Source: Desertivirga xinjiangensis (GTDB taxonomy: Bacteria > Bacteroidota > Bacteroidia > Sphingobacteriales > Sphingobacteriaceae). Taken from it: a DNA stretch of 64,000 nucleotides. Positions 1-64,000 of this stretch are shown here, in pieces. Every line of letters begins with the position of its first letter. Positions within the stretch are counted from its first letter, which is position 1. The translations under genes and the position numbers were made by a program. The stretch lies in contig NZ_JAFMZP010000004.1 in NCBI RefSeq assembly GCF_024436435.1, forward strand, positions 186,001-250,000, in the 5' to 3' direction. The notes beneath the pieces are model-generated. The model searched no databases. It saw nothing but the letters and a program-made list of their open reading frames with translations, and was not told where the DNA came from.

Positions 1-1613
1 GCGAAAAAGAGCTTCCTGGCAAGCTTAAAAATATTGTCGATGTAAGTAGACATGGCGTACTGCCAAACGGCTCACAGGATTGTACTGAGCGTGTACAGCA
101 GATTATTGACAGCTTGGGAAAGGCTGGTGGTGGAACAGTTTGGTTTCCAAAGGGCCGGTACTTGTTGAATATGGACAGTACCCAAAAGAAATTTATTCAG
201 ATAAATTATAGTAATATAATTATAAAAGGAGAAGGGCAGGGAAAAGATGGTTCCGTTTTTTTTATGGGAAATGACCTTTTACAATTTGACAGGCATCCCT
301 GGCTTTCCCCTTTCTTATTCCAAACAGCTTACAGCCTCCAAGGCTCGGATGGTTTCTGGGGAATTGATTATCCTGAAGCAACCAAAGCTCAGCTAGAAAA
401 ACAACCCAAACAAAAAGGAATTTTCTATACGGCGAAAATACTCACTCAAGTTTCTGCCGCGGCGAGTAAAGGCTCTCAAATTATTAAGGTTAAATCAAGT
501 TCCGGAATCAAAGCCGGCGATGTAATTCTTATGGGGATGTATAACACCTCTGCCGATGGAAATCTTATTAAAGAACTTTTAAAGCCGTATAAAAACTTTG
601 AAGCCCATCATAAAGTAGCTAATGAGGCCGGGATTTTAAAAGCTCCTAGTTTTCAATGGCTAGTAGAGGTAGAGAGCGTGGTTAACTCGTCAACAATTAA
701 ATTGAGGCAACCATTGCGTCAGGACATTAAAATGGTCTATCAACCGGTTATTGCAGAGGCGCCCATGCTTAAGGAAATAGGTATAGAGGACATTCGTATT
801 GAAAGCGCCTGGAAAGGTGTTTATTGTCACCATGGATGCCTTAAATCTACCAAATATGAAAGTGCTATGATGGATTATGGCTGGAATGCCATAAACTTCT
901 GCAGGGTTGCCCATGGTTGGATAAAGAATGTAACGATGGTTGATTTCACAAACCCGACCTATCTTTTGGATAGCCGAAATCTGACAGTTACCGGACTTAG
1001 GATGGAAGGCCATGACGGACATTCCGGGATCAAAATATATGGTCATGCTTCAGATAACTTGATTCAGAACTCAGATTTTTATAGTAATTATACGCATATT
1101 TTGAGCGGAGAGGGAAATGCAATGGGGAATGTTTTTACCTCAATCAATTATCATCGTTCTGATAAGGTGCCTGGTGATTTTGACTTTCATGGTTTTATAG
1201 ACGGGAGATTTTCGCCACCTTCACACAATCTTTTTGAGAATATTAAAGGATTCCATCAGATCTCGGGTGGTGGGGGTGTGAGTAAATTGCCTCATGCCGG
1301 TAATTATAACACCTGGTGGAATATTGAAACGAAAGGACATAAGTCGTCAAGAGAAGTGTTTGTATCCTGGCTTTGGCAATCTGCTGCATACAATCATCCT
1401 GAAAAAGATCATCATAAATTATATTCAAAAAGCATCCTAATTGGCTACTTTAGTCCCGATATCAAACTTGAGCTCAATGGTAGCACGGTCGATACAAGAG
1501 ATGATTGGGTTTATACCGAGTTTTTTAACAAAGGACGAGTGGCTCCATCTTCTTTATATAAGGCACAGTTTCTATTGAGGCACAAAAGTAAGGACGCGAA
1601 GTTGACTAATTGA
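1..1613 (+). CDS. Secreted right-handed beta-helix protein (Pectate_lyase_3/DUF4955-like), 5' end outside window
   Basis: The reading frame is open from base 3, so the true start lies left of the window; a TTG at 114 is only an internal codon. The first visible residues (VDVSRHGVLPNGS, then GGGTVWFPKGRY) are the opening strand of the pectate-lyase-3 / GH28-like beta-helix family, followed by many short strands ending in Asn- and Gly-rich turns. Such proteins cleave or bind acidic polysaccharides outside the cytoplasm. The C-terminal part looks like the DUF4955 type. No catalytic residues can be assigned with confidence, so it may be a lyase, a hydrolase or a binding protein. It lies 73 bases before the GH3 gene on the same strand and probably belongs to the same polysaccharide locus. 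Confidence 0.75.
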   Translation, partial: EKELPGKLKNIVDVSRHGVLPNGSQDCTERVQQIIDSLGKAGGGTVWFPKGRYLLNMDSTQKKFIQINYSNIIIKGEGQGKDGSVFFMGNDLLQFDRHPWLSPFLFQTAYSLQGSDGFWGIDYPEATKAQLEKQPKQKGIFYTAKILTQVSAAASKGSQIIKVKSSSGIKAGDVILMGMYNTSADGNLIKELLKPYKNFEAHHKVANEAGILKAPSFQWLVEVESVVNSSTIKLRQPLRQDIKMVYQPVIAEAPMLKEIGIEDIRIESAWKGVYCHHGCLKSTKYESAMMDYGWNAINFCRVAHGWIKNVTMVDFTNPTYLLDSRNLTVTGLRMEGHDGHSGIKIYGHASDNLIQNSDFYSNYTHILSGEGNAMGNVFTSINYHRSDKVPGDFDFHGFIDGRFSPPSHNLFENIKGFHQISGGGGVSKLPHAGNYNTWWNIETKGHKSSREVFVSWLWQSAAYNHPEKDHHKLYSKSILIGYFSPDIKLELNGSTVDTRDDWVYTEFFNKGRVAPSSLYKAQFLLRHKSKDAKLTN

Positions 1614-1658
1614 GGACTCTATATTTTTGACGGATTCTTATTAATAGCTGATTAAAAG

Positions 1659-1672
1659 ACACACACACACAC
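1659..1672 (+). repeat. (AC)7 dinucleotide run just before the GH3 start
   Basis: Seven AC units lie 14 bases before the GH3 start codon. Dinucleotide runs in this position can slip and change promoter or leader spacing. At seven units this one is short, so any phase variation is only a possibility. Confidence 0.7.
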
Positions 1673-1686
1673 ATATTGTAAGTTCA

Positions 1687-4089
1687 ATGAAATTTCTGTT
1701 TTTATTATTATCTTTTTTGAGTTTTACAACAGTTTCATTTGCCCAAAAGCAATCCATCTACAAAAAAGGCTGGATTGACTTTAATAAAAATGGTAAAAAG
1801 GACATCTTTGAAGACCCTTCTCAAGAGATAGAAAAGAGAGTTCAAGATCTTCTTTCGCAAATGACACTGGAGGAAAAGACCAATCAAACTGCTACTTTAT
1901 ATGGCTTTGGCAGGGTATTAAAGGATGAACTCCCTACTCCTCAATGGAAGCAAATGATCTGGAAAGATGGCATAGCCAATATTGATGAACATCTTAACGG
2001 ACTTGCCTATCATCCCAGATCGAAAACCGCTTATTCTTATCCCCATAGTAAACACGCAACTGCGATAAATACCGTGCAGAAATGGTTTGTAGAAGAAACC
2101 CGTTTAGGCATTCCGGTCGATTTCTCGAATGAAGGGATACACGGGCTTAATCACGACAGGGCTACACCATTACCTGCCCCTATTTCAATTGGCAGCACCT
2201 GGAATAAGAAACTCGTTAATCAGGCAGGAACCATAGCTGGAAGAGAAGCTAAGGCACTGGGTTATACAAACGTATATGCACCTATCCTGGATCCGGCAAG
2301 AGATCCGCGTTGGGGACGGGTGGTTGAGTGTTATGGAGAAAACCCTTTTCACATCGCAGAGATGGGTAAACAAATGGTTCTAGGCATTCAAAGTCAGGGA
2401 GTGGCTTCCACATTAAAACATTATGCAGTGTACAGTATCCCGAAAGGGGGAAGAGATGGAAATGCCCGTACGGATCCGCATGTGGCACCGAGGGAAATGT
2501 ACCAGCTTTATCTTTATCCCTTCATGAAAGTAATTAAGGAGGCAGCTCCTATGGGCGTGATGAGTAGTTACAATGATTGGGATGGTGTTCCTGTTACGGG
2601 AAGTTATTTTTTTCTGACGGAGTTATTGCGTCATAAATTCGGATTTAATGGTTATGTGGTTTCTGATAGTGAGGCGGTAGAATATATCGAAACGAAGCAT
2701 CATGTGGTCGACGATTATAAAGGGGCAGTTAAGCAAGCTGTTGAAGCAGGACTCGACGTAAGAACGAATTTCACCTTGCCGGATGATTATATTCTTCCTT
2801 TAAGGGAGTTGGTCAGAGAGGGGAAGGTGTCTATGAAGACACTTGATGAACGTGTAGCAAATGTACTAAGAGTAAAATTAAGACTTGGACTTTTTGAACA
2901 GCCTTATGTTGCAGATCCCAAGTCTGCAGATAAATTGGTACACACTACTAGCGATGAAGCACTCTCCCTGGAAATAAACCGTCAGTCGGTCGTGTTATTA
3001 AAAAATGAGAACAATTTGCTTCCGCTTGATCGTTCAAAATTAAAAAACATCTTAGTTACCGGTCCGCTGGCTAACGAAAAGAATTATACCACCAGTCGTT
3101 ATGGACCTTCAAACAATGATGTAGTAACTGTCTTGGATGGTATCAAAGCATATGTAGGGAACTCAATACAAGTAAATTACGAAAAGGGCTGTGATGTGGT
3201 AGATGCTACATGGCCCGAAAGTGAGATCATTCCCACCCCGCTAACGGCAGAGGAAAAGAGTGCCATCGACAAGGCGGTTTTACAAGCGGCAAAAGCCGAA
3301 GTAATCATAGCGGTAGTGGGAGAGGATGAAAAGCGTGTAGGCGAAAGTTTATCCAGAACCGGATTAAACCTTCCTGGAAGACAACTTCAATTGTTACAGG
3401 CTCTGCACGCAACCGGAAAACCGGTAGTGATGGTCACAATAAATGGTCAGCCGCTAACCATTAACTGGGAGAATCGTTATTTGCCTGCTATTTTGGAAGC
3501 CTGGTTTCCTGGGCCTCAAAGTGGAAGAGTAGTTGCTGAAACCTTATTTGGCGAGAACAACCCCGGTGGAAAACTGCCGGTAACTTTCCCTAAATCAATT
3601 GGGCAGCTGGAATATAACTTTCCCTATAAACCTGCATCACATGCAGGGCAGCCAAGCGATGGTCCTAACGGTTATGGAAAAACCCGGGTAAACGGTGCTT
3701 TATATCCTTTTGGTTTTGGCTTAAGTTATACCACGTTTGAGTACAGTAACCTGAAGTTAAGTTCAGCTGCGATTAATCCGGCAGCGACTATTGAAGTGTC
3801 TGCAGATATCACCAATACAGGTAAGCTTACAGGAGACGAGGTGGTCCAGTTATATGTAAAGGATATGGTTAGTAGTGTTACTACTTACGAGTTCGATCTG
3901 AGAGGCTTTGAGCGGATCAGGCTAAAGCCTGGTGAAACGCGGACGGTAATATTTACGCTAAAGCCGGATGATCTAGCCCTGCTGGATAAGAACATGAACT
4001 GGACTGTTGAGCCTGGAAAGTTTAAGATTATGGTGGGAAGCTCATCAGAAGACATTCGACTGAATAGTGAACTTATAGTTAAACCGTAA
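1687..4089 (+). CDS. Glycoside hydrolase family 3 beta-glucosidase/xylosidase, secreted
   Basis: This 800-residue protein has a signal peptide ending near FAQ (residue 20) and the full GH3 layout: a TIM barrel from about 45 to 400, an alpha/beta sandwich to about 650 and a C-terminal Fn3-like domain. The nucleophile is expected at Asp327 in VVSDSEAVEY. The acid/base glutamate is expected in the GES(L)SRTG segment near residue 550, ahead of LNLPGRQ. GH3 enzymes remove terminal beta-linked sugars from oligosaccharides, here probably in the periplasm. The substrate cannot be read from sequence. It shares a locus with a beta-helix protein, a GH20 and a GH16, so it likely finishes off oligosaccharides released by those enzymes. 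It converges with GH20. Confidence 0.93.
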   Translation: MKFLFLLLSFLSFTTVSFAQKQSIYKKGWIDFNKNGKKDIFEDPSQEIEKRVQDLLSQMTLEEKTNQTATLYGFGRVLKDELPTPQWKQMIWKDGIANIDEHLNGLAYHPRSKTAYSYPHSKHATAINTVQKWFVEETRLGIPVDFSNEGIHGLNHDRATPLPAPISIGSTWNKKLVNQAGTIAGREAKALGYTNVYAPILDPARDPRWGRVVECYGENPFHIAEMGKQMVLGIQSQGVASTLKHYAVYSIPKGGRDGNARTDPHVAPREMYQLYLYPFMKVIKEAAPMGVMSSYNDWDGVPVTGSYFFLTELLRHKFGFNGYVVSDSEAVEYIETKHHVVDDYKGAVKQAVEAGLDVRTNFTLPDDYILPLRELVREGKVSMKTLDERVANVLRVKLRLGLFEQPYVADPKSADKLVHTTSDEALSLEINRQSVVLLKNENNLLPLDRSKLKNILVTGPLANEKNYTTSRYGPSNNDVVTVLDGIKAYVGNSIQVNYEKGCDVVDATWPESEIIPTPLTAEEKSAIDKAVLQAAKAEVIIAVVGEDEKRVGESLSRTGLNLPGRQLQLLQALHATGKPVVMVTINGQPLTINWENRYLPAILEAWFPGPQSGRVVAETLFGENNPGGKLPVTFPKSIGQLEYNFPYKPASHAGQPSDGPNGYGKTRVNGALYPFGFGLSYTTFEYSNLKLSSAAINPAATIEVSADITNTGKLTGDEVVQLYVKDMVSSVTTYEFDLRGFERIRLKPGETRTVIFTLKPDDLALLDKNMNWTVEPGKFKIMVGSSSEDIRLNSELIVKP

Positions 4090-4093
4090 AAAA

Positions 4094-4136
4094 ACAAGGA
4101 TATCAGCCGACCTTTCAGTTCGGATGATATCCTTGT
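4094..4136 (-). terminator. Intrinsic terminator for the reverse-strand GH20 gene
   Basis: A 12-base-pair perfect stem (4094-4105 with 4125-4136) is extended by an inner CCGA/TCGG pairing. On the reverse strand it is followed by seven U residues, so it suits termination of the GH20 transcript. The forward strand has no T-run, so it is a weaker stop for GH3. Confidence 0.8.
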
Positions 4137-4169
4137 AGAGATATTTCTCAGAAAAATCGGCAATAATCA

Positions 4170-6716
4170 TCAGTTGTGGACAACTACTTTTTTGCCCGAC
4201 CGTCCCTGCCTGGAGAATACTTTTAATGTTATTATGCCTTTATCTTTTATGGCAGAGGTATAAATGGGGCTATTCATAGTTGGCTCGCTTCCATCAGTTG
4301 TATAGCGTATGGTAAAGCCAGGTAACTGAACATTAGCTTTTACCACTCCATTCAGGCATTCTACCCCTGGCTCAGGTATCCGATAGCTAAAACCTCCTTT
4401 GTAAAAAGCCAGTCTGGGAAGTTCTCTTAAACCAATTGTGCTGGTAAATTTATTCCATGCTGTCTTATACCGGTGGTCTGTAAAGATTGTGCCATTCAGG
4501 TTTGACCATGCCGGTTCCTTAGCCCATGCCCGCTCAGCTACACCTAATAACTTAGGAAGCAGCATGTATTCAAGCAAACTGTCTTGTACAATAGTCTCTG
4601 TCCAAAGAGCAGATTGTAAACCTACAATGTTTTTTATAGCCGATTGCTTCAGCGCATCCTTATTTTTAAAGAACTCCTGCGAAACAGCTTCACCATACTC
4701 ATTCTCTGTGGTGGTGAGGTAATAGTTATAAGGGATAAAATAAAAAGGCTTGTCTACATTCACAAAACCGGCCCAATTCATACCATGCTCATAAAAACTG
4801 TTATTATAAGCCATATCCAGGTACATGTTAGTCACATTAGAAAGCACCACCTTGAAGCCCGCGTTGGCGAGCTTATAAGCCAGGTCTTCTGCTCCTGTTC
4901 CGATGATATTATTCCAAACATCAGTGGTGTAGCCACGATTCGCAACCGAGGGATCTAATACCCATTTTTTCTTTCCGCCTAGAACCATTCTTTTAAGGCC
5001 GATTTCCTCCCATCCATACAGGTGCAGATTATTCTCCTTCAGAATGTCGTTTACTTTTCCGTAATAATATTTCCACATTCCATAGACTGTTTTTATGCTG
5101 GTATCCCGCGAAAGCAGGGAATTCACAGCCGGAGATTTGGCCCAAACACCCTCTGGCACTTCATCCCCACCCATATGAATCATCTTAAGGGGCGCATTAG
5201 CATCAACATACATTTTCACCAATTCATTAGTGACCTTTCTGATGAAATTATAAGTAGAGGGGAGTGCTGGATTGATTACATTATCCGTCCATCCCTGAAC
5301 AGATCGGTATACTGAACTATCTGAAAGATCGCGAAGCATAAACTGTTCGGCCTCCGTCTTCAAGCCTTTACTGAGATATTTGTGATAACGGGCATCCATT
5401 GATTTTATAGCAGCCCTGGCATGCCCGGGGCTTTCTATCTCAGGGATGACACAAATATGTCTGGCAGTAGCGTATCTTAGAATCTCCAGGTAATCATTTC
5501 GACTGAAATAGCCGCTTCCAAAACGATTGTTGCTATCCGGTCCGGAGCCGTAGGCTGGGGGAAGCATTTGGTATATATCAGCAGAATGTCCTCTCCTGGC
5601 CCCCACTTCAGTTAGTTCGGGCAAACCTGGGATCTCAATTCTCCATCCTTCATCATCCGTTAAGTGAAAGTGTAAAACATTCATTTTATAGAGCGCCATA
5701 AGGTCAAGCACTTTAAGGACTTTTTCTTTGGATTGAAAATTCCGGGCTACATCAAGCATGAATGCCCGGTGTCCAAACCTTGGGGCGTCACTAACTTCAA
5801 GTGCAGGTATAGAAATATTTTCCTTCCTGGTTGCCCATGCTTCTGGAGGTAGTAAAATCTTTAACGACTGTATTCCATAGAATATTCCGGAAGCCTCCGA
5901 TGCTGTGATGGTAATTCCTTTAGTGGCAGATTTTAATAGGTAGCCACCAGCAGGAGAATCCCCCAAAGCCAACTCTATGGCTGGCGAGGAGGTTCTTTGT
6001 GTAGAAATTACCGGCTTGGTCCCTAGAACTTCAGCGAGTTCACTCGCTAGAAGTTCTGCCTCCATTCTGAATTTGACAGGAGACACAATTATAGTTTTAC
6101 TCGTTAACTCGAAAGACCCTTTCTGTCTGATGTAACTAACCGGACTTGGAAATATTAAAGAAGGTTCAGCTGCGGGCAGCGTATTTAATTGTTCATTTTT
6201 TTTATATGATGCTAAAGCAACTGCCGGTTCAATGCTGATATCCAGGGAAGTAGTGTTTTTTAGTAAGTAACCTTTGCCGGGTTCATTGTCATATACCAGA
6301 TAAAATCCAGAGGGGACTTCTGTGAAGTTACGGATATCGGGTACAGAAATATTTATTTTGAAGCTCTCGCCTGGTTTCAAAGAATTCAAACCCGGCTTTA
6401 CGCTGATTCTGAAACGATCACCGTTTATATGACTTATGTGATATTTGAGAGAATCAGCGCCAGCTGAAAATGGCTTTTTAATTGAATTAAAATAGAGAGA
6501 CCATCCGGTAACCGGGATATTAATGCCGCCGTTGTTTTTAAGTAGTAACACAGGCTGACGTGTGGCTTTCTGCGTATTTATTTCCCAGCTATAAATCAAA
6601 GCATTTTGGTAGCCAGGGGTATTGCTTTGTGCTATACTATTCGAATTCAGTAAGGTAGAAAGCAGCAGGGTTAGTACTACACTGCTCTGAGCTCTTATAA
6701 ATGACAAAAATTGCAT
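4170..6716 (-). CDS. Beta-N-acetylhexosaminidase, glycoside hydrolase family 20
   Basis: This 848-residue exported enzyme removes terminal N-acetylglucosamine or N-acetylgalactosamine from glycans. A signal peptide (to about residue 30) is followed by a chitobiase-type N-terminal beta domain (about 40-190), the GH20 N-terminal domain (about 195-320) and the catalytic barrel (about 325-700). The hallmark Asp-Glu pair lies in HMGGDEVPEG near residue 517; the Asp positions the substrate N-acetyl group and the Glu is the general acid. A small C-terminal chitobiase-like domain (about 760-848) contains FTIRYTTDGSEP. It lies 88 bases downstream of the hybrid regulator on the same strand and may be co-transcribed with it. 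A GH20 beside GH16 and GH3 suggests that the glycan contains HexNAc. Confidence 0.95.
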   Translation of the reverse strand: MQFLSFIRAQSSVVLTLLLSTLLNSNSIAQSNTPGYQNALIYSWEINTQKATRQPVLLLKNNGGINIPVTGWSLYFNSIKKPFSAGADSLKYHISHINGDRFRISVKPGLNSLKPGESFKINISVPDIRNFTEVPSGFYLVYDNEPGKGYLLKNTTSLDISIEPAVALASYKKNEQLNTLPAAEPSLIFPSPVSYIRQKGSFELTSKTIIVSPVKFRMEAELLASELAEVLGTKPVISTQRTSSPAIELALGDSPAGGYLLKSATKGITITASEASGIFYGIQSLKILLPPEAWATRKENISIPALEVSDAPRFGHRAFMLDVARNFQSKEKVLKVLDLMALYKMNVLHFHLTDDEGWRIEIPGLPELTEVGARRGHSADIYQMLPPAYGSGPDSNNRFGSGYFSRNDYLEILRYATARHICVIPEIESPGHARAAIKSMDARYHKYLSKGLKTEAEQFMLRDLSDSSVYRSVQGWTDNVINPALPSTYNFIRKVTNELVKMYVDANAPLKMIHMGGDEVPEGVWAKSPAVNSLLSRDTSIKTVYGMWKYYYGKVNDILKENNLHLYGWEEIGLKRMVLGGKKKWVLDPSVANRGYTTDVWNNIIGTGAEDLAYKLANAGFKVVLSNVTNMYLDMAYNNSFYEHGMNWAGFVNVDKPFYFIPYNYYLTTTENEYGEAVSQEFFKNKDALKQSAIKNIVGLQSALWTETIVQDSLLEYMLLPKLLGVAERAWAKEPAWSNLNGTIFTDHRYKTAWNKFTSTIGLRELPRLAFYKGGFSYRIPEPGVECLNGVVKANVQLPGFTIRYTTDGSEPTMNSPIYTSAIKDKGIITLKVFSRQGRSGKKVVVHN

Positions 6717-6804
6717 TCACAAAGCTATCACAGATCTCATTCTGCAATTTTCCAATAATCCGGATTCAATGTAATGCAGTTCTTATTTATGTTCCCAATG
6801 TATA

Positions 6805-9800
6805 CTATAGTGCAATATGTTTCGCTTCTGCGGGATTCTTTCTTAGAGAAGTTATATATTCTTTCGGTGTAAGCTTATACTGTTTCGTAAAGCTTTTCGA
6901 AAAATAGGATGGCGTTGCAAAACCAACTTCATAAGCGATCTGGCTAATGTTCAGCTTGCCTTCCTGCAGGTACTTTAATGCTTTTTTAAGCCGTATATTT
7001 TTGATGAAGTCGTGCACGCCCATGCCTGTGAGAGTTTTAAACTTTGCATACAAGACCGTGCGGCTCATTGCTGCGTGTTCACTCAGTTTTTTATAATCCA
7101 GGTCCGCCTGTGATAGGTTCTCTTCAATAAATAAACTCATTTTCTCAAGGAACTCGCGGTCAATCTTATTATAATCCAGGTCCTCTGGTATTAGCTGATC
7201 AGCCAGCGTATATTTTCTTTTAACGTTTTCCTGGTTATGAATGAGATTATAGATAACTCTGAAAAGGATTTGGGTATTTATAGGTTTCGTAATATAAATA
7301 TCAGCTCCTGCCTCATATCCGGAGATCTGGCTTTCCTGGTTACTTTCTCCGGTTAACATTAACAAGGGTATATGGCTCGTGAGAATATTTGTTTTCATCT
7401 TATGACAAAACTCAAGGCCGTTCATTACAGGCATAATCAAATCTGAAATGATGAGGTCAGGCTGGCAATCAGATGCAGTCTTAATACCATCCAGCCCGTC
7501 CTGAGCTTCGAATATTTCAAAGACTCCTGATAATAAAAGCTTCAGATAATTTCGAATCTGCGGATTGTCGTCTACGATCAGTATTCGTTTTCCCTTCAAA
7601 ACCTGCCTTTGGCCCGGAGGTAATGTGTATTCGATATCTGCACTATTTATTTGTTCAGTTTCTGTAATTGCCGTTACGGTTTTTTGCTGACCAGATAAGC
7701 TCGTTTCCTGTGGAGAAACACTCTTAGAAGATTTAGGTAAGCTTATGATAAACATTGAGCCTTTACCGGGGATACTTTGGATGGACAAAATCCCCTGGTT
7801 AGCCTTAATGAAATCCTTACAGATCTGCAGTCCTAAGCCTGTCCCCGTTTCACCCGCTGTCCCAAGAGACGCCTGCGCCTTGCTCTGACCTAGTTGTTCA
7901 ATTTGCTGGGCAGACATGCCGATCCCGCTGTCTATGATAATGATATCGAAATGATCTTCAGTTTCTGCCGAGGTGATTTCAATTTCGCCGGCTACTGGCG
8001 TAAACTTTATACTGTTTCCTAAAATATTCCGGATAACGGTATTGATCATTTGATAATCAGCATAGATCATATGTCTGCTGTCGACATCCACACGGCAGTT
8101 TATATTCTTGTTGGCTAACTGGATCTGAGCCAGGTAAACATTTTTTACCACTAGTTCATGCAGGCTAAGGTCTGCAGGTTGACAATGCAGCTCTTTCGAC
8201 TGTGTCCTGGCCCAGTCAAGTAGGTTGGTTACGAGCGAGTTTACAGAATTTGATGAGCGGCTTATATCATATACGTAAGAAGAAATTTCTGAAGGCCCAA
8301 GTTGATTGAGCCTGTTTTTAAGCAAGTCAGCGAGTCCGCTTAATGCGGAAACAGGGTTTTTAAGGTCGTGAGCCAGGATGGAAAAGAACCTGTCTTTGGT
8401 CTGATTGCTGATCTCAAGTTCTTTAACCGTAGATTCCAGTTTGTGATTTTGAACAACGATGTGCTCCTGTTGTTGAAGGATCTTATCTGTTTTTCGTACG
8501 ATCTCCTTATTTACTTCTTCCAGGTTTTCATTCTGGAGTTTGATTTTCTCATTGCTTTCGAGAAGAAATGCGTTGCTTTCTGAGAGTTCATGAGTACGAA
8601 GCCTTACTTCTTTCTCAAGCTGCCTGTTCCTATTTTTAATTGAAGAAAGGCGCAGATAGAAGATGCTGATCACAATGCCCGACGCGGCCAGAAAAAGTAA
8701 AGTTTTAAACCACCAGGTTTTCCAGAAAGGAGGAGTGATTATAAGCCGGATACTTGCGGTTTGATTAGACCACTCCTTGTTATTTTTAAGACCTCTCACC
8801 TTAAGAACATATTCCCCGGGGTCGAGATTTGTGTAGGTTAAACTGTTGCGTGTACCCAGTTTGTGCCATTGATTCTCAAAGCCTTCAAGCTTGTATTGGT
8901 ATTGTTTCTTCTCATTCGAAGTATAATTTAAGGAAGCAAATTCGAAGGAAAATGATGACTGTTCATAGGAAAGTATAATCTTTTTTGCATCACTTACTGC
9001 CATTTTTAAGGGAGAATGATCCTCTTCATTTTGAGCAACAGAAACATCCTCATTAAATAGTTGAAACCGGGTGAAAAAAATAGGCGGATCATAATTAACG
9101 GGACTAATCTTTTCGGGATTGAAGAGATTGAATCCATTCCGGCCACCGAAGTAAATTTGTCCCGTATGGTCAATGCACTTGGCATATTTAAACTCATCAG
9201 CCTGTAATCCGTCAGCGGTTGAAAAGATTTCAAACCTCTTGCTTTTGGGATCAAACTTGGTCAGACCCTTGTTCGTGCTTATCCACAGTATGCCTTTTTT
9301 ATCGCCAATTACGGCGCCTATTGCATCATTTGATAAGCCATTTTCAGAGAAATAAGCATTATTGACCAGTCTGTCCTGGTCAAAGTGGTTTAATCCGAAG
9401 TTAGTGCCAATCCAAAGTTTTCCATCTTCGTCGTCCCAAATGGATGTGACACCGTCGTTGCTGAGCTTCTCGCTGTCCTTGCCGTAATACTTTGTGGAAG
9501 ACGTATAGGCAGTGAAATTATTATCTCGTTCATTGAATTTATTCAGGCCGCCACCATCGGTGCCGATCCAGATTGTTCCCCTGCGGTCTTCATGAATCGT
9601 CAGAATATGATTGCTGCTGATACTTTTGCTGTTGGTGGCCTGGTTGATAAAACGTGTGAAGGATTCTGTCTTTTCATCGTACAAGTTTAACCCACCTCCA
9701 TAGGTACCTACCCAGATCCGGTTTCTACTGTCCCTGAATATTGAGAAAGCATAATTACTGCTTAGGCTTGTCGGGTCTGCCGGGTTATTCCTGAAGTGTT

Positions 9801-11133
9801 TGAAACTTTGTTTTTCATAATTAAAAACTGTAATGCCATCACCCCAGGTCCCTAACCATATATTGTGCCTGGCATCTTCGTTAACACTTAGCACGTAATT
9901 GCCACAAATGCTGTTCTTGCCGGCCCTGTGAGTAAAATACCTGAATGTTCCATTTTCAGGATTAAACAAGTTCAGACCTCCGCCATCAGTACCTATCCAG
10001 ATCCGCTTGGAAGAATCTTCAAAAACAGTGTTTACAATATTATTGCTCAGGCTGTTTTTTCCCTGCTCGTATTTATAGTGGATAAAGCTCGACTCGTCCA
10101 GGCTTACCATCGAAATACCCGCACTGGCAGTACCGATCCACATATTGCCTTTTGCATCGCGTTTTATACAATTAATGGAGTTACTGCCAAGGCTTGTGGG
10201 GTCGTTGTCAATATGCTGATAAGAAATCGATGCAGGTAGCGAAGGATTATAGATGAACAACCCTCCATTTTCAGTGCCAATCCATAAGTTTCCCTTGGCG
10301 TCTTCCTCCATGCACAGCAAAAAAGTGTGCTCAGGATTATTGGAATTTAATCGTTCATAGTTGATTTTCCGGAAGGATGACGTTGAGGAATCAAATTGAT
10401 TTAATCCACCGCCATAAGTACCAACCCACAGTTTTTTCTGGCTATCCTCAAAAATGAACCGGATATGATCATCAGAAAGTCCTTTCCCTGTTCCTTTGCT
10501 GGTGCTGAACTCATGCACTACTTTACCTTTTGAATTGATCACGAAGAGTCCGGAATTAGCCATGCCTACCCAAATATTCCCAAAGTGGTCTTCTCTAACA
10601 GCCGCGATAGCAGATTTTGTGTTATAATGCCTGTAATAGCCGCTTTCTTTATTATAGGCGTATAAGCCTTTATCACTGCTGCAGATCCATAGATTATTTT
10701 TCCTGTCTTTATACAGATAGCGGATATTATTGCTAACCGGTTTATTTCCGGGTAAAATTTTATCAGGCTCTGTAAATTTATCTTTCTGAAGGTCGAGTAT
10801 ATTTAAGCCGCCATCAGCTGTTGCAAACCACAATTGATTCTGGCTGTCCTGTACAATACCTTTAATATCGTTAGAACGGATGGTGTTTTTGTTGTTAACG
10901 CTGCGGCGATAGATCCGGAACTTGTAACCATCATATTTGTTCAGTCCGTCGCGGGTGCCAAACCACATAAAGCCTTGCTTGTCCTGGAAAATTGTTTGAA
11001 TAACACTGTTTGAGAGTCCCTGAGTAGTCTCAATTTGCCGGAATTTCAAATTATTCTGCTGTGAATATGTTGTAATTGTAAATAAACAGCAAACTTTAAC
11101 TAAAATAAGTGTACCAATTTTCATCCCGAACAC
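6805..11133 (-). CDS. Hybrid two-component regulator (HTCS) of polysaccharide locus 1
   Basis: This 1442-residue one-protein signalling system has, in order: a signal/anchor segment; about 14 Reg_prop beta-propeller repeats (the WFGTRDGLNKY / WIGTDGGGLN type, about 30-690); a Y_Y_Y domain (about 735-800); a membrane helix (about 810-830); a long coiled coil; a HisKA motif AHDLKNP with His near 921; an ATPase domain (DSGIGMS, GTGLGLQ); a receiver starting ILIVDDNPQ; and an AraC-type DNA-binding domain. The periplasmic propeller senses an oligosaccharide and the AraC domain activates the locus. The HisKA box is HDLKNP rather than the HEIRTP seen in the second regulator of this window. It diverges from GH16 with 178 bases between them. 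A TAAATTTG box on the reverse strand at 11251-11258 could be its -7 element, but no clear -33 box was seen. Confidence 0.96.
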   Translation of the reverse strand: MFGMKIGTLILVKVCCLFTITTYSQQNNLKFRQIETTQGLSNSVIQTIFQDKQGFMWFGTRDGLNKYDGYKFRIYRRSVNNKNTIRSNDIKGIVQDSQNQLWFATADGGLNILDLQKDKFTEPDKILPGNKPVSNNIRYLYKDRKNNLWICSSDKGLYAYNKESGYYRHYNTKSAIAAVREDHFGNIWVGMANSGLFVINSKGKVVHEFSTSKGTGKGLSDDHIRFIFEDSQKKLWVGTYGGGLNQFDSSTSSFRKINYERLNSNNPEHTFLLCMEEDAKGNLWIGTENGGLFIYNPSLPASISYQHIDNDPTSLGSNSINCIKRDAKGNMWIGTASAGISMVSLDESSFIHYKYEQGKNSLSNNIVNTVFEDSSKRIWIGTDGGGLNLFNPENGTFRYFTHRAGKNSICGNYVLSVNEDARHNIWLGTWGDGITVFNYEKQSFKHFRNNPADPTSLSSNYAFSIFRDSRNRIWVGTYGGGLNLYDEKTESFTRFINQATNSKSISSNHILTIHEDRRGTIWIGTDGGGLNKFNERDNNFTAYTSSTKYYGKDSEKLSNDGVTSIWDDEDGKLWIGTNFGLNHFDQDRLVNNAYFSENGLSNDAIGAVIGDKKGILWISTNKGLTKFDPKSKRFEIFSTADGLQADEFKYAKCIDHTGQIYFGGRNGFNLFNPEKISPVNYDPPIFFTRFQLFNEDVSVAQNEEDHSPLKMAVSDAKKIILSYEQSSFSFEFASLNYTSNEKKQYQYKLEGFENQWHKLGTRNSLTYTNLDPGEYVLKVRGLKNNKEWSNQTASIRLIITPPFWKTWWFKTLLFLAASGIVISIFYLRLSSIKNRNRQLEKEVRLRTHELSESNAFLLESNEKIKLQNENLEEVNKEIVRKTDKILQQQEHIVVQNHKLESTVKELEISNQTKDRFFSILAHDLKNPVSALSGLADLLKNRLNQLGPSEISSYVYDISRSSNSVNSLVTNLLDWARTQSKELHCQPADLSLHELVVKNVYLAQIQLANKNINCRVDVDSRHMIYADYQMINTVIRNILGNSIKFTPVAGEIEITSAETEDHFDIIIIDSGIGMSAQQIEQLGQSKAQASLGTAGETGTGLGLQICKDFIKANQGILSIQSIPGKGSMFIISLPKSSKSVSPQETSLSGQQKTVTAITETEQINSADIEYTLPPGQRQVLKGKRILIVDDNPQIRNYLKLLLSGVFEIFEAQDGLDGIKTASDCQPDLIISDLIMPVMNGLEFCHKMKTNILTSHIPLLMLTGESNQESQISGYEAGADIYITKPINTQILFRVIYNLIHNQENVKRKYTLADQLIPEDLDYNKIDREFLEKMSLFIEENLSQADLDYKKLSEHAAMSRTVLYAKFKTLTGMGVHDFIKNIRLKKALKYLQEGKLNISQIAYEVGFATPSYFSKSFTKQYKLTPKEYITSLRKNPAEAKHIAL

Positions 11134-11311
11134 GTTAAAAGGGTAATTTCTGATACAATTTATTAATAATTTGATAAAATACAGGTTATTTATTCAGTTT
11201 TTTGACTGTTTCGAACGGGATTGCAGGTAATCAGGACTATAGGAAAAAATCAAATTTAAAGGTCGCGTAATATTGTGCAGGGGTCTTAGAAAGTAAATTC
11301 CCTGTGCCAGC

Positions 11312-12112
11312 ATGAACAAAAAGATAAAGAACCTTTTAATTACCTGTATGTTTTTCGGGTTGGCACTGCCAGCTAATTCACAAGACTTTTTTGATGATTT
11401 CAACGGTACGAAGTTGAACCGCTCTCTATGGGATAAAGTGAATTCCAAATGGGGGGAGGATACTTCCCGGACAACCCATGGGGGAGTGATCCCCGAACAT
11501 GTATATGTGAAAGACGGTAACCTGGTGATTAAGGCCAACGGTAATTTTTACAAAGGTAAGGTTTGGGGGCATGGTCAGAAAACGAAGGTAGGTGGCGCTA
11601 TCTCCACAAATAAAAGATTTGCTTCAGGCAGATATGAGATCAGGGCGAAGATCTGCCCGCAGGCAGGTGCTTTGTCGGCTTTCTGGACCTACTATTATGA
11701 ACACGATACCATTAATCATGAAATAGACTTTGAATTTCCGGGTAGAAATCAAAAGCCGAACTCCCCTGAGACCTCTGATATAAACTGGGGCCTGATGACG
11801 AACTGGCGGGGTGTAGCCGAAAAGGATCACAGAAATGCAGATGTATATTTTGGTAACCAGGCAGACGGGCAGTACCACTTGTATCGCTTCGAGTGGCATA
11901 CGGGTGGTAATAATGAGAAGCCACGGGTGGAATGGTATTATGACGATAAGTTAATGCATACCTCTTATGAAACCGTGCCGGACATAGCTTCGAAGTTCTG
12001 GATAGGTATATGGTTTCCCTGGTGGATAGGCAGGGCAGATTTTTCAACCGACTATATGTACGTTGACTGGATAAAGATCACGTGCTTTCGGGAGCCTGGC
12101 GATAAGTCCTGA
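11312..12112 (+). CDS. Glycoside hydrolase family 16 endo-glycanase, secreted
   Basis: This 266-residue protein has a signal peptide ending near ANSQ and one beta-jelly-roll domain. The GH16 catalytic triad appears as HEIDFEF: Glu137 (nucleophile), Asp139 and Glu141 (acid/base). GH16 enzymes cut within beta-1,3- or beta-1,4-linked glucans or galactans, including laminarin, agar and porphyran. The aromatic-rich C-terminus (IGIWFPWWIG) suits a carbohydrate cleft, but the exact substrate is not readable. It lies 54 bases before susC on the same strand, so it is probably the surface or periplasmic endo-enzyme that feeds that transporter. Confidence 0.93.
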   Translation: MNKKIKNLLITCMFFGLALPANSQDFFDDFNGTKLNRSLWDKVNSKWGEDTSRTTHGGVIPEHVYVKDGNLVIKANGNFYKGKVWGHGQKTKVGGAISTNKRFASGRYEIRAKICPQAGALSAFWTYYYEHDTINHEIDFEFPGRNQKPNSPETSDINWGLMTNWRGVAEKDHRNADVYFGNQADGQYHLYRFEWHTGGNNEKPRVEWYYDDKLMHTSYETVPDIASKFWIGIWFPWWIGRADFSTDYMYVDWIKITCFREPGDKS

Positions 12113-12166
12113 GATATAATAAAAAGAACGAACCCAATACGATAATCAATAGCAATAATTAGCACT

Positions 12167-15100
12167 ATGATGAAATGTTTTACAAAAAGAAGGGTACCAC
12201 CCGAAGCTCTAGCTTCCCGCTTGCTTTACAGGCAGGCTGTACCTGCACTCATTCTGAGTTTATTATTAAATAGTCCGCAAGTCGCTAATTCTGCAGAGAA
12301 AAAAGGAAGCGGTAAAGCTCAATCATCCCTTAATCAGCAGCAGGTAACGGGAAGCGTTACCGGGGAGGATAACTTGTCCATTCCAGGAGTAAGTGTTACC
12401 GTAAAAGGTTCCAAAATAGGTACTACCACCAATGTGGAAGGTGCTTATAGAATCACTGCTTCTCCGGGCGATACATTGGTATTTACAATGATCGGTTATA
12501 ATACCAGGGAAGTCTCACTTGGAAGCCAGATTATCGTCAATGTAACACTTCAGTCAGCTGTGGAGCAGTTAAGCGAAGTAGTAGTTGTAGGATACGGTAC
12601 AAAGAATAAAAGCACCTTTACCGGTTCAGCGGTTACTTTAAATGCAGAGGATCTTAATGAGTCTTCCCTGTCTTTAGCCAATATGCTTCAGGGAAGGGCT
12701 GCCGGTGTTCAGGTAAGTCAGAACAACGGAACTCCCGGAGCCGCGCTATCTATAAGGATCCGTGGCACAAACTCATTGAATGCCAATAGCGAACCTTTAT
12801 ATGTGATTGACGGCTTTCCGGTAAGTGACCAGGTGGGATTTTCTTTGAATCCTGATGATGTGGCTTCCCTAACGATTCTAAAAGACGCTGCATCCACAGC
12901 TATTTACGGTGCCAGAGGAGCCAACGGCGTAATTATGGTGACCACGAAAAGCGGCGCTAAGAGGAAAAGCAGTTTGAATATTCACAGCTATGCCGGTTTT
13001 CAGAATGTTATTAATCAGTTTGACCTGATGAACGGCTATCAGAATGCATTGCGCCTGAACGAGATTGCAAGGCAGGAGGGAGAAGGAGGGACAATTCCTT
13101 ATTCTCAGGGTCGTTTGGATAGTTTGCAACAAGGTATATTGGGAACAAACTGGCAGGAACAGGTCTTTCGTACCGCGCACGTCCAGAATCACAACCTAAG
13201 TTTCGAAGGTGGCGGTCCGAAAACAAATGTGTTTTCGAGCTTTGACTACATGAGTCAGGAAGGTGTGGTGATAAAATCTAATTACAAGAGAATTGGCGGG
13301 CGTGTAAACGTGAATCACGAGGTGAATGATAAGTTAAAAATGTCGGCCAGGGTATTTGGTAACTATGGAATTCAAAATGACCTTCCACTGGCTCCATCCT
13401 CTGTCAACGGTTTTCTTAAACAGGTGCTAAAGGCAAATCCGGCTTCGACGTTCGACGGTGGTGTGAGCGCAAGGCTTGATGCTCAAAATCCTCTTCATTC
13501 CCTGGAAGCAGAAGACCGTGAGAATTCGGCTTTTCGTACGCAGGCTTATTACTCCCTGCAATATGAGCCTATAAAAAACCTAATACTGAAGTCTGACCTG
13601 GGAGCTGACTTATCACGTACTGAAGCCCTGTATTTCTCTCCTTCCACGGCTATCAATTCTAAAGATACCAAAGGACAGGCCTCTGTGACCAATATGGATG
13701 AACATGATCTGCTCTTTAACCCGACGGCTACCTACAGTTTCAGCAAATCAGATAACAATGTTACCATGTTATTGGGTTACAATGCCCAGAAATATACTTA
13801 CAAGGAGGTTGGTACAGCAGCTACTAATTTCGCCAGCGATGAGCTGGGATATAATAATCTTGGTGTCGCCTCTCAGTTTGGAGCCTATTCAGGAAAAACC
13901 CGAATTAAGCGTAAAAGTTGGTTCGGCCGGGTAGATTACGACTACAAGAATAAATATATTTTTACAGGAACCTACCGTATTGACGGATCCTCTGTTTTTG
14001 GTGCTAATAGTAAGCTTGGATATTTTCCTTCCGCAGCAGTAGCCTGGAATTTTAACGAAGAAAGCTTTTTTAAAGATCTCAATTTCCTTGAGACAGGTAA
14101 GTTACGTCTAAGTTACGGGGTCACAGGAAACGATCGTATCCCTACCAATATTTCACAGGCTGTATTCTCCAGTGACAATTCAACGAAATATACGCTCGAC
14201 GGAGTAACAACGGTGAATGGTATCGCTGTTAATCGTATCGCAAATGCCGATTTGAAATGGGAAGAAACGAATGCATTGGACCTGGGACTTGATCTGGGTT
14301 TCTTTAATAACCGTGTGATCATTGAAGCCGATTATTACAGCAAGGTAACCAGTGACCTGTTGCTGGATCGTACTATTGCATCATCCAATGGATTTACAAC
14401 ATTTTTTGGAAACAGAGGTGAAGTGACTAACAAGGGTTTTGAACTTTTCCTGCAGACTACTAACATCAATAAGAACGGTTTCCGCTGGAACAGTACTTTC
14501 TCTTATGCCAAAAACAAGAATAAGATTACATCTATAGGGCCAAAAAGTACGGACACTTTCGTGGGATCGTTCAAGCCGGAAGGTAATGCCAATTTCGAAA
14601 CACCTTTTATTATCCGTGTCGGTGAGCCTGTCGGAACTATTTATGGATATGTTTATGATGGAATCATACAGGACAACGATCCGGTTTTGTCCACAACTCA
14701 TCCAAACGCAGAAGCCGGGGATCCGAAGTTCGTAGATGTCAACAATGATGGTATCGTAAACGCTGATGACAGGACGATTCTTGGAACCGGTGTTCCCAAG
14801 CTCAATTTGGGTTTCACTAACAGCTTTAGCTATAAAGGTTTCGAACTGGATATTGTGATGCAGGGACAAACAGGTGGTAAGCTAATTAATGTTCAAAAGC
14901 TCGATCTGTTAAATCCGATTTCTCAAGGAAACGGACTTGCCCAGCTGGTTACTGATACCTGGTCGCCAACAAATACTACAGGAACTGTACCCGCACGTGG
15001 TTTTTATGGCAATGCTCATGGCGGCTGGGTGAATTCAAGGTTTGTTGAAAGCTCTGACTATCTAAGGGTCAAGAATATCACTCTTGCCTATACCATTCCA

Positions 15101-15313
15101 AACAGGTTTACTCGCCGGATCGGTGTTGATGGATTAAATGTGTATGTTAATGCTCAGAACCTCATTACCTGGACCAAGTACTCTGGTCTTGATCCTGAGA
15201 TCGGAAACCTAGTGAATAATTCGCAGCAGAACCAGAATGTGGCTCGAGGAATCGACTTCAATGCCTATCCGGTTAATAAAATGTTCCTGTTCGGAGCCAA
15301 GCTAACTTTTTAA
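12167..15313 (+). CDS. SusC-family TonB-dependent glycan transporter (locus 1)
   Basis: This 1048-residue outer-membrane protein imports oligosaccharides with energy from TonB. After an unusually long N-terminal leader (hydrophobic core near residues 28-36) there is a carboxypeptidase-regulatory-like beta domain (about 58-135). The SusC signature EVVVVGYGT follows, then a plug domain (about 150-270, with RIRGTNSLN and ILKDAASTAIYGARGANG) and a C-terminal barrel ending in an aromatic residue (GAKLTF). It is 10 bases before susD, the usual SusC/SusD arrangement. It is probably under control of the hybrid regulator at 6805-11133. Confidence 0.96.
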   Translation: MMKCFTKRRVPPEALASRLLYRQAVPALILSLLLNSPQVANSAEKKGSGKAQSSLNQQQVTGSVTGEDNLSIPGVSVTVKGSKIGTTTNVEGAYRITASPGDTLVFTMIGYNTREVSLGSQIIVNVTLQSAVEQLSEVVVVGYGTKNKSTFTGSAVTLNAEDLNESSLSLANMLQGRAAGVQVSQNNGTPGAALSIRIRGTNSLNANSEPLYVIDGFPVSDQVGFSLNPDDVASLTILKDAASTAIYGARGANGVIMVTTKSGAKRKSSLNIHSYAGFQNVINQFDLMNGYQNALRLNEIARQEGEGGTIPYSQGRLDSLQQGILGTNWQEQVFRTAHVQNHNLSFEGGGPKTNVFSSFDYMSQEGVVIKSNYKRIGGRVNVNHEVNDKLKMSARVFGNYGIQNDLPLAPSSVNGFLKQVLKANPASTFDGGVSARLDAQNPLHSLEAEDRENSAFRTQAYYSLQYEPIKNLILKSDLGADLSRTEALYFSPSTAINSKDTKGQASVTNMDEHDLLFNPTATYSFSKSDNNVTMLLGYNAQKYTYKEVGTAATNFASDELGYNNLGVASQFGAYSGKTRIKRKSWFGRVDYDYKNKYIFTGTYRIDGSSVFGANSKLGYFPSAAVAWNFNEESFFKDLNFLETGKLRLSYGVTGNDRIPTNISQAVFSSDNSTKYTLDGVTTVNGIAVNRIANADLKWEETNALDLGLDLGFFNNRVIIEADYYSKVTSDLLLDRTIASSNGFTTFFGNRGEVTNKGFELFLQTTNINKNGFRWNSTFSYAKNKNKITSIGPKSTDTFVGSFKPEGNANFETPFIIRVGEPVGTIYGYVYDGIIQDNDPVLSTTHPNAEAGDPKFVDVNNDGIVNADDRTILGTGVPKLNLGFTNSFSYKGFELDIVMQGQTGGKLINVQKLDLLNPISQGNGLAQLVTDTWSPTNTTGTVPARGFYGNAHGGWVNSRFVESSDYLRVKNITLAYTIPNRFTRRIGVDGLNVYVNAQNLITWTKYSGLDPEIGNLVNNSQQNQNVARGIDFNAYPVNKMFLFGAKLTF

Positions 15314-15323
15314 TATTAATGCA

Positions 15324-16892
15324 ATGAGGACTAAAAAAAATATATTTCTTATAGCAGCCATTACTGCTTGTGTGGTATTTGCCTGCGAAAAAGGACTTGA
15401 TGAAGAAACGTTTTCAGTTTTTGACGCCAACACACTGTCAAAACCGGTAAATGGCGATCAGGCCGTTATAGGAACCTATGCAGCGCTCAAAGATAACGGG
15501 GGATATGGATATTATGCGGGGTACCTGTACTGGCTGTATGAATATCCAGCCGATGTGGTAACAACCACTTTAACTGCCCGTCAGGGAGTTCAATTGGATC
15601 AGCTAACCTATGACGCCAGCAATTCGGCCATAGGCGATGTATGGACGAGTATCTATAGGCTTATATCCCGTGCGAACGAGTCGGAGGAACTGATCAGTAA
15701 CATTGATTATGTAGGTAACGGGTCGACCGATAAGTTGAAGAATCAGCATTTGGCCGAAGTCAGGTTCCTGCGTGCCCTGGCTTACTATGACGCAACATCC
15801 CTATGGGGAAGTGTGCCCTTGCTGAACAAGCCTTCTTCACAATTTTCAGAGGCCGACGAAAATCCGCCACTTGAAGATCAGGCTACCATAGAAGCGGCAA
15901 TGATCGCCGACCTGCAATTTGCAGAAGAGAACCTGCCTCCTTCATATGGCGCTTCCGAGGTCGCCAGGGCCACCTCGGGAGCTGCAAAAGCATTGCTGGG
16001 ACGCCTTTATATAAGAAGACTGGAATGGGACAATGCTGCTAAAAAATTAGAAGAAGTAATTGATAAAGGATATGACCTTCGCAATCAATCAGAAGGCGGC
16101 ATTGTTTCGCTTTTTTCAAGGGACAACCGTTCTGATAATGAGTTTATTTTTGTGCTTAAGTCCTCGAGCGAGACGGGTGCTTATACCATCAACTCGAACA
16201 GTTTTGGTCAGAATTCTACGCCCTGGGATTATAACAGGGGCTGGGGTAACTTCCCTTTAAATCTTTCATTTTATTCGATATTTAATCCGGCAGACGCACG
16301 GCGAGACCTACTGACGGGTAAATTTACTACCATCTATGGTCAGATAATGGCTGTTCCTAAAGAGTACGGAGGCGAGGCTGAAGCTGCAGATAAAGATACC
16401 CTGGTGGCGAATTTTGTTTATAACCTTAAATATCCGCATACCGGAAATTATAATTATTCAGGCTTCAATAACGTGACGGTCATTCGTTATGCTGATGTAT
16501 TGCTTATGAGAGCCGAAGCATTGAATGAGCTGAATGGTCCAAATCAGGAAAGCATCAACCTTATAAATGAGGTAAGAACGAGAAGTAATTTGCCTGGATA
16601 TTTATTGAGTAATTTTACATCAAAAGCTGCTTTACGTGATGCCATCTTTGAAGAGCGACATAAAGAGTTCTTTATGGAAGGTCGTCGTCGCGACGATTTG
16701 ATCCGCTGGGGAAAATCTGCAAGTAATGGTGTGAACCCCTTGTTGAAATTTAAGGAAAAAGTTGTACCTACACTTAAAAACCCTACAACTTACTCTGATG
16801 CGGTAAATTATGTATATTATCCTTACCCTCAGATCGAAATTCAAAGTAACACATCACTGAATTCAGGCGTGAATGCAGGTCGTGTAAAATAA
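15324..16892 (+). CDS. SusD/RagB-family surface glycan-binding lipoprotein (locus 1)
   Basis: This 522-residue lipoprotein has a lipobox at VVFAC (Cys21; Cys16 is an alternative). It shows the SusD helical TPR-like scaffold: RFLRALAYYD near residue 150, VIRYADVLLMRAEALNE near 390 and the C-terminal EERHKEFFMEGRRRDDLIRW motif. SusD proteins cap the SusC channel and bind the glycan at the cell surface. It follows susC by 10 bases and is the last gene before a strong terminator, so the GH16-susC-susD unit ends here. Confidence 0.95.
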   Translation: MRTKKNIFLIAAITACVVFACEKGLDEETFSVFDANTLSKPVNGDQAVIGTYAALKDNGGYGYYAGYLYWLYEYPADVVTTTLTARQGVQLDQLTYDASNSAIGDVWTSIYRLISRANESEELISNIDYVGNGSTDKLKNQHLAEVRFLRALAYYDATSLWGSVPLLNKPSSQFSEADENPPLEDQATIEAAMIADLQFAEENLPPSYGASEVARATSGAAKALLGRLYIRRLEWDNAAKKLEEVIDKGYDLRNQSEGGIVSLFSRDNRSDNEFIFVLKSSSETGAYTINSNSFGQNSTPWDYNRGWGNFPLNLSFYSIFNPADARRDLLTGKFTTIYGQIMAVPKEYGGEAEAADKDTLVANFVYNLKYPHTGNYNYSGFNNVTVIRYADVLLMRAEALNELNGPNQESINLINEVRTRSNLPGYLLSNFTSKAALRDAIFEERHKEFFMEGRRRDDLIRWGKSASNGVNPLLKFKEKVVPTLKNPTTYSDAVNYVYYPYPQIEIQSNTSLNSGVNAGRVK

Positions 16893-16937
16893 TAACAACA
16901 CATGAAGTAGATAGTCCTACAGATTGTGTATCTTGAA

Positions 16938-16968
16938 AAAAAGATACTGTGTAACGCAGTATCTTTTT
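16938..16968 (+). terminator. Intrinsic terminator after susD
   Basis: A 12-base-pair perfect stem (16938-16949 with 16957-16968), a 7-base loop and a terminal T-run form a textbook rho-independent terminator. It separates the polysaccharide locus from the sulfur operon that follows. Confidence 0.88.
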
Positions 16969-17006
16969 CCTGCTTAAAAAAATAAAACTTACCAGTGATA
17001 AGGGGG

Positions 17007-18422
17007 ATGAAAAAAAAGAAAATATGGCTAATACTGGCTGGTTTACTGGTATGTCTGCTTCTGTTATTTAGAACATCAATAGAGGATAGATTTATCCCAT
17101 TGAAGGTAAAGAACATTGAACTGATGAAACTTCCTTCTAACCGTTTACGATTCCCGGTAAATATAAATGCAAGCACCGGCTGTGACGCAGTTATCCAATA
17201 CTGGAAAAAAGGGTCAAAGGATACCTTATATTCTACGGTTTCTTATGGAAAGCAACGACATCAGCTTTATATCACTAATACGGTAGCCCGCACGTCGTAC
17301 CGTTTCAGGGTGATGCTGAAGAAGGGCAAAGAAATTGCCTGCAGTAAGATCTACCCTCTGGAAACACAACCTATCTATCAGGCTACGCCTTATTTTAGTT
17401 TGGAACGTTCTGATCCCTCCGTGGATGAAGAGCTGAAAAATAAATACTTCTTAACACAGATCCTCACCCAGCCGGGTTCAGTAGTGATCATAGATCGCAC
17501 CGGCGAAATCGTATGGTATGAGGCGTTTCAGAAAGGGGTAAAAGTGAGCCATTGGACCAAAGACAGAACGGTCCTTTGTATTGTTGGACCGGAAAAAATA
17601 CCCTCCTCAGGCGGAGATGAGATCGTAGAACTGGCAATGGATGGAGGGGTGCTTACTCACTTCAAAAAAGGGAAAGGAGAGATGGATAAATTGGTTCATC
17701 ATGAGGTAAGAAAGGACAAGGAAGGTAATATCTACAGCCTCACCTTCACCAAAAAGCTCGCTGATCTTTCTTCCGTTAAGGGCAAAAAGAAGGATACCCT
17801 GAACGGCGATGGAATTGTGCTTTTCTCTAAACAAGGCAAAAAGCTTTGGGAATGGTCGGTATTAGATCATCTTGATCCTTTAAAAGATCCGGAAATACTG
17901 AAGCATAAAAAAGACTGGGTTCATGCAAACTCACTTTACAGACTAGAGAACGGTGATTTCCTAATGTCTTTCCGAGATCTTAACCAGGTTTGGAAAATTG
18001 ATTTTAAGACAGGAAAAGTATTATGGAAGCTGGGCGAGAAAGGCGACTTTACCCTGGACCCAAAACTGTTTTTCAGTGCTCAGCATTACGCACACCCGGT
18101 TCTTAATAAGAGCCTTATGATTCTGGATAATGGCGATAAAACGCATATCTCTCGGGCAATGATATTCAACCTGGATACACAGAATATGGTAGCAAATGCT
18201 GAAAGAATAGTGGCACTGCCTCCTGAATATTATACTACTGCCAAGGGCAGTGCCGGTTTATTCGGAGTAAAGAAAGACAAGTTTCTTTTCTGTTTGACCG
18301 ACCCGAGAGCGTTTCTAATCACAGACATGAAAGGAAAAATACTCTGGAAAGTCAGGGTAGGGGGAGATCCGTACCGTGTTGAAGAAATTTCTGACTTCCG
18401 AAATCCGAAACCTGTTTTTTGA
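17007..18422 (+). CDS. Arylsulfotransferase (ASST)-family protein, membrane-anchored
   Basis: This protein has an N-terminal membrane helix (LILAGLLVCLLLLF) and a six-bladed propeller. By family knowledge, bacterial arylsulfotransferases move sulfate between phenolic esters through a sulfo-histidine, without PAPS. Family residues occur in the right order: His231/His232 in VHHEV, His306 in DWVHANS, Arg323 in SFRD and His360 in SAQHYAHP, followed by LDNGD. The His-to-Arg spacing of 17 is close to that of the E. coli enzyme. The active domain should face the periplasm. The start is ATG at 17007; a GTG at 16995 is in frame. It heads an operon with permease, sulfotransferase and cysQ. It could instead be a non-enzymatic relative. 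Confidence 0.82.
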   Translation: MKKKKIWLILAGLLVCLLLLFRTSIEDRFIPLKVKNIELMKLPSNRLRFPVNINASTGCDAVIQYWKKGSKDTLYSTVSYGKQRHQLYITNTVARTSYRFRVMLKKGKEIACSKIYPLETQPIYQATPYFSLERSDPSVDEELKNKYFLTQILTQPGSVVIIDRTGEIVWYEAFQKGVKVSHWTKDRTVLCIVGPEKIPSSGGDEIVELAMDGGVLTHFKKGKGEMDKLVHHEVRKDKEGNIYSLTFTKKLADLSSVKGKKKDTLNGDGIVLFSKQGKKLWEWSVLDHLDPLKDPEILKHKKDWVHANSLYRLENGDFLMSFRDLNQVWKIDFKTGKVLWKLGEKGDFTLDPKLFFSAQHYAHPVLNKSLMILDNGDKTHISRAMIFNLDTQNMVANAERIVALPPEYYTTAKGSAGLFGVKKDKFLFCLTDPRAFLITDMKGKILWKVRVGGDPYRVEEISDFRNPKPVF

Positions 18423-18426
18423 CGAT

Positions 18427-19710
18427 ATGATGGGAAAGGTTTTTAATATGGAACATCCTGCAGCACTGCAATCTGGTGTTCAGAATAAGACGCAGCTGGT
18501 AGGGCTGGATTACCTTTTCTTTACCTTCTTTAAAATAGGACTTATATCCTTTGGTGGGCACATGGCCTTGGTTTCTGTCATTCAGAGGATCATGGTAGAG
18601 AAAGATAAGGTTCTCGAAAATGAATTTATTCTGAACAGTATCGGCATTGCCAGTTTCCTGCCCGGACCACTGGCCGTTAATGTAGTGGGACAAACAGGTT
18701 ATCATCTGCGGAAAACCAGCGGAGCCATCGTAAGTACCGTAGCAGTTATCTTGCCGGCCTTCCTGATCATCGTAGGGCTGGCCTGGTTATATTTCTCGCA
18801 GGGACAGGCATCAACCTGGAAAGTAGGAATGACGTATGTAGCTGGTGTAGTTGCTGCTGTGATCCTTACTTCCGGGATTACTTTGTTCATAAAAGAAGTG
18901 CAAGGCAATCAGAAAAAAATGCTGCTGTTTGCTGCTGCGCTGCTGACATTACTACTTTACAGCAATTACTTCGCTACGATAGCAGTGTTGCTTGGCGGTG
19001 CCTTTGCCGGAGTTTTGTTACAGGTGGCACCCGTCTCTGTCAAAGCCGTTTCTGCCGGTTCACACCACATAGAGGATTGTATATCAAAAAAGAAAGAGCT
19101 CCGGTTAATTGCAGACCGCATATTTATGCTTTTACTCGCCCTTAACCAGGTTTTGTTCTTCTCGAATCTTTCACGGCAGGTCAGTCCCCTGAATCTGCGG
19201 CTCATAACCATTTTTGCAGGCATAAGCCTTTCACTTTTTGGCGGCGGCTATGTAATGATACCTATTATGGAGGCTCTTTTTGTGAAAGATCTGCACTGGC
19301 TAAGTAGCCGCGAGTTTGTGGATGCCATTGCGTTCAGCCAGGCAACTCCGGGCCCAATCCTTATCAGCGCGGCATTTATAGGCTATAAGATATCAGGCGT
19401 CCTGGGAGCGCTGCTGGCAACTGCAGCTATATTTACCCCTTCGGTATTTCTTGTGATCAAGGTAAGCAGTTTCATAGGAAGGTTCAGGGAAAGCAACCTT
19501 CTAAGCAATATGCTTGGGGGTATTAAAGCAGTTGTTGTGGCTTTGATACTAGTTTCGGCCTACAGGATAATTTTACCGGAAAAGTTGGGTCTTATCCTTT
19601 TCGCGACTCTTCTCATTTCATTTACTTTGAATTTTCGCTATAAAGTGAGCCCGGTTTACCTTGTCGCCGGCGCAATTCTTTTTGGCGTACTAAACTATAC
19701 TATCAGTTAG
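18427..19710 (+). CDS. Chromate transporter (CHR/ChrA) family permease, two-domain
   Basis: This permease of about 427 residues and 10-12 membrane segments contains two homologous CHR halves. Each half carries the family signatures: LISFGGHMAL with LPGPLAVN in the first, and LSLFGGGYVMI with ATPGPI in the second. Known members export chromate, a sulfate analogue, and some are suspected to carry sulfate. The ATG at 18427 is preferred, 4 bases after the preceding stop; a GTG at 18376 lies inside the ASST gene. It is 2 bases before the sulfotransferase gene, so translation is probably coupled. Its position in a sulfate-activation operon suggests sulfate movement rather than chromate resistance; that is inference. 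Confidence 0.9.
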   Translation: MMGKVFNMEHPAALQSGVQNKTQLVGLDYLFFTFFKIGLISFGGHMALVSVIQRIMVEKDKVLENEFILNSIGIASFLPGPLAVNVVGQTGYHLRKTSGAIVSTVAVILPAFLIIVGLAWLYFSQGQASTWKVGMTYVAGVVAAVILTSGITLFIKEVQGNQKKMLLFAAALLTLLLYSNYFATIAVLLGGAFAGVLLQVAPVSVKAVSAGSHHIEDCISKKKELRLIADRIFMLLLALNQVLFFSNLSRQVSPLNLRLITIFAGISLSLFGGGYVMIPIMEALFVKDLHWLSSREFVDAIAFSQATPGPILISAAFIGYKISGVLGALLATAAIFTPSVFLVIKVSSFIGRFRESNLLSNMLGGIKAVVVALILVSAYRIILPEKLGLILFATLLISFTLNFRYKVSPVYLVAGAILFGVLNYTIS

Positions 19711-19712
19711 CT

Positions 19713-20738
19713 ATGGAAAATATTTCAGGCATTCAGATCATCGGTACTCAACGCTCAGGATCTAATCTTTTGAGGGTAATACTAGACCAGTCGGAAGAGA
19801 TTGCCTCTCCGCATCCGCCGCATTTACTCATCACATTTTTACCCTTACTTCCGTTATATGGGACTTTGAATGAATCCTCCTACAGAACCCTGGTGGATGA
19901 TGTGGTTGAGTATGTAAAGGCTAACCCGGTTCCATGGGAGGGAGTAATCCTGGACAAAGAGAAGATCTTCAGCTCCTCAAAAAACTATTCGCTGCCCGAA
20001 TTAAATCGTCTGGTCTACGAAGCTGCTGCCGAAGCCAAGCATTCCAGGTACTGGTGCTGCAAAAGTATGGCCAATGTTCATCACGCAGATGAGCTTGAAG
20101 CTGCGGGTTTAAATCTTAAATATGTTTACCTTTTCAGGGATGGGCGGGATGTAGCCGCATCCTTCAAAAAAGCAGTAGTTGGCGAAAAACACAGCTACCA
20201 TCTGGCAAAGCAGTGGACGAAAGACCAGGAAGCGTGCTTAAAACTGGAAGCACAACTTGATCCGGCCCGTTTTTATAAGCTCAATTATGAAACATTGATA
20301 GCCGAACCGGAAACTACGGTAAAAAGCCTTTGCCATTTTCTCGATATTACGTATTCAGAAAAAATGCTTTCTTTCTATGAATCCAGAACGTCAAAACTTA
20401 CAGCCGAAGCAGGTGAAATGTGGAGCAATCTTAAGAAGCCGATCATCAAGGATAATACAGGGAAATATTTAGATGCGTTTAAAGAGGACGATCTTGAGAT
20501 CTTTGAATCCCTTGCCGGAGGAGTCTTAAAAAAATTAGGTTATCAACTCAATACCGAGACAAGCAGCGAAAGACGTTCAGTGCTTTTTTCTCAAGACAAG
20601 ATAGGGCTCTATGATCAGATGAATTCAGAATTGAAGAAACACACACTTCAGACCGCAAAGCCTGATGATTTGGAAAACAGAAAGCCTCAGGAGCAAATTT
20701 TAAAAGCTATAAAGAACAGGTATGAAGCCAGAAATTAA
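19713..20738 (+). CDS. PAPS-dependent sulfotransferase
   Basis: This cytoplasmic 341-residue enzyme is predicted to transfer sulfate from PAPS to an unknown acceptor. The 5'-phosphosulfate-binding loop is seen as GTQRSGSNLLR (residues 11-21). The 3'-phosphate-binding motif is LFRDGRDVAASF near residue 145, and NYETLIAEPE is the usual segment further on. The acceptor cannot be inferred. The C-terminal 60 residues are charged and do not match the core fold. It starts 2 bases after the permease and overlaps cysQ by 17 bases, so these genes are one transcription unit with its own route for disposing of the PAP product. Confidence 0.9.
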   Translation: MENISGIQIIGTQRSGSNLLRVILDQSEEIASPHPPHLLITFLPLLPLYGTLNESSYRTLVDDVVEYVKANPVPWEGVILDKEKIFSSSKNYSLPELNRLVYEAAAEAKHSRYWCCKSMANVHHADELEAAGLNLKYVYLFRDGRDVAASFKKAVVGEKHSYHLAKQWTKDQEACLKLEAQLDPARFYKLNYETLIAEPETTVKSLCHFLDITYSEKMLSFYESRTSKLTAEAGEMWSNLKKPIIKDNTGKYLDAFKEDDLEIFESLAGGVLKKLGYQLNTETSSERRSVLFSQDKIGLYDQMNSELKKHTLQTAKPDDLENRKPQEQILKAIKNRYEARN

Positions 20739-21492
20739 ACCGATTTTAAAAATTGCCGTTGAAGCGGGAAAAGCCATAATGTCTGTTTACGGAGATGAAG
20801 AAGCTTTCTCTGCCGTAACCTATAAGGAAGACAGTTCACCGCTTACTGTTGCCGATAAGTTATCTCATAACATCATTGCGAAGGGACTTTCAGCCCTTTA
20901 CCCGGACATACCGGTTCTTTCCGAGGAAGGTTCAGATATCGAGTTCCAGCTACGCAAAGATTGGGAATATTACTGGTGTGTTGATCCTCTTGACGGAACC
21001 AAAGAGTTTATTAACCGCAACGGAGAGTTCACCGTTAATATAGCCCTTATTCACCGAAATCACCCGGTGCTTGGAGTGATTTATATCCCCTGTCAAAATT
21101 TGCTTTATTATGCAGATGCGTCCGGTTGCTTTAAGCAAACTCCACAAAAGGAACCAATTCCGATAAAAGCAGATCTTAAAGCTCAGGCATGGATTGCGCT
21201 AGGTAGCCGGTCTCATTCAGATACCACTGAAAATGATTTTCTAAGAGCATATCCGGTAACTGGGCTTCTTAGCGCAGGCAGCTCACTGAAGTTCTGCTTG
21301 ATAGCAGAGGGGAAAGCCCATATTTATTACCGCAAGGGCCCAACTATGGAGTGGGATACCGCTGCCGGTCATGCTATTGCCTTAAGTAGTGGCGCAATAT
21401 TTACTAATTCTGATGGTACCCCCTTTTTATACAATAAGCCCTCTCTCAAAAACGGAAGTTTTGTTTGCCAGATACTTGCAGTGCCTTCTTAG
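20722..21492 (+). CDS. cysQ: 3'(2'),5'-bisphosphate nucleotidase CysQ
   Basis: This 256-residue member of the inositol-monophosphatase fold hydrolyses PAP (3'-phosphoadenosine 5'-phosphate) to AMP. It thereby clears the inhibitory by-product of sulfotransferases. The metal-binding motif DPLDGTKEF lies near residues 89-97, with LSEEGSD upstream and the second signature MEWDTAAGHAI near 215. It overlaps the sulfotransferase gene by 17 bases. Its stop codon is 2 bases from the stop of the convergent cysC. Confidence 0.94.
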   Translation: MKPEIKPILKIAVEAGKAIMSVYGDEEAFSAVTYKEDSSPLTVADKLSHNIIAKGLSALYPDIPVLSEEGSDIEFQLRKDWEYYWCVDPLDGTKEFINRNGEFTVNIALIHRNHPVLGVIYIPCQNLLYYADASGCFKQTPQKEPIPIKADLKAQAWIALGSRSHSDTTENDFLRAYPVTGLLSAGSSLKFCLIAEGKAHIYYRKGPTMEWDTAAGHAIALSSGAIFTNSDGTPFLYNKPSLKNGSFVCQILAVPS

Positions 21493-21494
21493 GA

Positions 21495-22043
21495 TTAAAC
21501 AGGTTTAACATCCTTAATGGCTTTTTCAAACACCATTCTGGCACATTCTATTGCCGGAATGGTATGAGTAGCCAGGGTCATAACGCCAGGCTGGGGCCTT
21601 TCAAAAACAGAGTCGTACCCTGTAAAGCTCTCGATCTTATGCTGCCGGGCTTTCTTATACAAGCCCTTTACATCCCTTTGTTCACAAATCTCAATCGGAC
21701 AATCCACAAATACTTCCAGAAGATTATCTCCTAAAATATCGCGGGCAATACTTCGGTGGCTATTAAGTGGAGTGATTAGAGAACAGATAGTAATTATGTT
21801 ATTGCAGCAAAGAATCTTTGCTATTTCCGACGTCCGGCGGATGTTTTCGGCTCTGCCTTCGTCCGTAAAGCCAAGACCTGCGTTTATACCCTCCCTCAAT
21901 TGATCACCATCAAGTCTTACACAAAACAGGTTTTCCTGACTAAACATTTCGTCCAGTAAAGAAGCGATAGTGCTTTTTCCAGCGCCCGACAATCCAAACA
22001 ACCAAATAGTCTTTCCATTTTGCCCTGGTAATTTTTTATGCAT
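21495..22043 (-). CDS. cysC: Adenylyl-sulfate (APS) kinase CysC
   Basis: This enzyme of about 182 residues phosphorylates APS to PAPS. The Walker A loop is GLSGAGKST (residues 17-25). DGDQLREGINAGLGF and ENIRRTSEIAKI follow, then VFVDCPIEICEQRDVKGLYKKAR near residue 120, which is the diagnostic APS-kinase segment. ATG at 22043 is preferred; an in-frame TTG at 22076 would add 11 residues. Bacteroidota often place cysC beside cysD/cysN, but no sulfate adenylyltransferase is visible here, so APS must come from genes elsewhere. It converges with the sulfotransferase-cysQ operon, which consumes its product. The 527 bases before the TonB receptor hold its unassigned promoter. Confidence 0.95.
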   Translation of the reverse strand: MHKKLPGQNGKTIWLFGLSGAGKSTIASLLDEMFSQENLFCVRLDGDQLREGINAGLGFTDEGRAENIRRTSEIAKILCCNNIITICSLITPLNSHRSIARDILGDNLLEVFVDCPIEICEQRDVKGLYKKARQHKIESFTGYDSVFERPQPGVMTLATHTIPAIECARMVFEKAIKDVKPV

Positions 22044-22392
22044 CTCCTCTAATTTAAACAAAATTTTCGTATTCAATTATTAGCTGGGAGTTTGGACCAG
22101 GTCCCTTGTGTTGAACTCCTGCTTTGCTGTATTTTCCACTTGTAACCATTGAGCCGCGTGAAGTTGTATTTTATCACCCTCGTGCTTTTTTACGGAATCC
22201 GAATAATCATGTGATTGGTTTTCTTGTTGAAATACTTCCAATTTTTTGCGCGCAGCAGAAAAAAATAGAGCACATTTTTAGTACCATATCAGAGCTGTTT
22301 GATCAAAATTAGCATGGATTAACCAAAATAGATTTCCTGGGATCCTGAAAACATGACTATTTGCAGGATAAGGGAAGCTTGAGTAAAAAAAA

Positions 22393-22423
22393 TTTGCAGT
22401 TATGAAAAAGCAAAGTATCTTTG
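22393..22423 (+). promoter_or_regulatory. Consensus Bacteroidota promoter of the TonB-receptor leader
   Basis: TTTG at 22393-22396 is followed after exactly 19 bases by TATCTTTG at 22416-22423, matching the TTTG/TAnnTTTG consensus fully. Transcription should begin near 22430, giving a leader of about 175 bases that contains the Cys-rich reading frame. Confidence 0.8.
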
Positions 22424-22464
22424 TCTATCAGTTCTATAGATTATATAAGCAAACCCAACATGAA

Positions 22465-22539
22465 ATGAAGAAGCAAATAACAAGTTCAGTTTCCCAGACT
22501 TATTCAGGCAGCACTCTGTGTTGCGGCTGCTGTCGTTAG
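22465..22539 (+). CDS. 24-residue Cys-rich leader peptide (ends CCGCCR), putative cysteine-sensing attenuator
   Basis: An ATG 35 bases after the predicted transcription start opens a 24-codon frame whose last six residues are Cys-Cys-Gly-Cys-Cys-Arg before a TAG stop. Four cysteines in five codons at the end of a short frame is the classic layout of an amino-acid-sensing leader: ribosomes would stall there when Cys-tRNA is scarce. It lies 64 bases before the TonB receptor and next to sulfate-assimilation genes, which fits control by cysteine supply. Cysteine-rich leader frames before sulfur genes are known in other phyla; a match to a described Bacteroidota family was not checked. Expression is unproven. 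Confidence 0.6.
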   Translation: MKKQITSSVSQTYSGSTLCCGCCR

Positions 22540-22554
22540 CAGTTTGTTTGCTTC
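22470..22554 (+). promoter_or_regulatory. Possible attenuator folding around the Cys leader frame
   Basis: Three pairings compete. GAAGCAAA (22470-22477, start of the leader frame) pairs with TTTGCTTC (22547-22554, just after its stop). CTGCT (22527-22531) pairs with AGCAG (22538-22542) over the last Cys codons and stop. A GGCAGC segment near 22506-22512 can pair with the GCTGCT of the Cys codons. A ribosome parked on the Cys codons would block the second and third and change access to the downstream start. No T-run terminator follows, so translational control or Rho is more likely than intrinsic attenuation. Confidence 0.4.
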
Positions 22555-22603
22555 TCTTACAATTACTCTCAATTTTTACTAATCTCATCAAATAATCATA
22601 ATA

Positions 22604-25216
22604 ATGAAACGTACATCATATGCACTAAAACTTCTACTACTATTTGCCCTTTTAGGTCAGCTTACCCCTTTATTTGCCCAGCATACCCTTGTCGGGAATG
22701 TAAGAGACAGCAAAGGACCTTTAGCTGGGGCTAATGTGCTGGTAAGAGGTACCAAGTCCTCTGTCATCACAGATTCCATAGGTAATTTCAGGCTTAGAGT
22801 AAGCGCCGAGACGCCATTTTACCTTAGGGTCAGTTTTATTGGTTATAAGCCTCAGGATTTTCAGGTTCTCAAATTCCAGGATACGCCCTTACAGATAACA
22901 CTGATAGACGATGCTCTGCTCGAAGAAGTAGTTGTTACCTCCAGGCGTCGTTCAGAAGTATTGCAAAACGTACCCATTCCTATCTCGGTAGTGGGCGGTT
23001 CTCAGATCGAGCAGGCCGGCGCATTCAACGTTAACCGTGCGAAAGAACTTATTCCTTCCGTCCAGCTTTATACTTCCAATCCACGCAATACCGGAATTAA
23101 TATCCGTGGAATCGGTTCTCCGTTCGGACTTACTAACGATGGCCTTGATCCCGGTGTTGGTTTTTACGTAGATGGTGTATATTATGCACGTCCCGCAGCC
23201 GCTACCCTTGATTTTATTGATGTTGAACGTATAGAGGTACTCCGTGGCCCTCAGGGAACTTTGTTTGGTAAGAATACCAGTGCCGGAGCCTTTAACATTG
23301 TGACTCGTAAAGCAAGTTTCATTCCGGAGGCCTCTTTCGAGACCAGCTTCGGAAATTATGGATTTATCCAGGCGAAAGCTTCTGTATCAGGGCCCTTGAG
23401 TAGCAAACTTGCAGGGAGACTTTCGTTTTCAGGCACGCAACGCGATGGTTTGGTTGATAACGTCAAAACTGGCGTAGCAACGAACGATATCAATAACTTA
23501 GGTTTCCGTGCGCAATTGCTTTACAAGCCTTCAGAAAATGTTTCCATTACGCTTGCCGGTGATGTAAGTGATCAAAAACCTGATGGTTATGCACAAGTTG
23601 TTGCCGGGGTTGTTACCACGAAGCGTCCTGCTTATCGCCAGTTCAATGCGATAATTTCTGATCTTGGCTATTCATTGCCAAGCTTAAATGCTTTTGATCG
23701 TAAAATAGATCATGATACACCATGGAGATCAGGTAATCAATTGGGCGGAGCGTCTTTAAACGCTGAGATAAAACTAGGTCCCGGTACCTTGACATCTACT
23801 TCAGCATGGCGCTATTGGGATTGGAAGCCATCTAATGACAGGGATTTCACAGGTCTGCCTGTATTAGCTAAATCGCAAAATCCGGCAAAACACGAAAACT
23901 GGTCGCAAGAAGTTCGTTATGCCGGAGAGATTTCCGACAGGCTTAGTGGTGTAGTTGGCTTGTTTTATATCGATCAGGAAGTCAAAATTAACGGTACTGA
24001 AGAATCGGGTTCAGCTCAGGCACGTTTCTCAAAAAGTTCAACCGGCGCAAATGCAAACACTCCAGGCATAACTAACGACGAGCTGTGGGCTACCCCGGGC
24101 CTTCTGGAAGGATATGGTATTTATACAACAGCTTCTATCAAATCTCAGAGTGCTGCAGCATTTGCCAGCCTTGACTGGGAATTCTTTAAAGGGTTCCACA
24201 TACTGCCAGGTGTTCGTATCAACTATGATAATAAGGATGTAAGTTATGATCGCGCTGCAAGAGGCGGTCTTGATGTTGCTGCAAGCAGTTATAGCGCTGC
24301 AGTAAAAACAGAACTGCAAAAAATAAAGAACGGAGTATATAGCAGCCAGGCTTATGAAACCAGCGCTGACGAGAGAAATTTCACCTATTCGGTTACTGCT
24401 GCGTACAAACCAGGCAGAAGACTTAACGCCTTTGCTACGTATTCCACAAGCTTTAAGCCGGTTGGTGTAAACGTGGCCGGTCTGCCCTCTCCTGAAGCAG
24501 GCAAAACTATATTAGACTACGCGGTGATCAAACCTGAAACCACAAAGCATTATGAGTTTGGAATAAAGAGTACCCCAATAAATCATCTAACTCTGAATGT
24601 AGCATTTCATAATTCAGATATTAAAGACTACCAGACAAACGTTCAGTCTCCTGATTTGACCGTTAACCGTGGTTACATCGCCAATGCGGAGAAAGTGAAC
24701 GTTAAGGGCGTAGAGGTGGATGCCAGCTTTAGAGCCAGTCAATCATTCAATTTCTATGGTGCAGCGGCTTATACAGATGCAAAATACGGTCGTTTTACAA
24801 ACGCACCTCTTCCACTAGAAGAGACTGGATTATCACCATCATTTAAAGATATCTCCGGAGGACGCCTTCCGGGGATTTCTAAATGGGCCGGATCATTTGG
24901 CGGTGAGTTTAGTACTCCTGCTAAGTTCTTCAGGCGCGAAGCGAAATTCTTTACAGCAATCGACGGAGCTTACCGTTCTGAATTCTCATCAAGCCCATCT
25001 CCGTCAGCATATCTGAACATCGATGGATATACGCTTGTAAACGGTAGGCTGGGCTATAGATCAGTAGCTGGCTTATCCGCCTTTGTTTGGGGTCGTAACT
25101 TATTCAATAAAGATTACTTCGAGCAATTATTGCCCGCTGGTGGTAATGCAGGTCACTATGCTGCAGTTCTTGGAGATCAAAGAACATTCGGGATAACTTT
25201 GAGATACACCCTGTAA
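22604..25216 (+). CDS. TonB-dependent receptor, non-SusC type, candidate sulfur-source importer
   Basis: This 870-residue outer-membrane receptor has a signal peptide ending near LFAQ and a carboxypeptidase-regulatory-like domain (about 27-105). The TonB box region is EEVVVTSRRR, followed by a plug with NIRGIGSPFG, GVGFYVDGVYY and EVLRGPQGTLFGKNTSAGAFNIVTR, and a barrel ending RTFGITLRYTL. The plug wording resembles siderophore and small-molecule receptors of sphingomonads more than SusC, and no SusD follows. It is transcribed alone and ends before a large palindrome. The Cys-rich leader and neighbouring PAPS genes suggest import of a sulfur compound such as a sulfate ester; the substrate is inference. 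Confidence 0.9.
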   Translation: MKRTSYALKLLLLFALLGQLTPLFAQHTLVGNVRDSKGPLAGANVLVRGTKSSVITDSIGNFRLRVSAETPFYLRVSFIGYKPQDFQVLKFQDTPLQITLIDDALLEEVVVTSRRRSEVLQNVPIPISVVGGSQIEQAGAFNVNRAKELIPSVQLYTSNPRNTGINIRGIGSPFGLTNDGLDPGVGFYVDGVYYARPAAATLDFIDVERIEVLRGPQGTLFGKNTSAGAFNIVTRKASFIPEASFETSFGNYGFIQAKASVSGPLSSKLAGRLSFSGTQRDGLVDNVKTGVATNDINNLGFRAQLLYKPSENVSITLAGDVSDQKPDGYAQVVAGVVTTKRPAYRQFNAIISDLGYSLPSLNAFDRKIDHDTPWRSGNQLGGASLNAEIKLGPGTLTSTSAWRYWDWKPSNDRDFTGLPVLAKSQNPAKHENWSQEVRYAGEISDRLSGVVGLFYIDQEVKINGTEESGSAQARFSKSSTGANANTPGITNDELWATPGLLEGYGIYTTASIKSQSAAAFASLDWEFFKGFHILPGVRINYDNKDVSYDRAARGGLDVAASSYSAAVKTELQKIKNGVYSSQAYETSADERNFTYSVTAAYKPGRRLNAFATYSTSFKPVGVNVAGLPSPEAGKTILDYAVIKPETTKHYEFGIKSTPINHLTLNVAFHNSDIKDYQTNVQSPDLTVNRGYIANAEKVNVKGVEVDASFRASQSFNFYGAAAYTDAKYGRFTNAPLPLEETGLSPSFKDISGGRLPGISKWAGSFGGEFSTPAKFFRREAKFFTAIDGAYRSEFSSSPSPSAYLNIDGYTLVNGRLGYRSVAGLSAFVWGRNLFNKDYFEQLLPAGGNAGHYAAVLGDQRTFGITLRYTL

Positions 25217-25281
25217 GAGGATCAAAGGCGGCATCAGCAAGAAAGCCATCTATTATTGGGCTTTTAAAAAAAATTAAATAA

Positions 25282-25351
25282 GCACACGTGGCACGAGTGC
25301 GCTAGCAAGTGCAAATATGCTCGCTCGCTGGCGCACTCGTGCCACGTGTGC
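25282..25351. repeat. REP-like palindrome (element B), 21-base perfect arms
   Basis: Arms at 25282-25302 and 25331-25351 are perfect 21-base inverted complements starting GCACACGTGGCACG, with a partly paired 28-base centre. It lies between the convergent TonB receptor and SGNH-like genes and may stop transcription on both strands. Related half or full copies occur at 30555-30580 and 55987-56437, so it is a dispersed family. Confidence 0.85.
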
Positions 25352-25376
25352 CTCTTATGCTCAACAAACCAAAACT

Positions 25377-26237
25377 TTACAACTTAAACTTCTCCATAGA
25401 AGTTACTTTGTTTCGCTTCTTCATAGCAAAATGAGCCGCATGCTGAGCAATATCAGCTTGTGCCTTGGTAATTGTAGAAGGAATATAACTGTTTCCAACA
25501 GCACTCTTACCCGTAAGCGCTTCGAGCCAGGTGCATGCCGCTGTATACCTTCCATAAGTTAACTGCAAATGGTACCCATCCCTGGTAAGGCTATCACCAA
25601 TGGCGCTTGTTCTCGCATTCTGTATAGCCGTTCCTGCAGGTATCAGCATATCCAGAGGTTTAACATCTTTAAATACAGATCTAGTAGCTTTTACAATTGC
25701 TTTATACATTTCATCCTGGTTCTTATTATAGTTGACAAAGCCCTTGTGTGGAGAACTCTTGGAGTAAGCCCAGGTACGATGTAAAATATATTTAACCTTT
25801 GGATTACGGGCCCTTTGCTGAACATAATCGAGCAGGTTCGTCAGATACGGAAAATAACTTTCTTGCATGCCGGAGTACGGGCTAGCTTGCTGAAAACTAA
25901 TGTAATCCCAGGGCTCATCTTTAATACAAAACTCCATGGTTTGATTAGCAGTCACCGTCTTTTTACCACCCACAATCTTCCTGTAAGAATACTTTGCAGC
26001 ATTCGAAGCAGCGTTTTTACTATGAGTCTGGAGAGAACAGCCGCCGATATAGACGTTTCCTATAACCAGACTATCGCCCGCAGCCTTTGCCAGGTCATAG
26101 AGATAATTCTCAACGGCGTCCTCGGAAAAGCTGTTTCCAATAGTTAATACCTTAATTACGTCCTTAGCGTTAGCGCCCAAACTGCAAAAAACGATAAGCA
26201 ACAAGGCGGCAACATGTTTACGAAAATAGATCTTCAT
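25377..26237 (-). CDS. Secreted SGNH-hydrolase-like protein (DUF4886 type)
   Basis: This 286-residue protein has a signal peptide ending near GANAK. It carries the SGNH block I as TIGNSFSED (Ser36 as expected nucleophile) and the block V pair in RDGYHL (Asp220 and His223). An aromatic-rich middle part contains WDYISFQQASPYSG. SGNH proteins hydrolyse esters, often acetyl groups on glycans; DUF4886 members are largely uncharacterised, so activity is inferred from motifs only. It stands alone on the reverse strand, ending 26 bases from the element B palindrome. Confidence 0.82.
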   Translation of the reverse strand: MKIYFRKHVAALLLIVFCSLGANAKDVIKVLTIGNSFSEDAVENYLYDLAKAAGDSLVIGNVYIGGCSLQTHSKNAASNAAKYSYRKIVGGKKTVTANQTMEFCIKDEPWDYISFQQASPYSGMQESYFPYLTNLLDYVQQRARNPKVKYILHRTWAYSKSSPHKGFVNYNKNQDEMYKAIVKATRSVFKDVKPLDMLIPAGTAIQNARTSAIGDSLTRDGYHLQLTYGRYTAACTWLEALTGKSAVGNSYIPSTITKAQADIAQHAAHFAMKKRNKVTSMEKFKL

Positions 26238-26313
26238 GAAAATTTACTTTATATGATATTTATTAGTGGTTATTTGGTGAAAATAACGACGTAATATATG
26301 AAAAATCGTAAAA

Positions 26314-26904
26314 CTAAATGGTGGATGATGGTCTAGGCACAGCCTTCGCCACTTCCACTTCACCAAACACATCTCCAAAGCGAAGAAAGGTATCGTGCGC
26401 ACTTTGTATGACCAGCGCTTCTTCGTTCTCACTTTTTGCGATGTTATTAAGTACCTCCGTAAACAACGCCCATTTTTGTCCCGACGCTTCACCGTAGCCG
26501 CTGAAGAAAGAGAAACCTTTACTTAACCCTGCCTTTTCCAGCATTTGTACAATATAAGGACCGCCCATAATTGAACCCTCCAGCACATAAAGTGCCCCGA
26601 TAGCCTGCGGGATATTATTTATCGCTGGTGTAAGGCAATCAGGCAGTTCATCCACGCAGGCACCCAAAGCTTCAATATCGGCTTTTATATAAGATGAATT
26701 GCGCCGTTCTGCAAGGTCAGGCAATATTTCAGTTGTAATATATGGGGCCACCGCCTTCTCCACAGCATTGAAATAAGCATAGAAATGTGTTAACAGATTA
26801 GCATAGTCTGCTTCATTGCGAATTGCTTTGATACGCAATACAACCTTTTTTTCCACTTGCTGGTGTGGAACCCTGGTGGCTTCTTTAATTTTCGTACTTA
26901 ACAT
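26314..26904 (-). CDS. Biliverdin-producing heme oxygenase-like protein
   Basis: This soluble 196-residue all-helical protein has the expected proximal heme ligand His14 (VPHQQVEKKV). The distal-helix glycines lie in YVLEGSIMGGPYI near residues 108-120. The family opens heme to biliverdin, releasing iron and CO, for iron recovery or bilin chromophore supply. No phytochrome gene is adjacent. It diverges from the beta-propeller gene, and the 132-base gap holds the 19-base operator-like repeat, so it may answer to the same regulator. Confidence 0.88.
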   Translation of the reverse strand: MLSTKIKEATRVPHQQVEKKVVLRIKAIRNEADYANLLTHFYAYFNAVEKAVAPYITTEILPDLAERRNSSYIKADIEALGACVDELPDCLTPAINNIPQAIGALYVLEGSIMGGPYIVQMLEKAGLSKGFSFFSGYGEASGQKWALFTEVLNNIAKSENEEALVIQSAHDTFLRFGDVFGEVEVAKAVPRPSSTI

Positions 26905-26979
26905 ATTCTGAAGTAAAAATGATCAATCTATCTGGCTATAACGTAAGTAGAGCTCAATTTTGATGCTCAGCAGTAAATA

Positions 26980-26998
26980 ATTCCCAATTCTTTCCAGT
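26980..26998 (+). promoter_or_regulatory. Operator-like 19-base repeat, copy 1
   Basis: ATTCCCAATTCTTTCCAGT here is identical to 29924-29942 before the PepSY-like gene. Inside it TTCCCA and TTTCCA begin exactly 10 bases apart, one helical turn, as in tandem OmpR-type sites. Similarity continues past it into TTCGG..G.TATCTT, so the promoter core may be shared. It sits between the divergent heme oxygenase and propeller genes. Confidence 0.65.
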
Positions 26999-27036
26999 AT
27001 TCGGGCGTATCTTGCTTTATTAATTAACCGAAGAAT

Positions 27037-27900
27037 ATGCGGACAGCAATTTTTATAACAGCTTTTATTGTCATATCGACAGTCACAGCTTTTCTGATAC
27101 GACTAAGTGGAGAAGCCAAAAAGGCGGATTCACCTGAGAAATCCCAGACCATAGGAATTAACCCTCCGGTAAAAAATCGCTGGGAACTTCCGGACGTTTT
27201 AAAAGAAATATCCGGGATAGATTTCCTTGACCAGGATCGCGTAGCATGTATTCAGGATGAAGCAGGGACAATATTCATTTATAACCTTCGCAGTAGCAAA
27301 ATTGAAAAGGAGATTCCTTTTGCCGGCGACGGCGATTATGAAGGTATCGCTCTTCATGGGCATGATGCTTATGTGCTGCGTTCCGACGGGCGGATATTCG
27401 AGGTAGCTAATTTCATGAAGGACGCCAAAGTTCAGGAATACTTAACTCCACTTACAGCAAAACATGACACAGAGGGCTTATCCCTGGATAAAAAGAATAA
27501 CCGCCTGCTGATTACAATAAAAGGATATGAGCCGGATCAAAAAGATTTCAAGGGCGTTTATGCATTCAATCTCTCCACTCGTCAGCTAGAGAAAGAACCG
27601 GTATTCAAGGTTGATCTGAACCACCCCCACCTGGAAGGGTTTAAGAAGAAGAAAAAAGCAAGCTTTAACCCTTCTGATATTGCCTTGCATCCGGGGAAGG
27701 ATGAAATCTATCTTGTAGAAGGTTCCAAGCCAAAGATCCTGATAATGGATTTTTCAGGCAACATAAACAGAGTCCAGGAATTTGAGGGTGCAGATTTTAC
27801 ACAACCCGAAGGTATCGCTTTTGCTCCGGATGGGACCCTGTATATTTCTAACGAAGGGAAAGATAAAAAGGGGAACATCCTTCATGTGAGCGATTTTTGA
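27037..27900 (+). CDS. SdiA-regulated/phytase-like beta-propeller protein, membrane-anchored
   Basis: This 287-residue protein has an N-terminal membrane helix (IFITAFIVISTVTAFLI) and a single propeller resembling the SdiA-regulated family. Repeated blade motifs include EISGIDFLDQDRVAC, DYEGIALHGHDAYVL, DTEGLSLDKKNNRLL, NPSDIALHPGKDEIYL and QPEGIAFAPDGTLYISNEG. The last resembles the acidic ends of phytase-like and strictosidine-synthase-like blades. No enzymatic function is established. It directly precedes the two-component genes (65-base gap) and shares an operator-like sequence with the PepSY-like gene downstream of them, suggesting that it belongs to that regulon. Confidence 0.82.
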   Translation: MRTAIFITAFIVISTVTAFLIRLSGEAKKADSPEKSQTIGINPPVKNRWELPDVLKEISGIDFLDQDRVACIQDEAGTIFIYNLRSSKIEKEIPFAGDGDYEGIALHGHDAYVLRSDGRIFEVANFMKDAKVQEYLTPLTAKHDTEGLSLDKKNNRLLITIKGYEPDQKDFKGVYAFNLSTRQLEKEPVFKVDLNHPHLEGFKKKKKASFNPSDIALHPGKDEIYLVEGSKPKILIMDFSGNINRVQEFEGADFTQPEGIAFAPDGTLYISNEGKDKKGNILHVSDF

Positions 27901-27965
27901 TTCAGAAATCTGAGGGGTGCTACTCTTAACTCAACAATTTTGTTCGATTTTACTTTATTTGAATA

Positions 27966-28652
27966 ATGAAAGTATTAATTGTTGAGGACGAACCTGAAAT
28001 GCTCGAAGTAATTGCACAGGCCCTTGAGCAAGAAGATCTCCTGGTAGAAAAGGCGACGGATTATTTCTCCGCTCTGCATAAAATTGTTTCGTATGAATAC
28101 GATTGTATAATTCTCGACATTTCACTTCCGGGAGGGTCAGGTCTGGCTTTGCTAAAAGAGCTTAAGAATATGCAGAAAACCGAGGGTGTGCTTATTGTGT
28201 CAGCTAAAGATTCGGTTGATGATAAGGTTATAGGCTTGCAGGCCGGTGCCGATGATTATCTTTCAAAGCCCTTTCATCAGGCAGAACTGATCGCGCGGAC
28301 TAAAGCCATTTTAAGGCGTAAAAATTCATTTTCCTTAACGCTTTTAAACGTGTCTGACCTGTCGGTCGATACCGAAAGCCGGCAAGTACAGGCGAATGGC
28401 TCAGAGCTTCAGTTGAACCGTAAGGAATACGAAATATTACTGTATCTGTGCGTAAATAGCGGACGCCTGGTAAGCCGCACAGCCCTGGCAGAAAAGGTTT
28501 GGGGAGATAATGTTGATATAGCCGATAACTTTGACTTTATTTATTCCCAAATTAAAAACCTGCGAAAGAAACTAAAAGAGTCCGGTTCAACGGTAAAGAT
28601 TGAGGCTGTTTATGGTATAGGCTACAAACTCACAGCCAATGAAGCTACTTAA
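27966..28652 (+). CDS. OmpR/PhoB-family response regulator
   Basis: This 228-residue regulator has a receiver domain with the acidic pocket in VEDEPE and phosphoacceptor Asp51 in IILDISLPGG. Lys lies in DDYLSKPF, and a winged-helix DNA-binding domain covers about 130-225 (LNRKEYEILLYLC, YGIGYKL). It overlaps the kinase gene by 14 bases. OmpR-type proteins bind direct repeats one helical turn apart, which is the structure of the repeats found on both sides of this operon, so those are its probable targets. Confidence 0.95.
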   Translation: MKVLIVEDEPEMLEVIAQALEQEDLLVEKATDYFSALHKIVSYEYDCIILDISLPGGSGLALLKELKNMQKTEGVLIVSAKDSVDDKVIGLQAGADDYLSKPFHQAELIARTKAILRRKNSFSLTLLNVSDLSVDTESRQVQANGSELQLNRKEYEILLYLCVNSGRLVSRTALAEKVWGDNVDIADNFDFIYSQIKNLRKKLKESGSTVKIEAVYGIGYKLTANEAT

Positions 28653-29910
28653 TTATACCAGTTCATGGTTTGCGCTGCTTCTGCTTATCATCATTCCGGT
28701 TTGGGCGGGTGTGTTTTATTTTACCATACTGGATGAAATTTACGACAGTATGGATGACGGCCTTGAAAATCAGAAGATACTGGTAATAGAAAAAGCATAT
28801 CAGGACTCAAGTATTGTCAACAAACAGACGTTTGGAGAAGGGTACTACGCTTTTACGCCCGTTGATCCGGAAAAAGCGTTGAAATTTCAAGATATCTACC
28901 TGGATACCCTGATGTACATGAAGAATGAGGATGAGTTCGAGCCGGTACGCATGCTGAAGACAGCATTTCATCTAAACGGTCATTACTATCATCTTCGCCT
29001 CATTACTTCCATGGTTGAGGAAGATGATCTCATTTCTGTATTACTATATGCACTGGCTGGGCTTTATATCGGGCTGGTTTGCACAATTTTGATTTTAAAT
29101 CAGCTGCTCATCAAACGTGTGTGGCTGCCGTTTTATGGGTTGATTGACAAACTAAAGCACTTTAAGCTTAATGGTCCTGATACTTTTGTTCCTCCTCCCA
29201 CGAAAATTGATGAATTCATTTTATTGAACTCAACCGTTCGGAAACTGATCCAGTCCAACATCGACACCTATCAAAGTCAAAAACAGTTTACTGAAAATGC
29301 TTCACATGAATTGCAGACTCCGCTTGCAATCGGGATTAATAAACTCGAGCTGCTGGCGCAGGAAGCAGATCTGAAGCCTCAACAGGCAGCTTACATCGAA
29401 TCGGCAATGAACAACCTCGAACGCATGAAGCGTTTGAACTCCTCCCTGCTTTTGATGTCGAAAATTGAAAACAACCAGTTTGGTGACCGCGTGGCAGTAA
29501 ACGTCAATCAAACCGTCTATCAGCTTTTGGAAGACCTGACAGACATGGTGGAATACCGGCAGATAACCATTCAGACACATGATCATATGGAACTGATATG
29601 GGAGTTGAACAAGGGGCTCGCCGACATTCTGCTAAGCAACCTCCTTAAAAATGCAATATTTCATAATAAACCAGGAGGGCAGATAACCATTCAATTCAGT
29701 AATGGGGTGCTAAAGATCAGCAATAACGGAGAACCTCGGGAGTTGGACCGGAACCAGATATTCGAACGCTTCTATAAAGGCAGTGAATCTACCAGCCGTT
29801 CCGGCCTGGGCCTGGCGATTGCACGGGTGATAGCCCAGAACTGTAGGCTTATTTTAGATTATGAATATGATGCAGTAAGCTATACGCATTCTTTTACTCT
29901 GACCCAATAG
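28639..29910 (+). CDS. Sensor histidine kinase
   Basis: This 423-residue kinase has membrane helices at about 9-31 and 135-157. They enclose a periplasmic sensor of about 100 residues rich in acidic groups. The HisKA box is ENASHELQTPLAIG with His223. The ATPase domain has N (LLKNAIFHNKPGG), a modified G1 region (LKISNNGEP rather than DxGxG) and G2 (GLGLAIARVI). It pairs with the response regulator by overlap. The signal is unknown; coupling with a PepSY-like exported protein suggests an envelope cue. Confidence 0.95.
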   Translation: MKLLNYTSSWFALLLLIIIPVWAGVFYFTILDEIYDSMDDGLENQKILVIEKAYQDSSIVNKQTFGEGYYAFTPVDPEKALKFQDIYLDTLMYMKNEDEFEPVRMLKTAFHLNGHYYHLRLITSMVEEDDLISVLLYALAGLYIGLVCTILILNQLLIKRVWLPFYGLIDKLKHFKLNGPDTFVPPPTKIDEFILLNSTVRKLIQSNIDTYQSQKQFTENASHELQTPLAIGINKLELLAQEADLKPQQAAYIESAMNNLERMKRLNSSLLLMSKIENNQFGDRVAVNVNQTVYQLLEDLTDMVEYRQITIQTHDHMELIWELNKGLADILLSNLLKNAIFHNKPGGQITIQFSNGVLKISNNGEPRELDRNQIFERFYKGSESTSRSGLGLAIARVIAQNCRLILDYEYDAVSYTHSFTLTQ

Positions 29911-29923
29911 AGATACTAACCAT

Positions 29924-29942
29924 ATTCCCAATTCTTTCCAGT
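29924..29942 (+). promoter_or_regulatory. Operator-like 19-base repeat, copy 2
   Basis: This is identical to 26980-26998 and lies 57 bases before the PepSY-like gene, just after the kinase stop codon. TTCCCA (29925) and TTTCCA (29935) are 10 bases apart. A TATCTTTA segment at about 29949 could be the -7 box. Confidence 0.65.
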
Positions 29943-29998
29943 TTCGGCCGATATCTTTACAGAATAATATTAAGGTTTTATCTTTTAATAAATTGCAA

Positions 29999-30445
29999 AT
30001 GAAAAAGTTAATATTGAATTCGATAGCAGGTTTGGCCACCTTCGCTGCCTGCAGTCAGGATATTCCTGCAACTGAAGTTCCTTCCGTAGTTGTGAATGCA
30101 TTTAATTCAAGCTTTAAAAACGCTACGGATGTCGAGTGGGAAAAACATAATAATTTGTATGAGGTCGATTTTGAGATCAACCGTACTGATTTTACGGCCC
30201 TTATTGATCCTAAAGGTGCGTTGGTAATGAAGAGACAGGATTTGCCTGCACGATCAATTCCCTTGCCTGTGAAGTCGGCAGTCAACGCCAAATACAAAGG
30301 CTATAGGATCGATGATGCCGACCTCCTGGAAAAAGCAGGTAAACGATATTACCAGTTAGAACTGGAAGGAAATGGTAAAATGGATCAAAAAATAGTACTG
30401 ACAGATACTGGGGCTGAAACTTCCGATATTAAATATTGGGATTGA
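29999..30445 (+). CDS. PepSY-like (BLIP-type fold) lipoprotein
   Basis: This 148-residue exported protein has a lipobox TFAAC (Cys18). It contains two PepSY-like halves of the kind with VVNAFNSSFKNATDVEWEKH and AVNAKYKGYRIDDADLLEK, each followed by a strand pair (YEVDFEINR, YYQLELEGNG). PepSY-like proteins are periplasmic and often neighbour two-component systems in Bacteroidota; the molecular role is unknown. ATG at 29999 is preferred over the TTG two codons earlier. It carries its own upstream operator-like copy and ends in a hairpin. Confidence 0.88.
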   Translation: MKKLILNSIAGLATFAACSQDIPATEVPSVVVNAFNSSFKNATDVEWEKHNNLYEVDFEINRTDFTALIDPKGALVMKRQDLPARSIPLPVKSAVNAKYKGYRIDDADLLEKAGKRYYQLELEGNGKMDQKIVLTDTGAETSDIKYWD

Positions 30446-30453
30446 TCCAGCCC

Positions 30454-30502
30454 ATGACCGCGCTAATGGTCCGGCCACGTTCAGACCATTAGGCGCTGTC
30501 AT
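30454..30502 (+). terminator. Hairpin after the PepSY-like gene
   Basis: TAATGGTC (30464-30471) pairs with GACCATTA (30484-30491), extended by CGC/GCG and ATGAC/GTCAT outer pairings. The downstream T content is modest, so it is a probable but not textbook terminator. Confidence 0.55.
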
Positions 30503-30554
30503 CTTGTTCACTTAGGTTTTGTTCCTTCCTGCTGGATCAGTAATTCATAGCTTC

Positions 30555-30580
30555 GCTAGCGCACTCGTGTCGCGTAGTGC
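30555..30580. repeat. Element B half copy
   Basis: This 26-base segment (GCTAGCGCACTCGTGTCGCG and on) matches the right arm of the palindrome at 25331-25351 with a few changes. No left arm is seen nearby, so it is a solitary half. It sits in the 697-base gap before susC of locus 2. Confidence 0.6.
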
Positions 30581-30784
30581 TCAACCATCAAACACTTTAA
30601 ATTCTCCTTTCATGCAGAGCTTAACGACCCAGTCATCTTTTAGTTAATATCTCATTTCCCTCCTTCTTCAACCAGTGATTTATGGCCATTCCTGCTCAAA
30701 AAAACCGATTTTCTGCACGATTGTTCCAATGGGAAATATAACCCGCATTTTGGTATTTGTAACCCTTTGTTAGCTTGTGGTTTA

Positions 30785-30817
30785 TTGTGCCATTGCGGGT
30801 GTACTGATCTATCTTTG
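30785..30817 (+). promoter_or_regulatory. Bacteroidota-type promoter upstream of a 40-residue frame
   Basis: TATCTTTG at 30810-30817 fits TAnnTTTG exactly. ATTG with TTG at 30785-30787 lies 22 bases upstream as a possible -33 box. Transcription near 30824 would read a short frame at 30850 and may continue into susC at 31143. Confidence 0.55.
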
Positions 30818-30849
30818 TATTACCAATAAAGCCAAAACAACCAATTTAT

Positions 30850-30972
30850 ATGCGCGAAATTTTACAAGCATCTAGTCCTATGTGGGATTTGATTTGCAAT
30901 TCCCCCTCTGTCGCTTTTATTCAAAAACACATTCCTCCGGAATTTCCGGTTGCTCCTGATACAGACAGTTGA
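30850..30972 (+). CDS. Possible 40-residue small protein or leader frame before susC
   Basis: This ATG is the first after the predicted transcription start and opens a 40-codon frame. The peptide starts MREILQASSPMWDLICNSP, is not hydrophobic, and has no signal peptide and only one cysteine. It is not recognised. It may be a real small protein, a leader frame for susC about 170 bases downstream, or a chance frame. Placement on a consensus promoter is the only support. Confidence 0.3.
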   Translation: MREILQASSPMWDLICNSPSVAFIQKHIPPEFPVAPDTDS

Positions 30973-31142
30973 GTCCGAATTTTTGCATCTGTTTCTATTA
31001 GAAATGCTATAGCCAGTAAGGTCGTGCATCTATCAGATCCGGTTAAACCTTGTACGGCTTTTAAAGTATCGGTCATACGAACAATGTGTATCGTAAAATT
31101 TAATCTTAATCAATTACAATATACCTGAAATCAATCTTTATT

Positions 31143-34100
31143 ATGAGAAAAGTAAACCTATTACTCTGTGCGCTGCTTGTCCATGTGGCGGCATTCTCGC
31201 AGACCCGCCTCATAACCGGGAAGGTTACCGATAAGAGCGGGGAGACCCTTATCGGAGTAAGTGTAAACATCAAAGGCACCCAAAAGGGTGCCAGTACCGA
31301 TGCCAGTGGTGCCTTTAAACTGAATATTCCTACAGAAGGAAGTACTACCCTTGTTTTTACCTATATAGGTTATAAAACGAAAGAGTTACAGGCCGGTACA
31401 CAAACCCAGTTAAACGTAGTGCTGGAGGAATCCACTAATAGTCTGGAAGAAGTGGTGGTTATTGGTTACGGTTCCGTTAGAAAGAAAGACTTAACCGGTG
31501 CTGTAGGAACCGTAAGTGCGGATGTAATTGCCGCTGCCCCGGTTTCATCCGCCTTGGAGGCGATCTCTGGACGGGTCGCCGGTGTACATATTGCCACAAC
31601 TGAAGGTTCCCCAGATGCTGAAATGTCTGTAAGGGTTCGGGGCGGAACATCGATCACCAGTGACAATACCCCGCTTTTTATTGTGGATGGATTCCCTGTA
31701 AACTCTATAGCCGACATCGCTCCTCAGGATATCGAAAGTATAAGTATTTTGAAAGATGCCTCTTCTACTGCGATCTATGGTGCACGGGGAGCAAACGGAG
31801 TAGTTCTGGTGACAACCAAGGGTGGGACAGGCGGAAAAACCAGTATAAGTTATAACGCTTTTACCGGCACAAGGAAACTGGCAAAAAAACTAGATGTCCT
31901 TTCACCATTGGACTATGCAACCTGGCAGTACGAGCGAGCTCTTCTGGCCGAACAACCTGAGAATTATACAAAATATTTTGGAAATTATCAGGATATAGAC
32001 ATGTATGCCAACGCTCCGGCCAACGACTGGCAGGATCTGGTTTTTGGACGTACTGGAACTACTTTTAACCAAAACCTCAATATCAGTGGAGGAGGCGAAA
32101 AAACTAAATTCAGCCTGAGTCACAGCTATGTGAAGGATAAAGCTATTATGCAGCTTTCCGGGTTTCAGAGGCACAATGTGAATTTCAAGCTTAATCACAA
32201 GCTTTACGATAAACTTGTGCTGGATTTTAGCGCCAGGTATGCTGATACCAGAACCGAAGGTGGTGGTGCCAACGAGCAGAATGAAAAATCTTCTGCAGAT
32301 TCACGTTTGAAATATGCGATGATCTATCCTTCGATCCCTGTCTCCGGGCTAACCAACTCGACTGAAACAGATGACGCATTTAACTTATATAACCCACTCG
32401 TGGCACTTTCAGACAATGACCAGTTTGTGCAGCGAAAAACATATAATCTAAACGGAGCTTTAACCTACGAACTCGTCAAAGATCTAAAATTGCGTTCTGA
32501 GGTTGGCTACGACGGTTTTAGGGACGATCAGGATCGCTTCTACGGAGCGACGACCTATTATGTTTCAAATATACCTGCGGAAGGAGATAAAGGACTTCCT
32601 GCGCTTATTTTTACAAACACAAACCGTAATGGATTCCGCAATACGAATACATTAAACTACGATCTGAAAAAGTTCCTGAATAAAGACCACCGTCTTAATG
32701 TGATGTTGGGGCAGGAATATCTGATTAGAAAAGAATTGGTTGCTACAAATGTGGTACACGGCTTTCCGTCGACCTTTGACTTTGCTGATGCACGCAGACT
32801 ATCCACTCAGGGAACACCAAATTCCATTCAGAACTTCTTCCAGCCTGATTATAAGATATTCTCACTTTTTGGCCGCGCAAGTTATGATTTCAAAGGAAAG
32901 TACCTGCTAACGACGACATTCAGGGCTGATGGATCGTCTAAATTTGTGGAGCCTAATCGCTGGGGTTATTTTCCATCCGCCTCGGCTGCATGGAGAATCT
33001 CGCAGGAGGAATTTATGGAAGGTACTAAATCATGGTTGAATGATCTGAAGATCCGCGCTAGCTATGGTGTTGCAGGAAATGATAACATCCCCTTAGGTGT
33101 TTCTCGTCCTGCGATGATTAACTCCAATACCACATGGGTTAGCGGGTTTGACAGCTATTGGGCTGCGTCAAAAACAATGCCCAACGAAACTCTGAAGTGG
33201 GAAACCACCACTACAAGGAACATAGGTGCAGACATTTCAGCTTTCAACGGACGCCTTAACGGAACCATTGATGCCTACCTGAATAATACCACGGACCTCT
33301 TGCTGGGGGTATTGATAGGAGGAACAGGCTATGATGTTCAGTACCGTAACGTCGGCGAAACGCAAAATAAGGGTTTGGAGCTTTCACTTAGTTATAACGC
33401 TATTAAACAAAAAAACTTTGACCTGAGTGTAAATGCTAATATCTCATTCAATCGCAATAAGGTGATTGATCTTGCAGGAATGCTCAGTTATCCGGGATCC
33501 TCAGATTGGGCGTCCACTGAGATAGGTGTGGATTACCGGCTTTTCGAGGGCTCGCCGATCGGACAGATCTGGGGCTATCAGAATGACGGAAGATATGAGG
33601 TGTCAGATTTTTCAGGCTACGATGCTGCTGCCGAGAAATGGCTTTTGAAGGACGGGGTAGCCGATGCTTCTGCGGTGGTTGGAACTATCCGCCCGGGCAC
33701 CATGAAGCTTAAAGACCTGGACGGAGACGGTAAAGTGCTCCAGTCTGATCTTGACAAAACCCGGATCGGTAACACTTTACCCTTAAATACCGGTGGTTTT
33801 TCGATCAATTCTCGCATTTTCAACTTTGATTTGAGCGCTTATTTCAACTGGAGTTATGGTAACGATGTTTACAATGCCAATAAAATCGAGTACACATCAA
33901 CCAGTAAGTATCATTCACGTAATATGATCTCTGTAATGGAGAGCGGGCAGCGCTGGACAAACCTCCGTGCTGATGGAACCCTGAGTAATGATCCTGCGGA
34001 GCTGGAGGCAATGAATGCAAATACTTCACTTTGGTCGCCTTATATGAGCCGTTTTGTATTAAGCGATTGGGGAGTGGAAGATGGCTCTTTTTTAAGATTG

Positions 34101-34328
34101 GGAACACTCACTCTTGGTTACACTTTGCCAAAAGCTATTACAAGCAAACTGAAAATGGGATCGGTTAGATTCTACGCTTCCGGTTATAATTTATGGTTAT
34201 TGACAAATTACAGCGGCTTTGATCCGGAAGTATCCACCAGACGCAGAACTCAGCTTACTCCGGGTGTTGACTACTCCGCTTATCCAAAAAGCCGCTCTTA
34301 CTTATTCGGTTTAAATGTGAATTTCTAA
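31143..34328 (+). CDS. SusC-family TonB-dependent glycan transporter (locus 2)
   Basis: This 1061-residue outer-membrane transporter has a signal peptide ending AAFSQ and a carboxypeptidase-regulatory-like domain (about 22-98). The signature EEVVVIGYGSVRKKDLTGAVG is followed by a plug with VRVRGGTSI and ILKDASSTAIYGARGANG, and a barrel ending FGLNVNF. It is 13 bases before susD. It is clearly distinct from the locus 1 SusC, so it should carry a different glycan. The nearest candidate controller is the hybrid regulator at 37886-41932. Confidence 0.96.
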   Translation: MRKVNLLLCALLVHVAAFSQTRLITGKVTDKSGETLIGVSVNIKGTQKGASTDASGAFKLNIPTEGSTTLVFTYIGYKTKELQAGTQTQLNVVLEESTNSLEEVVVIGYGSVRKKDLTGAVGTVSADVIAAAPVSSALEAISGRVAGVHIATTEGSPDAEMSVRVRGGTSITSDNTPLFIVDGFPVNSIADIAPQDIESISILKDASSTAIYGARGANGVVLVTTKGGTGGKTSISYNAFTGTRKLAKKLDVLSPLDYATWQYERALLAEQPENYTKYFGNYQDIDMYANAPANDWQDLVFGRTGTTFNQNLNISGGGEKTKFSLSHSYVKDKAIMQLSGFQRHNVNFKLNHKLYDKLVLDFSARYADTRTEGGGANEQNEKSSADSRLKYAMIYPSIPVSGLTNSTETDDAFNLYNPLVALSDNDQFVQRKTYNLNGALTYELVKDLKLRSEVGYDGFRDDQDRFYGATTYYVSNIPAEGDKGLPALIFTNTNRNGFRNTNTLNYDLKKFLNKDHRLNVMLGQEYLIRKELVATNVVHGFPSTFDFADARRLSTQGTPNSIQNFFQPDYKIFSLFGRASYDFKGKYLLTTTFRADGSSKFVEPNRWGYFPSASAAWRISQEEFMEGTKSWLNDLKIRASYGVAGNDNIPLGVSRPAMINSNTTWVSGFDSYWAASKTMPNETLKWETTTTRNIGADISAFNGRLNGTIDAYLNNTTDLLLGVLIGGTGYDVQYRNVGETQNKGLELSLSYNAIKQKNFDLSVNANISFNRNKVIDLAGMLSYPGSSDWASTEIGVDYRLFEGSPIGQIWGYQNDGRYEVSDFSGYDAAAEKWLLKDGVADASAVVGTIRPGTMKLKDLDGDGKVLQSDLDKTRIGNTLPLNTGGFSINSRIFNFDLSAYFNWSYGNDVYNANKIEYTSTSKYHSRNMISVMESGQRWTNLRADGTLSNDPAELEAMNANTSLWSPYMSRFVLSDWGVEDGSFLRLGTLTLGYTLPKAITSKLKMGSVRFYASGYNLWLLTNYSGFDPEVSTRRRTQLTPGVDYSAYPKSRSYLFGLNVNF

Positions 34329-34341
34329 TGATCCAACAATT

Positions 34342-36123
34342 ATGGTGATGAAAACAATTAAAAATATTTCGTTGATGGCTGCAGGGCTTATCGTTTTAAG
34401 CAGCTGTAAAGATATGCTGGATGCCCCTACTAAATCTGCTATGGAAGAATCGGTGATATACTCAACGCCAGGCCTGGCGGAAGGCATCATCCCCGGAATA
34501 CTCCAGTCTTTTGGCGAAACGAACTCTTATCGGGGCCGTTTCCTTGTATACTACGGGATAAACACCGATACAGAAGTATCTAACAGTTTAAAAAATACAA
34601 CAGACGATAAGGCAAGACTTGCTAACTACGATGCGGATGCCTTTAACTCCCAGATGAACACCGACAATAATGCTTACGCGAAGTTCTATGAAGGTATCGA
34701 GCGGGCTAATCTGGCTATAGCCGGGATCAGAAGGTTCGGAAATGTGACGGAAGATGCAGCCATGGGACGTGTACTGGGAGAGATATTAACGCTCAGGGCC
34801 GTTCTATATAATGATCTGATCAAGGGTTGGGGAGATGTGCCGGCAAGGTTTGAACCCATAACCCTGGCTACGGCTTACCTGCCCAGATCAGATCGTGATA
34901 CCATTTACAAGCAAGTTCTGGCAGACCTTGACGAGGCAGCAGGCTATTTACCCTGGCCTAAGGAATCTGGTGCAGCATCGGTTGAGCGGGTTAACAAAGC
35001 CTTTGCCAAGGGCCTGAGGGCCAGGATGGCGTTGGCAGCGGGTGGATATGCATACAGGCTGGACGGAACCATTCGTTTGAGCACCGATCCTGAGCTTTCG
35101 AGAGACAAAATGTACGCTATCGCTAAAAAAGAGTGTTTGGATATCATCGGTAGCAAATCGTTGAGATTGCTTGGATTTGAGGAAGTTTTTCGGAAATTAA
35201 ACGAAGAAGCAGGCGAAGCAGGACTTGAATCTATGTGGGAAATTCCATTTAGCGCCGGCAGGGGAAGGGTAATCTTCGACCTGGGTGTGAGACATACTAA
35301 TCCTGATAAATATACCAAGCAAGCCAAAGGTGGTACAGACGGACCCAATCCAATCATGCTTTATGAATATGAAAAAGATGATGTGCGGCGCGACGTAACA
35401 ATTGTTCCTTACGAATGGACAGACGGAATTCAGGTTCCATCTTCACTAAGCCGCCTTTATTTTGGAAAATATCGTTACGAATGGATGAAAAGGATTGTAA
35501 GTTCCGACAATGATGATGGCTTGAACTGGATGTATATGCGATACGCCGATGTGTTACTTATGGCCGCTGAAGCAATAAACGAAATTGATGGTCCGGCCGC
35601 AGCAGCTCCGTATCTCAGAGAGGTTCGCGAAAGAGCATTTCCTGATAATTTGCAAAAGGTAACCGACTACATGAACCTGGTTACAGGGTCAAAGGAAAGA
35701 TTTTTTGAGGCTATCGTCGATGAACGTGCGTTAGAGTTTACCGGTGAGATGTTAAGGAAGGCTGATCTGATCCGCTGGAACATGCTGGATACGAAACTTC
35801 AGGAAGCCAAAACAAAACTGGAGCAACTAGAAAATAGACAAGGCAAATATTCAAATCTTCCTGCAAAGATTTACTATAGAACCCGGCCTAATGGAGAAAC
35901 CGTGGAGATCTACGGACTGAACTTCGGTGATACGGATGGACAAGGCACTGCTCTGGGTTACACCGCCAGCAAAACCTGGACCTTAACAGCCTCGGATGAT
36001 AAGACCACTTATTGGAATGCTCTTTTTGTAAAAGATCCAAACAAGCAGCAGGTATGGCCCATCTGGCAGTATTTTATCGACAATTCAAACAATACACTGG
36101 ATAACAAACACCTCGGATTATAA
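34342..36123 (+). CDS. SusD/RagB-family lipoprotein (locus 2)
   Basis: This 593-residue surface lipoprotein has a lipobox at LSSC (Cys22) and SusD features: GEILTLRAVLYNDLIKGWGD near 155, MYMRYADVLLMAAEAINE near 400 and FEAIVDERALEFTGEMLRKADLIRW near 455. It is longer than the locus 1 copy because of a C-terminal extension. ATG at 34342 is used; ATG at 34348 is an alternative. It lies between susC and the beta-helix lipoprotein with gaps of 13 and 17 bases, so the three form one operon. Confidence 0.95.
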   Translation: MVMKTIKNISLMAAGLIVLSSCKDMLDAPTKSAMEESVIYSTPGLAEGIIPGILQSFGETNSYRGRFLVYYGINTDTEVSNSLKNTTDDKARLANYDADAFNSQMNTDNNAYAKFYEGIERANLAIAGIRRFGNVTEDAAMGRVLGEILTLRAVLYNDLIKGWGDVPARFEPITLATAYLPRSDRDTIYKQVLADLDEAAGYLPWPKESGAASVERVNKAFAKGLRARMALAAGGYAYRLDGTIRLSTDPELSRDKMYAIAKKECLDIIGSKSLRLLGFEEVFRKLNEEAGEAGLESMWEIPFSAGRGRVIFDLGVRHTNPDKYTKQAKGGTDGPNPIMLYEYEKDDVRRDVTIVPYEWTDGIQVPSSLSRLYFGKYRYEWMKRIVSSDNDDGLNWMYMRYADVLLMAAEAINEIDGPAAAAPYLREVRERAFPDNLQKVTDYMNLVTGSKERFFEAIVDERALEFTGEMLRKADLIRWNMLDTKLQEAKTKLEQLENRQGKYSNLPAKIYYRTRPNGETVEIYGLNFGDTDGQGTALGYTASKTWTLTASDDKTTYWNALFVKDPNKQQVWPIWQYFIDNSNNTLDNKHLGL

Positions 36124-36140
36124 ATCGTAATTCATAAGAT

Positions 36141-37697
36141 ATGAATATCAACAAGGTCATAATTGCTGCCTGCATGTTTGCAGTATCAGCAACCTTCACA
36201 GCATGTCAGGACGACGACTTGGTGGAGATAAAAACATTAGAAACAGAAAGATTATTTTCGCCGACAGACTTAACGGTTAATGTGATAAATAAACTCGATG
36301 CGCGACTTCGCTGGGTGCCTGTAAACAATGCAGAGTCTTACACAATAGAATTTTCTGAGAATGCTGATTTCTCAGGAACTCCGGTAAGAAGTATTGAGAA
36401 TATTTCGAAGGATGAAATTCCCTACACCGTGACCGGATTTAGTGGCGAAACGGAATATTTTGTACGGGTTAAAGCCGTTGGGAAAGAAATCGCAGAATCA
36501 AAGTGGATCACTGGGTCTTTTCAAACAGATCCTGAACAGATCTTTTCTAATGTCGATCTGGAAAAGATGGCTGCAAACTCGGTTACCCTTAACTGGACTC
36601 CGGGAGAAACCGCCAGCTCCATCGTCATCACGCCGGGAAACATAAGCCATACCGTTACTGCACAAGAAATTGCGGCTGGTGAAGCAACAGTTTCCGGATT
36701 GACCGGTGATACGGAGTATACTGCAAAGTTAATGAACGGCAACAAAGTTAGAGGAACCAGAACCTTTACAACGCTGATTGATCTTAATACTGTAACCGTT
36801 GTGCTACCGGGAGAAGATCTTGCGAGTAAAATAGCGAACGCTACTGCCGGGCAGACCTTTGGTTTGGTGTCGGGCACTTACAATGTCAACGCGGATGCAA
36901 TTGTAAGTAAATCAATATCCCTAAAAGGCGCCAGACCAACAGACCGGCCGATTGTAAAGGGGCTGACTCTAAGGCTCAAAGCAAATGCTGGTTTAACCCT
37001 GAAAGACCTGATTTTAGATGGCACCGGTTCCAATGGTAACCAGGCAATCCTCTATGACGAGGCCCTGAATGATGCTTATGCTCCATTATCCGTAAGAGAC
37101 TGCGAAATCAAAAATTATGATAAAGGACTGATGTATGTAAGTGTTAAAGCTTTGATAGAGTCGGTAACATTCAGGGGTAACGTAATTTCTGGTATTGTAG
37201 GTAACGGAGGGGATTTTATTGATTTTAGAAATGGAATTGCGAAAACCTTATTATTCGAAAATAATACCGTTTATAACAGTGTCCATGCGAGAGATCTGTT
37301 CAGGATGGATTCGGGTGGTTCCACAAACTTCGGTTCAGTTACAAGTATCATCACTATCCGGTCGAACACATTTAACGATGTATCTAATGGTACTTCCAAC
37401 AGGGTGCTTTATATCCGGCTCGCGAAACACGAGATTCATTTTACAAAAAATATTATTGCTAATACGAATGGCCAGTATACTAACAGCTCAGCTACGACTA
37501 TAACTACTATGGCCAACAATAACTATTTCAATGCACCTAATTTTATGGGAAGCACAAGCTCGAATGCCAAAAATGATGTTAGCCCTACCAGAACCACTTT
37601 GGATCCGGAATTTGCGAATGCTGCAGCAGGTGATTTTACCATCGGCAATGAGGATTTAAAAAGTGCAGGTGTCGGAGACCCCAGATGGATCGAGTAA
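36141..37697 (+). CDS. Surface lipoprotein with Fn3 domains and a beta-helix (DUF4957/DUF5123-like)
   Basis: This 518-residue protein has a lipobox TFTAC (Cys22) and two Fn3-like domains (about 40-130 and 130-215, with RLRWVPVNNAESYTIEF and TLNWTPGETASS). A right-handed beta-helix (about 220-518) carries runs such as LKDLILDGTGSNGNQAI and FENNTVYNSVHARDLFRM. Proteins of this build follow SusC/SusD in pectin-type loci and bind or cut the glycan at the surface; no catalytic site can be pointed to. It is the last gene of the locus 2 operon, before two hairpins. Confidence 0.85.
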   Translation: MNINKVIIAACMFAVSATFTACQDDDLVEIKTLETERLFSPTDLTVNVINKLDARLRWVPVNNAESYTIEFSENADFSGTPVRSIENISKDEIPYTVTGFSGETEYFVRVKAVGKEIAESKWITGSFQTDPEQIFSNVDLEKMAANSVTLNWTPGETASSIVITPGNISHTVTAQEIAAGEATVSGLTGDTEYTAKLMNGNKVRGTRTFTTLIDLNTVTVVLPGEDLASKIANATAGQTFGLVSGTYNVNADAIVSKSISLKGARPTDRPIVKGLTLRLKANAGLTLKDLILDGTGSNGNQAILYDEALNDAYAPLSVRDCEIKNYDKGLMYVSVKALIESVTFRGNVISGIVGNGGDFIDFRNGIAKTLLFENNTVYNSVHARDLFRMDSGGSTNFGSVTSIITIRSNTFNDVSNGTSNRVLYIRLAKHEIHFTKNIIANTNGQYTNSSATTITTMANNNYFNAPNFMGSTSSNAKNDVSPTRTTLDPEFANAAAGDFTIGNEDLKSAGVGDPRWIE

Positions 37698-37718
37698 CTG
37701 ATATCGATCTACCTCGAA

Positions 37719-37750
37719 GACGGGTTGTTTGAGCGATCAAACAACCCGTC
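37719..37750 (+). terminator. 14-base-pair hairpin with GCGA loop after locus 2 operon
   Basis: A perfect 14-base-pair stem (37719-37732 with 37737-37750) is capped by GCGA, a GNRA-type tetraloop. No T-run follows, so it may protect the mRNA 3' end or aid termination together with the next hairpin. Confidence 0.7.
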
Positions 37751-37796
37751 CTAAAGATCGCAAACTGATTAAAAAACAATATATTTATGTTATTAC

Positions 37797-37827
37797 AGCC
37801 CCGTAGGGCAAAAACTACGGGGCTTTT
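37797..37827 (+). terminator. Intrinsic terminator before the second hybrid regulator
   Basis: AGCCCCGTAG (37797-37806) pairs with CTACGGGGCT (37815-37824) and runs into TTT. It overlaps the 5' end of the longest reading frame of the regulator, which argues that translation of that gene starts downstream at 37886. Confidence 0.8.
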
Positions 37828-37885
37828 GGCCCTAAAGCCTATCCGTCAGCTGCCTGTTGTTTTGGCGCCTGCAAATATTCAGGTT

Positions 37886-40800
37886 ATGAAGTGTGTGTTG
37901 AAGACATTTATCTATTTGTTAACGTTATTGGTGTTTGTAACTACCCCAGCGCAGCTTTATGCTCAGCCGGGCCAGGTTGTTTTTGAAAATTACACACTTG
38001 AAGACGGTCTTCAGAATAACACCGTGCAGCAGGCTTTTCAAGATAGCAAGGGATATATGTGGTTTGCAACCAACCACGGAGTTTGCCGGTATGATGGCTC
38101 GAAGTTTACTTCTTTCCGAAACGACCCGCGGGATAGTACCAGTTTATCGGGACTCCTGGCAAGGGTAGTCTATGAAGATAAGGCAGGGAACCTATGGATT
38201 GGCACCGAGTCCGGTGGCTTAAACCGGTTCAACCGGGAAAAGGAAAAGTTTGAGCATATCCTGACAAGCAGTTCTACGCATGGAATAGGTACTTCCGTAA
38301 AAAACATAGCAGAAGATAAATCAGGGCGGCTTTGGCTAGGAACAAACATCGGCCTTAAAATGTACGATCCTAAATCGGGTAAAGTAAGATCATATCCCTT
38401 CAAAGCCAATAGCACCGCCTCTCCATCTGATACCTATGTAAGAGTAGTTGAATTCGATTCACGCGGCAAACTATGGGTGGGCACCAATGCAGGACTCGAT
38501 CTTTTTGATCCTGCCTCAGGAAGATTCAAACGAATGTATGCTAACACTCCAGGTCTGGGAGATGAGATTTGGGAGATCTATAAAGAACCTGAGGGGATGC
38601 TTTGGGTAGGTACTTACAATAATGGTCTGTTTCGAATAGATCCTGTTTCAGAACAAATTGAAACGATCCACCTGAACAGCGCCAGGGAATGGAGTAACAC
38701 TATCCGTTCAGTAGTAAGAGACGAGCAGGGGCTCTATTGGATTGGCAGCCGCGCCGGTTTATACATCTACAACGCTAAAAATAAAACATATTCCTGGTTC
38801 GGAAATATTGAAAATGAACCGAAATCACTTGTCAACAACTCCATTCTGGACATATACAAAGACAACGCTAAAAATCTATGGATCTGTACCCGTGGGGGCA
38901 TAAGTCTGATGGTTCCGGGGCGGCAGGCGTTCAGGTATTACAATGCGTTTGAAAAGAACTCGAATCATCTGAATAATAATGAAGTATATGCCTTTTGGGA
39001 GGATAAAGCATCCGATCGTATCTGGATAGGTACAGGTTCAGGAGGAGTAAATATCCTCGACCGAAAGACAGGGAAGTTCAGTTATATGACCCATAGCCCG
39101 GGTAATCCAAATTCCATAGCAGGCAACAGTATTAAAACCTTCCTGGAAGATGGCAAAGGAAACGTTTGGATTGGAACCTATAAAGAGGGTATTAGTGTCT
39201 ACAATCTCAAGACTAAGAAATTTACACATCTTCGGCATAATGCTAATCCATCCAGTCTGGCTAATAATAGTGTGTGGGCCTTGCACAAAGACAAGAAAGG
39301 AAATATCTGGGTTGGAACAGACGCCGGACTTGATTTGTACAATGAGCAAACCAATAGCTTTATACATCAAAACATTAGTAACAAAAAGCAAAAGGTTGCC
39401 TGGATCAATGAAGATTCAAAAGGCAATCTTTGGTTGGGCCTGCTGAGTATGGTAGCCGTGTATGAACCTGAAGCTGGAACTGTAAGTACTATACGCGTAC
39501 AAGGAAGTTGCTTTTATGAAGATGCAAAAGGACGACGCTGGTTAGCCTCAAGAAATGATGGACTTATTTTGCTTGGGGCAAATAATAAACCCGCAAAGTA
39601 TTACGATGAACGGGATGGCCTACCTAATAATCAGGTGTTTCAGATTCTTGAAGATAAAACAAAGAATCTCTGGTTGAGTACAGCAAATGGCTTAGCCAGA
39701 TTTGATCCGTCAACTGAGTCGTTTACTAATTATGACAAAAGGGATGGATTGCAGAATAATCAATTTCATTACGGGGCAGCTTTCAAGCTAAAAAGTGGCG
39801 AACTGGTGTTCGGAGGTGTGAACGGATTTAATGTTTTCGATCCAGGCAAGGTAGCAAGGAACAATTTCAACCCTCCTGTAGTGCTTACAGATCTGAAGAT
39901 CTTCAATAAGTCGGTTCGCATAAATGATCAGTTCAATGTACTGGAGAACAGTATTTCAGAATCTCAAAAGATATCAATACCCTATCAGTACAATATCCTC
40001 ACTTTTGAGTTTTCTGCCTTAAACTTTGTCAGGCCTGAGAAGAATAAGTACAAGTTCAGGATGATTGGCTTTGACAAGAACTGGAATGAGGCAGGTGCCA
40101 CTCCAACCGCAACTTATACCAACCTCGATCCTGGCACGTATACCTTCGCTGTAATCGCCTCCAATAACGATAATCAGTGGAACGATAATGGCTTGCAAAT
40201 ACAGGTCGAAATTTTACCGCCGTTCTGGAAAACCTGGTGGTTTAATTCACTGGCCTTAATCACCGTCCTCGGATTAATTTATTTGGTGGTTGAGTTTATC
40301 ATCAATCGTCAGAAAATAAAGCAGCAGCTGGATCTGGAACGGATAAAAGTGAAGCAGTTAAATGAAGTAAATGATATAAAGCTGCGGTTCTTTACCAATA
40401 TTTCTCATGAAATACGTACCCCGCTTACGCTGATCATCGGTCCGCTTGAGCGATTCAGGAACAGCCAGATGGATATGGACATTATAAGAACGCACAGCGA
40501 AATCATGTACCGGAACGCCACTGCGCTGCTTAAGCTGGTAAATCAATTGCTTGACTTCAGGAAGCTGGAGTCCGGTAATCTTACTCTTGATATGCAAAAA
40601 GGAGACATCGTTGTTTTTATAAAGGAGATAGTCGATTCATTTACACCAATGGCCGAAGAAAAAGGCATCAAGTTGAATTTTAGCAGTATTGACGCTAGTT
40701 TGTTAACCTACTTTGACCCGGATAAGCTGGAGAAGATCCTCAATAACCTGCTTTCGAATGCATTGAAGTTTACTGGAAAACAGGGTGCTGTCTCGGTTTA

Positions 40801-41932
40801 TATGACACTGAAGGCAGATGATTCCTTCGATAGCAACGATGAGTTTATAGAAATTGTGGTGCGGGATACAGGAATAGGCATTGATGCCCGTAACCGGGAA
40901 CGGATATTTCACCAGTTCTTTCAGGTGCCGGAAAATAAAGACCAGGGAGGAACCGGTATCGGACTGGCTCTCACCAAAGAACTAGTAAAGCTTCATAAAG
41001 GCGAAATCCTGGTAGATAGCCAGCCTGGTAAAGGTACGCGGTTTACTGTCCGGATACCACTGGTCAGGGAGGAAGTCAGGGAGGCGGTTATAGATTCCGG
41101 GATTGATGAGGAGGCTGATCCGAACCAGGATACCGGTCAGAAAAAAGACCTTATCAATGAGCGTATTCTGCTGATCATAGAGGATAATCCTGACGTGCGA
41201 AAGTTTTTGAGGGTAAGTCTTGAATCGCAGTTCCATATTGAGGAAGCGGGAGACGGAATGGAGGGACTTCAACTTGCTCAAAAGTTTTTACCTGACATTA
41301 TCTTGTCGGATGTGATGATGCCGGTACTGGATGGAAATGAACTGTGTAAAAGATTGAAGGCTGATGAATACACCTCACACATTCCGATAATCCTGCTGAC
41401 AGCCCTTTCATCTAAGGAGCATACTATTGCCGGACTTTCCAGCGGTGCCGACGATTTTATAACCAAACCTTTTGATATTTCTATACTCCAGACCAAAATA
41501 GAAAATCTGCTGGCTCTGCGTAATTCCATCCGGAAGAAGTTTGAAGGGAAATTGGTTATTTCGCCGACTAACATAGAGGTAACCTCTCCGGATGAGGTGT
41601 TTTTACGTAAAGCGGTAGAGGTGGTGGAAAAAAATATTGATGATACAGACCTCGATATTGAAACTTTCTCCAAAGAAATGGCCGTCAGCAGGATGCAGAT
41701 GTATCGTAAGCTCTCGGTATTAACTGGTATGACGGTGAAGGAATTCATCCGGGATATCCGCCTTAAAAGGGCAGTCCAGCTACTCGATCAAAAGAAGCTA
41801 AATGTTTCCGAGGTAGCTTATGCTGTTGGTTTTAAGGATCTCTCACATTTTCGAAAATGCTTCAGGGAGAAATACGGTATGAATGCTACCGAGTATTTGA
41901 AGCGGAACGAAAATGGGCCTCTGGTGAAATAA
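37886..41932 (+). CDS. Hybrid two-component regulator (HTCS) of polysaccharide locus 2
   Basis: This protein of about 1348 residues has a signal peptide (MKCVLKTFIYLLTLLVF, ending near LYAQ) and Reg_prop propeller repeats (about 30-650). A Y_Y_Y domain with YKFRMIGFDKNWNEAG (near 720-790) and a membrane helix follow. The HisKA box NISHEIRTPLTLIIGP has His near 840. The ATPase domain (LLSNALKFT, DTGIGID, GTGIGLALTKELV), a receiver (LLIIEDNPDVR, phosphoacceptor in ILSDVMMPVLDG) and an AraC-type HTH (LNVSEVAYAVGFKDLSHF) complete it. ATG at 37886 is chosen because the earlier frame start lies inside a terminator. It lies downstream of the susC-susD operon that it probably controls. Confidence 0.96.
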   Translation: MKCVLKTFIYLLTLLVFVTTPAQLYAQPGQVVFENYTLEDGLQNNTVQQAFQDSKGYMWFATNHGVCRYDGSKFTSFRNDPRDSTSLSGLLARVVYEDKAGNLWIGTESGGLNRFNREKEKFEHILTSSSTHGIGTSVKNIAEDKSGRLWLGTNIGLKMYDPKSGKVRSYPFKANSTASPSDTYVRVVEFDSRGKLWVGTNAGLDLFDPASGRFKRMYANTPGLGDEIWEIYKEPEGMLWVGTYNNGLFRIDPVSEQIETIHLNSAREWSNTIRSVVRDEQGLYWIGSRAGLYIYNAKNKTYSWFGNIENEPKSLVNNSILDIYKDNAKNLWICTRGGISLMVPGRQAFRYYNAFEKNSNHLNNNEVYAFWEDKASDRIWIGTGSGGVNILDRKTGKFSYMTHSPGNPNSIAGNSIKTFLEDGKGNVWIGTYKEGISVYNLKTKKFTHLRHNANPSSLANNSVWALHKDKKGNIWVGTDAGLDLYNEQTNSFIHQNISNKKQKVAWINEDSKGNLWLGLLSMVAVYEPEAGTVSTIRVQGSCFYEDAKGRRWLASRNDGLILLGANNKPAKYYDERDGLPNNQVFQILEDKTKNLWLSTANGLARFDPSTESFTNYDKRDGLQNNQFHYGAAFKLKSGELVFGGVNGFNVFDPGKVARNNFNPPVVLTDLKIFNKSVRINDQFNVLENSISESQKISIPYQYNILTFEFSALNFVRPEKNKYKFRMIGFDKNWNEAGATPTATYTNLDPGTYTFAVIASNNDNQWNDNGLQIQVEILPPFWKTWWFNSLALITVLGLIYLVVEFIINRQKIKQQLDLERIKVKQLNEVNDIKLRFFTNISHEIRTPLTLIIGPLERFRNSQMDMDIIRTHSEIMYRNATALLKLVNQLLDFRKLESGNLTLDMQKGDIVVFIKEIVDSFTPMAEEKGIKLNFSSIDASLLTYFDPDKLEKILNNLLSNALKFTGKQGAVSVYMTLKADDSFDSNDEFIEIVVRDTGIGIDARNRERIFHQFFQVPENKDQGGTGIGLALTKELVKLHKGEILVDSQPGKGTRFTVRIPLVREEVREAVIDSGIDEEADPNQDTGQKKDLINERILLIIEDNPDVRKFLRVSLESQFHIEEAGDGMEGLQLAQKFLPDIILSDVMMPVLDGNELCKRLKADEYTSHIPIILLTALSSKEHTIAGLSSGADDFITKPFDISILQTKIENLLALRNSIRKKFEGKLVISPTNIEVTSPDEVFLRKAVEVVEKNIDDTDLDIETFSKEMAVSRMQMYRKLSVLTGMTVKEFIRDIRLKRAVQLLDQKKLNVSEVAYAVGFKDLSHFRKCFREKYGMNATEYLKRNENGPLVK

Positions 41933-41976
41933 TGAAACAAAGTGAGCTAATAAATTAACAGTGGTCTGGATTTCTA

Positions 41977-42127
41977 CCCCGCTCCCAGACGGCGTCTACA
42001 TTCCTACTGACCATCAACTGACTTCCTTCTGAGCTCCTTCTACGCTTGTTCGAGGATTGTAGAACAAGCGTAGAACGAGCGTAGATGGAGAGAGTAAACT
42101 GTGACTAGGAGAAGGGTAGGAGCGGGG
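41977..42127. repeat. Large imperfect fold-back with a 14-base perfect core
   Basis: CCCCGCTCC (41977-41985) mirrors GGAGCGGGG (42119-42127). The centre has a perfect 14-base stem (42038-42051 with 42062-42075) and a 10-base loop. No coding frame or transposase is visible. It starts a 1.2-kb gene-poor stretch (41933-43125) and could be a miniature mobile-element relic or a transcribed structured RNA. Confidence 0.6.
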
Positions 42128-42170
42128 GCCTCTACTGTTAGATCTCATACGGGTGAATTCAAGATAACTA

Positions 42171-42212
42171 ACAATGCTCTTCGAGATATTTACAATGTTC
42201 TTCGAGATATTT
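42171..42212 (+). repeat. Two tandem 21-base units
   Basis: ACAATGYTCTTCGAGATATTT occurs twice in a row with a single C/T difference. The 21-base period is a whole number of codons and two helical turns, but no convincing frame covers it. Confidence 0.75.
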
Positions 42213-42464
42213 ATCTTGAAGCCCTATCAGGTTCTGCGAACCGCATCGTTAATTCGCAATTAATCTCTATAATCTGTTCAGGCACACTTCTTCTGTTAAA
42301 TCTTTAAGTACCAGTACTCGAATGTTAATATAGATTTTCTGGCACTTTATTACCAATCCAAGACCTTCTGAGCGTACATACTTGAACAATACTCGTTCGC
42401 TTCTGGTACCTTGCTTATTACTGCCTCTGGTCGCATGAAATGCCCGGTTTTCCAAAAACTCCAG

Positions 42465-42670
42465 TTCGGAGAACGTACCGGACGGCTAGGGGAAGGGGCC
42501 GGGAAAGGTTATGGTCAAATACCGGAAGCGTTCGGGAAAGCTTGCCAAATCCTTCGGGAAAACCTACCCTGGCTTCGGGAAGTGTTCGGGAAAGCTTCGG
42601 AAAAAAGCGAAGCCGCTTCGGAAAGTGTTCGGAAAACGTGGTAAAAACTGGCTTGTTTTCCGAAGCGCTT
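42465..42670 (+). repeat. Degenerate TTCGG(G)AA array
   Basis: About eight irregularly spaced copies of (G/C)TTCGG(G)AA(A/G) occur here, ending with an inverted copy (TTTTCCGAAG). Several overlapping reading frames run through it, but their products are Gly/Lys/Ser-rich repeats and not credible proteins. It is a short-motif repeat field of unknown origin. Confidence 0.65.
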
Positions 42671-42755
42671 TGCCTGTTTGGGGATATCTCGTTGCGAGTA
42701 GTAGTGAATACTACTGGCTCTCTCCGGGGAATTAGGAGAAAGGCTTAGAACAACG

Positions 42756-42842
42756 AAAACGACGGAAATGATAAAAAACCACGAAAACAGCGAAAAACGC
42801 TAAAAACGCCGAAAAGCATCAAAAACGCCGAAAACGCCGCTT
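42756..42842 (+). repeat. A-rich AAAACGCCG-type repeat tract
   Basis: Repeated AAAACGCCG/AAAACGCTA/GAAAACAGCG motifs with a period near 10 bases form a strongly purine-biased tract. Period-10 A-tracts can bend DNA. No gene is present. Confidence 0.55.
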
Positions 42843-42934
42843 TCAGCGCATCCCCATTTTTATCCACTCTATCTTTGTTGGCGGAAGCATTGCGTAACGC
42901 GTCCTTACAAATATTTAAATTTAAACTAAAAACG

Positions 42935-43027
42935 ATGGGAATTATTAAAAGAGGAGCTAGTGAAATCTTCTCCAGAAGGGCTGGAAGTGTACTTGGAAAT
43001 CGTTGGAACTACATTAAGTTACGATGA
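42935..43027 (+). pseudogene. 30-residue frame resembling the N-terminus of DUF6266 proteins, probably truncated
   Basis: A TATCTTTG box (42870-42877) precedes this ATG by 57 bases. The peptide (MGIIKRGASEIFSRRAGSV, then LGNRWNY) resembles the start of Bacteroidota DUF6266 proteins, which open with a G.I..G....F....G.V.G..W pattern and are normally around 200 residues. Here a stop comes after 30 codons and no continuation is seen in other frames. It is either a remnant or a genuine micro-protein; family assignment is from memory. Confidence 0.35.
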
Positions 43028-43050
43028 CTTGTCGTATTTTACCCCTAAAC

Positions 43051-43078
43051 TTGTCGTTTCCACTACTGACTAAATTTG
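43051..43078 (+). promoter_or_regulatory. Promoter of the SRPBCC-DoxX pair
   Basis: TTG at 43051-43053 and TAAATTTG at 43071-43078, 17 bases apart, fit the Bacteroidota consensus. A second CATCTTTG box at about 43090-43097 may be an alternative. The start codon follows at 43126. Confidence 0.6.
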
Positions 43079-43125
43079 TGAGTCTGTAGCATCTTTGTGA
43101 TATAAAAATAAAAAAATTGAACACG

Positions 43126-43545
43126 ATGGCAGAACAAAAAAAAATTTCGGTAGAAGCAACAGTGAATGCTCCCGTAGAGAAAGTATGGCAGGTTTGGAAC
43201 AATCCAGCAGACATTATGCAATGGAACACTCCTGATCCTAGCTGGCATACTACAAGTAGTGAAAACGATCTTCGGACTAACGGTAAGTTTAAATCCAGGA
43301 TGGAAGCTAAAGATGGCAGCTTCGGTTTTGATTTTGAAGGCACGTATGACAAGGTTGAATTGCATAAAGAAATAGCTTACACTATGCCTGACGGCAGAAC
43401 AGCCACAACACTGTTTAACGGAGAAGATGGTAAAACCACCCTGACCACAACCTTCGATGCGGAATCACAGAACGATCCGGAGTTTCAAAAACAAGGATGG
43501 CAAGCTATCCTCGACAATTTTGTGAAATACGCAGAAAATAAGTAA
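43126..43545 (+). CDS. SRPBCC/AHSA1-family small protein
   Basis: This soluble protein of about 139 residues has the START-like AHSA1 fold: an opening strand ISVEATVNAPVEKVWQVWNNPADIMQWN, a central beta sheet and a long C-terminal helix GWQAILDNFVKYAENK. Members bind hydrophobic ligands or assist chaperones; the ligand is not predictable. ATG at 43126 is chosen over an in-frame TTG three codons earlier. It is followed after 24 bases by a DoxX-like membrane protein, a pairing that suggests one transcript. Confidence 0.9.
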   Translation: MAEQKKISVEATVNAPVEKVWQVWNNPADIMQWNTPDPSWHTTSSENDLRTNGKFKSRMEAKDGSFGFDFEGTYDKVELHKEIAYTMPDGRTATTLFNGEDGKTTLTTTFDAESQNDPEFQKQGWQAILDNFVKYAENK

Positions 43546-43569
43546 TTGTTAACCAGCAATTTTAAGAAG

Positions 43570-43965
43570 ATGAAAAAGAATAAAATAATCTTTTGGGTAG
43601 CTACTATTATTATTGTTCTCTGGGAAGGCGTGATGCCGCTTAGTACTGTATTGTTTGCGCCCGAATACGTTAATGCCGGTACCAAACCATTAGGATACCC
43701 TGATTACTTCGCATATACGCTGATCTTCTGCAAGATACTTGGAGTTATCGCGATCTCTTATCTCAAAGCGCCCGCAAAGCTAAAGGAGTGGGCATATGCC
43801 GGTCTGACATTTAACTTAATCTTTGCATTCATTAGCCACGCATATGTTGATAAGAATGTCGGATATATGCTATCGCCAATTGTGGTATTGGGTATTCTTA
43901 TGGTGTCCTATATTTATAATAATAAGATCCAGCAGCATGGCCAAAACAAACTATCAATCAATTGA
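43570..43965 (+). CDS. DoxX-like four-helix membrane protein
   Basis: This protein of about 131 residues has four membrane segments (IIFWVATIIIVLWEGVMP, YFAYTLIFCKILGVIAISY, WAYAGLTFNLIFAFISHAY, LSPIVVLGILMVSYIY). It has the DoxX_2-type pattern with KILGVIAI in helix 2. The function of small DoxX-like proteins is unclear; some are linked to redox or thiol stress. ATG at 43570 is preferred. It is co-oriented with the SRPBCC gene just upstream. Confidence 0.85.
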   Translation: MKKNKIIFWVATIIIVLWEGVMPLSTVLFAPEYVNAGTKPLGYPDYFAYTLIFCKILGVIAISYLKAPAKLKEWAYAGLTFNLIFAFISHAYVDKNVGYMLSPIVVLGILMVSYIYNNKIQQHGQNKLSIN

Positions 43966-44053
43966 TGAATATCATCAGGCAGAATGAGGAGAATGCAATG
44001 AGGAAAAAGAAATAGAACAGGCTTTTGAGTTACTAACATCTGCTGACAGGAAA

Positions 44054-44078
44054 AACCCTCCCAGTTCTGGGAGAGGTT
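44054..44078 (+). terminator. Hairpin after the DoxX-like gene
   Basis: AACC.CTCCCA pairs with TGGGAG.A.GGTT around a GTTC loop. There is no strong T-run. It lies 88 bases after the DoxX-like stop, before the sigma-factor gene. Confidence 0.5.
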
Positions 44079-44157
44079 AAGTATAAGTTAATAATTTGAT
44101 AACAAATATTCTATACTCAATTATTGATAGTTATACAACTTTGTGTCGCATAAGTAG

Positions 44158-44736
44158 ATGATAGATTACAGCCATTACACGGACACCAAATTGGCCGAAC
44201 TGTTAATAGAGGGCGACCACGACGCCTATGCTGTGATCTATAACAGATATAAGTTCTTGCTCTACGCACACGCTTATAAAAAACTTCAGGACCGGGAAGA
44301 AGCGCGCGACGCGGTACAGGAATTATTTGTTTCCCTTTGGAATAGAAGGGAAAGCTTAGATGCCCGGGCTAACCTGGCCGGTTATCTCTTTACTGCATTG
44401 CGCAATTCTATATTGAACCTGTTTGCCCGTAAAGAGGTACAAAAGCGTTATGTCGAATCAATTGCGGCGTACTATACCCAGGAATATGAAGCTTCCGATC
44501 ACCGGATACGCGGCCAGCAGCTTGCCGTGCAGATCGACCGAGAGATAGCAGCGCTTCCTCCAAAGATGCAGGAGGTGTTCATGCTGAGCCGTAAGTCGCA
44601 CATGAGCAGGAAAGAAATTTCGCTGCAACTGGGAATAGCGGAAGCTACGGTCGACCGTCAGATCGCTAACGCTTTGAAAATATTACGGGCTCGCTTGACC
44701 CTTGTTGCCTATTTCCTCGTTTTTTTCAATATATAG
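44158..44736 (+). CDS. ECF RNA polymerase sigma factor, FecI-like
   Basis: This 192-residue protein has sigma region 2 (VIYNRYKFLLYAHAYKKLQDREEARDAVQELFVSLW), a short linker and region 4 (ALPPKMQEVFMLSRKSHMSRKEISLQLGIAEATVDRQI). It lacks regions 1 and 3, as ECF factors do. It starts a module with an anti-sigma factor (82 bases on), a TonB receptor with an STN domain and a lipoprotein. Occupied receptor is expected to signal through FecR to release this factor and raise receptor expression. Confidence 0.95.
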   Translation: MIDYSHYTDTKLAELLIEGDHDAYAVIYNRYKFLLYAHAYKKLQDREEARDAVQELFVSLWNRRESLDARANLAGYLFTALRNSILNLFARKEVQKRYVESIAAYYTQEYEASDHRIRGQQLAVQIDREIAALPPKMQEVFMLSRKSHMSRKEISLQLGIAEATVDRQIANALKILRARLTLVAYFLVFFNI

Positions 44737-44817
44737 CGCATACCAAATTTTTTTTATTTTCATCTGCATAGTCGGGCCGACTTACCTGTATTGGTTATGT
44801 GTTTCATTTGAAATTAA

Positions 44818-45963
44818 ATGGCTGCTATGGAAAAACCCGACTTTGATGCACTGCTGGAAAAATACCTCAAAGGCGAATGTTCTACTGAAGAACGGGATCT
44901 TGTTGAGAGCTGGTATATGCGTTTTAACGATAGTTCCGCCTCTCTATCTCAGTCCGAGCTGGAGAAGGAGGTAGGAAAGATGACCGAAAGCCTAGCTCCG
45001 CTGGTCCCCATTTCCATTCAGCGCGTTTCTGTTTTGCGGCGTTTACGCCTGCCTCTAAGTATTGCGGCTTCTATTCTGGTGATATTTAGCATCAGTTATT
45101 TGCTTTTGTCTGAACGACAAAAGGAAGAGCTTGTTGGCCGCCCACAGGAGGGTCCGATCAGCCCGGGCAGGCAGGCAGCCAGTCTTACTCTGGCAAGTGG
45201 AAAAAAAATTTTCCTTTCAGAACAGCAGACCGGTGAAGTTGCTCAAGAAGCTGGCGTTAGCATTATAAAAACCAGTAATGGCGAACTGGCATATGAAATA
45301 AAGGGCACAAAAGGCGTGTTATCCGGGTTTAATACACTTTCAACAACAAATGGAGAAAGTTACCGGGTTAAACTGCCAGACGGCTCCATAGTTTGGCTCA
45401 ATGCGGCATCATCACTAAAGTATCCAGTATCATTTGAAAAATACGCTTCAAGGGTGGTCTCCCTTACGGGCGAAGCCTATTTCGAAATAGCTAAAGACTC
45501 CAGGCGTCCGTTCATCGTAAATTCCCGGGGACAACAGGTGGAAGTGTTGGGAACGCATTTTAATATCAATGCCTATGACGATGAACCTGTCATACGAACG
45601 ACATTGCTCGAGGGTAGCGTGCGTCTGAAAGCAACAGGAAGTTCAGCATCCAGGGTTTTGAAGCCAGGCCAGCAAGCTGAATTAATGGCTTCTAACGTTA
45701 AAATTTTACCAGCCGACACGCGCACAGTTACGGCCTGGAAAGACGGGTATTTCCGGTTCAGCAATGAAAACCTGCAAAGTGTTATGCGAAAGATTTCGCG
45801 CTGGTACAATGTTGATGTAGTTTTCGAAAAAGGTCTTCCGGAAGACACTTACAGCGGGGCAGTAACACGTCACAGCAATATCAGACAGGTTTTAGAAATC
45901 ATGGAGGGATCGAACAATATTCATTTCACTATAAAAGAAAGGAGGATCATCGTCAGCAAATAA
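44818..45963 (+). CDS. FecR-family anti-sigma factor
   Basis: This 381-residue inner-membrane protein has a cytoplasmic anti-sigma part (about 1-75, with LLEKYLKGECSTEERDLVESWY) and one membrane helix (LPLSIAASILVIFSISYLLL). The periplasmic FecR domain has YRVKLPDGSIVWLNAASSL and SLTGEAYFEIAKD. The C-terminal DUF4974-like domain (about 310-381, with FSNENLQSVMRKISRWYNVDVVFE) probably receives the signal from the receptor STN domain. ATG at 44827 is an alternative start. Confidence 0.95.
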   Translation: MAAMEKPDFDALLEKYLKGECSTEERDLVESWYMRFNDSSASLSQSELEKEVGKMTESLAPLVPISIQRVSVLRRLRLPLSIAASILVIFSISYLLLSERQKEELVGRPQEGPISPGRQAASLTLASGKKIFLSEQQTGEVAQEAGVSIIKTSNGELAYEIKGTKGVLSGFNTLSTTNGESYRVKLPDGSIVWLNAASSLKYPVSFEKYASRVVSLTGEAYFEIAKDSRRPFIVNSRGQQVEVLGTHFNINAYDDEPVIRTTLLEGSVRLKATGSSASRVLKPGQQAELMASNVKILPADTRTVTAWKDGYFRFSNENLQSVMRKISRWYNVDVVFEKGLPEDTYSGAVTRHSNIRQVLEIMEGSNNIHFTIKERRIIVSK

Positions 45964-45994
45964 ATAATTCAATAAATAATAATTGTATCCGATG

Positions 45995-46050
45995 GTCATC
46001 AAAAAAAAGCCACCTCAGTTAGCGCTGAGATGGGCTTAGCACATGATGAC
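45995..46050 (+). terminator. Nested hairpin between fecR and the TonB receptor
   Basis: GTCATCA (45995-46001) pairs with TGATGAC (46044-46050), enclosing CTCAG/CTGAG extended by GCC/GGC. It may end part of the sigma/anti-sigma transcript. The 80 bases that follow are C-rich and not assigned. Confidence 0.5.
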
Positions 46051-46135
46051 AAATAATTAAAACTATTTGATAACCCGAGGCTCCCCCTGCTGCTTTCAAA
46101 CCGAGCGGGTGCCCCGATACTAACATGTACCACAA

Positions 46136-49100
46136 ATGTACGGTTTTTACCAAAACAAATCCGTATGGCCCCGGCGTCATACAACTAAGATACTATTGAT
46201 GATAAAATTGACAACGGTAATGCTTCTTATTACCATGCTGCAAGTTAACGCGGTTACTTTAGCGCAAAAGGTCACTATCAATGTAACTAACGCACCTTTA
46301 GTTCAGGTGTTTGACAGTATCCGTGACCAAAGTGGCGTTGATTTCTTTTTTTCGGCTTCGCTCATCAGCAAAGCCAAACCAGTCAGCGTTCGTATTAACG
46401 AACAGGAACTGGGCATTGCTCTGGCGGAAATATTCTTAAATCAGCCGCTTACTTATGTAATAAAAAACAATGCTGTACAGGTTAGGATAAAGGAACAGAA
46501 CGCGGCTGATAATATAGGTCGCATATCCGGCAAAGTAATGGATGACCGCGGAGAACCACTTCCCGGTGCCACCATAAAAATTATACAAACCGGACAAACC
46601 ATCCAATCCAGCCCTGACGGTACTTATCGGTTCAGTGTTAATCCGGGTATTTATACGCTGGAAGTAACATACGTTTCCTTCCAAACAAGACGTATTACCG
46701 ATGTTACGGTCACCGCCAATGAGCTGACTACTCTTAATATCACTTTAAATGCAGTGATCAATTCCTTAAATCAGATAGTAGTTACCAGTGGCTACAAAAA
46801 AGGAAGCGTTGCCGGACATTATTCCCAGCAAAAAAATGCCGCGGCGGTTACCAATGGTATCTCATCTGAACAAATCTCCGCTACTCCTGACCGACATGTT
46901 GGCGAAACACTTTCCCGTATATCAGGTGTAAGCACTACCGATGGCAGCAAGGTGGTAGTACGCGGTATAGCAGAACGTTATAATGTTGCAACGCTAAACG
47001 GCAGCATCCTTCCAAGTACTGATGTTCAGGAGCGCAATTTTGAGTTTGACCTGATACCTTCCAATATGGTTGAGAATATAGTGGTATCAAAATCTGTTAC
47101 GGCTGACATGCCTTACGGTTTTGCCGGCGGTGCAGTACAGGTAAACACTAAGGCCATTCCGTCAGAAAACTTCATGTCGTTTAGTGCAGGGTTGGGATAT
47201 AACAGCCGCACAATGGGGAAGGACTTTTTGGGATACGGACGTGGAAAATACGATTATTTTGGGTTTGATGACGGCTCTCGAGACCATTTTCCGAAAGATA
47301 TTCTCAATATTGAAAGCGGTTTCAAACCGAATCAGCCAGATGACCAGAACGAAGTTTCTCTTGCCGAGGTTGCAGACCAAAATAAGCGAATAGGAGGTAC
47401 AGAACGCCTTGGTACTCGTTCCTATCAGGCCGCACCAGCACAAAACTATCAATTTAGCCTCGGAAGGGTTTATTCACTAAGCAAAAATAAAACCCGTAAT
47501 TTCGGCTTTGTTAGTTCTGTTAACTATCGAAACACGCAGCGTAACAATTATATAAGAAATATGCGCAGGGGGAGTTGGAGTTTACGGCCAACTAACGGAG
47601 ATGACCTTGACGATGTGAATACAGGTAATCTATATAATTTTAACACCAATCTTGGTGCGTTGCTCAATGCAGGCTTCAGCACTGATAAGCACCAAATACA
47701 AACCCAAAATATTTACAACAGGGTTTTTGATAACCAGTTTAGTCGTATTACTGGTTGGAGTTGGGAACAACCTAAAAGTCCGGATAACCCATTTCCGGAA
47801 GTGGAAGAAGATGAGCGTCCAAAATTCACCGACTTGTTACAAAACAGAATAAGCGGCAAGCATGTTTTTGGGCGGTTTACGATAGATTGGAACGCCTCGC
47901 GTACACACCTGAAGCAGGTGGAACAGGATGCGATATCTGGTGGCCTGGGTAACACGGTCTATGCTAATTATGCTCCATTGTATCACTATTACCCTGGTCA
48001 GGCGAGTGATCCGGGTTGGGGGAATTTAAATAGAGGCCAGTTTTCTTACCGTGAAGCTGACAAAGAAGCAATGTTTAATGCAGCCTATAACTTTCGTTTA
48101 GGCAGTACCAACCACATTTTTAAAACCGGTTATAATTATTTACACCGCCATTTATTTTATGACTGGTTAGTACTTCCTATTGTTGTAGGAGATGTTTTCC
48201 GGTCCAGTTACGCAGAAATTCCGGTACAGGAATGGGGAGATCATATGGATATGAAAAATCCCATGACAAGTTTCTACTACAAGACCTCAAAATACCTGGA
48301 TGCAGGTTTCGAAGGGAAAGGCATAACTCACGGCTCGTATGTCATGACTGATAGCAAAATAGGCGCAATGCTAAGAGTAATATGGGGAGTCCGTGCAGAA
48401 CACTTCGAGTTGGATACGATTAAAAACCCGACTAGTCTGATGACCGATGACAATGTTAAGTTGTTGTTGGAAGAAGAAAAGGCCTGGCGCTTCCTGCCCT
48501 CTGCCAGCGCAACCTTTAGTCCGATAGCTGACCTCAACCTGCGGGTTGCCTATGCCAAGTCAGCGGTACGGCCAGGGTTGATGGAGAACTCTCGTTTCTC
48601 GCGTTACAATCCTAACTATGGAACGCGGGTAAGAAGCCAGGGCGTCACCACAAGTATTATCGATAATTATGACCTTAAAGCCGAATGGTTTCCAAAAGCA
48701 GGAGAAGTGATATCCGCAGGATATTTTTATAAAAAATTTGACAAGCCTGCCGAGTTTTATCGTATCAATGATGAAAGTGGTGGCAGTGCGTATGTGACTA
48801 TAGGAAACTCCGACTGGGCCAAAGTAAAAGGCTGGGAGTTCGAGATCAGAAAGAGCCTTGATTTCATTTTGCCTGGCGCCTTGTTTATGAACAACATCTT
48901 TTTAACAGGCAACCTCACCCTCCAAAAGTCTGAAGTTCGCTCCAGGGAAATCCGGTATGCTAAAGGTTCGGATGGAAACGATTCTACTTATTTCAATTAC
49001 CTGAAGCACCCTCGTCAGCTATATGGTCAGGTACCCTTGCTATATAATTTAGGGGCACAATATACCGGAAAGAGATTTGGTATCAACCTTGTTTACAATT

Positions 49101-49477
49101 ATATGGGTTACAAGACTTTTGTGACATCCAGCGAACCTATGCTGGCGGAGTATGAGCGGCCAAGGGCGCAATTGGATATGCAGCTGAGCTATCGTTTTTT
49201 TGGCAATAAGATGCAGGCCAGGCTGAACGTTCGGAACCTTACCGACGCGCCGTACCGGTTTTTCGTAAATGATGCCAGTACCTATGAACAAAAGCCCGGC
49301 ACAGAGGATTTATTAAATGCCGAATGGGGCGATCGCTATGAATACAAATCGGGTTTTTCTGAAAAATTCGAGAAGGGCTATACAGATAAGGAAACCGGAC
49401 AGTTGATTGGAGACCGCGAAACCTTTACAAATTATGTAGGACGCACAACCAGCTTGTCATTAACCTATAACTTTTAA
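46136..49477 (+). CDS. TonB-dependent receptor with STN signalling domain, FecA-like
   Basis: This 1113-residue outer-membrane receptor has a long N-terminal leader (hydrophobic part IKLTTVMLLITMLQ) of the kind usual for STN receptors, which supports the ATG at 46136. An STN domain (about 48-120, VTINVTNAPLVQVFDSIRDQSG) talks to FecR. A carboxypeptidase-regulatory domain (about 128-215) and a plug with TPDRHVGETLSRISGV and VVVRGIAERYN follow. That plug wording is typical of large receptors of the Xanthomonas/Caulobacter type rather than SusC. The barrel ends TTSLSLTYNF. The substrate is unknown; no siderophore or SusD gene is adjacent. Confidence 0.92.
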   Translation: MYGFYQNKSVWPRRHTTKILLMIKLTTVMLLITMLQVNAVTLAQKVTINVTNAPLVQVFDSIRDQSGVDFFFSASLISKAKPVSVRINEQELGIALAEIFLNQPLTYVIKNNAVQVRIKEQNAADNIGRISGKVMDDRGEPLPGATIKIIQTGQTIQSSPDGTYRFSVNPGIYTLEVTYVSFQTRRITDVTVTANELTTLNITLNAVINSLNQIVVTSGYKKGSVAGHYSQQKNAAAVTNGISSEQISATPDRHVGETLSRISGVSTTDGSKVVVRGIAERYNVATLNGSILPSTDVQERNFEFDLIPSNMVENIVVSKSVTADMPYGFAGGAVQVNTKAIPSENFMSFSAGLGYNSRTMGKDFLGYGRGKYDYFGFDDGSRDHFPKDILNIESGFKPNQPDDQNEVSLAEVADQNKRIGGTERLGTRSYQAAPAQNYQFSLGRVYSLSKNKTRNFGFVSSVNYRNTQRNNYIRNMRRGSWSLRPTNGDDLDDVNTGNLYNFNTNLGALLNAGFSTDKHQIQTQNIYNRVFDNQFSRITGWSWEQPKSPDNPFPEVEEDERPKFTDLLQNRISGKHVFGRFTIDWNASRTHLKQVEQDAISGGLGNTVYANYAPLYHYYPGQASDPGWGNLNRGQFSYREADKEAMFNAAYNFRLGSTNHIFKTGYNYLHRHLFYDWLVLPIVVGDVFRSSYAEIPVQEWGDHMDMKNPMTSFYYKTSKYLDAGFEGKGITHGSYVMTDSKIGAMLRVIWGVRAEHFELDTIKNPTSLMTDDNVKLLLEEEKAWRFLPSASATFSPIADLNLRVAYAKSAVRPGLMENSRFSRYNPNYGTRVRSQGVTTSIIDNYDLKAEWFPKAGEVISAGYFYKKFDKPAEFYRINDESGGSAYVTIGNSDWAKVKGWEFEIRKSLDFILPGALFMNNIFLTGNLTLQKSEVRSREIRYAKGSDGNDSTYFNYLKHPRQLYGQVPLLYNLGAQYTGKRFGINLVYNYMGYKTFVTSSEPMLAEYERPRAQLDMQLSYRFFGNKMQARLNVRNLTDAPYRFFVNDASTYEQKPGTEDLLNAEWGDRYEYKSGFSEKFEKGYTDKETGQLIGDRETFTNYVGRTTSLSLTYNF

Positions 49478-49486
49478 TTTTTAAAA

Positions 49487-50242
49487 ATGAAAACGCAGTT
49501 TTTTGTTCTTGGAATAATAATTAGCATATGCATTGCCGCATGCAAGGAGTCCGGTGACTTAGTTGTGAAACCGGTTAGGGCGACAAAAACAATTGAATTC
49601 AGGGGCTTTGCCCTTGGAGATACTATTGAGCAGTATTTCGATGGCAAAAAGGTGAGAGAGTTTCATGGACGTGTTACTTATAGCGGGCGAATGATTTTTG
49701 ATAAAGAAGGCCCAGTAATTATGGACTTGAAGAAGAAAGGGGACAGCAAGGTGCTTTATTCGAAGGTGTTTGAACAGGATACGACAAAAACAATACCACC
49801 GTTTACCATTTGGTATGATGGGGTAAAGGTTAGTGAGACGTACAATTATCCTGAACCACGGCCGGGGATAGAGCAAATTGCCTTTTATTTCGATTTTCCA
49901 GCAAACATGCCGGTAGATATTGTATATGGAGATGCTTCAGGCGATGTTAACGGCATGCAATATTTAGCCAGAAATGTGCAGCCAAAACAATGGGTTGATT
50001 TTATGGAAATTGAGCCATTGGATGGTACGGAGCTTTATGTGTTCTTGTTAAAGGCGGGGACTAAGGAGTTTCTGATTCAGAATCGATTTGAGCTTAGTTA
50101 TATCCAGGCTCAATTGCCTACAACAGGAGGATGGTACCAGGGCGGCGATGTCCAGAGTCTATTTGCCCGGTACGTACCAGCTTCTGATCAGCAAGAGGAG
50201 CAGATTGCCGTAGAAAATTTAATTGATACTTTTAGGAGGTAG
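49487..50242 (+). CDS. Lipoprotein of unknown function paired with the TonB receptor
   Basis: This 251-residue protein has a lipobox CIAAC (Cys19). The rest is beta-rich and soluble, with IEFRGFALGDTIEQYFDGKK and a WYDGVKVSETYNYPEPRPG segment. The family is not recognised. It begins 9 bases after the receptor stop, so it is co-expressed and may be a surface partner that captures the substrate, as SusD does for SusC. That role is inference from position only. Confidence 0.8.
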   Translation: MKTQFFVLGIIISICIAACKESGDLVVKPVRATKTIEFRGFALGDTIEQYFDGKKVREFHGRVTYSGRMIFDKEGPVIMDLKKKGDSKVLYSKVFEQDTTKTIPPFTIWYDGVKVSETYNYPEPRPGIEQIAFYFDFPANMPVDIVYGDASGDVNGMQYLARNVQPKQWVDFMEIEPLDGTELYVFLLKAGTKEFLIQNRFELSYIQAQLPTTGGWYQGGDVQSLFARYVPASDQQEEQIAVENLIDTFRR

Positions 50243-50287
50243 GGGCCATCAGGCAAAACCTTTCTCTCGATTTAAATTATTATTATC

Positions 50288-50656
50288 ATGAATGGCATCA
50301 ACAAAGCAAGACACGTGAATCTGGTAAACGCATTGCATCAATTGGAGAGCATAGCGGCATTATTAGAAAGTAACTCGGTTGTCTCCTGTGTTAAAGATGA
50401 AAGTCAAAGTCTAATGTTCATGCCTACATCCCTTGAACTAAGAGAAAAACGCCTGGAATTAGAACACAGTTTGGAGGTTTACTTTAATATGCTTGACGAT
50501 CTGGCTAATCACATTTCCGTCTATGAGGATTTGTTTTCTAATCTGAAAGTAAGTTGTGTGAGTGCACATTTGAAAGCGCTAAAAAAGAATATCCAGCCGC
50601 AAGACGCTATAGTCTCGAAGCTTAAGACAAGTATTTCACTTGCTTATTGCACTTAA
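50288..50656 (+). CDS. Hypothetical 122-residue helical protein
   Basis: This soluble protein is mostly helical, with amphipathic stretches ARHVNLVNALHQLESIAALL and LELREKRLELEHSLEVYF. It has no signal peptide or membrane helix and is not recognised. It follows the lipoprotein by 45 bases and is closed by a strong terminator, so it is probably the last gene of the sigma/receptor module. Its start follows a short AT-rich leader without a clear ribosome site. Confidence 0.6.
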   Translation: MNGINKARHVNLVNALHQLESIAALLESNSVVSCVKDESQSLMFMPTSLELREKRLELEHSLEVYFNMLDDLANHISVYEDLFSNLKVSCVSAHLKALKKNIQPQDAIVSKLKTSISLAYCT

Positions 50657-50671
50657 TCGAATCAGTGATGT

Positions 50672-50706
50672 AGGGGCAGGTCGCGAAGTGGCCTGCCCTT
50701 TTGTTT
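50672..50706 (+). terminator. Intrinsic terminator closing the sigma/receptor module
   Basis: AGGGGCAGG (50672-50680) pairs with CCTGCCCTT (50692-50700) and is followed by TTGTTTT. This is a clear rho-independent terminator. The remaining bases up to 51036 hold no visible gene. Confidence 0.88.
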
Positions 50707-51051
50707 TATAATGCCTTTGCATTTGCGGGTGGATTTTAGATTTTAGGACTAACCTTGAATCTTTTTAACCAACTTTAATATAATCTGACCGTACGTAACA
50801 GTCTGGGGCTTCCTGCCACTCTCAAAAGTTTTCTCAAGCTCGAACTTTATATAACTCATCTAAGTTCGACTTCTCTGCAATCGTTGCGGCAAATGGAATG
50901 ACCAAAGGAATTTAGCAGGTCAGCATCAGCCCAATTGCCTCAATGCACCATTGAATCGATTAAGGAAGTAGAAAAATCCTAACGTTTCAAATTAGAATGT
51001 TTGGATTTTATTCAGACAGTTTCCGGGAGTTACAAGTATATTTGAATTCTT

Positions 51052-51885
51052 ATGGCGAAGGAATTCTTTCTTTACTGTGATGAATCGATAGAAAAAGGAA
51101 AGTATTATTCAGATTTCTACGGTGGTGCTTTAGTGGAATCACAGAATTATGAACGTATTGTTAGTACTTTAGAAGCAAAAAAGGTTGAGCTTAATTTGTA
51201 TAACGAAATAAAATGGAATAAAGTTAGCGGCGGTTATCTAGAAAAATACATCAATTTCATCGATGCTTACTTCGAGTTGATCAGATCCGGAGATATCAAG
51301 CTACGGCTAATGTTTCGCCAAAATGCCTATGAAGCTATAAACTTAACGGAAAGACAAAAAGATAATGGTTTCTTCCTTCTGTACTATCAATTTATAAAAC
51401 ATGCTTTTGGATTCATGTCTCTGCCAGAAGATGACTCGAAGGAGAGGAAATATCTTAGACTTTATTTTGATGAACTGCCGGATAATAAACTAAGATGTGA
51501 AGCATTCAAAAGTGAAATATTTGGTATTCAATCACTCCCCGGTTTTGTAAAATCCAACATCCTGATAAGAAGAGAGGATATAGTTGACGTTGATTCCAAA
51601 AAGCATGTTATTCTTCAAGGGATGGACATAATATTGGGGTCTATGGGATTTAGATTAAATAATCTTCATAAAGCAAAACCGGAAGGATCCCGGATAAGAG
51701 GAAAGAAAACAATAGCAAAGGAAACCCTTTACAAAAATATTTTAAAACAGATTCGCACGATTAGACCTGGATTTAACATTGGAGTTAGTACGGGCGGAAC
51801 ACCTGAAGACAGATGGCTTCATCAATACAGACACTGGAACTTCGTTCCTAAAAATCACAAAATAGATACAACCCGGTTCAAATAA
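51052..51885 (+). CDS. DUF3800-family protein, possible nuclease-like
   Basis: This 277-residue protein opens with the DUF3800 signature FLYCDES (Asp10, Glu11), followed by NEIKWNKV and a later Asp in GMDIILGSM. Together these acidic residues resemble an RNase-H-like metal site. DUF3800 genes are common in mobile and defence-rich regions, but no activity is established. It stands alone in an AT-rich patch next to tRNA-Met, dispersed repeats and decayed fragments. TATATTTG at 51037-51044 ends 7 bases before the ATG, so its mRNA may be almost leaderless. Confidence 0.82.
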   Translation: MAKEFFLYCDESIEKGKYYSDFYGGALVESQNYERIVSTLEAKKVELNLYNEIKWNKVSGGYLEKYINFIDAYFELIRSGDIKLRLMFRQNAYEAINLTERQKDNGFFLLYYQFIKHAFGFMSLPEDDSKERKYLRLYFDELPDNKLRCEAFKSEIFGIQSLPGFVKSNILIRREDIVDVDSKKHVILQGMDIILGSMGFRLNNLHKAKPEGSRIRGKKTIAKETLYKNILKQIRTIRPGFNIGVSTGGTPEDRWLHQYRHWNFVPKNHKIDTTRFK

Positions 51886-51887
51886 AA

Positions 51888-51950
51888 AGAAAAACCCCGT
51901 CTAAGCTACAAAGCTCCCACGTGGAACGTAGGCCTTCACCTTGACAGGGT
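51888..51950 (-). ncRNA. Candidate structured small RNA of about 62 bases with own promoter and terminator
   Basis: On the reverse strand a consensus promoter (51955-51987) is followed by a segment whose ends pair as ACCCTGTC with GACGGGGT (51943-51950 with 51894-51901) and which then runs into U residues. Nested pairings fill the inside: CTAC/GTAG, and a TTCC-ACGT-GGGA hairpin. There is no reading frame. It lies directly after the DUF3800 gene in antisense orientation. It could be a regulatory RNA or part of a mobile element; no known RNA family was recognised. Confidence 0.45.
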
Positions 51951-51954
51951 ATCG

Positions 51955-51987
51955 CAAATATACAAATGAAGTTGTATATATACAAAA
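51955..51987 (-). promoter_or_regulatory. Consensus promoter of the candidate small RNA
   Basis: Read on the reverse strand: TTTTG (51983-51987), exactly 20 bases, then TATATTTG (51955-51962). This matches the Bacteroidota consensus and faces away from the tRNA, toward the candidate RNA. Confidence 0.6.
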
Positions 51988-52115
51988 TATATACAAATAT
52001 TGAACGAACTAGTTTCAATTAAAGAGATTGAAACCGAAAATACAACATGGTAATTGACAGCATAAACATGCTGGTAACGAGGGGTCAAGCGGAAAAGTTG
52101 TGGGCATCATTTCTT

Positions 52116-52205
52116 CGTCATCCTGAACATGTTTCAGGACCTCTTGACTTAAACAGGGCATCATGCACATAGTTCAAGAGATACCGAAATAAATTCGGCA
52201 TGACG
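52116..52205. repeat. Dispersed palindromic element A, copy 1
   Basis: This 90-base element is bounded by CGTCAT/ATGACG inverted ends. Inside are a TCCTGAA/TTCAGGA hairpin, a CTCTTGA/TTCAAGAG pairing and a CCGAA/TTCGG hairpin, making a cloverleaf-like fold. The second copy at 56277-56361 lies in reverse orientation. It is non-coding and without transposase, so it is a REP-like or non-autonomous element. Confidence 0.85.
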
Positions 52206-52289
52206 ATAGGCGTTAACATGCTTAGCCTCCCCAACTCTTACGCTTGAAGCGTAAAGAGCAGGCAGCGCTTGTGGTGTTTGCTTATATTG

Positions 52290-52509
52290 AGACTCATGAA
52301 GATTTTTGCTTAGTCCACAGATTTTGGCACTGATCCGGTTTTTTCCATAGTATTCCCGGAAGCGTTCATCGTCCAGATAAAACTCTATATATACTTTCCG
52401 ATGTTAGCTTGAAAGAGTTGACGATTTTGGTTTTGAGTGCATCCTTTGGCGACGATTTGGCGATAAGTGCTTTGTCGTCGCTGAAGGTTGCGCGTAACTC
52501 GCTGAGAGT
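52290..52509 (-). pseudogene. Decayed coding fragments next to the tRNA-Met 3' end
   Basis: Two protein-like stretches lie in different reverse frames without start codons. The first (about 52509-52372) encodes an HTH-like peptide including SSPKDALKTKIVNSFKL and IYRVLSGR, then a stop. The second (about 52405-52290) includes VYIEFYLDDERFREYYGKN, which vaguely recalls the N-terminal arm domain of tyrosine integrases. Both read away from the tRNA. They look like relics of an element once inserted at the tRNA; assignments are tentative. Confidence 0.3.
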
Positions 52510-52513
52510 TAAG

Positions 52514-52587
52514 TAGCGGGGAGCAGGATCGAACTGCCGACCTCAGGGTTATGAATCCTGCGCTCTAACCATCTGAGCTACCCCGCC
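52514..52587 (-). tRNA. tRNA-Met (anticodon CAT)
   Basis: The reverse strand folds into a full cloverleaf: acceptor GGCGGGG with CCCCGCT (terminal G-U), D arm GCTC/GAGC, anticodon loop TTCATAA, and T loop TTCGATC. The discriminator base is A and CCA is not encoded. The acceptor and anticodon stem lack the initiator pattern, so elongator Met is most likely; tRNA-Ile with a modified CAT anticodon is the alternative. The anticodon stem has one A-C mismatch. Confidence 0.93.
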
Positions 52588-52725
52588 GTCTTTAAGTTTT
52601 GTAAACTTCTTCCTTTTTCTAGCATTTTTTAACATGCTTTCCGAAAGGGTTTGCAAATATAGTTTAAATTACCTTTCTTTAAAAAAGAAATCTAAAAAAA
52701 CGCCTCGCTAGAGAAAAGGAACAGA

Positions 52726-53106
52726 ATGTCAGAAAAAAAGAAATTTAATTTAGAGTACGAGATCAAGTCATCGCCTAAAATTCTTTATAGTTTTTTAAAC
52801 GAGCCAAATGCTCTGGCTCAATGGTTTGCGGATGATGTATCTTATAGAGACCAGGTGTATACATTTGTTTGGGATGATGAAGAACATAAAGCGAAGCTTC
52901 TTTCAGCGAAGGAAAATAAATTAGTAAAATTTAAATGGCTGGAGGATGAGCCGCATTGCTATTTTGAAATGGAGGTGATCCAGGACGAGCTGACCAACGA
53001 TGTTGCACTTGCAATTACGGATTTCGCTCCTGAAGATGCGCTGGAAGAGCGGAAGCTGATCTGGGATAATCAAATTCAATACTTAATAAGTGTGCTCGGC
53101 GCTTAA
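52726..53106 (+). CDS. START-like domain protein
   Basis: This 126-residue soluble protein has the AHSA1/START-like pattern: FNLEYEIKSSPKILYSFLNEPNALAQWFADDV, a central sheet with YTFVWDDEEHKAKLL, and a closing helix KLIWDNQIQYLISVLG. The family is widespread and single-copy in Bacteroidota but has no known role. An AAAAGGA ribosome site lies just before the ATG. It precedes the LptF/G-type permease by 110 bases. Confidence 0.9.
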   Translation: MSEKKKFNLEYEIKSSPKILYSFLNEPNALAQWFADDVSYRDQVYTFVWDDEEHKAKLLSAKENKLVKFKWLEDEPHCYFEMEVIQDELTNDVALAITDFAPEDALEERKLIWDNQIQYLISVLGA

Positions 53107-53216
53107 AGATAATGTATGGTGAAAGTGCTCTGGTTTTTAATCGGAGCAAAGTCCTGCGAGGTGTATTTTGTTATTTCTATGAAATTCATAGCAAAAATTT
53201 TCTCTAAGTTTGCATA

Positions 53217-54650
53217 GTGAAGAAAGTCCATCTGCTGGTTATTAAGGCGTTTATTCGTCCTTTTATTGTTACCTTTTTCATCGTGATGTTCGTGTTGTTG
53301 ATGTTGTTTTTATTCAAATACATCGATGATCTTATCGGGAAGGGCTTTGAGTGGTATGTGATTTTGGAATTGATGTGGTATGCCTCAGCCACAAACGTAG
53401 CTATGGCTTTACCCCTGGCGATGTTATTATCTTCTATCATGACCTTCGGCAGTCTTGGCGAAAATTATGAGTTGGTGGCTATCAAAGCGGCCGGAATTTC
53501 TCTTCCTAAGGCAATGATGCCTTTAATAGTACTGGTATCCACATTAAGTGTTTCTGCCTTCTTGTTTTCAGATTACATGCTGCCGGTGGCAAATTTGAAA
53601 ATGGGGTCCTTGTTATGGGATGTAAGAAATCAAAAAACAGCCTTTCTGATTGAGGAAGGAGTTTTTAATAATAGTATCGATCGTTACGCCATTAAGGTTC
53701 AGAAAAAGGGTGAGGACGGACAAACACTACATAAGATCCTGATCTACGATCATAGTGCAACTAATGGAAACCTAACGGTGCTAATGGCCGATAGTGGTAA
53801 AATGTATAAAACCAGCGATGAAAGCTCTCTAGTTCTGAAATTACATAATGGTGCACGGTATGTTGAGGAATCGGGTGATAGAGTTTATAACCCTCGTCAG
53901 CGTTTTTACCGGTATCGTTTTAAGGAGACTGAGCAAAAGTTTGATCTGTCAGGCTTTAAAATGCAACGTACAGATGAAAACTTGTTTAAGAGTAATTATG
54001 CCATGCTTAACCTGAGGCAGTTGAACTATTATCGCGATTCAACGATGAAAAAAGCCGATAGTAATGCAACCACAGTGTTATCCGGCTTGCTGCCTATGTA
54101 CAGGCTTTCGTATTCTAATTTCAAGCTAAAAAATAATACTAAGGCAAAGGCTTATAAGGGGTCGATTCTTAAGACACTTCCTGAAGAATCGCATGGGCAG
54201 GCAATAAGTTATGCCCAGACCCAGGTAAGAACCCTGGCCGAAAATCTGAACCTTAAAGGTGAGGAACAAAGCACATTCGATAAAAGTGTCCGGCGGTATA
54301 TTGTGGAATATCACAGGAAATTCACTCTGGCTTTTTCGTGCCTGGTATTGTTCTTCATTGGTGCACCTTTAGGCGCTATCATCCGAAAAGGAGGATTAGG
54401 GCTGCCTGTGGTGGTATCGATCGTGTTTTTCCTGATATTTCATATCATTTCTACTATAAGTGAGAAATCGGCTCGTGAAGGCTCTGTCGACCCGGCGCTG
54501 GGGATGTGGATTGCTATCATCGTGCTTTCGCCACTCGGGGCATTTTTAACTTATAAAGCTGCGGCAGACTCTGTTCTTTTTGATGTAGACTATTACAAGC
54601 AATTGTTTCAGAAGTTATTTAGGCGATTTAAAAAAGTAAAGGCTAATTGA
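53217..54650 (+). CDS. LptF/LptG-family lipopolysaccharide export permease
   Basis: This 477-residue inner-membrane protein has six membrane segments: three before and three after a periplasmic beta-jelly-roll part (about 125-360). The N-terminal block IKAFIRPFIVTFFIVMFVLLM and the MTFGSLGENYELVAIKAAGIS segment are typical of LptF/LptG, which with LptB extract LPS from the inner membrane. The start is GTG at 53217. TAAGTTTG at 53205-53212 lies only 4 bases before it, so the message may be leaderless. Which of LptF or LptG it is cannot be decided. Confidence 0.93.
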   Translation: MKKVHLLVIKAFIRPFIVTFFIVMFVLLMLFLFKYIDDLIGKGFEWYVILELMWYASATNVAMALPLAMLLSSIMTFGSLGENYELVAIKAAGISLPKAMMPLIVLVSTLSVSAFLFSDYMLPVANLKMGSLLWDVRNQKTAFLIEEGVFNNSIDRYAIKVQKKGEDGQTLHKILIYDHSATNGNLTVLMADSGKMYKTSDESSLVLKLHNGARYVEESGDRVYNPRQRFYRYRFKETEQKFDLSGFKMQRTDENLFKSNYAMLNLRQLNYYRDSTMKKADSNATTVLSGLLPMYRLSYSNFKLKNNTKAKAYKGSILKTLPEESHGQAISYAQTQVRTLAENLNLKGEEQSTFDKSVRRYIVEYHRKFTLAFSCLVLFFIGAPLGAIIRKGGLGLPVVVSIVFFLIFHIISTISEKSAREGSVDPALGMWIAIIVLSPLGAFLTYKAAADSVLFDVDYYKQLFQKLFRRFKKVKAN

Positions 54651-54741
54651 TCTGAAGGATTCAGCGTTCCTGAATTTTTTTTAGGCCCTTATTATTTACC
54701 TTTCAATTATATACCGAGTCGGTTTCTACCTAAGATAAACG

Positions 54742-54749
54742 TAAATTTG
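54742..54749 (+). promoter_or_regulatory. -7 box of ribBA
   Basis: TAAATTTG matches TAnnTTTG and ends 7 bases before the ribBA ATG, leaving almost no 5' untranslated region. A weak TTTC at 54723-54726 is the nearest -33 candidate. Confidence 0.5.
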
Positions 54750-54756
54750 CGTTATA

Positions 54757-55971
54757 ATGAAAGTGAAGTTAAGTACAATAGAAGAAGCTATAGAAGAAAT
54801 CAAGGCTGGTAAGGTTATAATCGTGGTTGACGATGAAGATCGTGAAAACGAGGGTGACTTCCTTACTGCCGCTGCCAATGCTACACCAGAAGTGATTAAC
54901 TTCATGGCTACCCATGGCAAAGGCTTGATCTGCGCCCCGCTTACAGCAGAGCGCTGCGATGAGTTAAAACTTGATTTAATGGTTGGCAATAACACCGCCA
55001 CTCATGAAACTAATTTTACCATTTCCGTTGATCTTATTGGACATGGCTGTACTACCGGGATCTCTGCTTCTGACCGGTCTAAAACCGTGCTGGCATTAAT
55101 TGATCCGGCGACCAAACCGGAAGAGCTTGGACGTCCGGGACATATTTTCCCTTTGAGGGCTAAAGAAGGTGGAGTACTGCGCAGAGCAGGCCATACCGAA
55201 GCGGCAATTGACCTGGCAGCTCTGGCGGGGTTCGAACCGGCCGGCGTTATCGTTGAGATTATGAAGGAAGACGGTGAAATGGCCCGTCTTTATGATCTGA
55301 TAGAAATTGCAGAAAAGTTTAATATGAAAATCGTCTCTATCAGAGACCTGATTGCATACCGCTTACGTACCGAAAGTTTAATCAAAAAGGAAGTCGCCGT
55401 TAAGCTGCCTACCCAGTGGGGTGATTTTGAGATGGTTGCTTATACCCAGGTGGATACAGGAGATCATCACATTGCCCTGGTTAAGGGAAGTTGGGAGCCT
55501 GATGAACCGGTAATGGTACGTGTTCATAGTTCATGCATTACTGGTGATATTTTTGGATCCTGCCGTTGCGATTGCGGTCCTCAGCTGCATAAGGCGATGG
55601 AGATGATCGAAAAGGAAGGCAAAGGTGCTATCATTTATATGAACCAGGAGGGAAGGGGCATAGGGCTTATTAATAAGTTGCATGCTTACAATCTTCAGGA
55701 GAATGGATTTGATACGGTTGATGCTAATCTGCAGCTCGGATTTAAGATGGATCAACGTGACTATGGGATCGGTGCTCAGATCCTGAGAAGTTTGGGGATT
55801 ACCAAAATTCGCCTAATGTCGAATAATCCTACTAAACGGGCTGGCCTGGTTGGATATGATTTGGAGATTGTAGAGAATATTCCAATAGAAATAAGTTCAA
55901 ATGTTCATAATGAGTTGTATCTTAAGACAAAGAGGGATAGAATGGGACATTTGATTATGAAGGAGGATTAG
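54757..55971 (+). CDS. ribBA: Bifunctional 3,4-dihydroxy-2-butanone-4-phosphate synthase / GTP cyclohydrolase II
   Basis: This 404-residue enzyme catalyses two early riboflavin steps. The N-terminal RibB half (about 1-205) has [12 protein letters not shown] and [14 protein letters not shown]. The C-terminal RibA half (about 206-404) has the zinc cysteines in [16 protein letters not shown] in [13 protein letters not shown], and [13 protein letters not shown]. The length is normal. No FMN riboswitch is seen and there is almost no leader. Other riboflavin genes are not adjacent. It converges with the TamB gene across a 525-base gap filled with palindromic repeats. Confidence 0.96.
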
Positions 55972-55986
55972 CATATTATCTGATTA

Positions 55987-56437
55987 GCACACGCGGCACG
56001 CGTACGCTAGCATACGTCGATCTGCAAGCATACGTCGCTGGTGCACGTTCAATGTCGTTATTTAAGCTTTTGTCTGTCCTTAGGAGTTCCGGAGGAGCTC
56101 TAAGGATTCAGAAATAAAAAGGAGTCTCGGACTCCGTTAAAGCGCTATACAAAACGCCTAAGGAGTCAGAGACTCTCTTTTATTGATCCTTAGTCCCTGG
56201 CGCTTAAGCCCCGGCTACAGACTAAGGCCAGCGCCGGGATCAAAGTCTGAAGTAGATTAAGAGCCTGGTGCAGGTTGTCATGCCGAATTATTTCGGCATC
56301 TCTTGAATTATGCTTGAAGGGCATGCTTAGGCAAGAGGTCCTGAAACAAGTTCAGGATGACCAAGGAATGAATTCTGTACGGAAAAACCGAAATTTTGAA
56401 GCCTGGCCGTATGCTGGCGCACGTGTGCCGCGTGTGC
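55987..56437. repeat. Element B palindrome split by about 390 bases of nested repeats
   Basis: The left arm (55987-56016) and right arm (56408-56437) are 30-base inverted copies matching at 27 positions and belong to the same family as 25282-25351. Between them lie a degenerate right-arm-like segment with two GCATACGTCG repeats (about 56010-56050), TCCTTAG/CTAAGGA and GGAGTC/GACTCC hairpins, a CCTTAGTC/GACTAAGG stem (about 56180-56230), and element A copy 2. No gene is present in 55972-56496. Confidence 0.7.
56277..56361. repeat. Dispersed palindromic element A, copy 2 (inverted)
   Basis: This is the reverse-orientation match to 52116-52205, ending in GTCAT/ATGAC with the same internal CCGAA/TTCGG and TCCTGAA/TTCAGGA hairpins. 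The middle differs between copies while the hairpins are kept, which points to selection or recent spread of the folded form. Confidence 0.85.
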
Positions 56438-56496
56438 CTGAACTGTTTTAATTTCTATGAACAGGGCTTCATTAACGCTTGATCCTCTGAAATAAG

Positions 56497-59400
56497 CTAC
56501 CGTCCCGACTCTCTGTTTGGTGGCGGAGGGGTTGGTGCTGTTGGTGTGGGTGTTGTAGTTGGGATACCAGGTGACAGTGGCGGATCATCTGAACGCCTGC
56601 GCTCATGCCGGCGCTGTCTGTTGATCAGGGCCCGAAGAAATTCTCCGAAAGTATCAAAGTCTTTGCGGTAAACCAAACCTATGGCATTTACATAATCTTC
56701 CTGGTTCTGTGCCAGGGTTAACACGCTGCGGTTGTTCAGTTTATTCGACACTCTTGCAGTAAGACTACCGTCCTTTTTTATCAGGTAAGAGGCCTCTATA
56801 TCACGGGCAATAGCATTGCCACCGAGTACGTTGAAGTCATTGAGGTCGTTCCCTGTAACACGCCGGTCGCTTAGACCTCCCGTAAGGATCAGGCGGTTGT
56901 TAAAGAAACGGCCCGATAAGCCGAAGTCGTTCAGGGACCTGAAGTTAATATCCACTGTTTTCAGGTTAAGCGATTGTGCAATGATCGAATTGAGCTGGTT
57001 GAAAATAAGTTCAGAACCGGCGCTGGTTATCGTTTGCGTTGCTGCCGATGAGAGACCTGTATTTGCAGTAAACGTCCGCCTTACAATAAGACTGATCGCC
57101 TGTGTGTTTTTATTGTCCTGGTTGCTGAAATAATTCTGCAAATCGTCCTTAATATAGGTGTCTGCAGGGAAGTTGATGTCAAAAACGATGTCCGGTTGCG
57201 TAAGTTTCCCGCTCAGGTTTATGATGGCTTCCACCTGCTGGATGGATTGCTGCTCTGCATTTCTTCCTGCGGCTATATACAGGTCTCGGAGGCTGGTACG
57301 TACTCCATAAACCGCTTTAAGATTGATCTGAGCATCGGCCGGATCCCCTGTCCAGCGAATAGAGCCACCCTGGCTGATGTCGAATTCCTTATTGATATAA
57401 TCCTGAGCCGTAAACACGAATTTCCCGCTGGATATCAAATAGTCTCCCCGCATTTCAAAGTCGCCGGCACTGGTGATCTTAAGGCTGAGCTGCTCCGCTG
57501 TACCACGACCGTTTAGCTTCCCAAGATCAGTGATGATATTTACCTGGGAGGCCTCATCAACTTTCAGGTCAAAGTTCATCACCAGACCGCTGAATGTAGG
57601 CAACCTGGTAGGCGTGATGCTTGAATCTTTCGCTACAAAAGTGATGAAATTGCTGTTGCCGATCCTCTCTGACGCATTCAAAGGAATATTGAAAACAGTA
57701 CCTTCTTCTGTTTTTGCATTGATATCGATCCGCATATTATTAGTGGGGCCCCTGAACCGGAAAGTGCCGGTGCCGAAAGCCGTTCCATAATATACAGGAT
57801 TGTCTTTGGCGGTTGTATTGAGGGCAAGGAATCGCGTAGCGCGCAGGGTTACATCAATTTCAGGTACTTTAGGGTTAGTCATATCCACACTTCCTGAAGC
57901 TGTTGCTTTGTTGCCGTAGATGTCTGTTAGCTCAAGGTCGTTCAATTTGATCACACTATTATCTACGGTGACATCATCATTGATCCGATAGGGTGTTTTC
58001 AGATAATTTATGGTGAGACCCGTATTGATCAGGCTAGCACCGCCATTTATCTTCGGATTTAAGGGTGTACCTGTCAGTTTTAGCTGTGCTGAGACATTTC
58101 CTGAAAGGTTCGACACAAGGTTTTTTATAAAGGGCTGGAAGATGATCACTTCCCCATTATTCATAACCAGGTCTATATCCAGTTTATTGCTCACTGAGTT
58201 GGCGTTATAGGTTCCAGATGCAAACAGGGTTTCAATACCCTGCTTCAAGATGTTCATCTCCACATCTACAAGCTTCGTCTCATTGTCCAGATTTGCCGTT
58301 AGCATCACATCTCCAATTGTGGTGTTGTTCATGGTCAGGGAGTCAATCTTAATGTCGGACTCCATCTTGGTTTTTTTTGTGATTGAAGAGATCGCCAGCG
58401 CTCCGTTTAGTTCACCCGACAAAGAAATCCCTGCACTCGAGGTTACAGGGTTGAATGTGGCTAACTTGAACTGTTTGAAGTTGGCATATAAGATATCTTT
58501 GGGATCTGGTGAGATCACTCCATCGAGCGTTAATAATTGGTTATCCCTGAACAGTTCGAAGTTTTCAATGAAGACCTTTCCCTGATCAAATTTAAACTTT
58601 ACTTGCTCCTGGATGCGCCAAATTTCGTGATTGATCACCACATCCGACGGCAGAACCGATAAACGGGCGGCTGTATCGGTAGCAAATTCAACCAGACCGT
58701 TTAAATCGAGCTGGTTAGTAGCGTCTTTATCCGATAGCTTAACGTTCAGCGACAGGCTGTCGTTTTGAAGGATGTTGGCGATGTTTATGTTCTGGATATA
58801 GAGTTTATCGGTAATATCTACCCTATCGGCAGTTAAAAACAGGTTTAAGGCCGAAGGGCTTGTAGACTCATCGATAATGAGGTTATTTATCCGTATTTTC
58901 TTAAATTCAATCAAAGGACTGGAGCCATTCAGTGTAGCCGTATTTTCCGCAGAAATGAACCTTCCGTTAAATACAGCACCTTCGGGTACCTTCAGTTCGG
59001 GAAGCAGAAAGAGAGCTATCGGCTCAAAATATTTAACTTTTAAACTGAACTCAAAATCCTGAGCCCCAAAAGGCACTGTTTTAAGTTTGAGAGATGGCAG
59101 ATATTGATTGACAACAGATTTAAAATAGGATGGCAGCGTGGCCAGATCGTAATTGCCGAGTAAGCTGGCATCCAGTATATCTGACTTAATGGTTAAAGAC
59201 CTGGAAGTTCCCACCCCGCTTGCCGTGAGGTATACTGAATCGACAACAATTGAGTTCTCAGGCCTGGATAAACGGATCCTGTTTATCTCGAAGTGTCCCT
59301 GAATATTATTTAGATTGTTGCCGGTAAAATTTGTTCTCAGATCGGCATCCAGTTGTATGGTGTCTTTTGTGAAACCCAGCTTATGAAGCCGGGTATTTTT

Positions 59401-60960
59401 CAGGCTTGCTACGAAGTTGTATTCAGGCGTCTGTTTACGGATGTTTATACTGCCATCGAAGTCCAGATGGATATTACGATCCTTAATGTCAACCTGTCCA
59501 AGGAAGATGCTCTCATGAAAAGAGCCGTTAATGCTGATGTTACTGTACCGGTATCCTCTAAAATCGACGTAAGCGGCCTCAGCTTTTATTTCTTCGTTCA
59601 GGTCCTTAAAAGAGAAGCCACGGCCTTTTATCTGGGCAGACAAGGTTGCACGCCCCAGATCCTTTCTGTCAAGCAATTCCCGAAGGTTAAAATCATAGGC
59701 CTTGACAATGCCGGAATAAGTTGGCGTGCCCTGCAGGTTCATATTGAGATCTGAGTACACCCGTCCGAGCGCAGTTTTCAATTCTCCCCTGGCGCTAAAG
59801 TCTTTTACGAGGCCTTTGAAATTCCCTTTGAAACTAATGTTACCAAACTTTTCTGCTATTGGAGGGATCTTTTGGCTTTTGCCTGTAATCGCCCTGGCAA
59901 GAAATTCAACATCTTTTTTATTACTATGTAATTGCTCAAAACGCAGGTCCATCCGGGTCTGGTTGATTGCTGGCAATCCTTTTATGTCAAAGTTTCCTTT
60001 TAGGTAAGTTGCTTGTCCCGCCCTGGCAGAGAAGTTCCTGGCTTTAATATCCCTGAGGTATCCACTAACTGTTCCATCTAAACGAATATCCAGGTTCATC
60101 TTTCGTGTAGCGTCAGCAAAAAACGAAATATCTTTTGAATGAAGCTTCGACCTTTTAAGGTTTAACTTTACGTAGACTTTTGAGGTAAACTGTTTGAAAT
60201 CCGAGAACTTTGAATATTTTAACAGCAGATAGTTACTAAGTGAGGAACGCGGGGTTTCCAGCAGCAGGTTTTTGAACTCCATTTTATTGGTGTCTATAAT
60301 CGCGTCTGTGCTAAGGTTATTTAGCGTAAATCCACTCTTTTCCTTAAACTGCAACTGGTTTATGCGGGCTTTAAACAGGTGATTTTTGGTATCTACGTTC
60401 TGTATGGTGGTGCTGAGATTATTTAGATCCAGATCATCGAAATTAATTCGCTGTAAAGCATTATTCCGGTTAAAGTTGCGGTACTTGAAAGAGATATGAT
60501 TTAAAACCACTTTATCAATGGTTATGTTGAAGGGCTTCTTTTTAACTTTAGGCGCAGGAGATTTTGGCGTAAAATAATCTACAATGAACTGCAGGTTAGT
60601 GCCCCCTTGTTTATAGCTTTTTAGATAAAATTTTCCGCTATCCAGCTGAAGGCTGGAAATCCCAATCCTTTTCTGCTTTATGTTGAACACATTCAGATCA
60701 ACGGCAAATTCAGGTGAATACAACAAAGTATCCTTATCGAGATCCTGTACATACAAGCCCTCGAGCACCAACGACTTGAAAGGCTTAATATAAAGACTCT
60801 TTATTTCAATGGTTGTGTGGAGCTCATCAGATAAATATCTGGCAGCTTTTTTGGCTATATAGGTTTGTACCGGCTTTAACTGCAATGAAAATATAAAAGC
60901 AGCAGCCAAAAGAATGACTGCTGCTAATGTCCAAAGAGTTATTTTAAGTACTTTTTTAAT
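56497..60960 (-). CDS. TamB-like translocation/assembly protein (DUF490), probable ATT or TTG start
   Basis: This very large envelope protein has one N-terminal membrane helix, a long AsmA/TamB-like beta-taco region of repeating strands and a TamB C-terminal domain (about 1100-1400, with FRGPTNNMRIDINAKTEEG and FDINFPADTYIKDDLQNYF). It ends in a Pro/Thr-rich, Arg-rich tail. TamB-type proteins bridge inner and outer membranes and move lipids or assist assembly. No ATG or GTG exists between the upstream stop and the membrane helix. A TTG at 60909 would cut the helix in half, while ATT at 60960 gives an intact MKKVLKITLW-type start, so that is preferred. It diverges from tsaD by 45 bases. Confidence 0.88.
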   Translation of the reverse strand: MKKVLKITLWTLAAVILLAAAFIFSLQLKPVQTYIAKKAARYLSDELHTTIEIKSLYIKPFKSLVLEGLYVQDLDKDTLLYSPEFAVDLNVFNIKQKRIGISSLQLDSGKFYLKSYKQGGTNLQFIVDYFTPKSPAPKVKKKPFNITIDKVVLNHISFKYRNFNRNNALQRINFDDLDLNNLSTTIQNVDTKNHLFKARINQLQFKEKSGFTLNNLSTDAIIDTNKMEFKNLLLETPRSSLSNYLLLKYSKFSDFKQFTSKVYVKLNLKRSKLHSKDISFFADATRKMNLDIRLDGTVSGYLRDIKARNFSARAGQATYLKGNFDIKGLPAINQTRMDLRFEQLHSNKKDVEFLARAITGKSQKIPPIAEKFGNISFKGNFKGLVKDFSARGELKTALGRVYSDLNMNLQGTPTYSGIVKAYDFNLRELLDRKDLGRATLSAQIKGRGFSFKDLNEEIKAEAAYVDFRGYRYSNISINGSFHESIFLGQVDIKDRNIHLDFDGSINIRKQTPEYNFVASLKNTRLHKLGFTKDTIQLDADLRTNFTGNNLNNIQGHFEINRIRLSRPENSIVVDSVYLTASGVGTSRSLTIKSDILDASLLGNYDLATLPSYFKSVVNQYLPSLKLKTVPFGAQDFEFSLKVKYFEPIALFLLPELKVPEGAVFNGRFISAENTATLNGSSPLIEFKKIRINNLIIDESTSPSALNLFLTADRVDITDKLYIQNINIANILQNDSLSLNVKLSDKDATNQLDLNGLVEFATDTAARLSVLPSDVVINHEIWRIQEQVKFKFDQGKVFIENFELFRDNQLLTLDGVISPDPKDILYANFKQFKLATFNPVTSSAGISLSGELNGALAISSITKKTKMESDIKIDSLTMNNTTIGDVMLTANLDNETKLVDVEMNILKQGIETLFASGTYNANSVSNKLDIDLVMNNGEVIIFQPFIKNLVSNLSGNVSAQLKLTGTPLNPKINGGASLINTGLTINYLKTPYRINDDVTVDNSVIKLNDLELTDIYGNKATASGSVDMTNPKVPEIDVTLRATRFLALNTTAKDNPVYYGTAFGTGTFRFRGPTNNMRIDINAKTEEGTVFNIPLNASERIGNSNFITFVAKDSSITPTRLPTFSGLVMNFDLKVDEASQVNIITDLGKLNGRGTAEQLSLKITSAGDFEMRGDYLISSGKFVFTAQDYINKEFDISQGGSIRWTGDPADAQINLKAVYGVRTSLRDLYIAAGRNAEQQSIQQVEAIINLSGKLTQPDIVFDINFPADTYIKDDLQNYFSNQDNKNTQAISLIVRRTFTANTGLSSAATQTITSAGSELIFNQLNSIIAQSLNLKTVDINFRSLNDFGLSGRFFNNRLILTGGLSDRRVTGNDLNDFNVLGGNAIARDIEASYLIKKDGSLTARVSNKLNNRSVLTLAQNQEDYVNAIGLVYRKDFDTFGEFLRALINRQRRHERRRSDDPPLSPGIPTTTPTPTAPTPPPPNRESGR

Positions 60961-61005
60961 AGTTTTGTATTTTAAACAGTTTAAACAAAATTATACATAT
61001 CCGGT

Positions 61006-62034
61006 TTGGCAACAATTCTCGCTATCGAATCTTCATGTGATGAAACCTCCGCTGCTATATGTAAAGACGGCAAAATGCTGTCAAATATTATAGCTACCCA
61101 GGCGGTTCACCAAAAATATGGAGGCGTTGTCCCTGAGCTGGCCTCGCGGGCCCATCAGCAACATATTATTCCCGTTGTCGAAGATGCTATAATATCAGCA
61201 AAAATAAGCAAAAAAGACATTGATGCGGTAGCTTTTACGCGCGGACCGGGCTTACTTGGCGCTTTATTGGTAGGAACTTCATTTGCGAAGTCATTTGCAT
61301 TTGCCCGGAACATCCCATTAATAGATGTAAACCATATGCAGGCTCACATTCTTGCCCATTTTATACCGCCTGCCAATCCGCTGGAACAGCCGGAATGGGC
61401 TGCCCCTGAGTTTCCTTTTCTCTGCTTAACGGTTTCGGGTGGACACACGCAGATCGTTCTTGTGAAGGACTATTTCGATATGGAAATTGTTGGGCAAACC
61501 ATGGACGATGCTGCCGGGGAAGCTTTTGATAAAACTGCAAAAATTCTGGGATTGCCGTATCCGGGTGGGCCTTTGATTGATAAATATGCGAAAGAAGGTA
61601 ATCCCCAGGCATTTCAGTTCCCTGAGCCACAAATACCGGGACTTGATTTTAGCTTCAGCGGCTTGAAAACTTCCATTCTTTATTTTGTGCGTGACAAGAA
61701 GAAGGAGGACCCGGATTTTCTTGAAAAAAATATGGCAGATATCTGTGCTTCTGTTCAGAGCCGGATCATTACGATCTTGCTGGCCAAGGTAAAACGGGCA
61801 GCCAAAGAATTCCGTGTAAATAATATTGCTATCGCCGGTGGGGTATCAGCAAACTCCGGTCTTCGTGGGGCTTTACAAGATATGGCCGGAAAGCAAAATT
61901 GGAAAGTATTTATTCCACCCTTCCAATATTGTACAGATAATGCCGGAATGATCGCTATTGCCGGTTATCACAAATTTCTTAAAGGCGACTTTGTAGGCCA
62001 GGACGTAGCACCCCTGGCACGAATGGTTTTTTAA
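61006..62034 (+). CDS. tsaD: tRNA N6-threonylcarbamoyladenosine synthase subunit TsaD
   Basis: This 342-residue ASKHA-fold enzyme transfers threonylcarbamoyl to A37 of ANN-decoding tRNAs with TsaB and TsaE. The start motif ILAIESSCDETSAAI is intact. The metal-binding histidines are in VNHMQAHI (HMEGH in many homologues), with SGGHTQIV, DDAAGEAFDK and AGGVSANSGLR as nucleotide contacts. The start is TTG at 61006, since no ATG is available before the conserved N-terminus. It diverges from the TamB gene. Confidence 0.97.
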   Translation: MATILAIESSCDETSAAICKDGKMLSNIIATQAVHQKYGGVVPELASRAHQQHIIPVVEDAIISAKISKKDIDAVAFTRGPGLLGALLVGTSFAKSFAFARNIPLIDVNHMQAHILAHFIPPANPLEQPEWAAPEFPFLCLTVSGGHTQIVLVKDYFDMEIVGQTMDDAAGEAFDKTAKILGLPYPGGPLIDKYAKEGNPQAFQFPEPQIPGLDFSFSGLKTSILYFVRDKKKEDPDFLEKNMADICASVQSRIITILLAKVKRAAKEFRVNNIAIAGGVSANSGLRGALQDMAGKQNWKVFIPPFQYCTDNAGMIAIAGYHKFLKGDFVGQDVAPLARMVF

Positions 62035-62079
62035 GAATATTTAAATGATTTTTAAATCAGTATACTTTCTATATTTTAT

Positions 62080-62250
62080 ATGAGTTTTGGAACTATAGTG
62101 TTTGGCCTTGTCTTCGTAATTCCCCTAATCGCATTTGTGCTTTCTATAGTTTGGAAAGATAAGAGCTCCCGTAAGCTTGGAGTACTTGTTATTGCGGCAT
62201 TGGTGATCTTTGCTGTTATTGTAGCGTATTTCGCAAATAAAGACAAATAG
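62080..62250 (+). CDS. 56-residue membrane protein with two helices
   Basis: This small frame lies between tsaD and the desaturase, 2 bases before the latter. It encodes two membrane segments (IVFGLVFVIPLIAFVLSIVW and LGVLVIAALVIFAVIVAYF) joined by a charged turn (KDKSSRK), and ends in ANKDK. The hydrophobic pattern and tight spacing support a real gene. The function is unknown. Confidence 0.65.
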   Translation: MSFGTIVFGLVFVIPLIAFVLSIVWKDKSSRKLGVLVIAALVIFAVIVAYFANKDK

Positions 62251-62252
62251 AT

Positions 62253-63713
62253 ATGCCTAAAGCCATTATCGTTGGGGCTGGAATAGCAGGTATCGCATCT
62301 GCTATCCGTTTGGCGGTTAAAGGTTTTCAGGTTGATATATATGAAAAGAACTCCTATCCGGGAGGAAAGCTTTCTGAAATAGAGCAAGATGGCTACCGTT
62401 TCGACGCGGGGCCCAGCTTACTCACCATGCCTCATTATGTCGATGAGCTTTTTCTTCTTGCCGGTCGTAAACCAGAGGACTATTTCCGGTACCGCAAGCT
62501 CGACAGTATCTGTAACTATTTTTATGAAGACGGAACCCGGATCAGCGCATGGGCTGATAGCGAGAAACTCGCCGAAGAGTTCGAGGCAAAGACCGCTGAT
62601 TCCGCAGACGCAATAAAACGGTTCCTGAAAAAATCGGCAGAGATCTACAAGCTCACTCATCATGTTTTTTTGGAGCGATCCCTTCATCGTTTAGCTACAT
62701 ATACCCGGTTGAAAACTTTGTTCTCTTTTTTGAAGCTGCGAAAGATTGATTCTTTTCGTACCATGAACCAGGCGAATAGCAGCATGTTTCACGATAGCCG
62801 GACCCTTCGTTTTTTTAACAGGTACGCTACATACAATGGCTCGGATCCATATCAGGCTCCTGCCACCTTAAATGTCATTCCTCATCTGGAACAGCACTTT
62901 GGCGCTTTTTTCCCTGAGGGAGGAATGAATGCTATCACCCTGAGTCTGGTAAAGCTCGCGGAAGAGCTGGGCGTTAATTTTCATTACAGCACTTCCGTAG
63001 AGGAAATAGTAGTAGCAGAGAATACGGTAAAGGGAATCAAAACCGATAATGGAAGCTTTACAGCAGATATAGTGGTTTCTAATTTAGATGTTTGGTTTAC
63101 CTACAGGAAATTGCTGAAAACGCATATCCCTGAAAAGATCTTAAATCAGGAGCGCAGCAGCTCAGCGCTTATCTTCTATTGGGGAGTAAGCAGAGAATTT
63201 CAGGAGTTAGATCTGCATAACATTTTCTTTAGTGAAGATTATGAGCAAGAGTTCCGCTCTATCTGGGGAGTAAAGCAAATCTGTGATGATCCGACTATCT
63301 ATCTTAACATCAGTTCCAAATACAAGCACGATGATGCTCCTGAAGGGGCAGAGAATTGGTTTGTCATGATAAATGTTCCTTCCGATGCTGGTCAGGATTG
63401 GGACCAGCTGATTGAACAGGCGAGAGAATGTATTATTCGAAAGCTAAGCCGTAACCTGGGTGTAGATGTCAAGGAGTTTATTGGCTCTGAATCGATACTT
63501 GATCCCAGATCCATTGAATATAGAACTGGGTCCTATCAGGGTTCCCTGTATGGTAGCAGTTCGAACAATCGATTTGCCGCGTTTTTCAGGCATGCTAACT
63601 TTTCTTCGAAGTTTAGAAACCTGTATTTTGCCGGAGGCAGTGTGCATCCGGGTGGTGGAATTCCTTTAGCTTTATTGTCAGCGAAAATAGTAGCGGAAGA
63701 TATTAAAATATAA
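62253..63713 (+). CDS. Carotenoid desaturase, CrtD/CrtI family
   Basis: This 486-residue FAD-dependent enzyme has the dinucleotide motif IIVGAGIAGIASAIRLA at the N-terminus, YPGGKLSEIEQDGYRFDAGPSLLTMP next and the family C-terminus YFAGGSVHPGGGIPLALLSAK. It introduces double bonds in carotenoid biosynthesis. Bacteroidota CrtD-type members act on the hydroxylated end of the chain, but CrtI (phytoene desaturase) is hard to exclude by eye. It follows the 56-residue frame by 2 bases. Its last 15 codons are the source of a four-copy tandem repeat running past the stop. Confidence 0.9.
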   Translation: MPKAIIVGAGIAGIASAIRLAVKGFQVDIYEKNSYPGGKLSEIEQDGYRFDAGPSLLTMPHYVDELFLLAGRKPEDYFRYRKLDSICNYFYEDGTRISAWADSEKLAEEFEAKTADSADAIKRFLKKSAEIYKLTHHVFLERSLHRLATYTRLKTLFSFLKLRKIDSFRTMNQANSSMFHDSRTLRFFNRYATYNGSDPYQAPATLNVIPHLEQHFGAFFPEGGMNAITLSLVKLAEELGVNFHYSTSVEEIVVAENTVKGIKTDNGSFTADIVVSNLDVWFTYRKLLKTHIPEKILNQERSSSALIFYWGVSREFQELDLHNIFFSEDYEQEFRSIWGVKQICDDPTIYLNISSKYKHDDAPEGAENWFVMINVPSDAGQDWDQLIEQARECIIRKLSRNLGVDVKEFIGSESILDPRSIEYRTGSYQGSLYGSSSNNRFAAFFRHANFSSKFRNLYFAGGSVHPGGGIPLALLSAKIVAEDIKI

Positions 63714-63923
63714 TATTAAGATATATTATTTAGACTTGGCTTTATTGTCAGCGAAAATAATAGCGGAAGATATTAAAATATAATATTAAGATATATTATT
63801 TAGACTTGGCTTTATTGTCAGCGAAAATAATAGCGGAAGATATTAAAATATAATATTAAGATATATTATTTAGACTTGGCTTTATTGTCGGCAAAGATAG
63901 TAGCGGAAGATATTAAAATATAA
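63669..63923 (+). repeat. Four-copy, 70-base tandem repeat of the desaturase 3' end
   Basis: GCTTTATTGTC begins at 63669, 63739, 63809 and 63879, an exact 70-base period. Each unit holds the last 45 bases of the desaturase gene including its stop, plus an AT-rich spacer. Units 2 and 3 are identical; unit 4 differs at several bases. Because 70 is not a multiple of 3, the copies fall in successive frames. Only the first is translated as the enzyme C-terminus. Confidence 0.95.
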
Positions 63924-63964
63924 ATAAGATAGCAACCGGTGCCCCGACCGGTTGCTATCTTATT
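63923..63964. terminator. Strong 17-base-pair terminator hairpin after the repeat
   Basis: AATAAGATAGCAACCGG (63923-63939) pairs perfectly with 63948-63964 around an 8-base loop. It is followed by T-rich sequence on the forward strand and preceded by A-rich sequence, so it can serve both directions. It ends the desaturase transcript. Confidence 0.85.
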
Positions 63965-64000
63965 TGGTTTTATGATTTAATCACCCCAATTGAAGTTCCT

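Follow-up and report, generated by a model that had tools for sequence, protein, structure and literature searches.

Regulation by cysteine codons in short upstream open reading frames (uORFs) has been described outside the Bacteroidota. In mycobacteria, leaderless uORFs encoding polycysteine lie just upstream of sulfur-related genes and are proposed to sense cysteine through the speed of elongation (Canestrari et al. 2020, via PMC9031893, PMC9094748, and PMC13236596). In Rhodobacterales, the uORFC-8-2 motif upstream of cysS carries tandem conserved Cys codons and is proposed to sense Cys-tRNA (PMC8632094). In Escherichia coli, a ribosome that remains at the end of the tnaC leader covers a Rho-loading stretch immediately past the stop codon. 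Transcriptome papers on Bacteroidota mention leader-peptide attenuation only in general (PMC9723704, PMC7366714), and no account of cysteine leader control of a Bacteroidota receptor was found in the literature searched, which was limited to open-access papers and is not proof of absence. Attenuation by Cys codons is already known from mycobacteria; within that literature, its use on a Bacteroidota receptor appears to be new, and the initial annotation, which knew of no established case, holds in this respect.

The window analyzed here, the whole 64,000-nucleotide stretch of Desertivirga xinjiangensis DNA, contains a short cysteine-rich ORF between a promoter and the gene for a TonB-dependent receptor. 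The elements of this region are the following.

22393..22423, plus strand: Bacteroidota-type promoter, read directly in the sequence, with TTTG (22393-22396), a spacer of exactly 19 nt, and TATCTTTG (22416-22423)
22425..22446, no strand assigned: palindromic operator CTATCAGTTCTATAGATTATAT, directly 3' of the -7 box and conserved upstream of most Sphingobacteriaceae orthologues
22465..22539, plus strand: leader ORF MKKQITSSVSQTYSGSTLCCGCCR-stop, 24 codons, a Cys-run uORF kept at orthologous loci
22519..22533, plus strand: putative regulatory codons TGT TGC GGC TGC TGT, encoding Cys-Cys-Gly-Cys-Cys, with a single Arg codon between them and the stop
22540..22603, plus strand: untranslated gap of 64 nt between leader stop and receptor start, with 5% G and 20% C and without conserved structure; a candidate Rho-loading stretch
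22604..25216, plus strand: TonB-dependent receptor of 870 aa, without Cys and without internal Met; the gene proposed to be regulated

The promoter and the 24-codon frame with four Cys in five residues before Arg and stop had both been claimed in the initial annotation, and both held; the C terminus reads Cys19-Cys20-Gly21-Cys22-Cys23-Arg24-stop. A promoter pattern of the form TTTG-N17-21-TAnnTTTG is present upstream of many receptor orthologues. When the 450 nt upstream was shuffled 3,000 times with dinucleotides preserved, 0.03% of the shuffles gave an ATG-initiated short ORF in which 4 or more of 5 residues are Cys, and 1.7% gave one in which 3 or more are. At 22460-22468, a two-codon ORF, ATG AAA TGA, runs across the start codon of the leader (ATGAAATGAAG); ribosomes initiating on it would either compete with leader initiation or supply it.

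The leader resembles the mycobacterial polycysteine uORFs in being a short uORF with contiguous Cys codons (Cys-Cys-Gly-Cys-Cys in the window). It differs in phylum and in its target, since the mycobacterial uORFs precede cysteine biosynthetic genes, whereas here the gene is an outer-membrane receptor without Cys or Met and the locus carries a shared operator. In addition, the mycobacterial uORFs are leaderless, whereas the window leader starts about 40 nt past the -7 box (its ATG is 41 nt away); in other genomes studied here, the ATG lies 2 to 4 nt past CTATAGA, close to but not at the predicted transcript start. In the uORFC-8-2 motif there are two stems and a U-run intrinsic terminator; neither feature is conserved in the leaders here.

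Among the checks suggested in the initial annotation were a search for a conserved Cys-run frame at orthologous loci, a comparison of synonymous with nonsynonymous change, and a comparison with NCBI leader-peptide families. Receptor relatives are encoded at 80 loci identified by scanning 84,980 species genomes, and one more orthologue in the same genus was obtained from the whole-genome set; conservation was assessed on 68 nonredundant orthologue upstream regions, mutually less than 85% identical. Of the 68, 29 have an upstream ORF that begins with ATG and has 3 or more Cys among 5 residues, compared with 0.55 by chance (200 dinucleotide shuffles; standard deviation 0.75, maximum 4), and the first of these checks was thus passed. 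No such ORF occurs on the reverse strand of these regions, none of the other 19 amino acids is similarly enriched in their upstream short ORFs, and upstream of other genes at the same loci the count is 8/338. The Cys runs of the 29 leaders are written with 77 TGT and 29 TGC codons, a synonymous mixture indicating conservation at the level of the amino acid and not of the DNA; we infer that the Cys codons are under codon-level selection. Neither NCBIfam nor Rfam gave a match for the leader.

Leader length and the remaining peptide sequence vary; the peptides, 9 to 29 aa long, share little except the Cys run, and their non-Cys part may be only 5 to 8 residues. Examples at orthologous loci are MYKKFTHSFFLPFLSTPLCCCCC, MHIASGCCCC, MSKQVSYSPLPLNLSRFLQPCCCR, and MIKDLHFLIIKTETPREEIHPHLDCCCCC, and in Pedobacter MKTNQKTRSYCCCSHSKTVIAYFRTSH, each followed directly by the stop; contiguous CCCC or CCCCC is present in the leaders of many orthologues. 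On the receptor tree, the leader is almost confined to a pair of sister clades within the Sphingobacteriaceae and has been lost several times (14 changes, compared with 27 when labels are shuffled); more than half of the orthologues lack it, among them a Pedobacter subclade in which the operator is retained. Sequence comparison establishes that the leader is real and conserved, in an arrangement of promoter and operator, then a short ORF selected for its Cys run, and then a receptor free of sulfur amino acids.

The receptor has Plug, barrel, and CarbopepD_reg domains, and after the start codon its 870 residues include no Cys or Met. Twenty other receptors from the same genome average 1.17 Cys plus Met per 100 aa (lowest, 0.69), from which about 10 would be expected here; the Poisson chance of none is 4e-5. 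Cys is absent in 65/68 receptor orthologues and both residues are absent in 26/68, with a mean Cys plus Met content of 0.15 per 100 for the orthologues versus 3.0 per 100 for neighboring proteins. Depletion of sulfur amino acids is a recognized mark of proteins made under sulfur starvation. The receptor is sulfur-sparing and, judged from sequence alone, is likely to import a sulfur source.

The operator straddles the likely transcription start, as it is placed directly after the -7 box, and it precedes most Sphingobacteriaceae receptor orthologues with or without a leader (consensus, CTACTAAATCTATAGATTTTATAT). A strict form of the pattern has 38 matches in 101 genomes of the family and the reversed control pattern has 0; 12 of the 38 are just upstream of receptor orthologues, 5 are within 6 kb of cysH or cysD, and 1 precedes a SAM riboswitch and a further receptor (G013:C7). 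In the readable 2.8 Mb of the D. xinjiangensis genome, the best match to the operator profile is that of the window receptor, which belonged to the training set, and the second best precedes metY, encoding O-acetylhomoserine/O-acetylserine sulfhydrylase (TIGR01326). This metY site (G000:C21:259716, outside the window) is in a divergent region near apparent Fe-S assembly (Suf-type) genes. In the cysHDN operon, CCTACTTTTTCTATAGG follows the -7 box at precisely the operator's distance, a half-site match only; the cysH sequence at the operator position is CTAYYNNWTCTATAG. The sulfur link of the operator is inferred from its sharing with metY and, more weakly, with cysHDN, and from its position beside a SAM riboswitch; a sulfur-responsive repressor acting there is likewise an inference. 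The operator sits between divergent tauE and receptor genes at one locus (L110) and between an Rrf2 gene and the receptor at two others (L053 and L102). Control here would be sulfur responsive, as in the CymR/Rrf2 regulons, and outside this family some receptor orthologues have Rrf2 genes as neighbors. The D. xinjiangensis genome itself has two Rrf2 genes (PF02082 matches at C26:55308 and C3:32816). The operator binder has not been identified, and an Rrf2 protein in this role is possible, no more than a guess.

The initial annotation had also pointed to sulfur genes beside the outer-membrane receptor, and as an observation this held.

21495-22076, minus strand: CysC, adjacent to the leader and receptor
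20722-21492, strand not given: CysQ, adjacent to CysC
19713-20738, strand not given: PAPS-type sulfotransferase, in the island beside the receptor

The sulfation island as a whole (16995-22076) comprises an arylsulfotransferase-like gene, a ChrA-type transporter, the sulfotransferase, CysQ, and CysC. As conserved context for the receptor, the CysC/CysQ/sulfotransferase genes were ruled out: they were found in no relative (0/80 loci), and the island is therefore weak evidence for a sulfur role. In other families, receptor orthologues adjoin Rrf2 regulators, TauE/SafE transporters, a CysP-like permease, and arylsulfatase. The assignment of the downstream gene to cysteine or sulfur metabolism rests on indirect evidence only, namely, the Cys/Met-free receptor, the operator shared with metY and cysH, and these sulfur neighbors.

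The proposal that competing hairpins overlap the Cys codons held only in part. There is indeed a stem-loop at 22525-22544 that takes in part of the Cys codons and the stop and has a short T-rich tail; it is a single weak terminator-like match. A switch was not supported: the window leader RNA folds no better than its shuffles (z = -0.12), 25 near-type leaders at orthologous loci, which share its layout, have a mean z of 0.10, and mutually exclusive terminator and antiterminator hairpins were neither found in the window leader nor conserved in orthologous leaders. Unmasking of the receptor start dependent on ribosome position was rejected as well; masking at the first Cys codon versus the stop had no effect (36 leaders, P = 0.21). 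Far-type leaders have a gap of about 150 to 270 nt with ordinary G content and some structure, and two of their spacers fold moderately well (L061, z = -3.0; L086, z = -2.5). Hairpins recur in the far-type spacers of L061, L086, L042, and L046, with AAAGGAUG..CAUCC-like and GCGCAU pairs near the receptor start; no Rfam match to a known RNA family was obtained for far-type spacers.

The gap of near-type leaders contains 2.2% G and 22% C, compared with 13% G and 17% C before other genes at the same loci, and only 2.2% of gene starts in the genome are as G-low over the last 64 nt as the window gap. The start region of leaderless orthologues is also somewhat G-poor (6% G in the last 33 nt), and G depletion is thus only partly tied to the leader. 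The stop codon of most Pedobacter-type leaders is 31 to 38 nt upstream of the receptor ATG; in both near layouts, about 65 to 83 nt separate the Cys run from the receptor start. A rho gene is present in the genome.

These observations support the core of the original reading, that a Cys-codon leader couples cysteine shortage to a sulfur-import receptor, because the leader is conserved, the receptor is free of Cys and Met, the operator is shared with metY (more weakly with cysHDN) and found beside a SAM riboswitch, and sulfur genes neighbor the receptor elsewhere. We consider it likely that the leader is a cysteine-responsive leader-peptide attenuator before a sulfur-starvation receptor; the cysteine response and the dependence of expression on the codons are inferred, as there are no expression or ribosome-profiling data. 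In the proposed scheme, a sulfur-responsive repressor would act at the operator across the transcription start. When charged Cys-tRNA is scarce, the ribosome would halt on the Cys codons at the leader end; when it is plentiful, the ribosome would pass, terminate, and leave. In the window layout, halted and finishing ribosomes would cover almost the same RNA, and the difference would lie in dwell time, not in the choice of hairpin. Because the Cys run and the stop are only one Arg codon apart, a change of position is an unlikely signal and dwell time is the natural variable. A halted ribosome may shield the G-poor, C-containing, unstructured gap and so keep Rho from ending transcription before the receptor; with cysteine present, the gap would be exposed and transcription would stop early. 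Given the nearly G-free gap and the rho gene, tnaC-like Rho shielding is our first choice of output and mycobacterial-type translational attenuation the second; even so, we put the case for Rho shielding as evenly balanced, as the action of Rho is inferred and not shown. The tnaC leader stalls through its peptide and free tryptophan, whereas the halt proposed here would come from a lack of charged tRNA-Cys. It is possible that far-type leaders work differently and that one output mechanism does not fit all.

Translational attenuation remains possible, although it is not shown. Transcription would then always reach the receptor; ribosomes translating the leader would hinder receptor initiation, and stalling at Cys would relieve this. 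The short distance between stop and receptor ATG in Pedobacter-type leaders and the constant position of the Cys run speak for it, as does the description of mycobacterial polycysteine uORFs as attenuating translation (PMC9031893, PMC13236596). Against it, stalled and finishing ribosomes in the window would occupy nearly the same site, 64 to 70 nt before the start, and the predicted accessibility of the receptor start is equal in both states at the 36 loci. A classical hairpin attenuator, in which a stalled ribosome lets an antiterminator replace an intrinsic terminator, could draw on the stem-loop over the Cys codons and on the better-folding far-type spacers; it is unlikely in view of the near-random folding of the window and near-type leaders, the lack of an Rfam family, and Cys codons that nearly abut the stop, so that a switch dependent on position would have hardly any space.

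Peptides that arrest the ribosome form a known class, and a stretch of 3 to 6 Cys could coordinate metal, so that the nascent peptide itself might sense metal, thiol, or redox state in place of the tRNA-Cys supply. This is very unlikely, however, as the rest of the peptide is unconserved and perhaps only 5 to 8 residues long, and the gene and shared operator point to sulfur. Sole control of the receptor by the operator, with a Cys run that is accidental or a relic, finds some support in the many orthologues with the operator and without the leader, but it is all but excluded by the excess of Cys-run uORFs (29 versus 0.55 expected, none on the reverse strand) and by codon-level selection for Cys.

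Leaders of this kind also occur away from the receptor. In one Cyclobacteriaceae locus (L051, 10562-10887), the operator, a SAM riboswitch (RF00162; 69 bits, E = 4.9e-16), and a leader ending in CSCCC before its stop are stacked in one upstream region, 3' of which is a RimK-like ATP-grasp gene; this operator/polycysteine region thus has an S-box, as in S-box (SAM riboswitch) regulons, whereas the window has none. PhyH-type dioxygenase genes are preceded by leaders with C termini CSCCCC (L046, 11539) and GCCCCCC (L091, 4150), again directly before the stop, and the latter is accompanied by a diverged operator, suggesting a possible sulfur-scavenging role for PhyH-family dioxygenases with polycysteine leaders, inferred from sequence alone. 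Across 201 genomes, the operator core combined with a Cys codon pattern gave at least 28 matches with the ATG 2 to 4 nt past CTATAGA, reading openly into Cys codons; only a subset of strings chosen by hand was tested, and the count is a lower bound and not a rate. Two peptide types recur after the operator, MYxxx...MQxxxACCC and MSxKTxxFYFxxxxNHSxMRMCC. The second, more generally M(S/Y)xKTxxFYFxxxxNHSxMRMCC, directly follows the operator at G093:C16:276004, at G035:C9:752177, and in about seven more genomes, and it is not at the receptor orthologue (different contigs in G035 and G093). In another genome (G081), cysH has a polycysteine leader 4.6 kb upstream in the same orientation.

Within D. 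xinjiangensis, the 51% of the genome scanned (2.8 Mb) contains 7 Cys-run uORFs versus 3.2 expected; a wider polycysteine-uORF regulon was not supported there, as no other Cys-run uORF preceded an evident sulfur gene. The same 2.8 Mb has 2 upstream short ORFs with Trp runs, compared with none in random sequence, perhaps ordinary trp-type leaders. A loose CCxCC pattern applied to 301 genomes was discarded because it was swamped by TGC repeats. A bolder reading is that polycysteine leaders are a general sulfur-starvation device of Bacteroidota at several loci (the receptor, PhyH-type dioxygenases, the S-box gene, and the NHSxMRMCC leader of one genus), pairing one palindromic operator with Cys-codon stalling that acts via ribosome dwell time and Rho and not via competing hairpins; we offer this tentatively and lean slightly against it.

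For a widespread and uncharacterized outer-membrane receptor, the analysis suggests a likely function, import of a sulfur source, and a likely signal, cysteine supply. The operator appears to be an undescribed sulfur operator in a phylum whose sulfur regulation is poorly mapped. With the proposed control, attenuation by codon runs would reach a nutrient receptor, and this in bacteria whose translation is mostly initiated without a Shine-Dalgarno sequence; the signal in this layout seems to be carried by dwell time, not by RNA folding.
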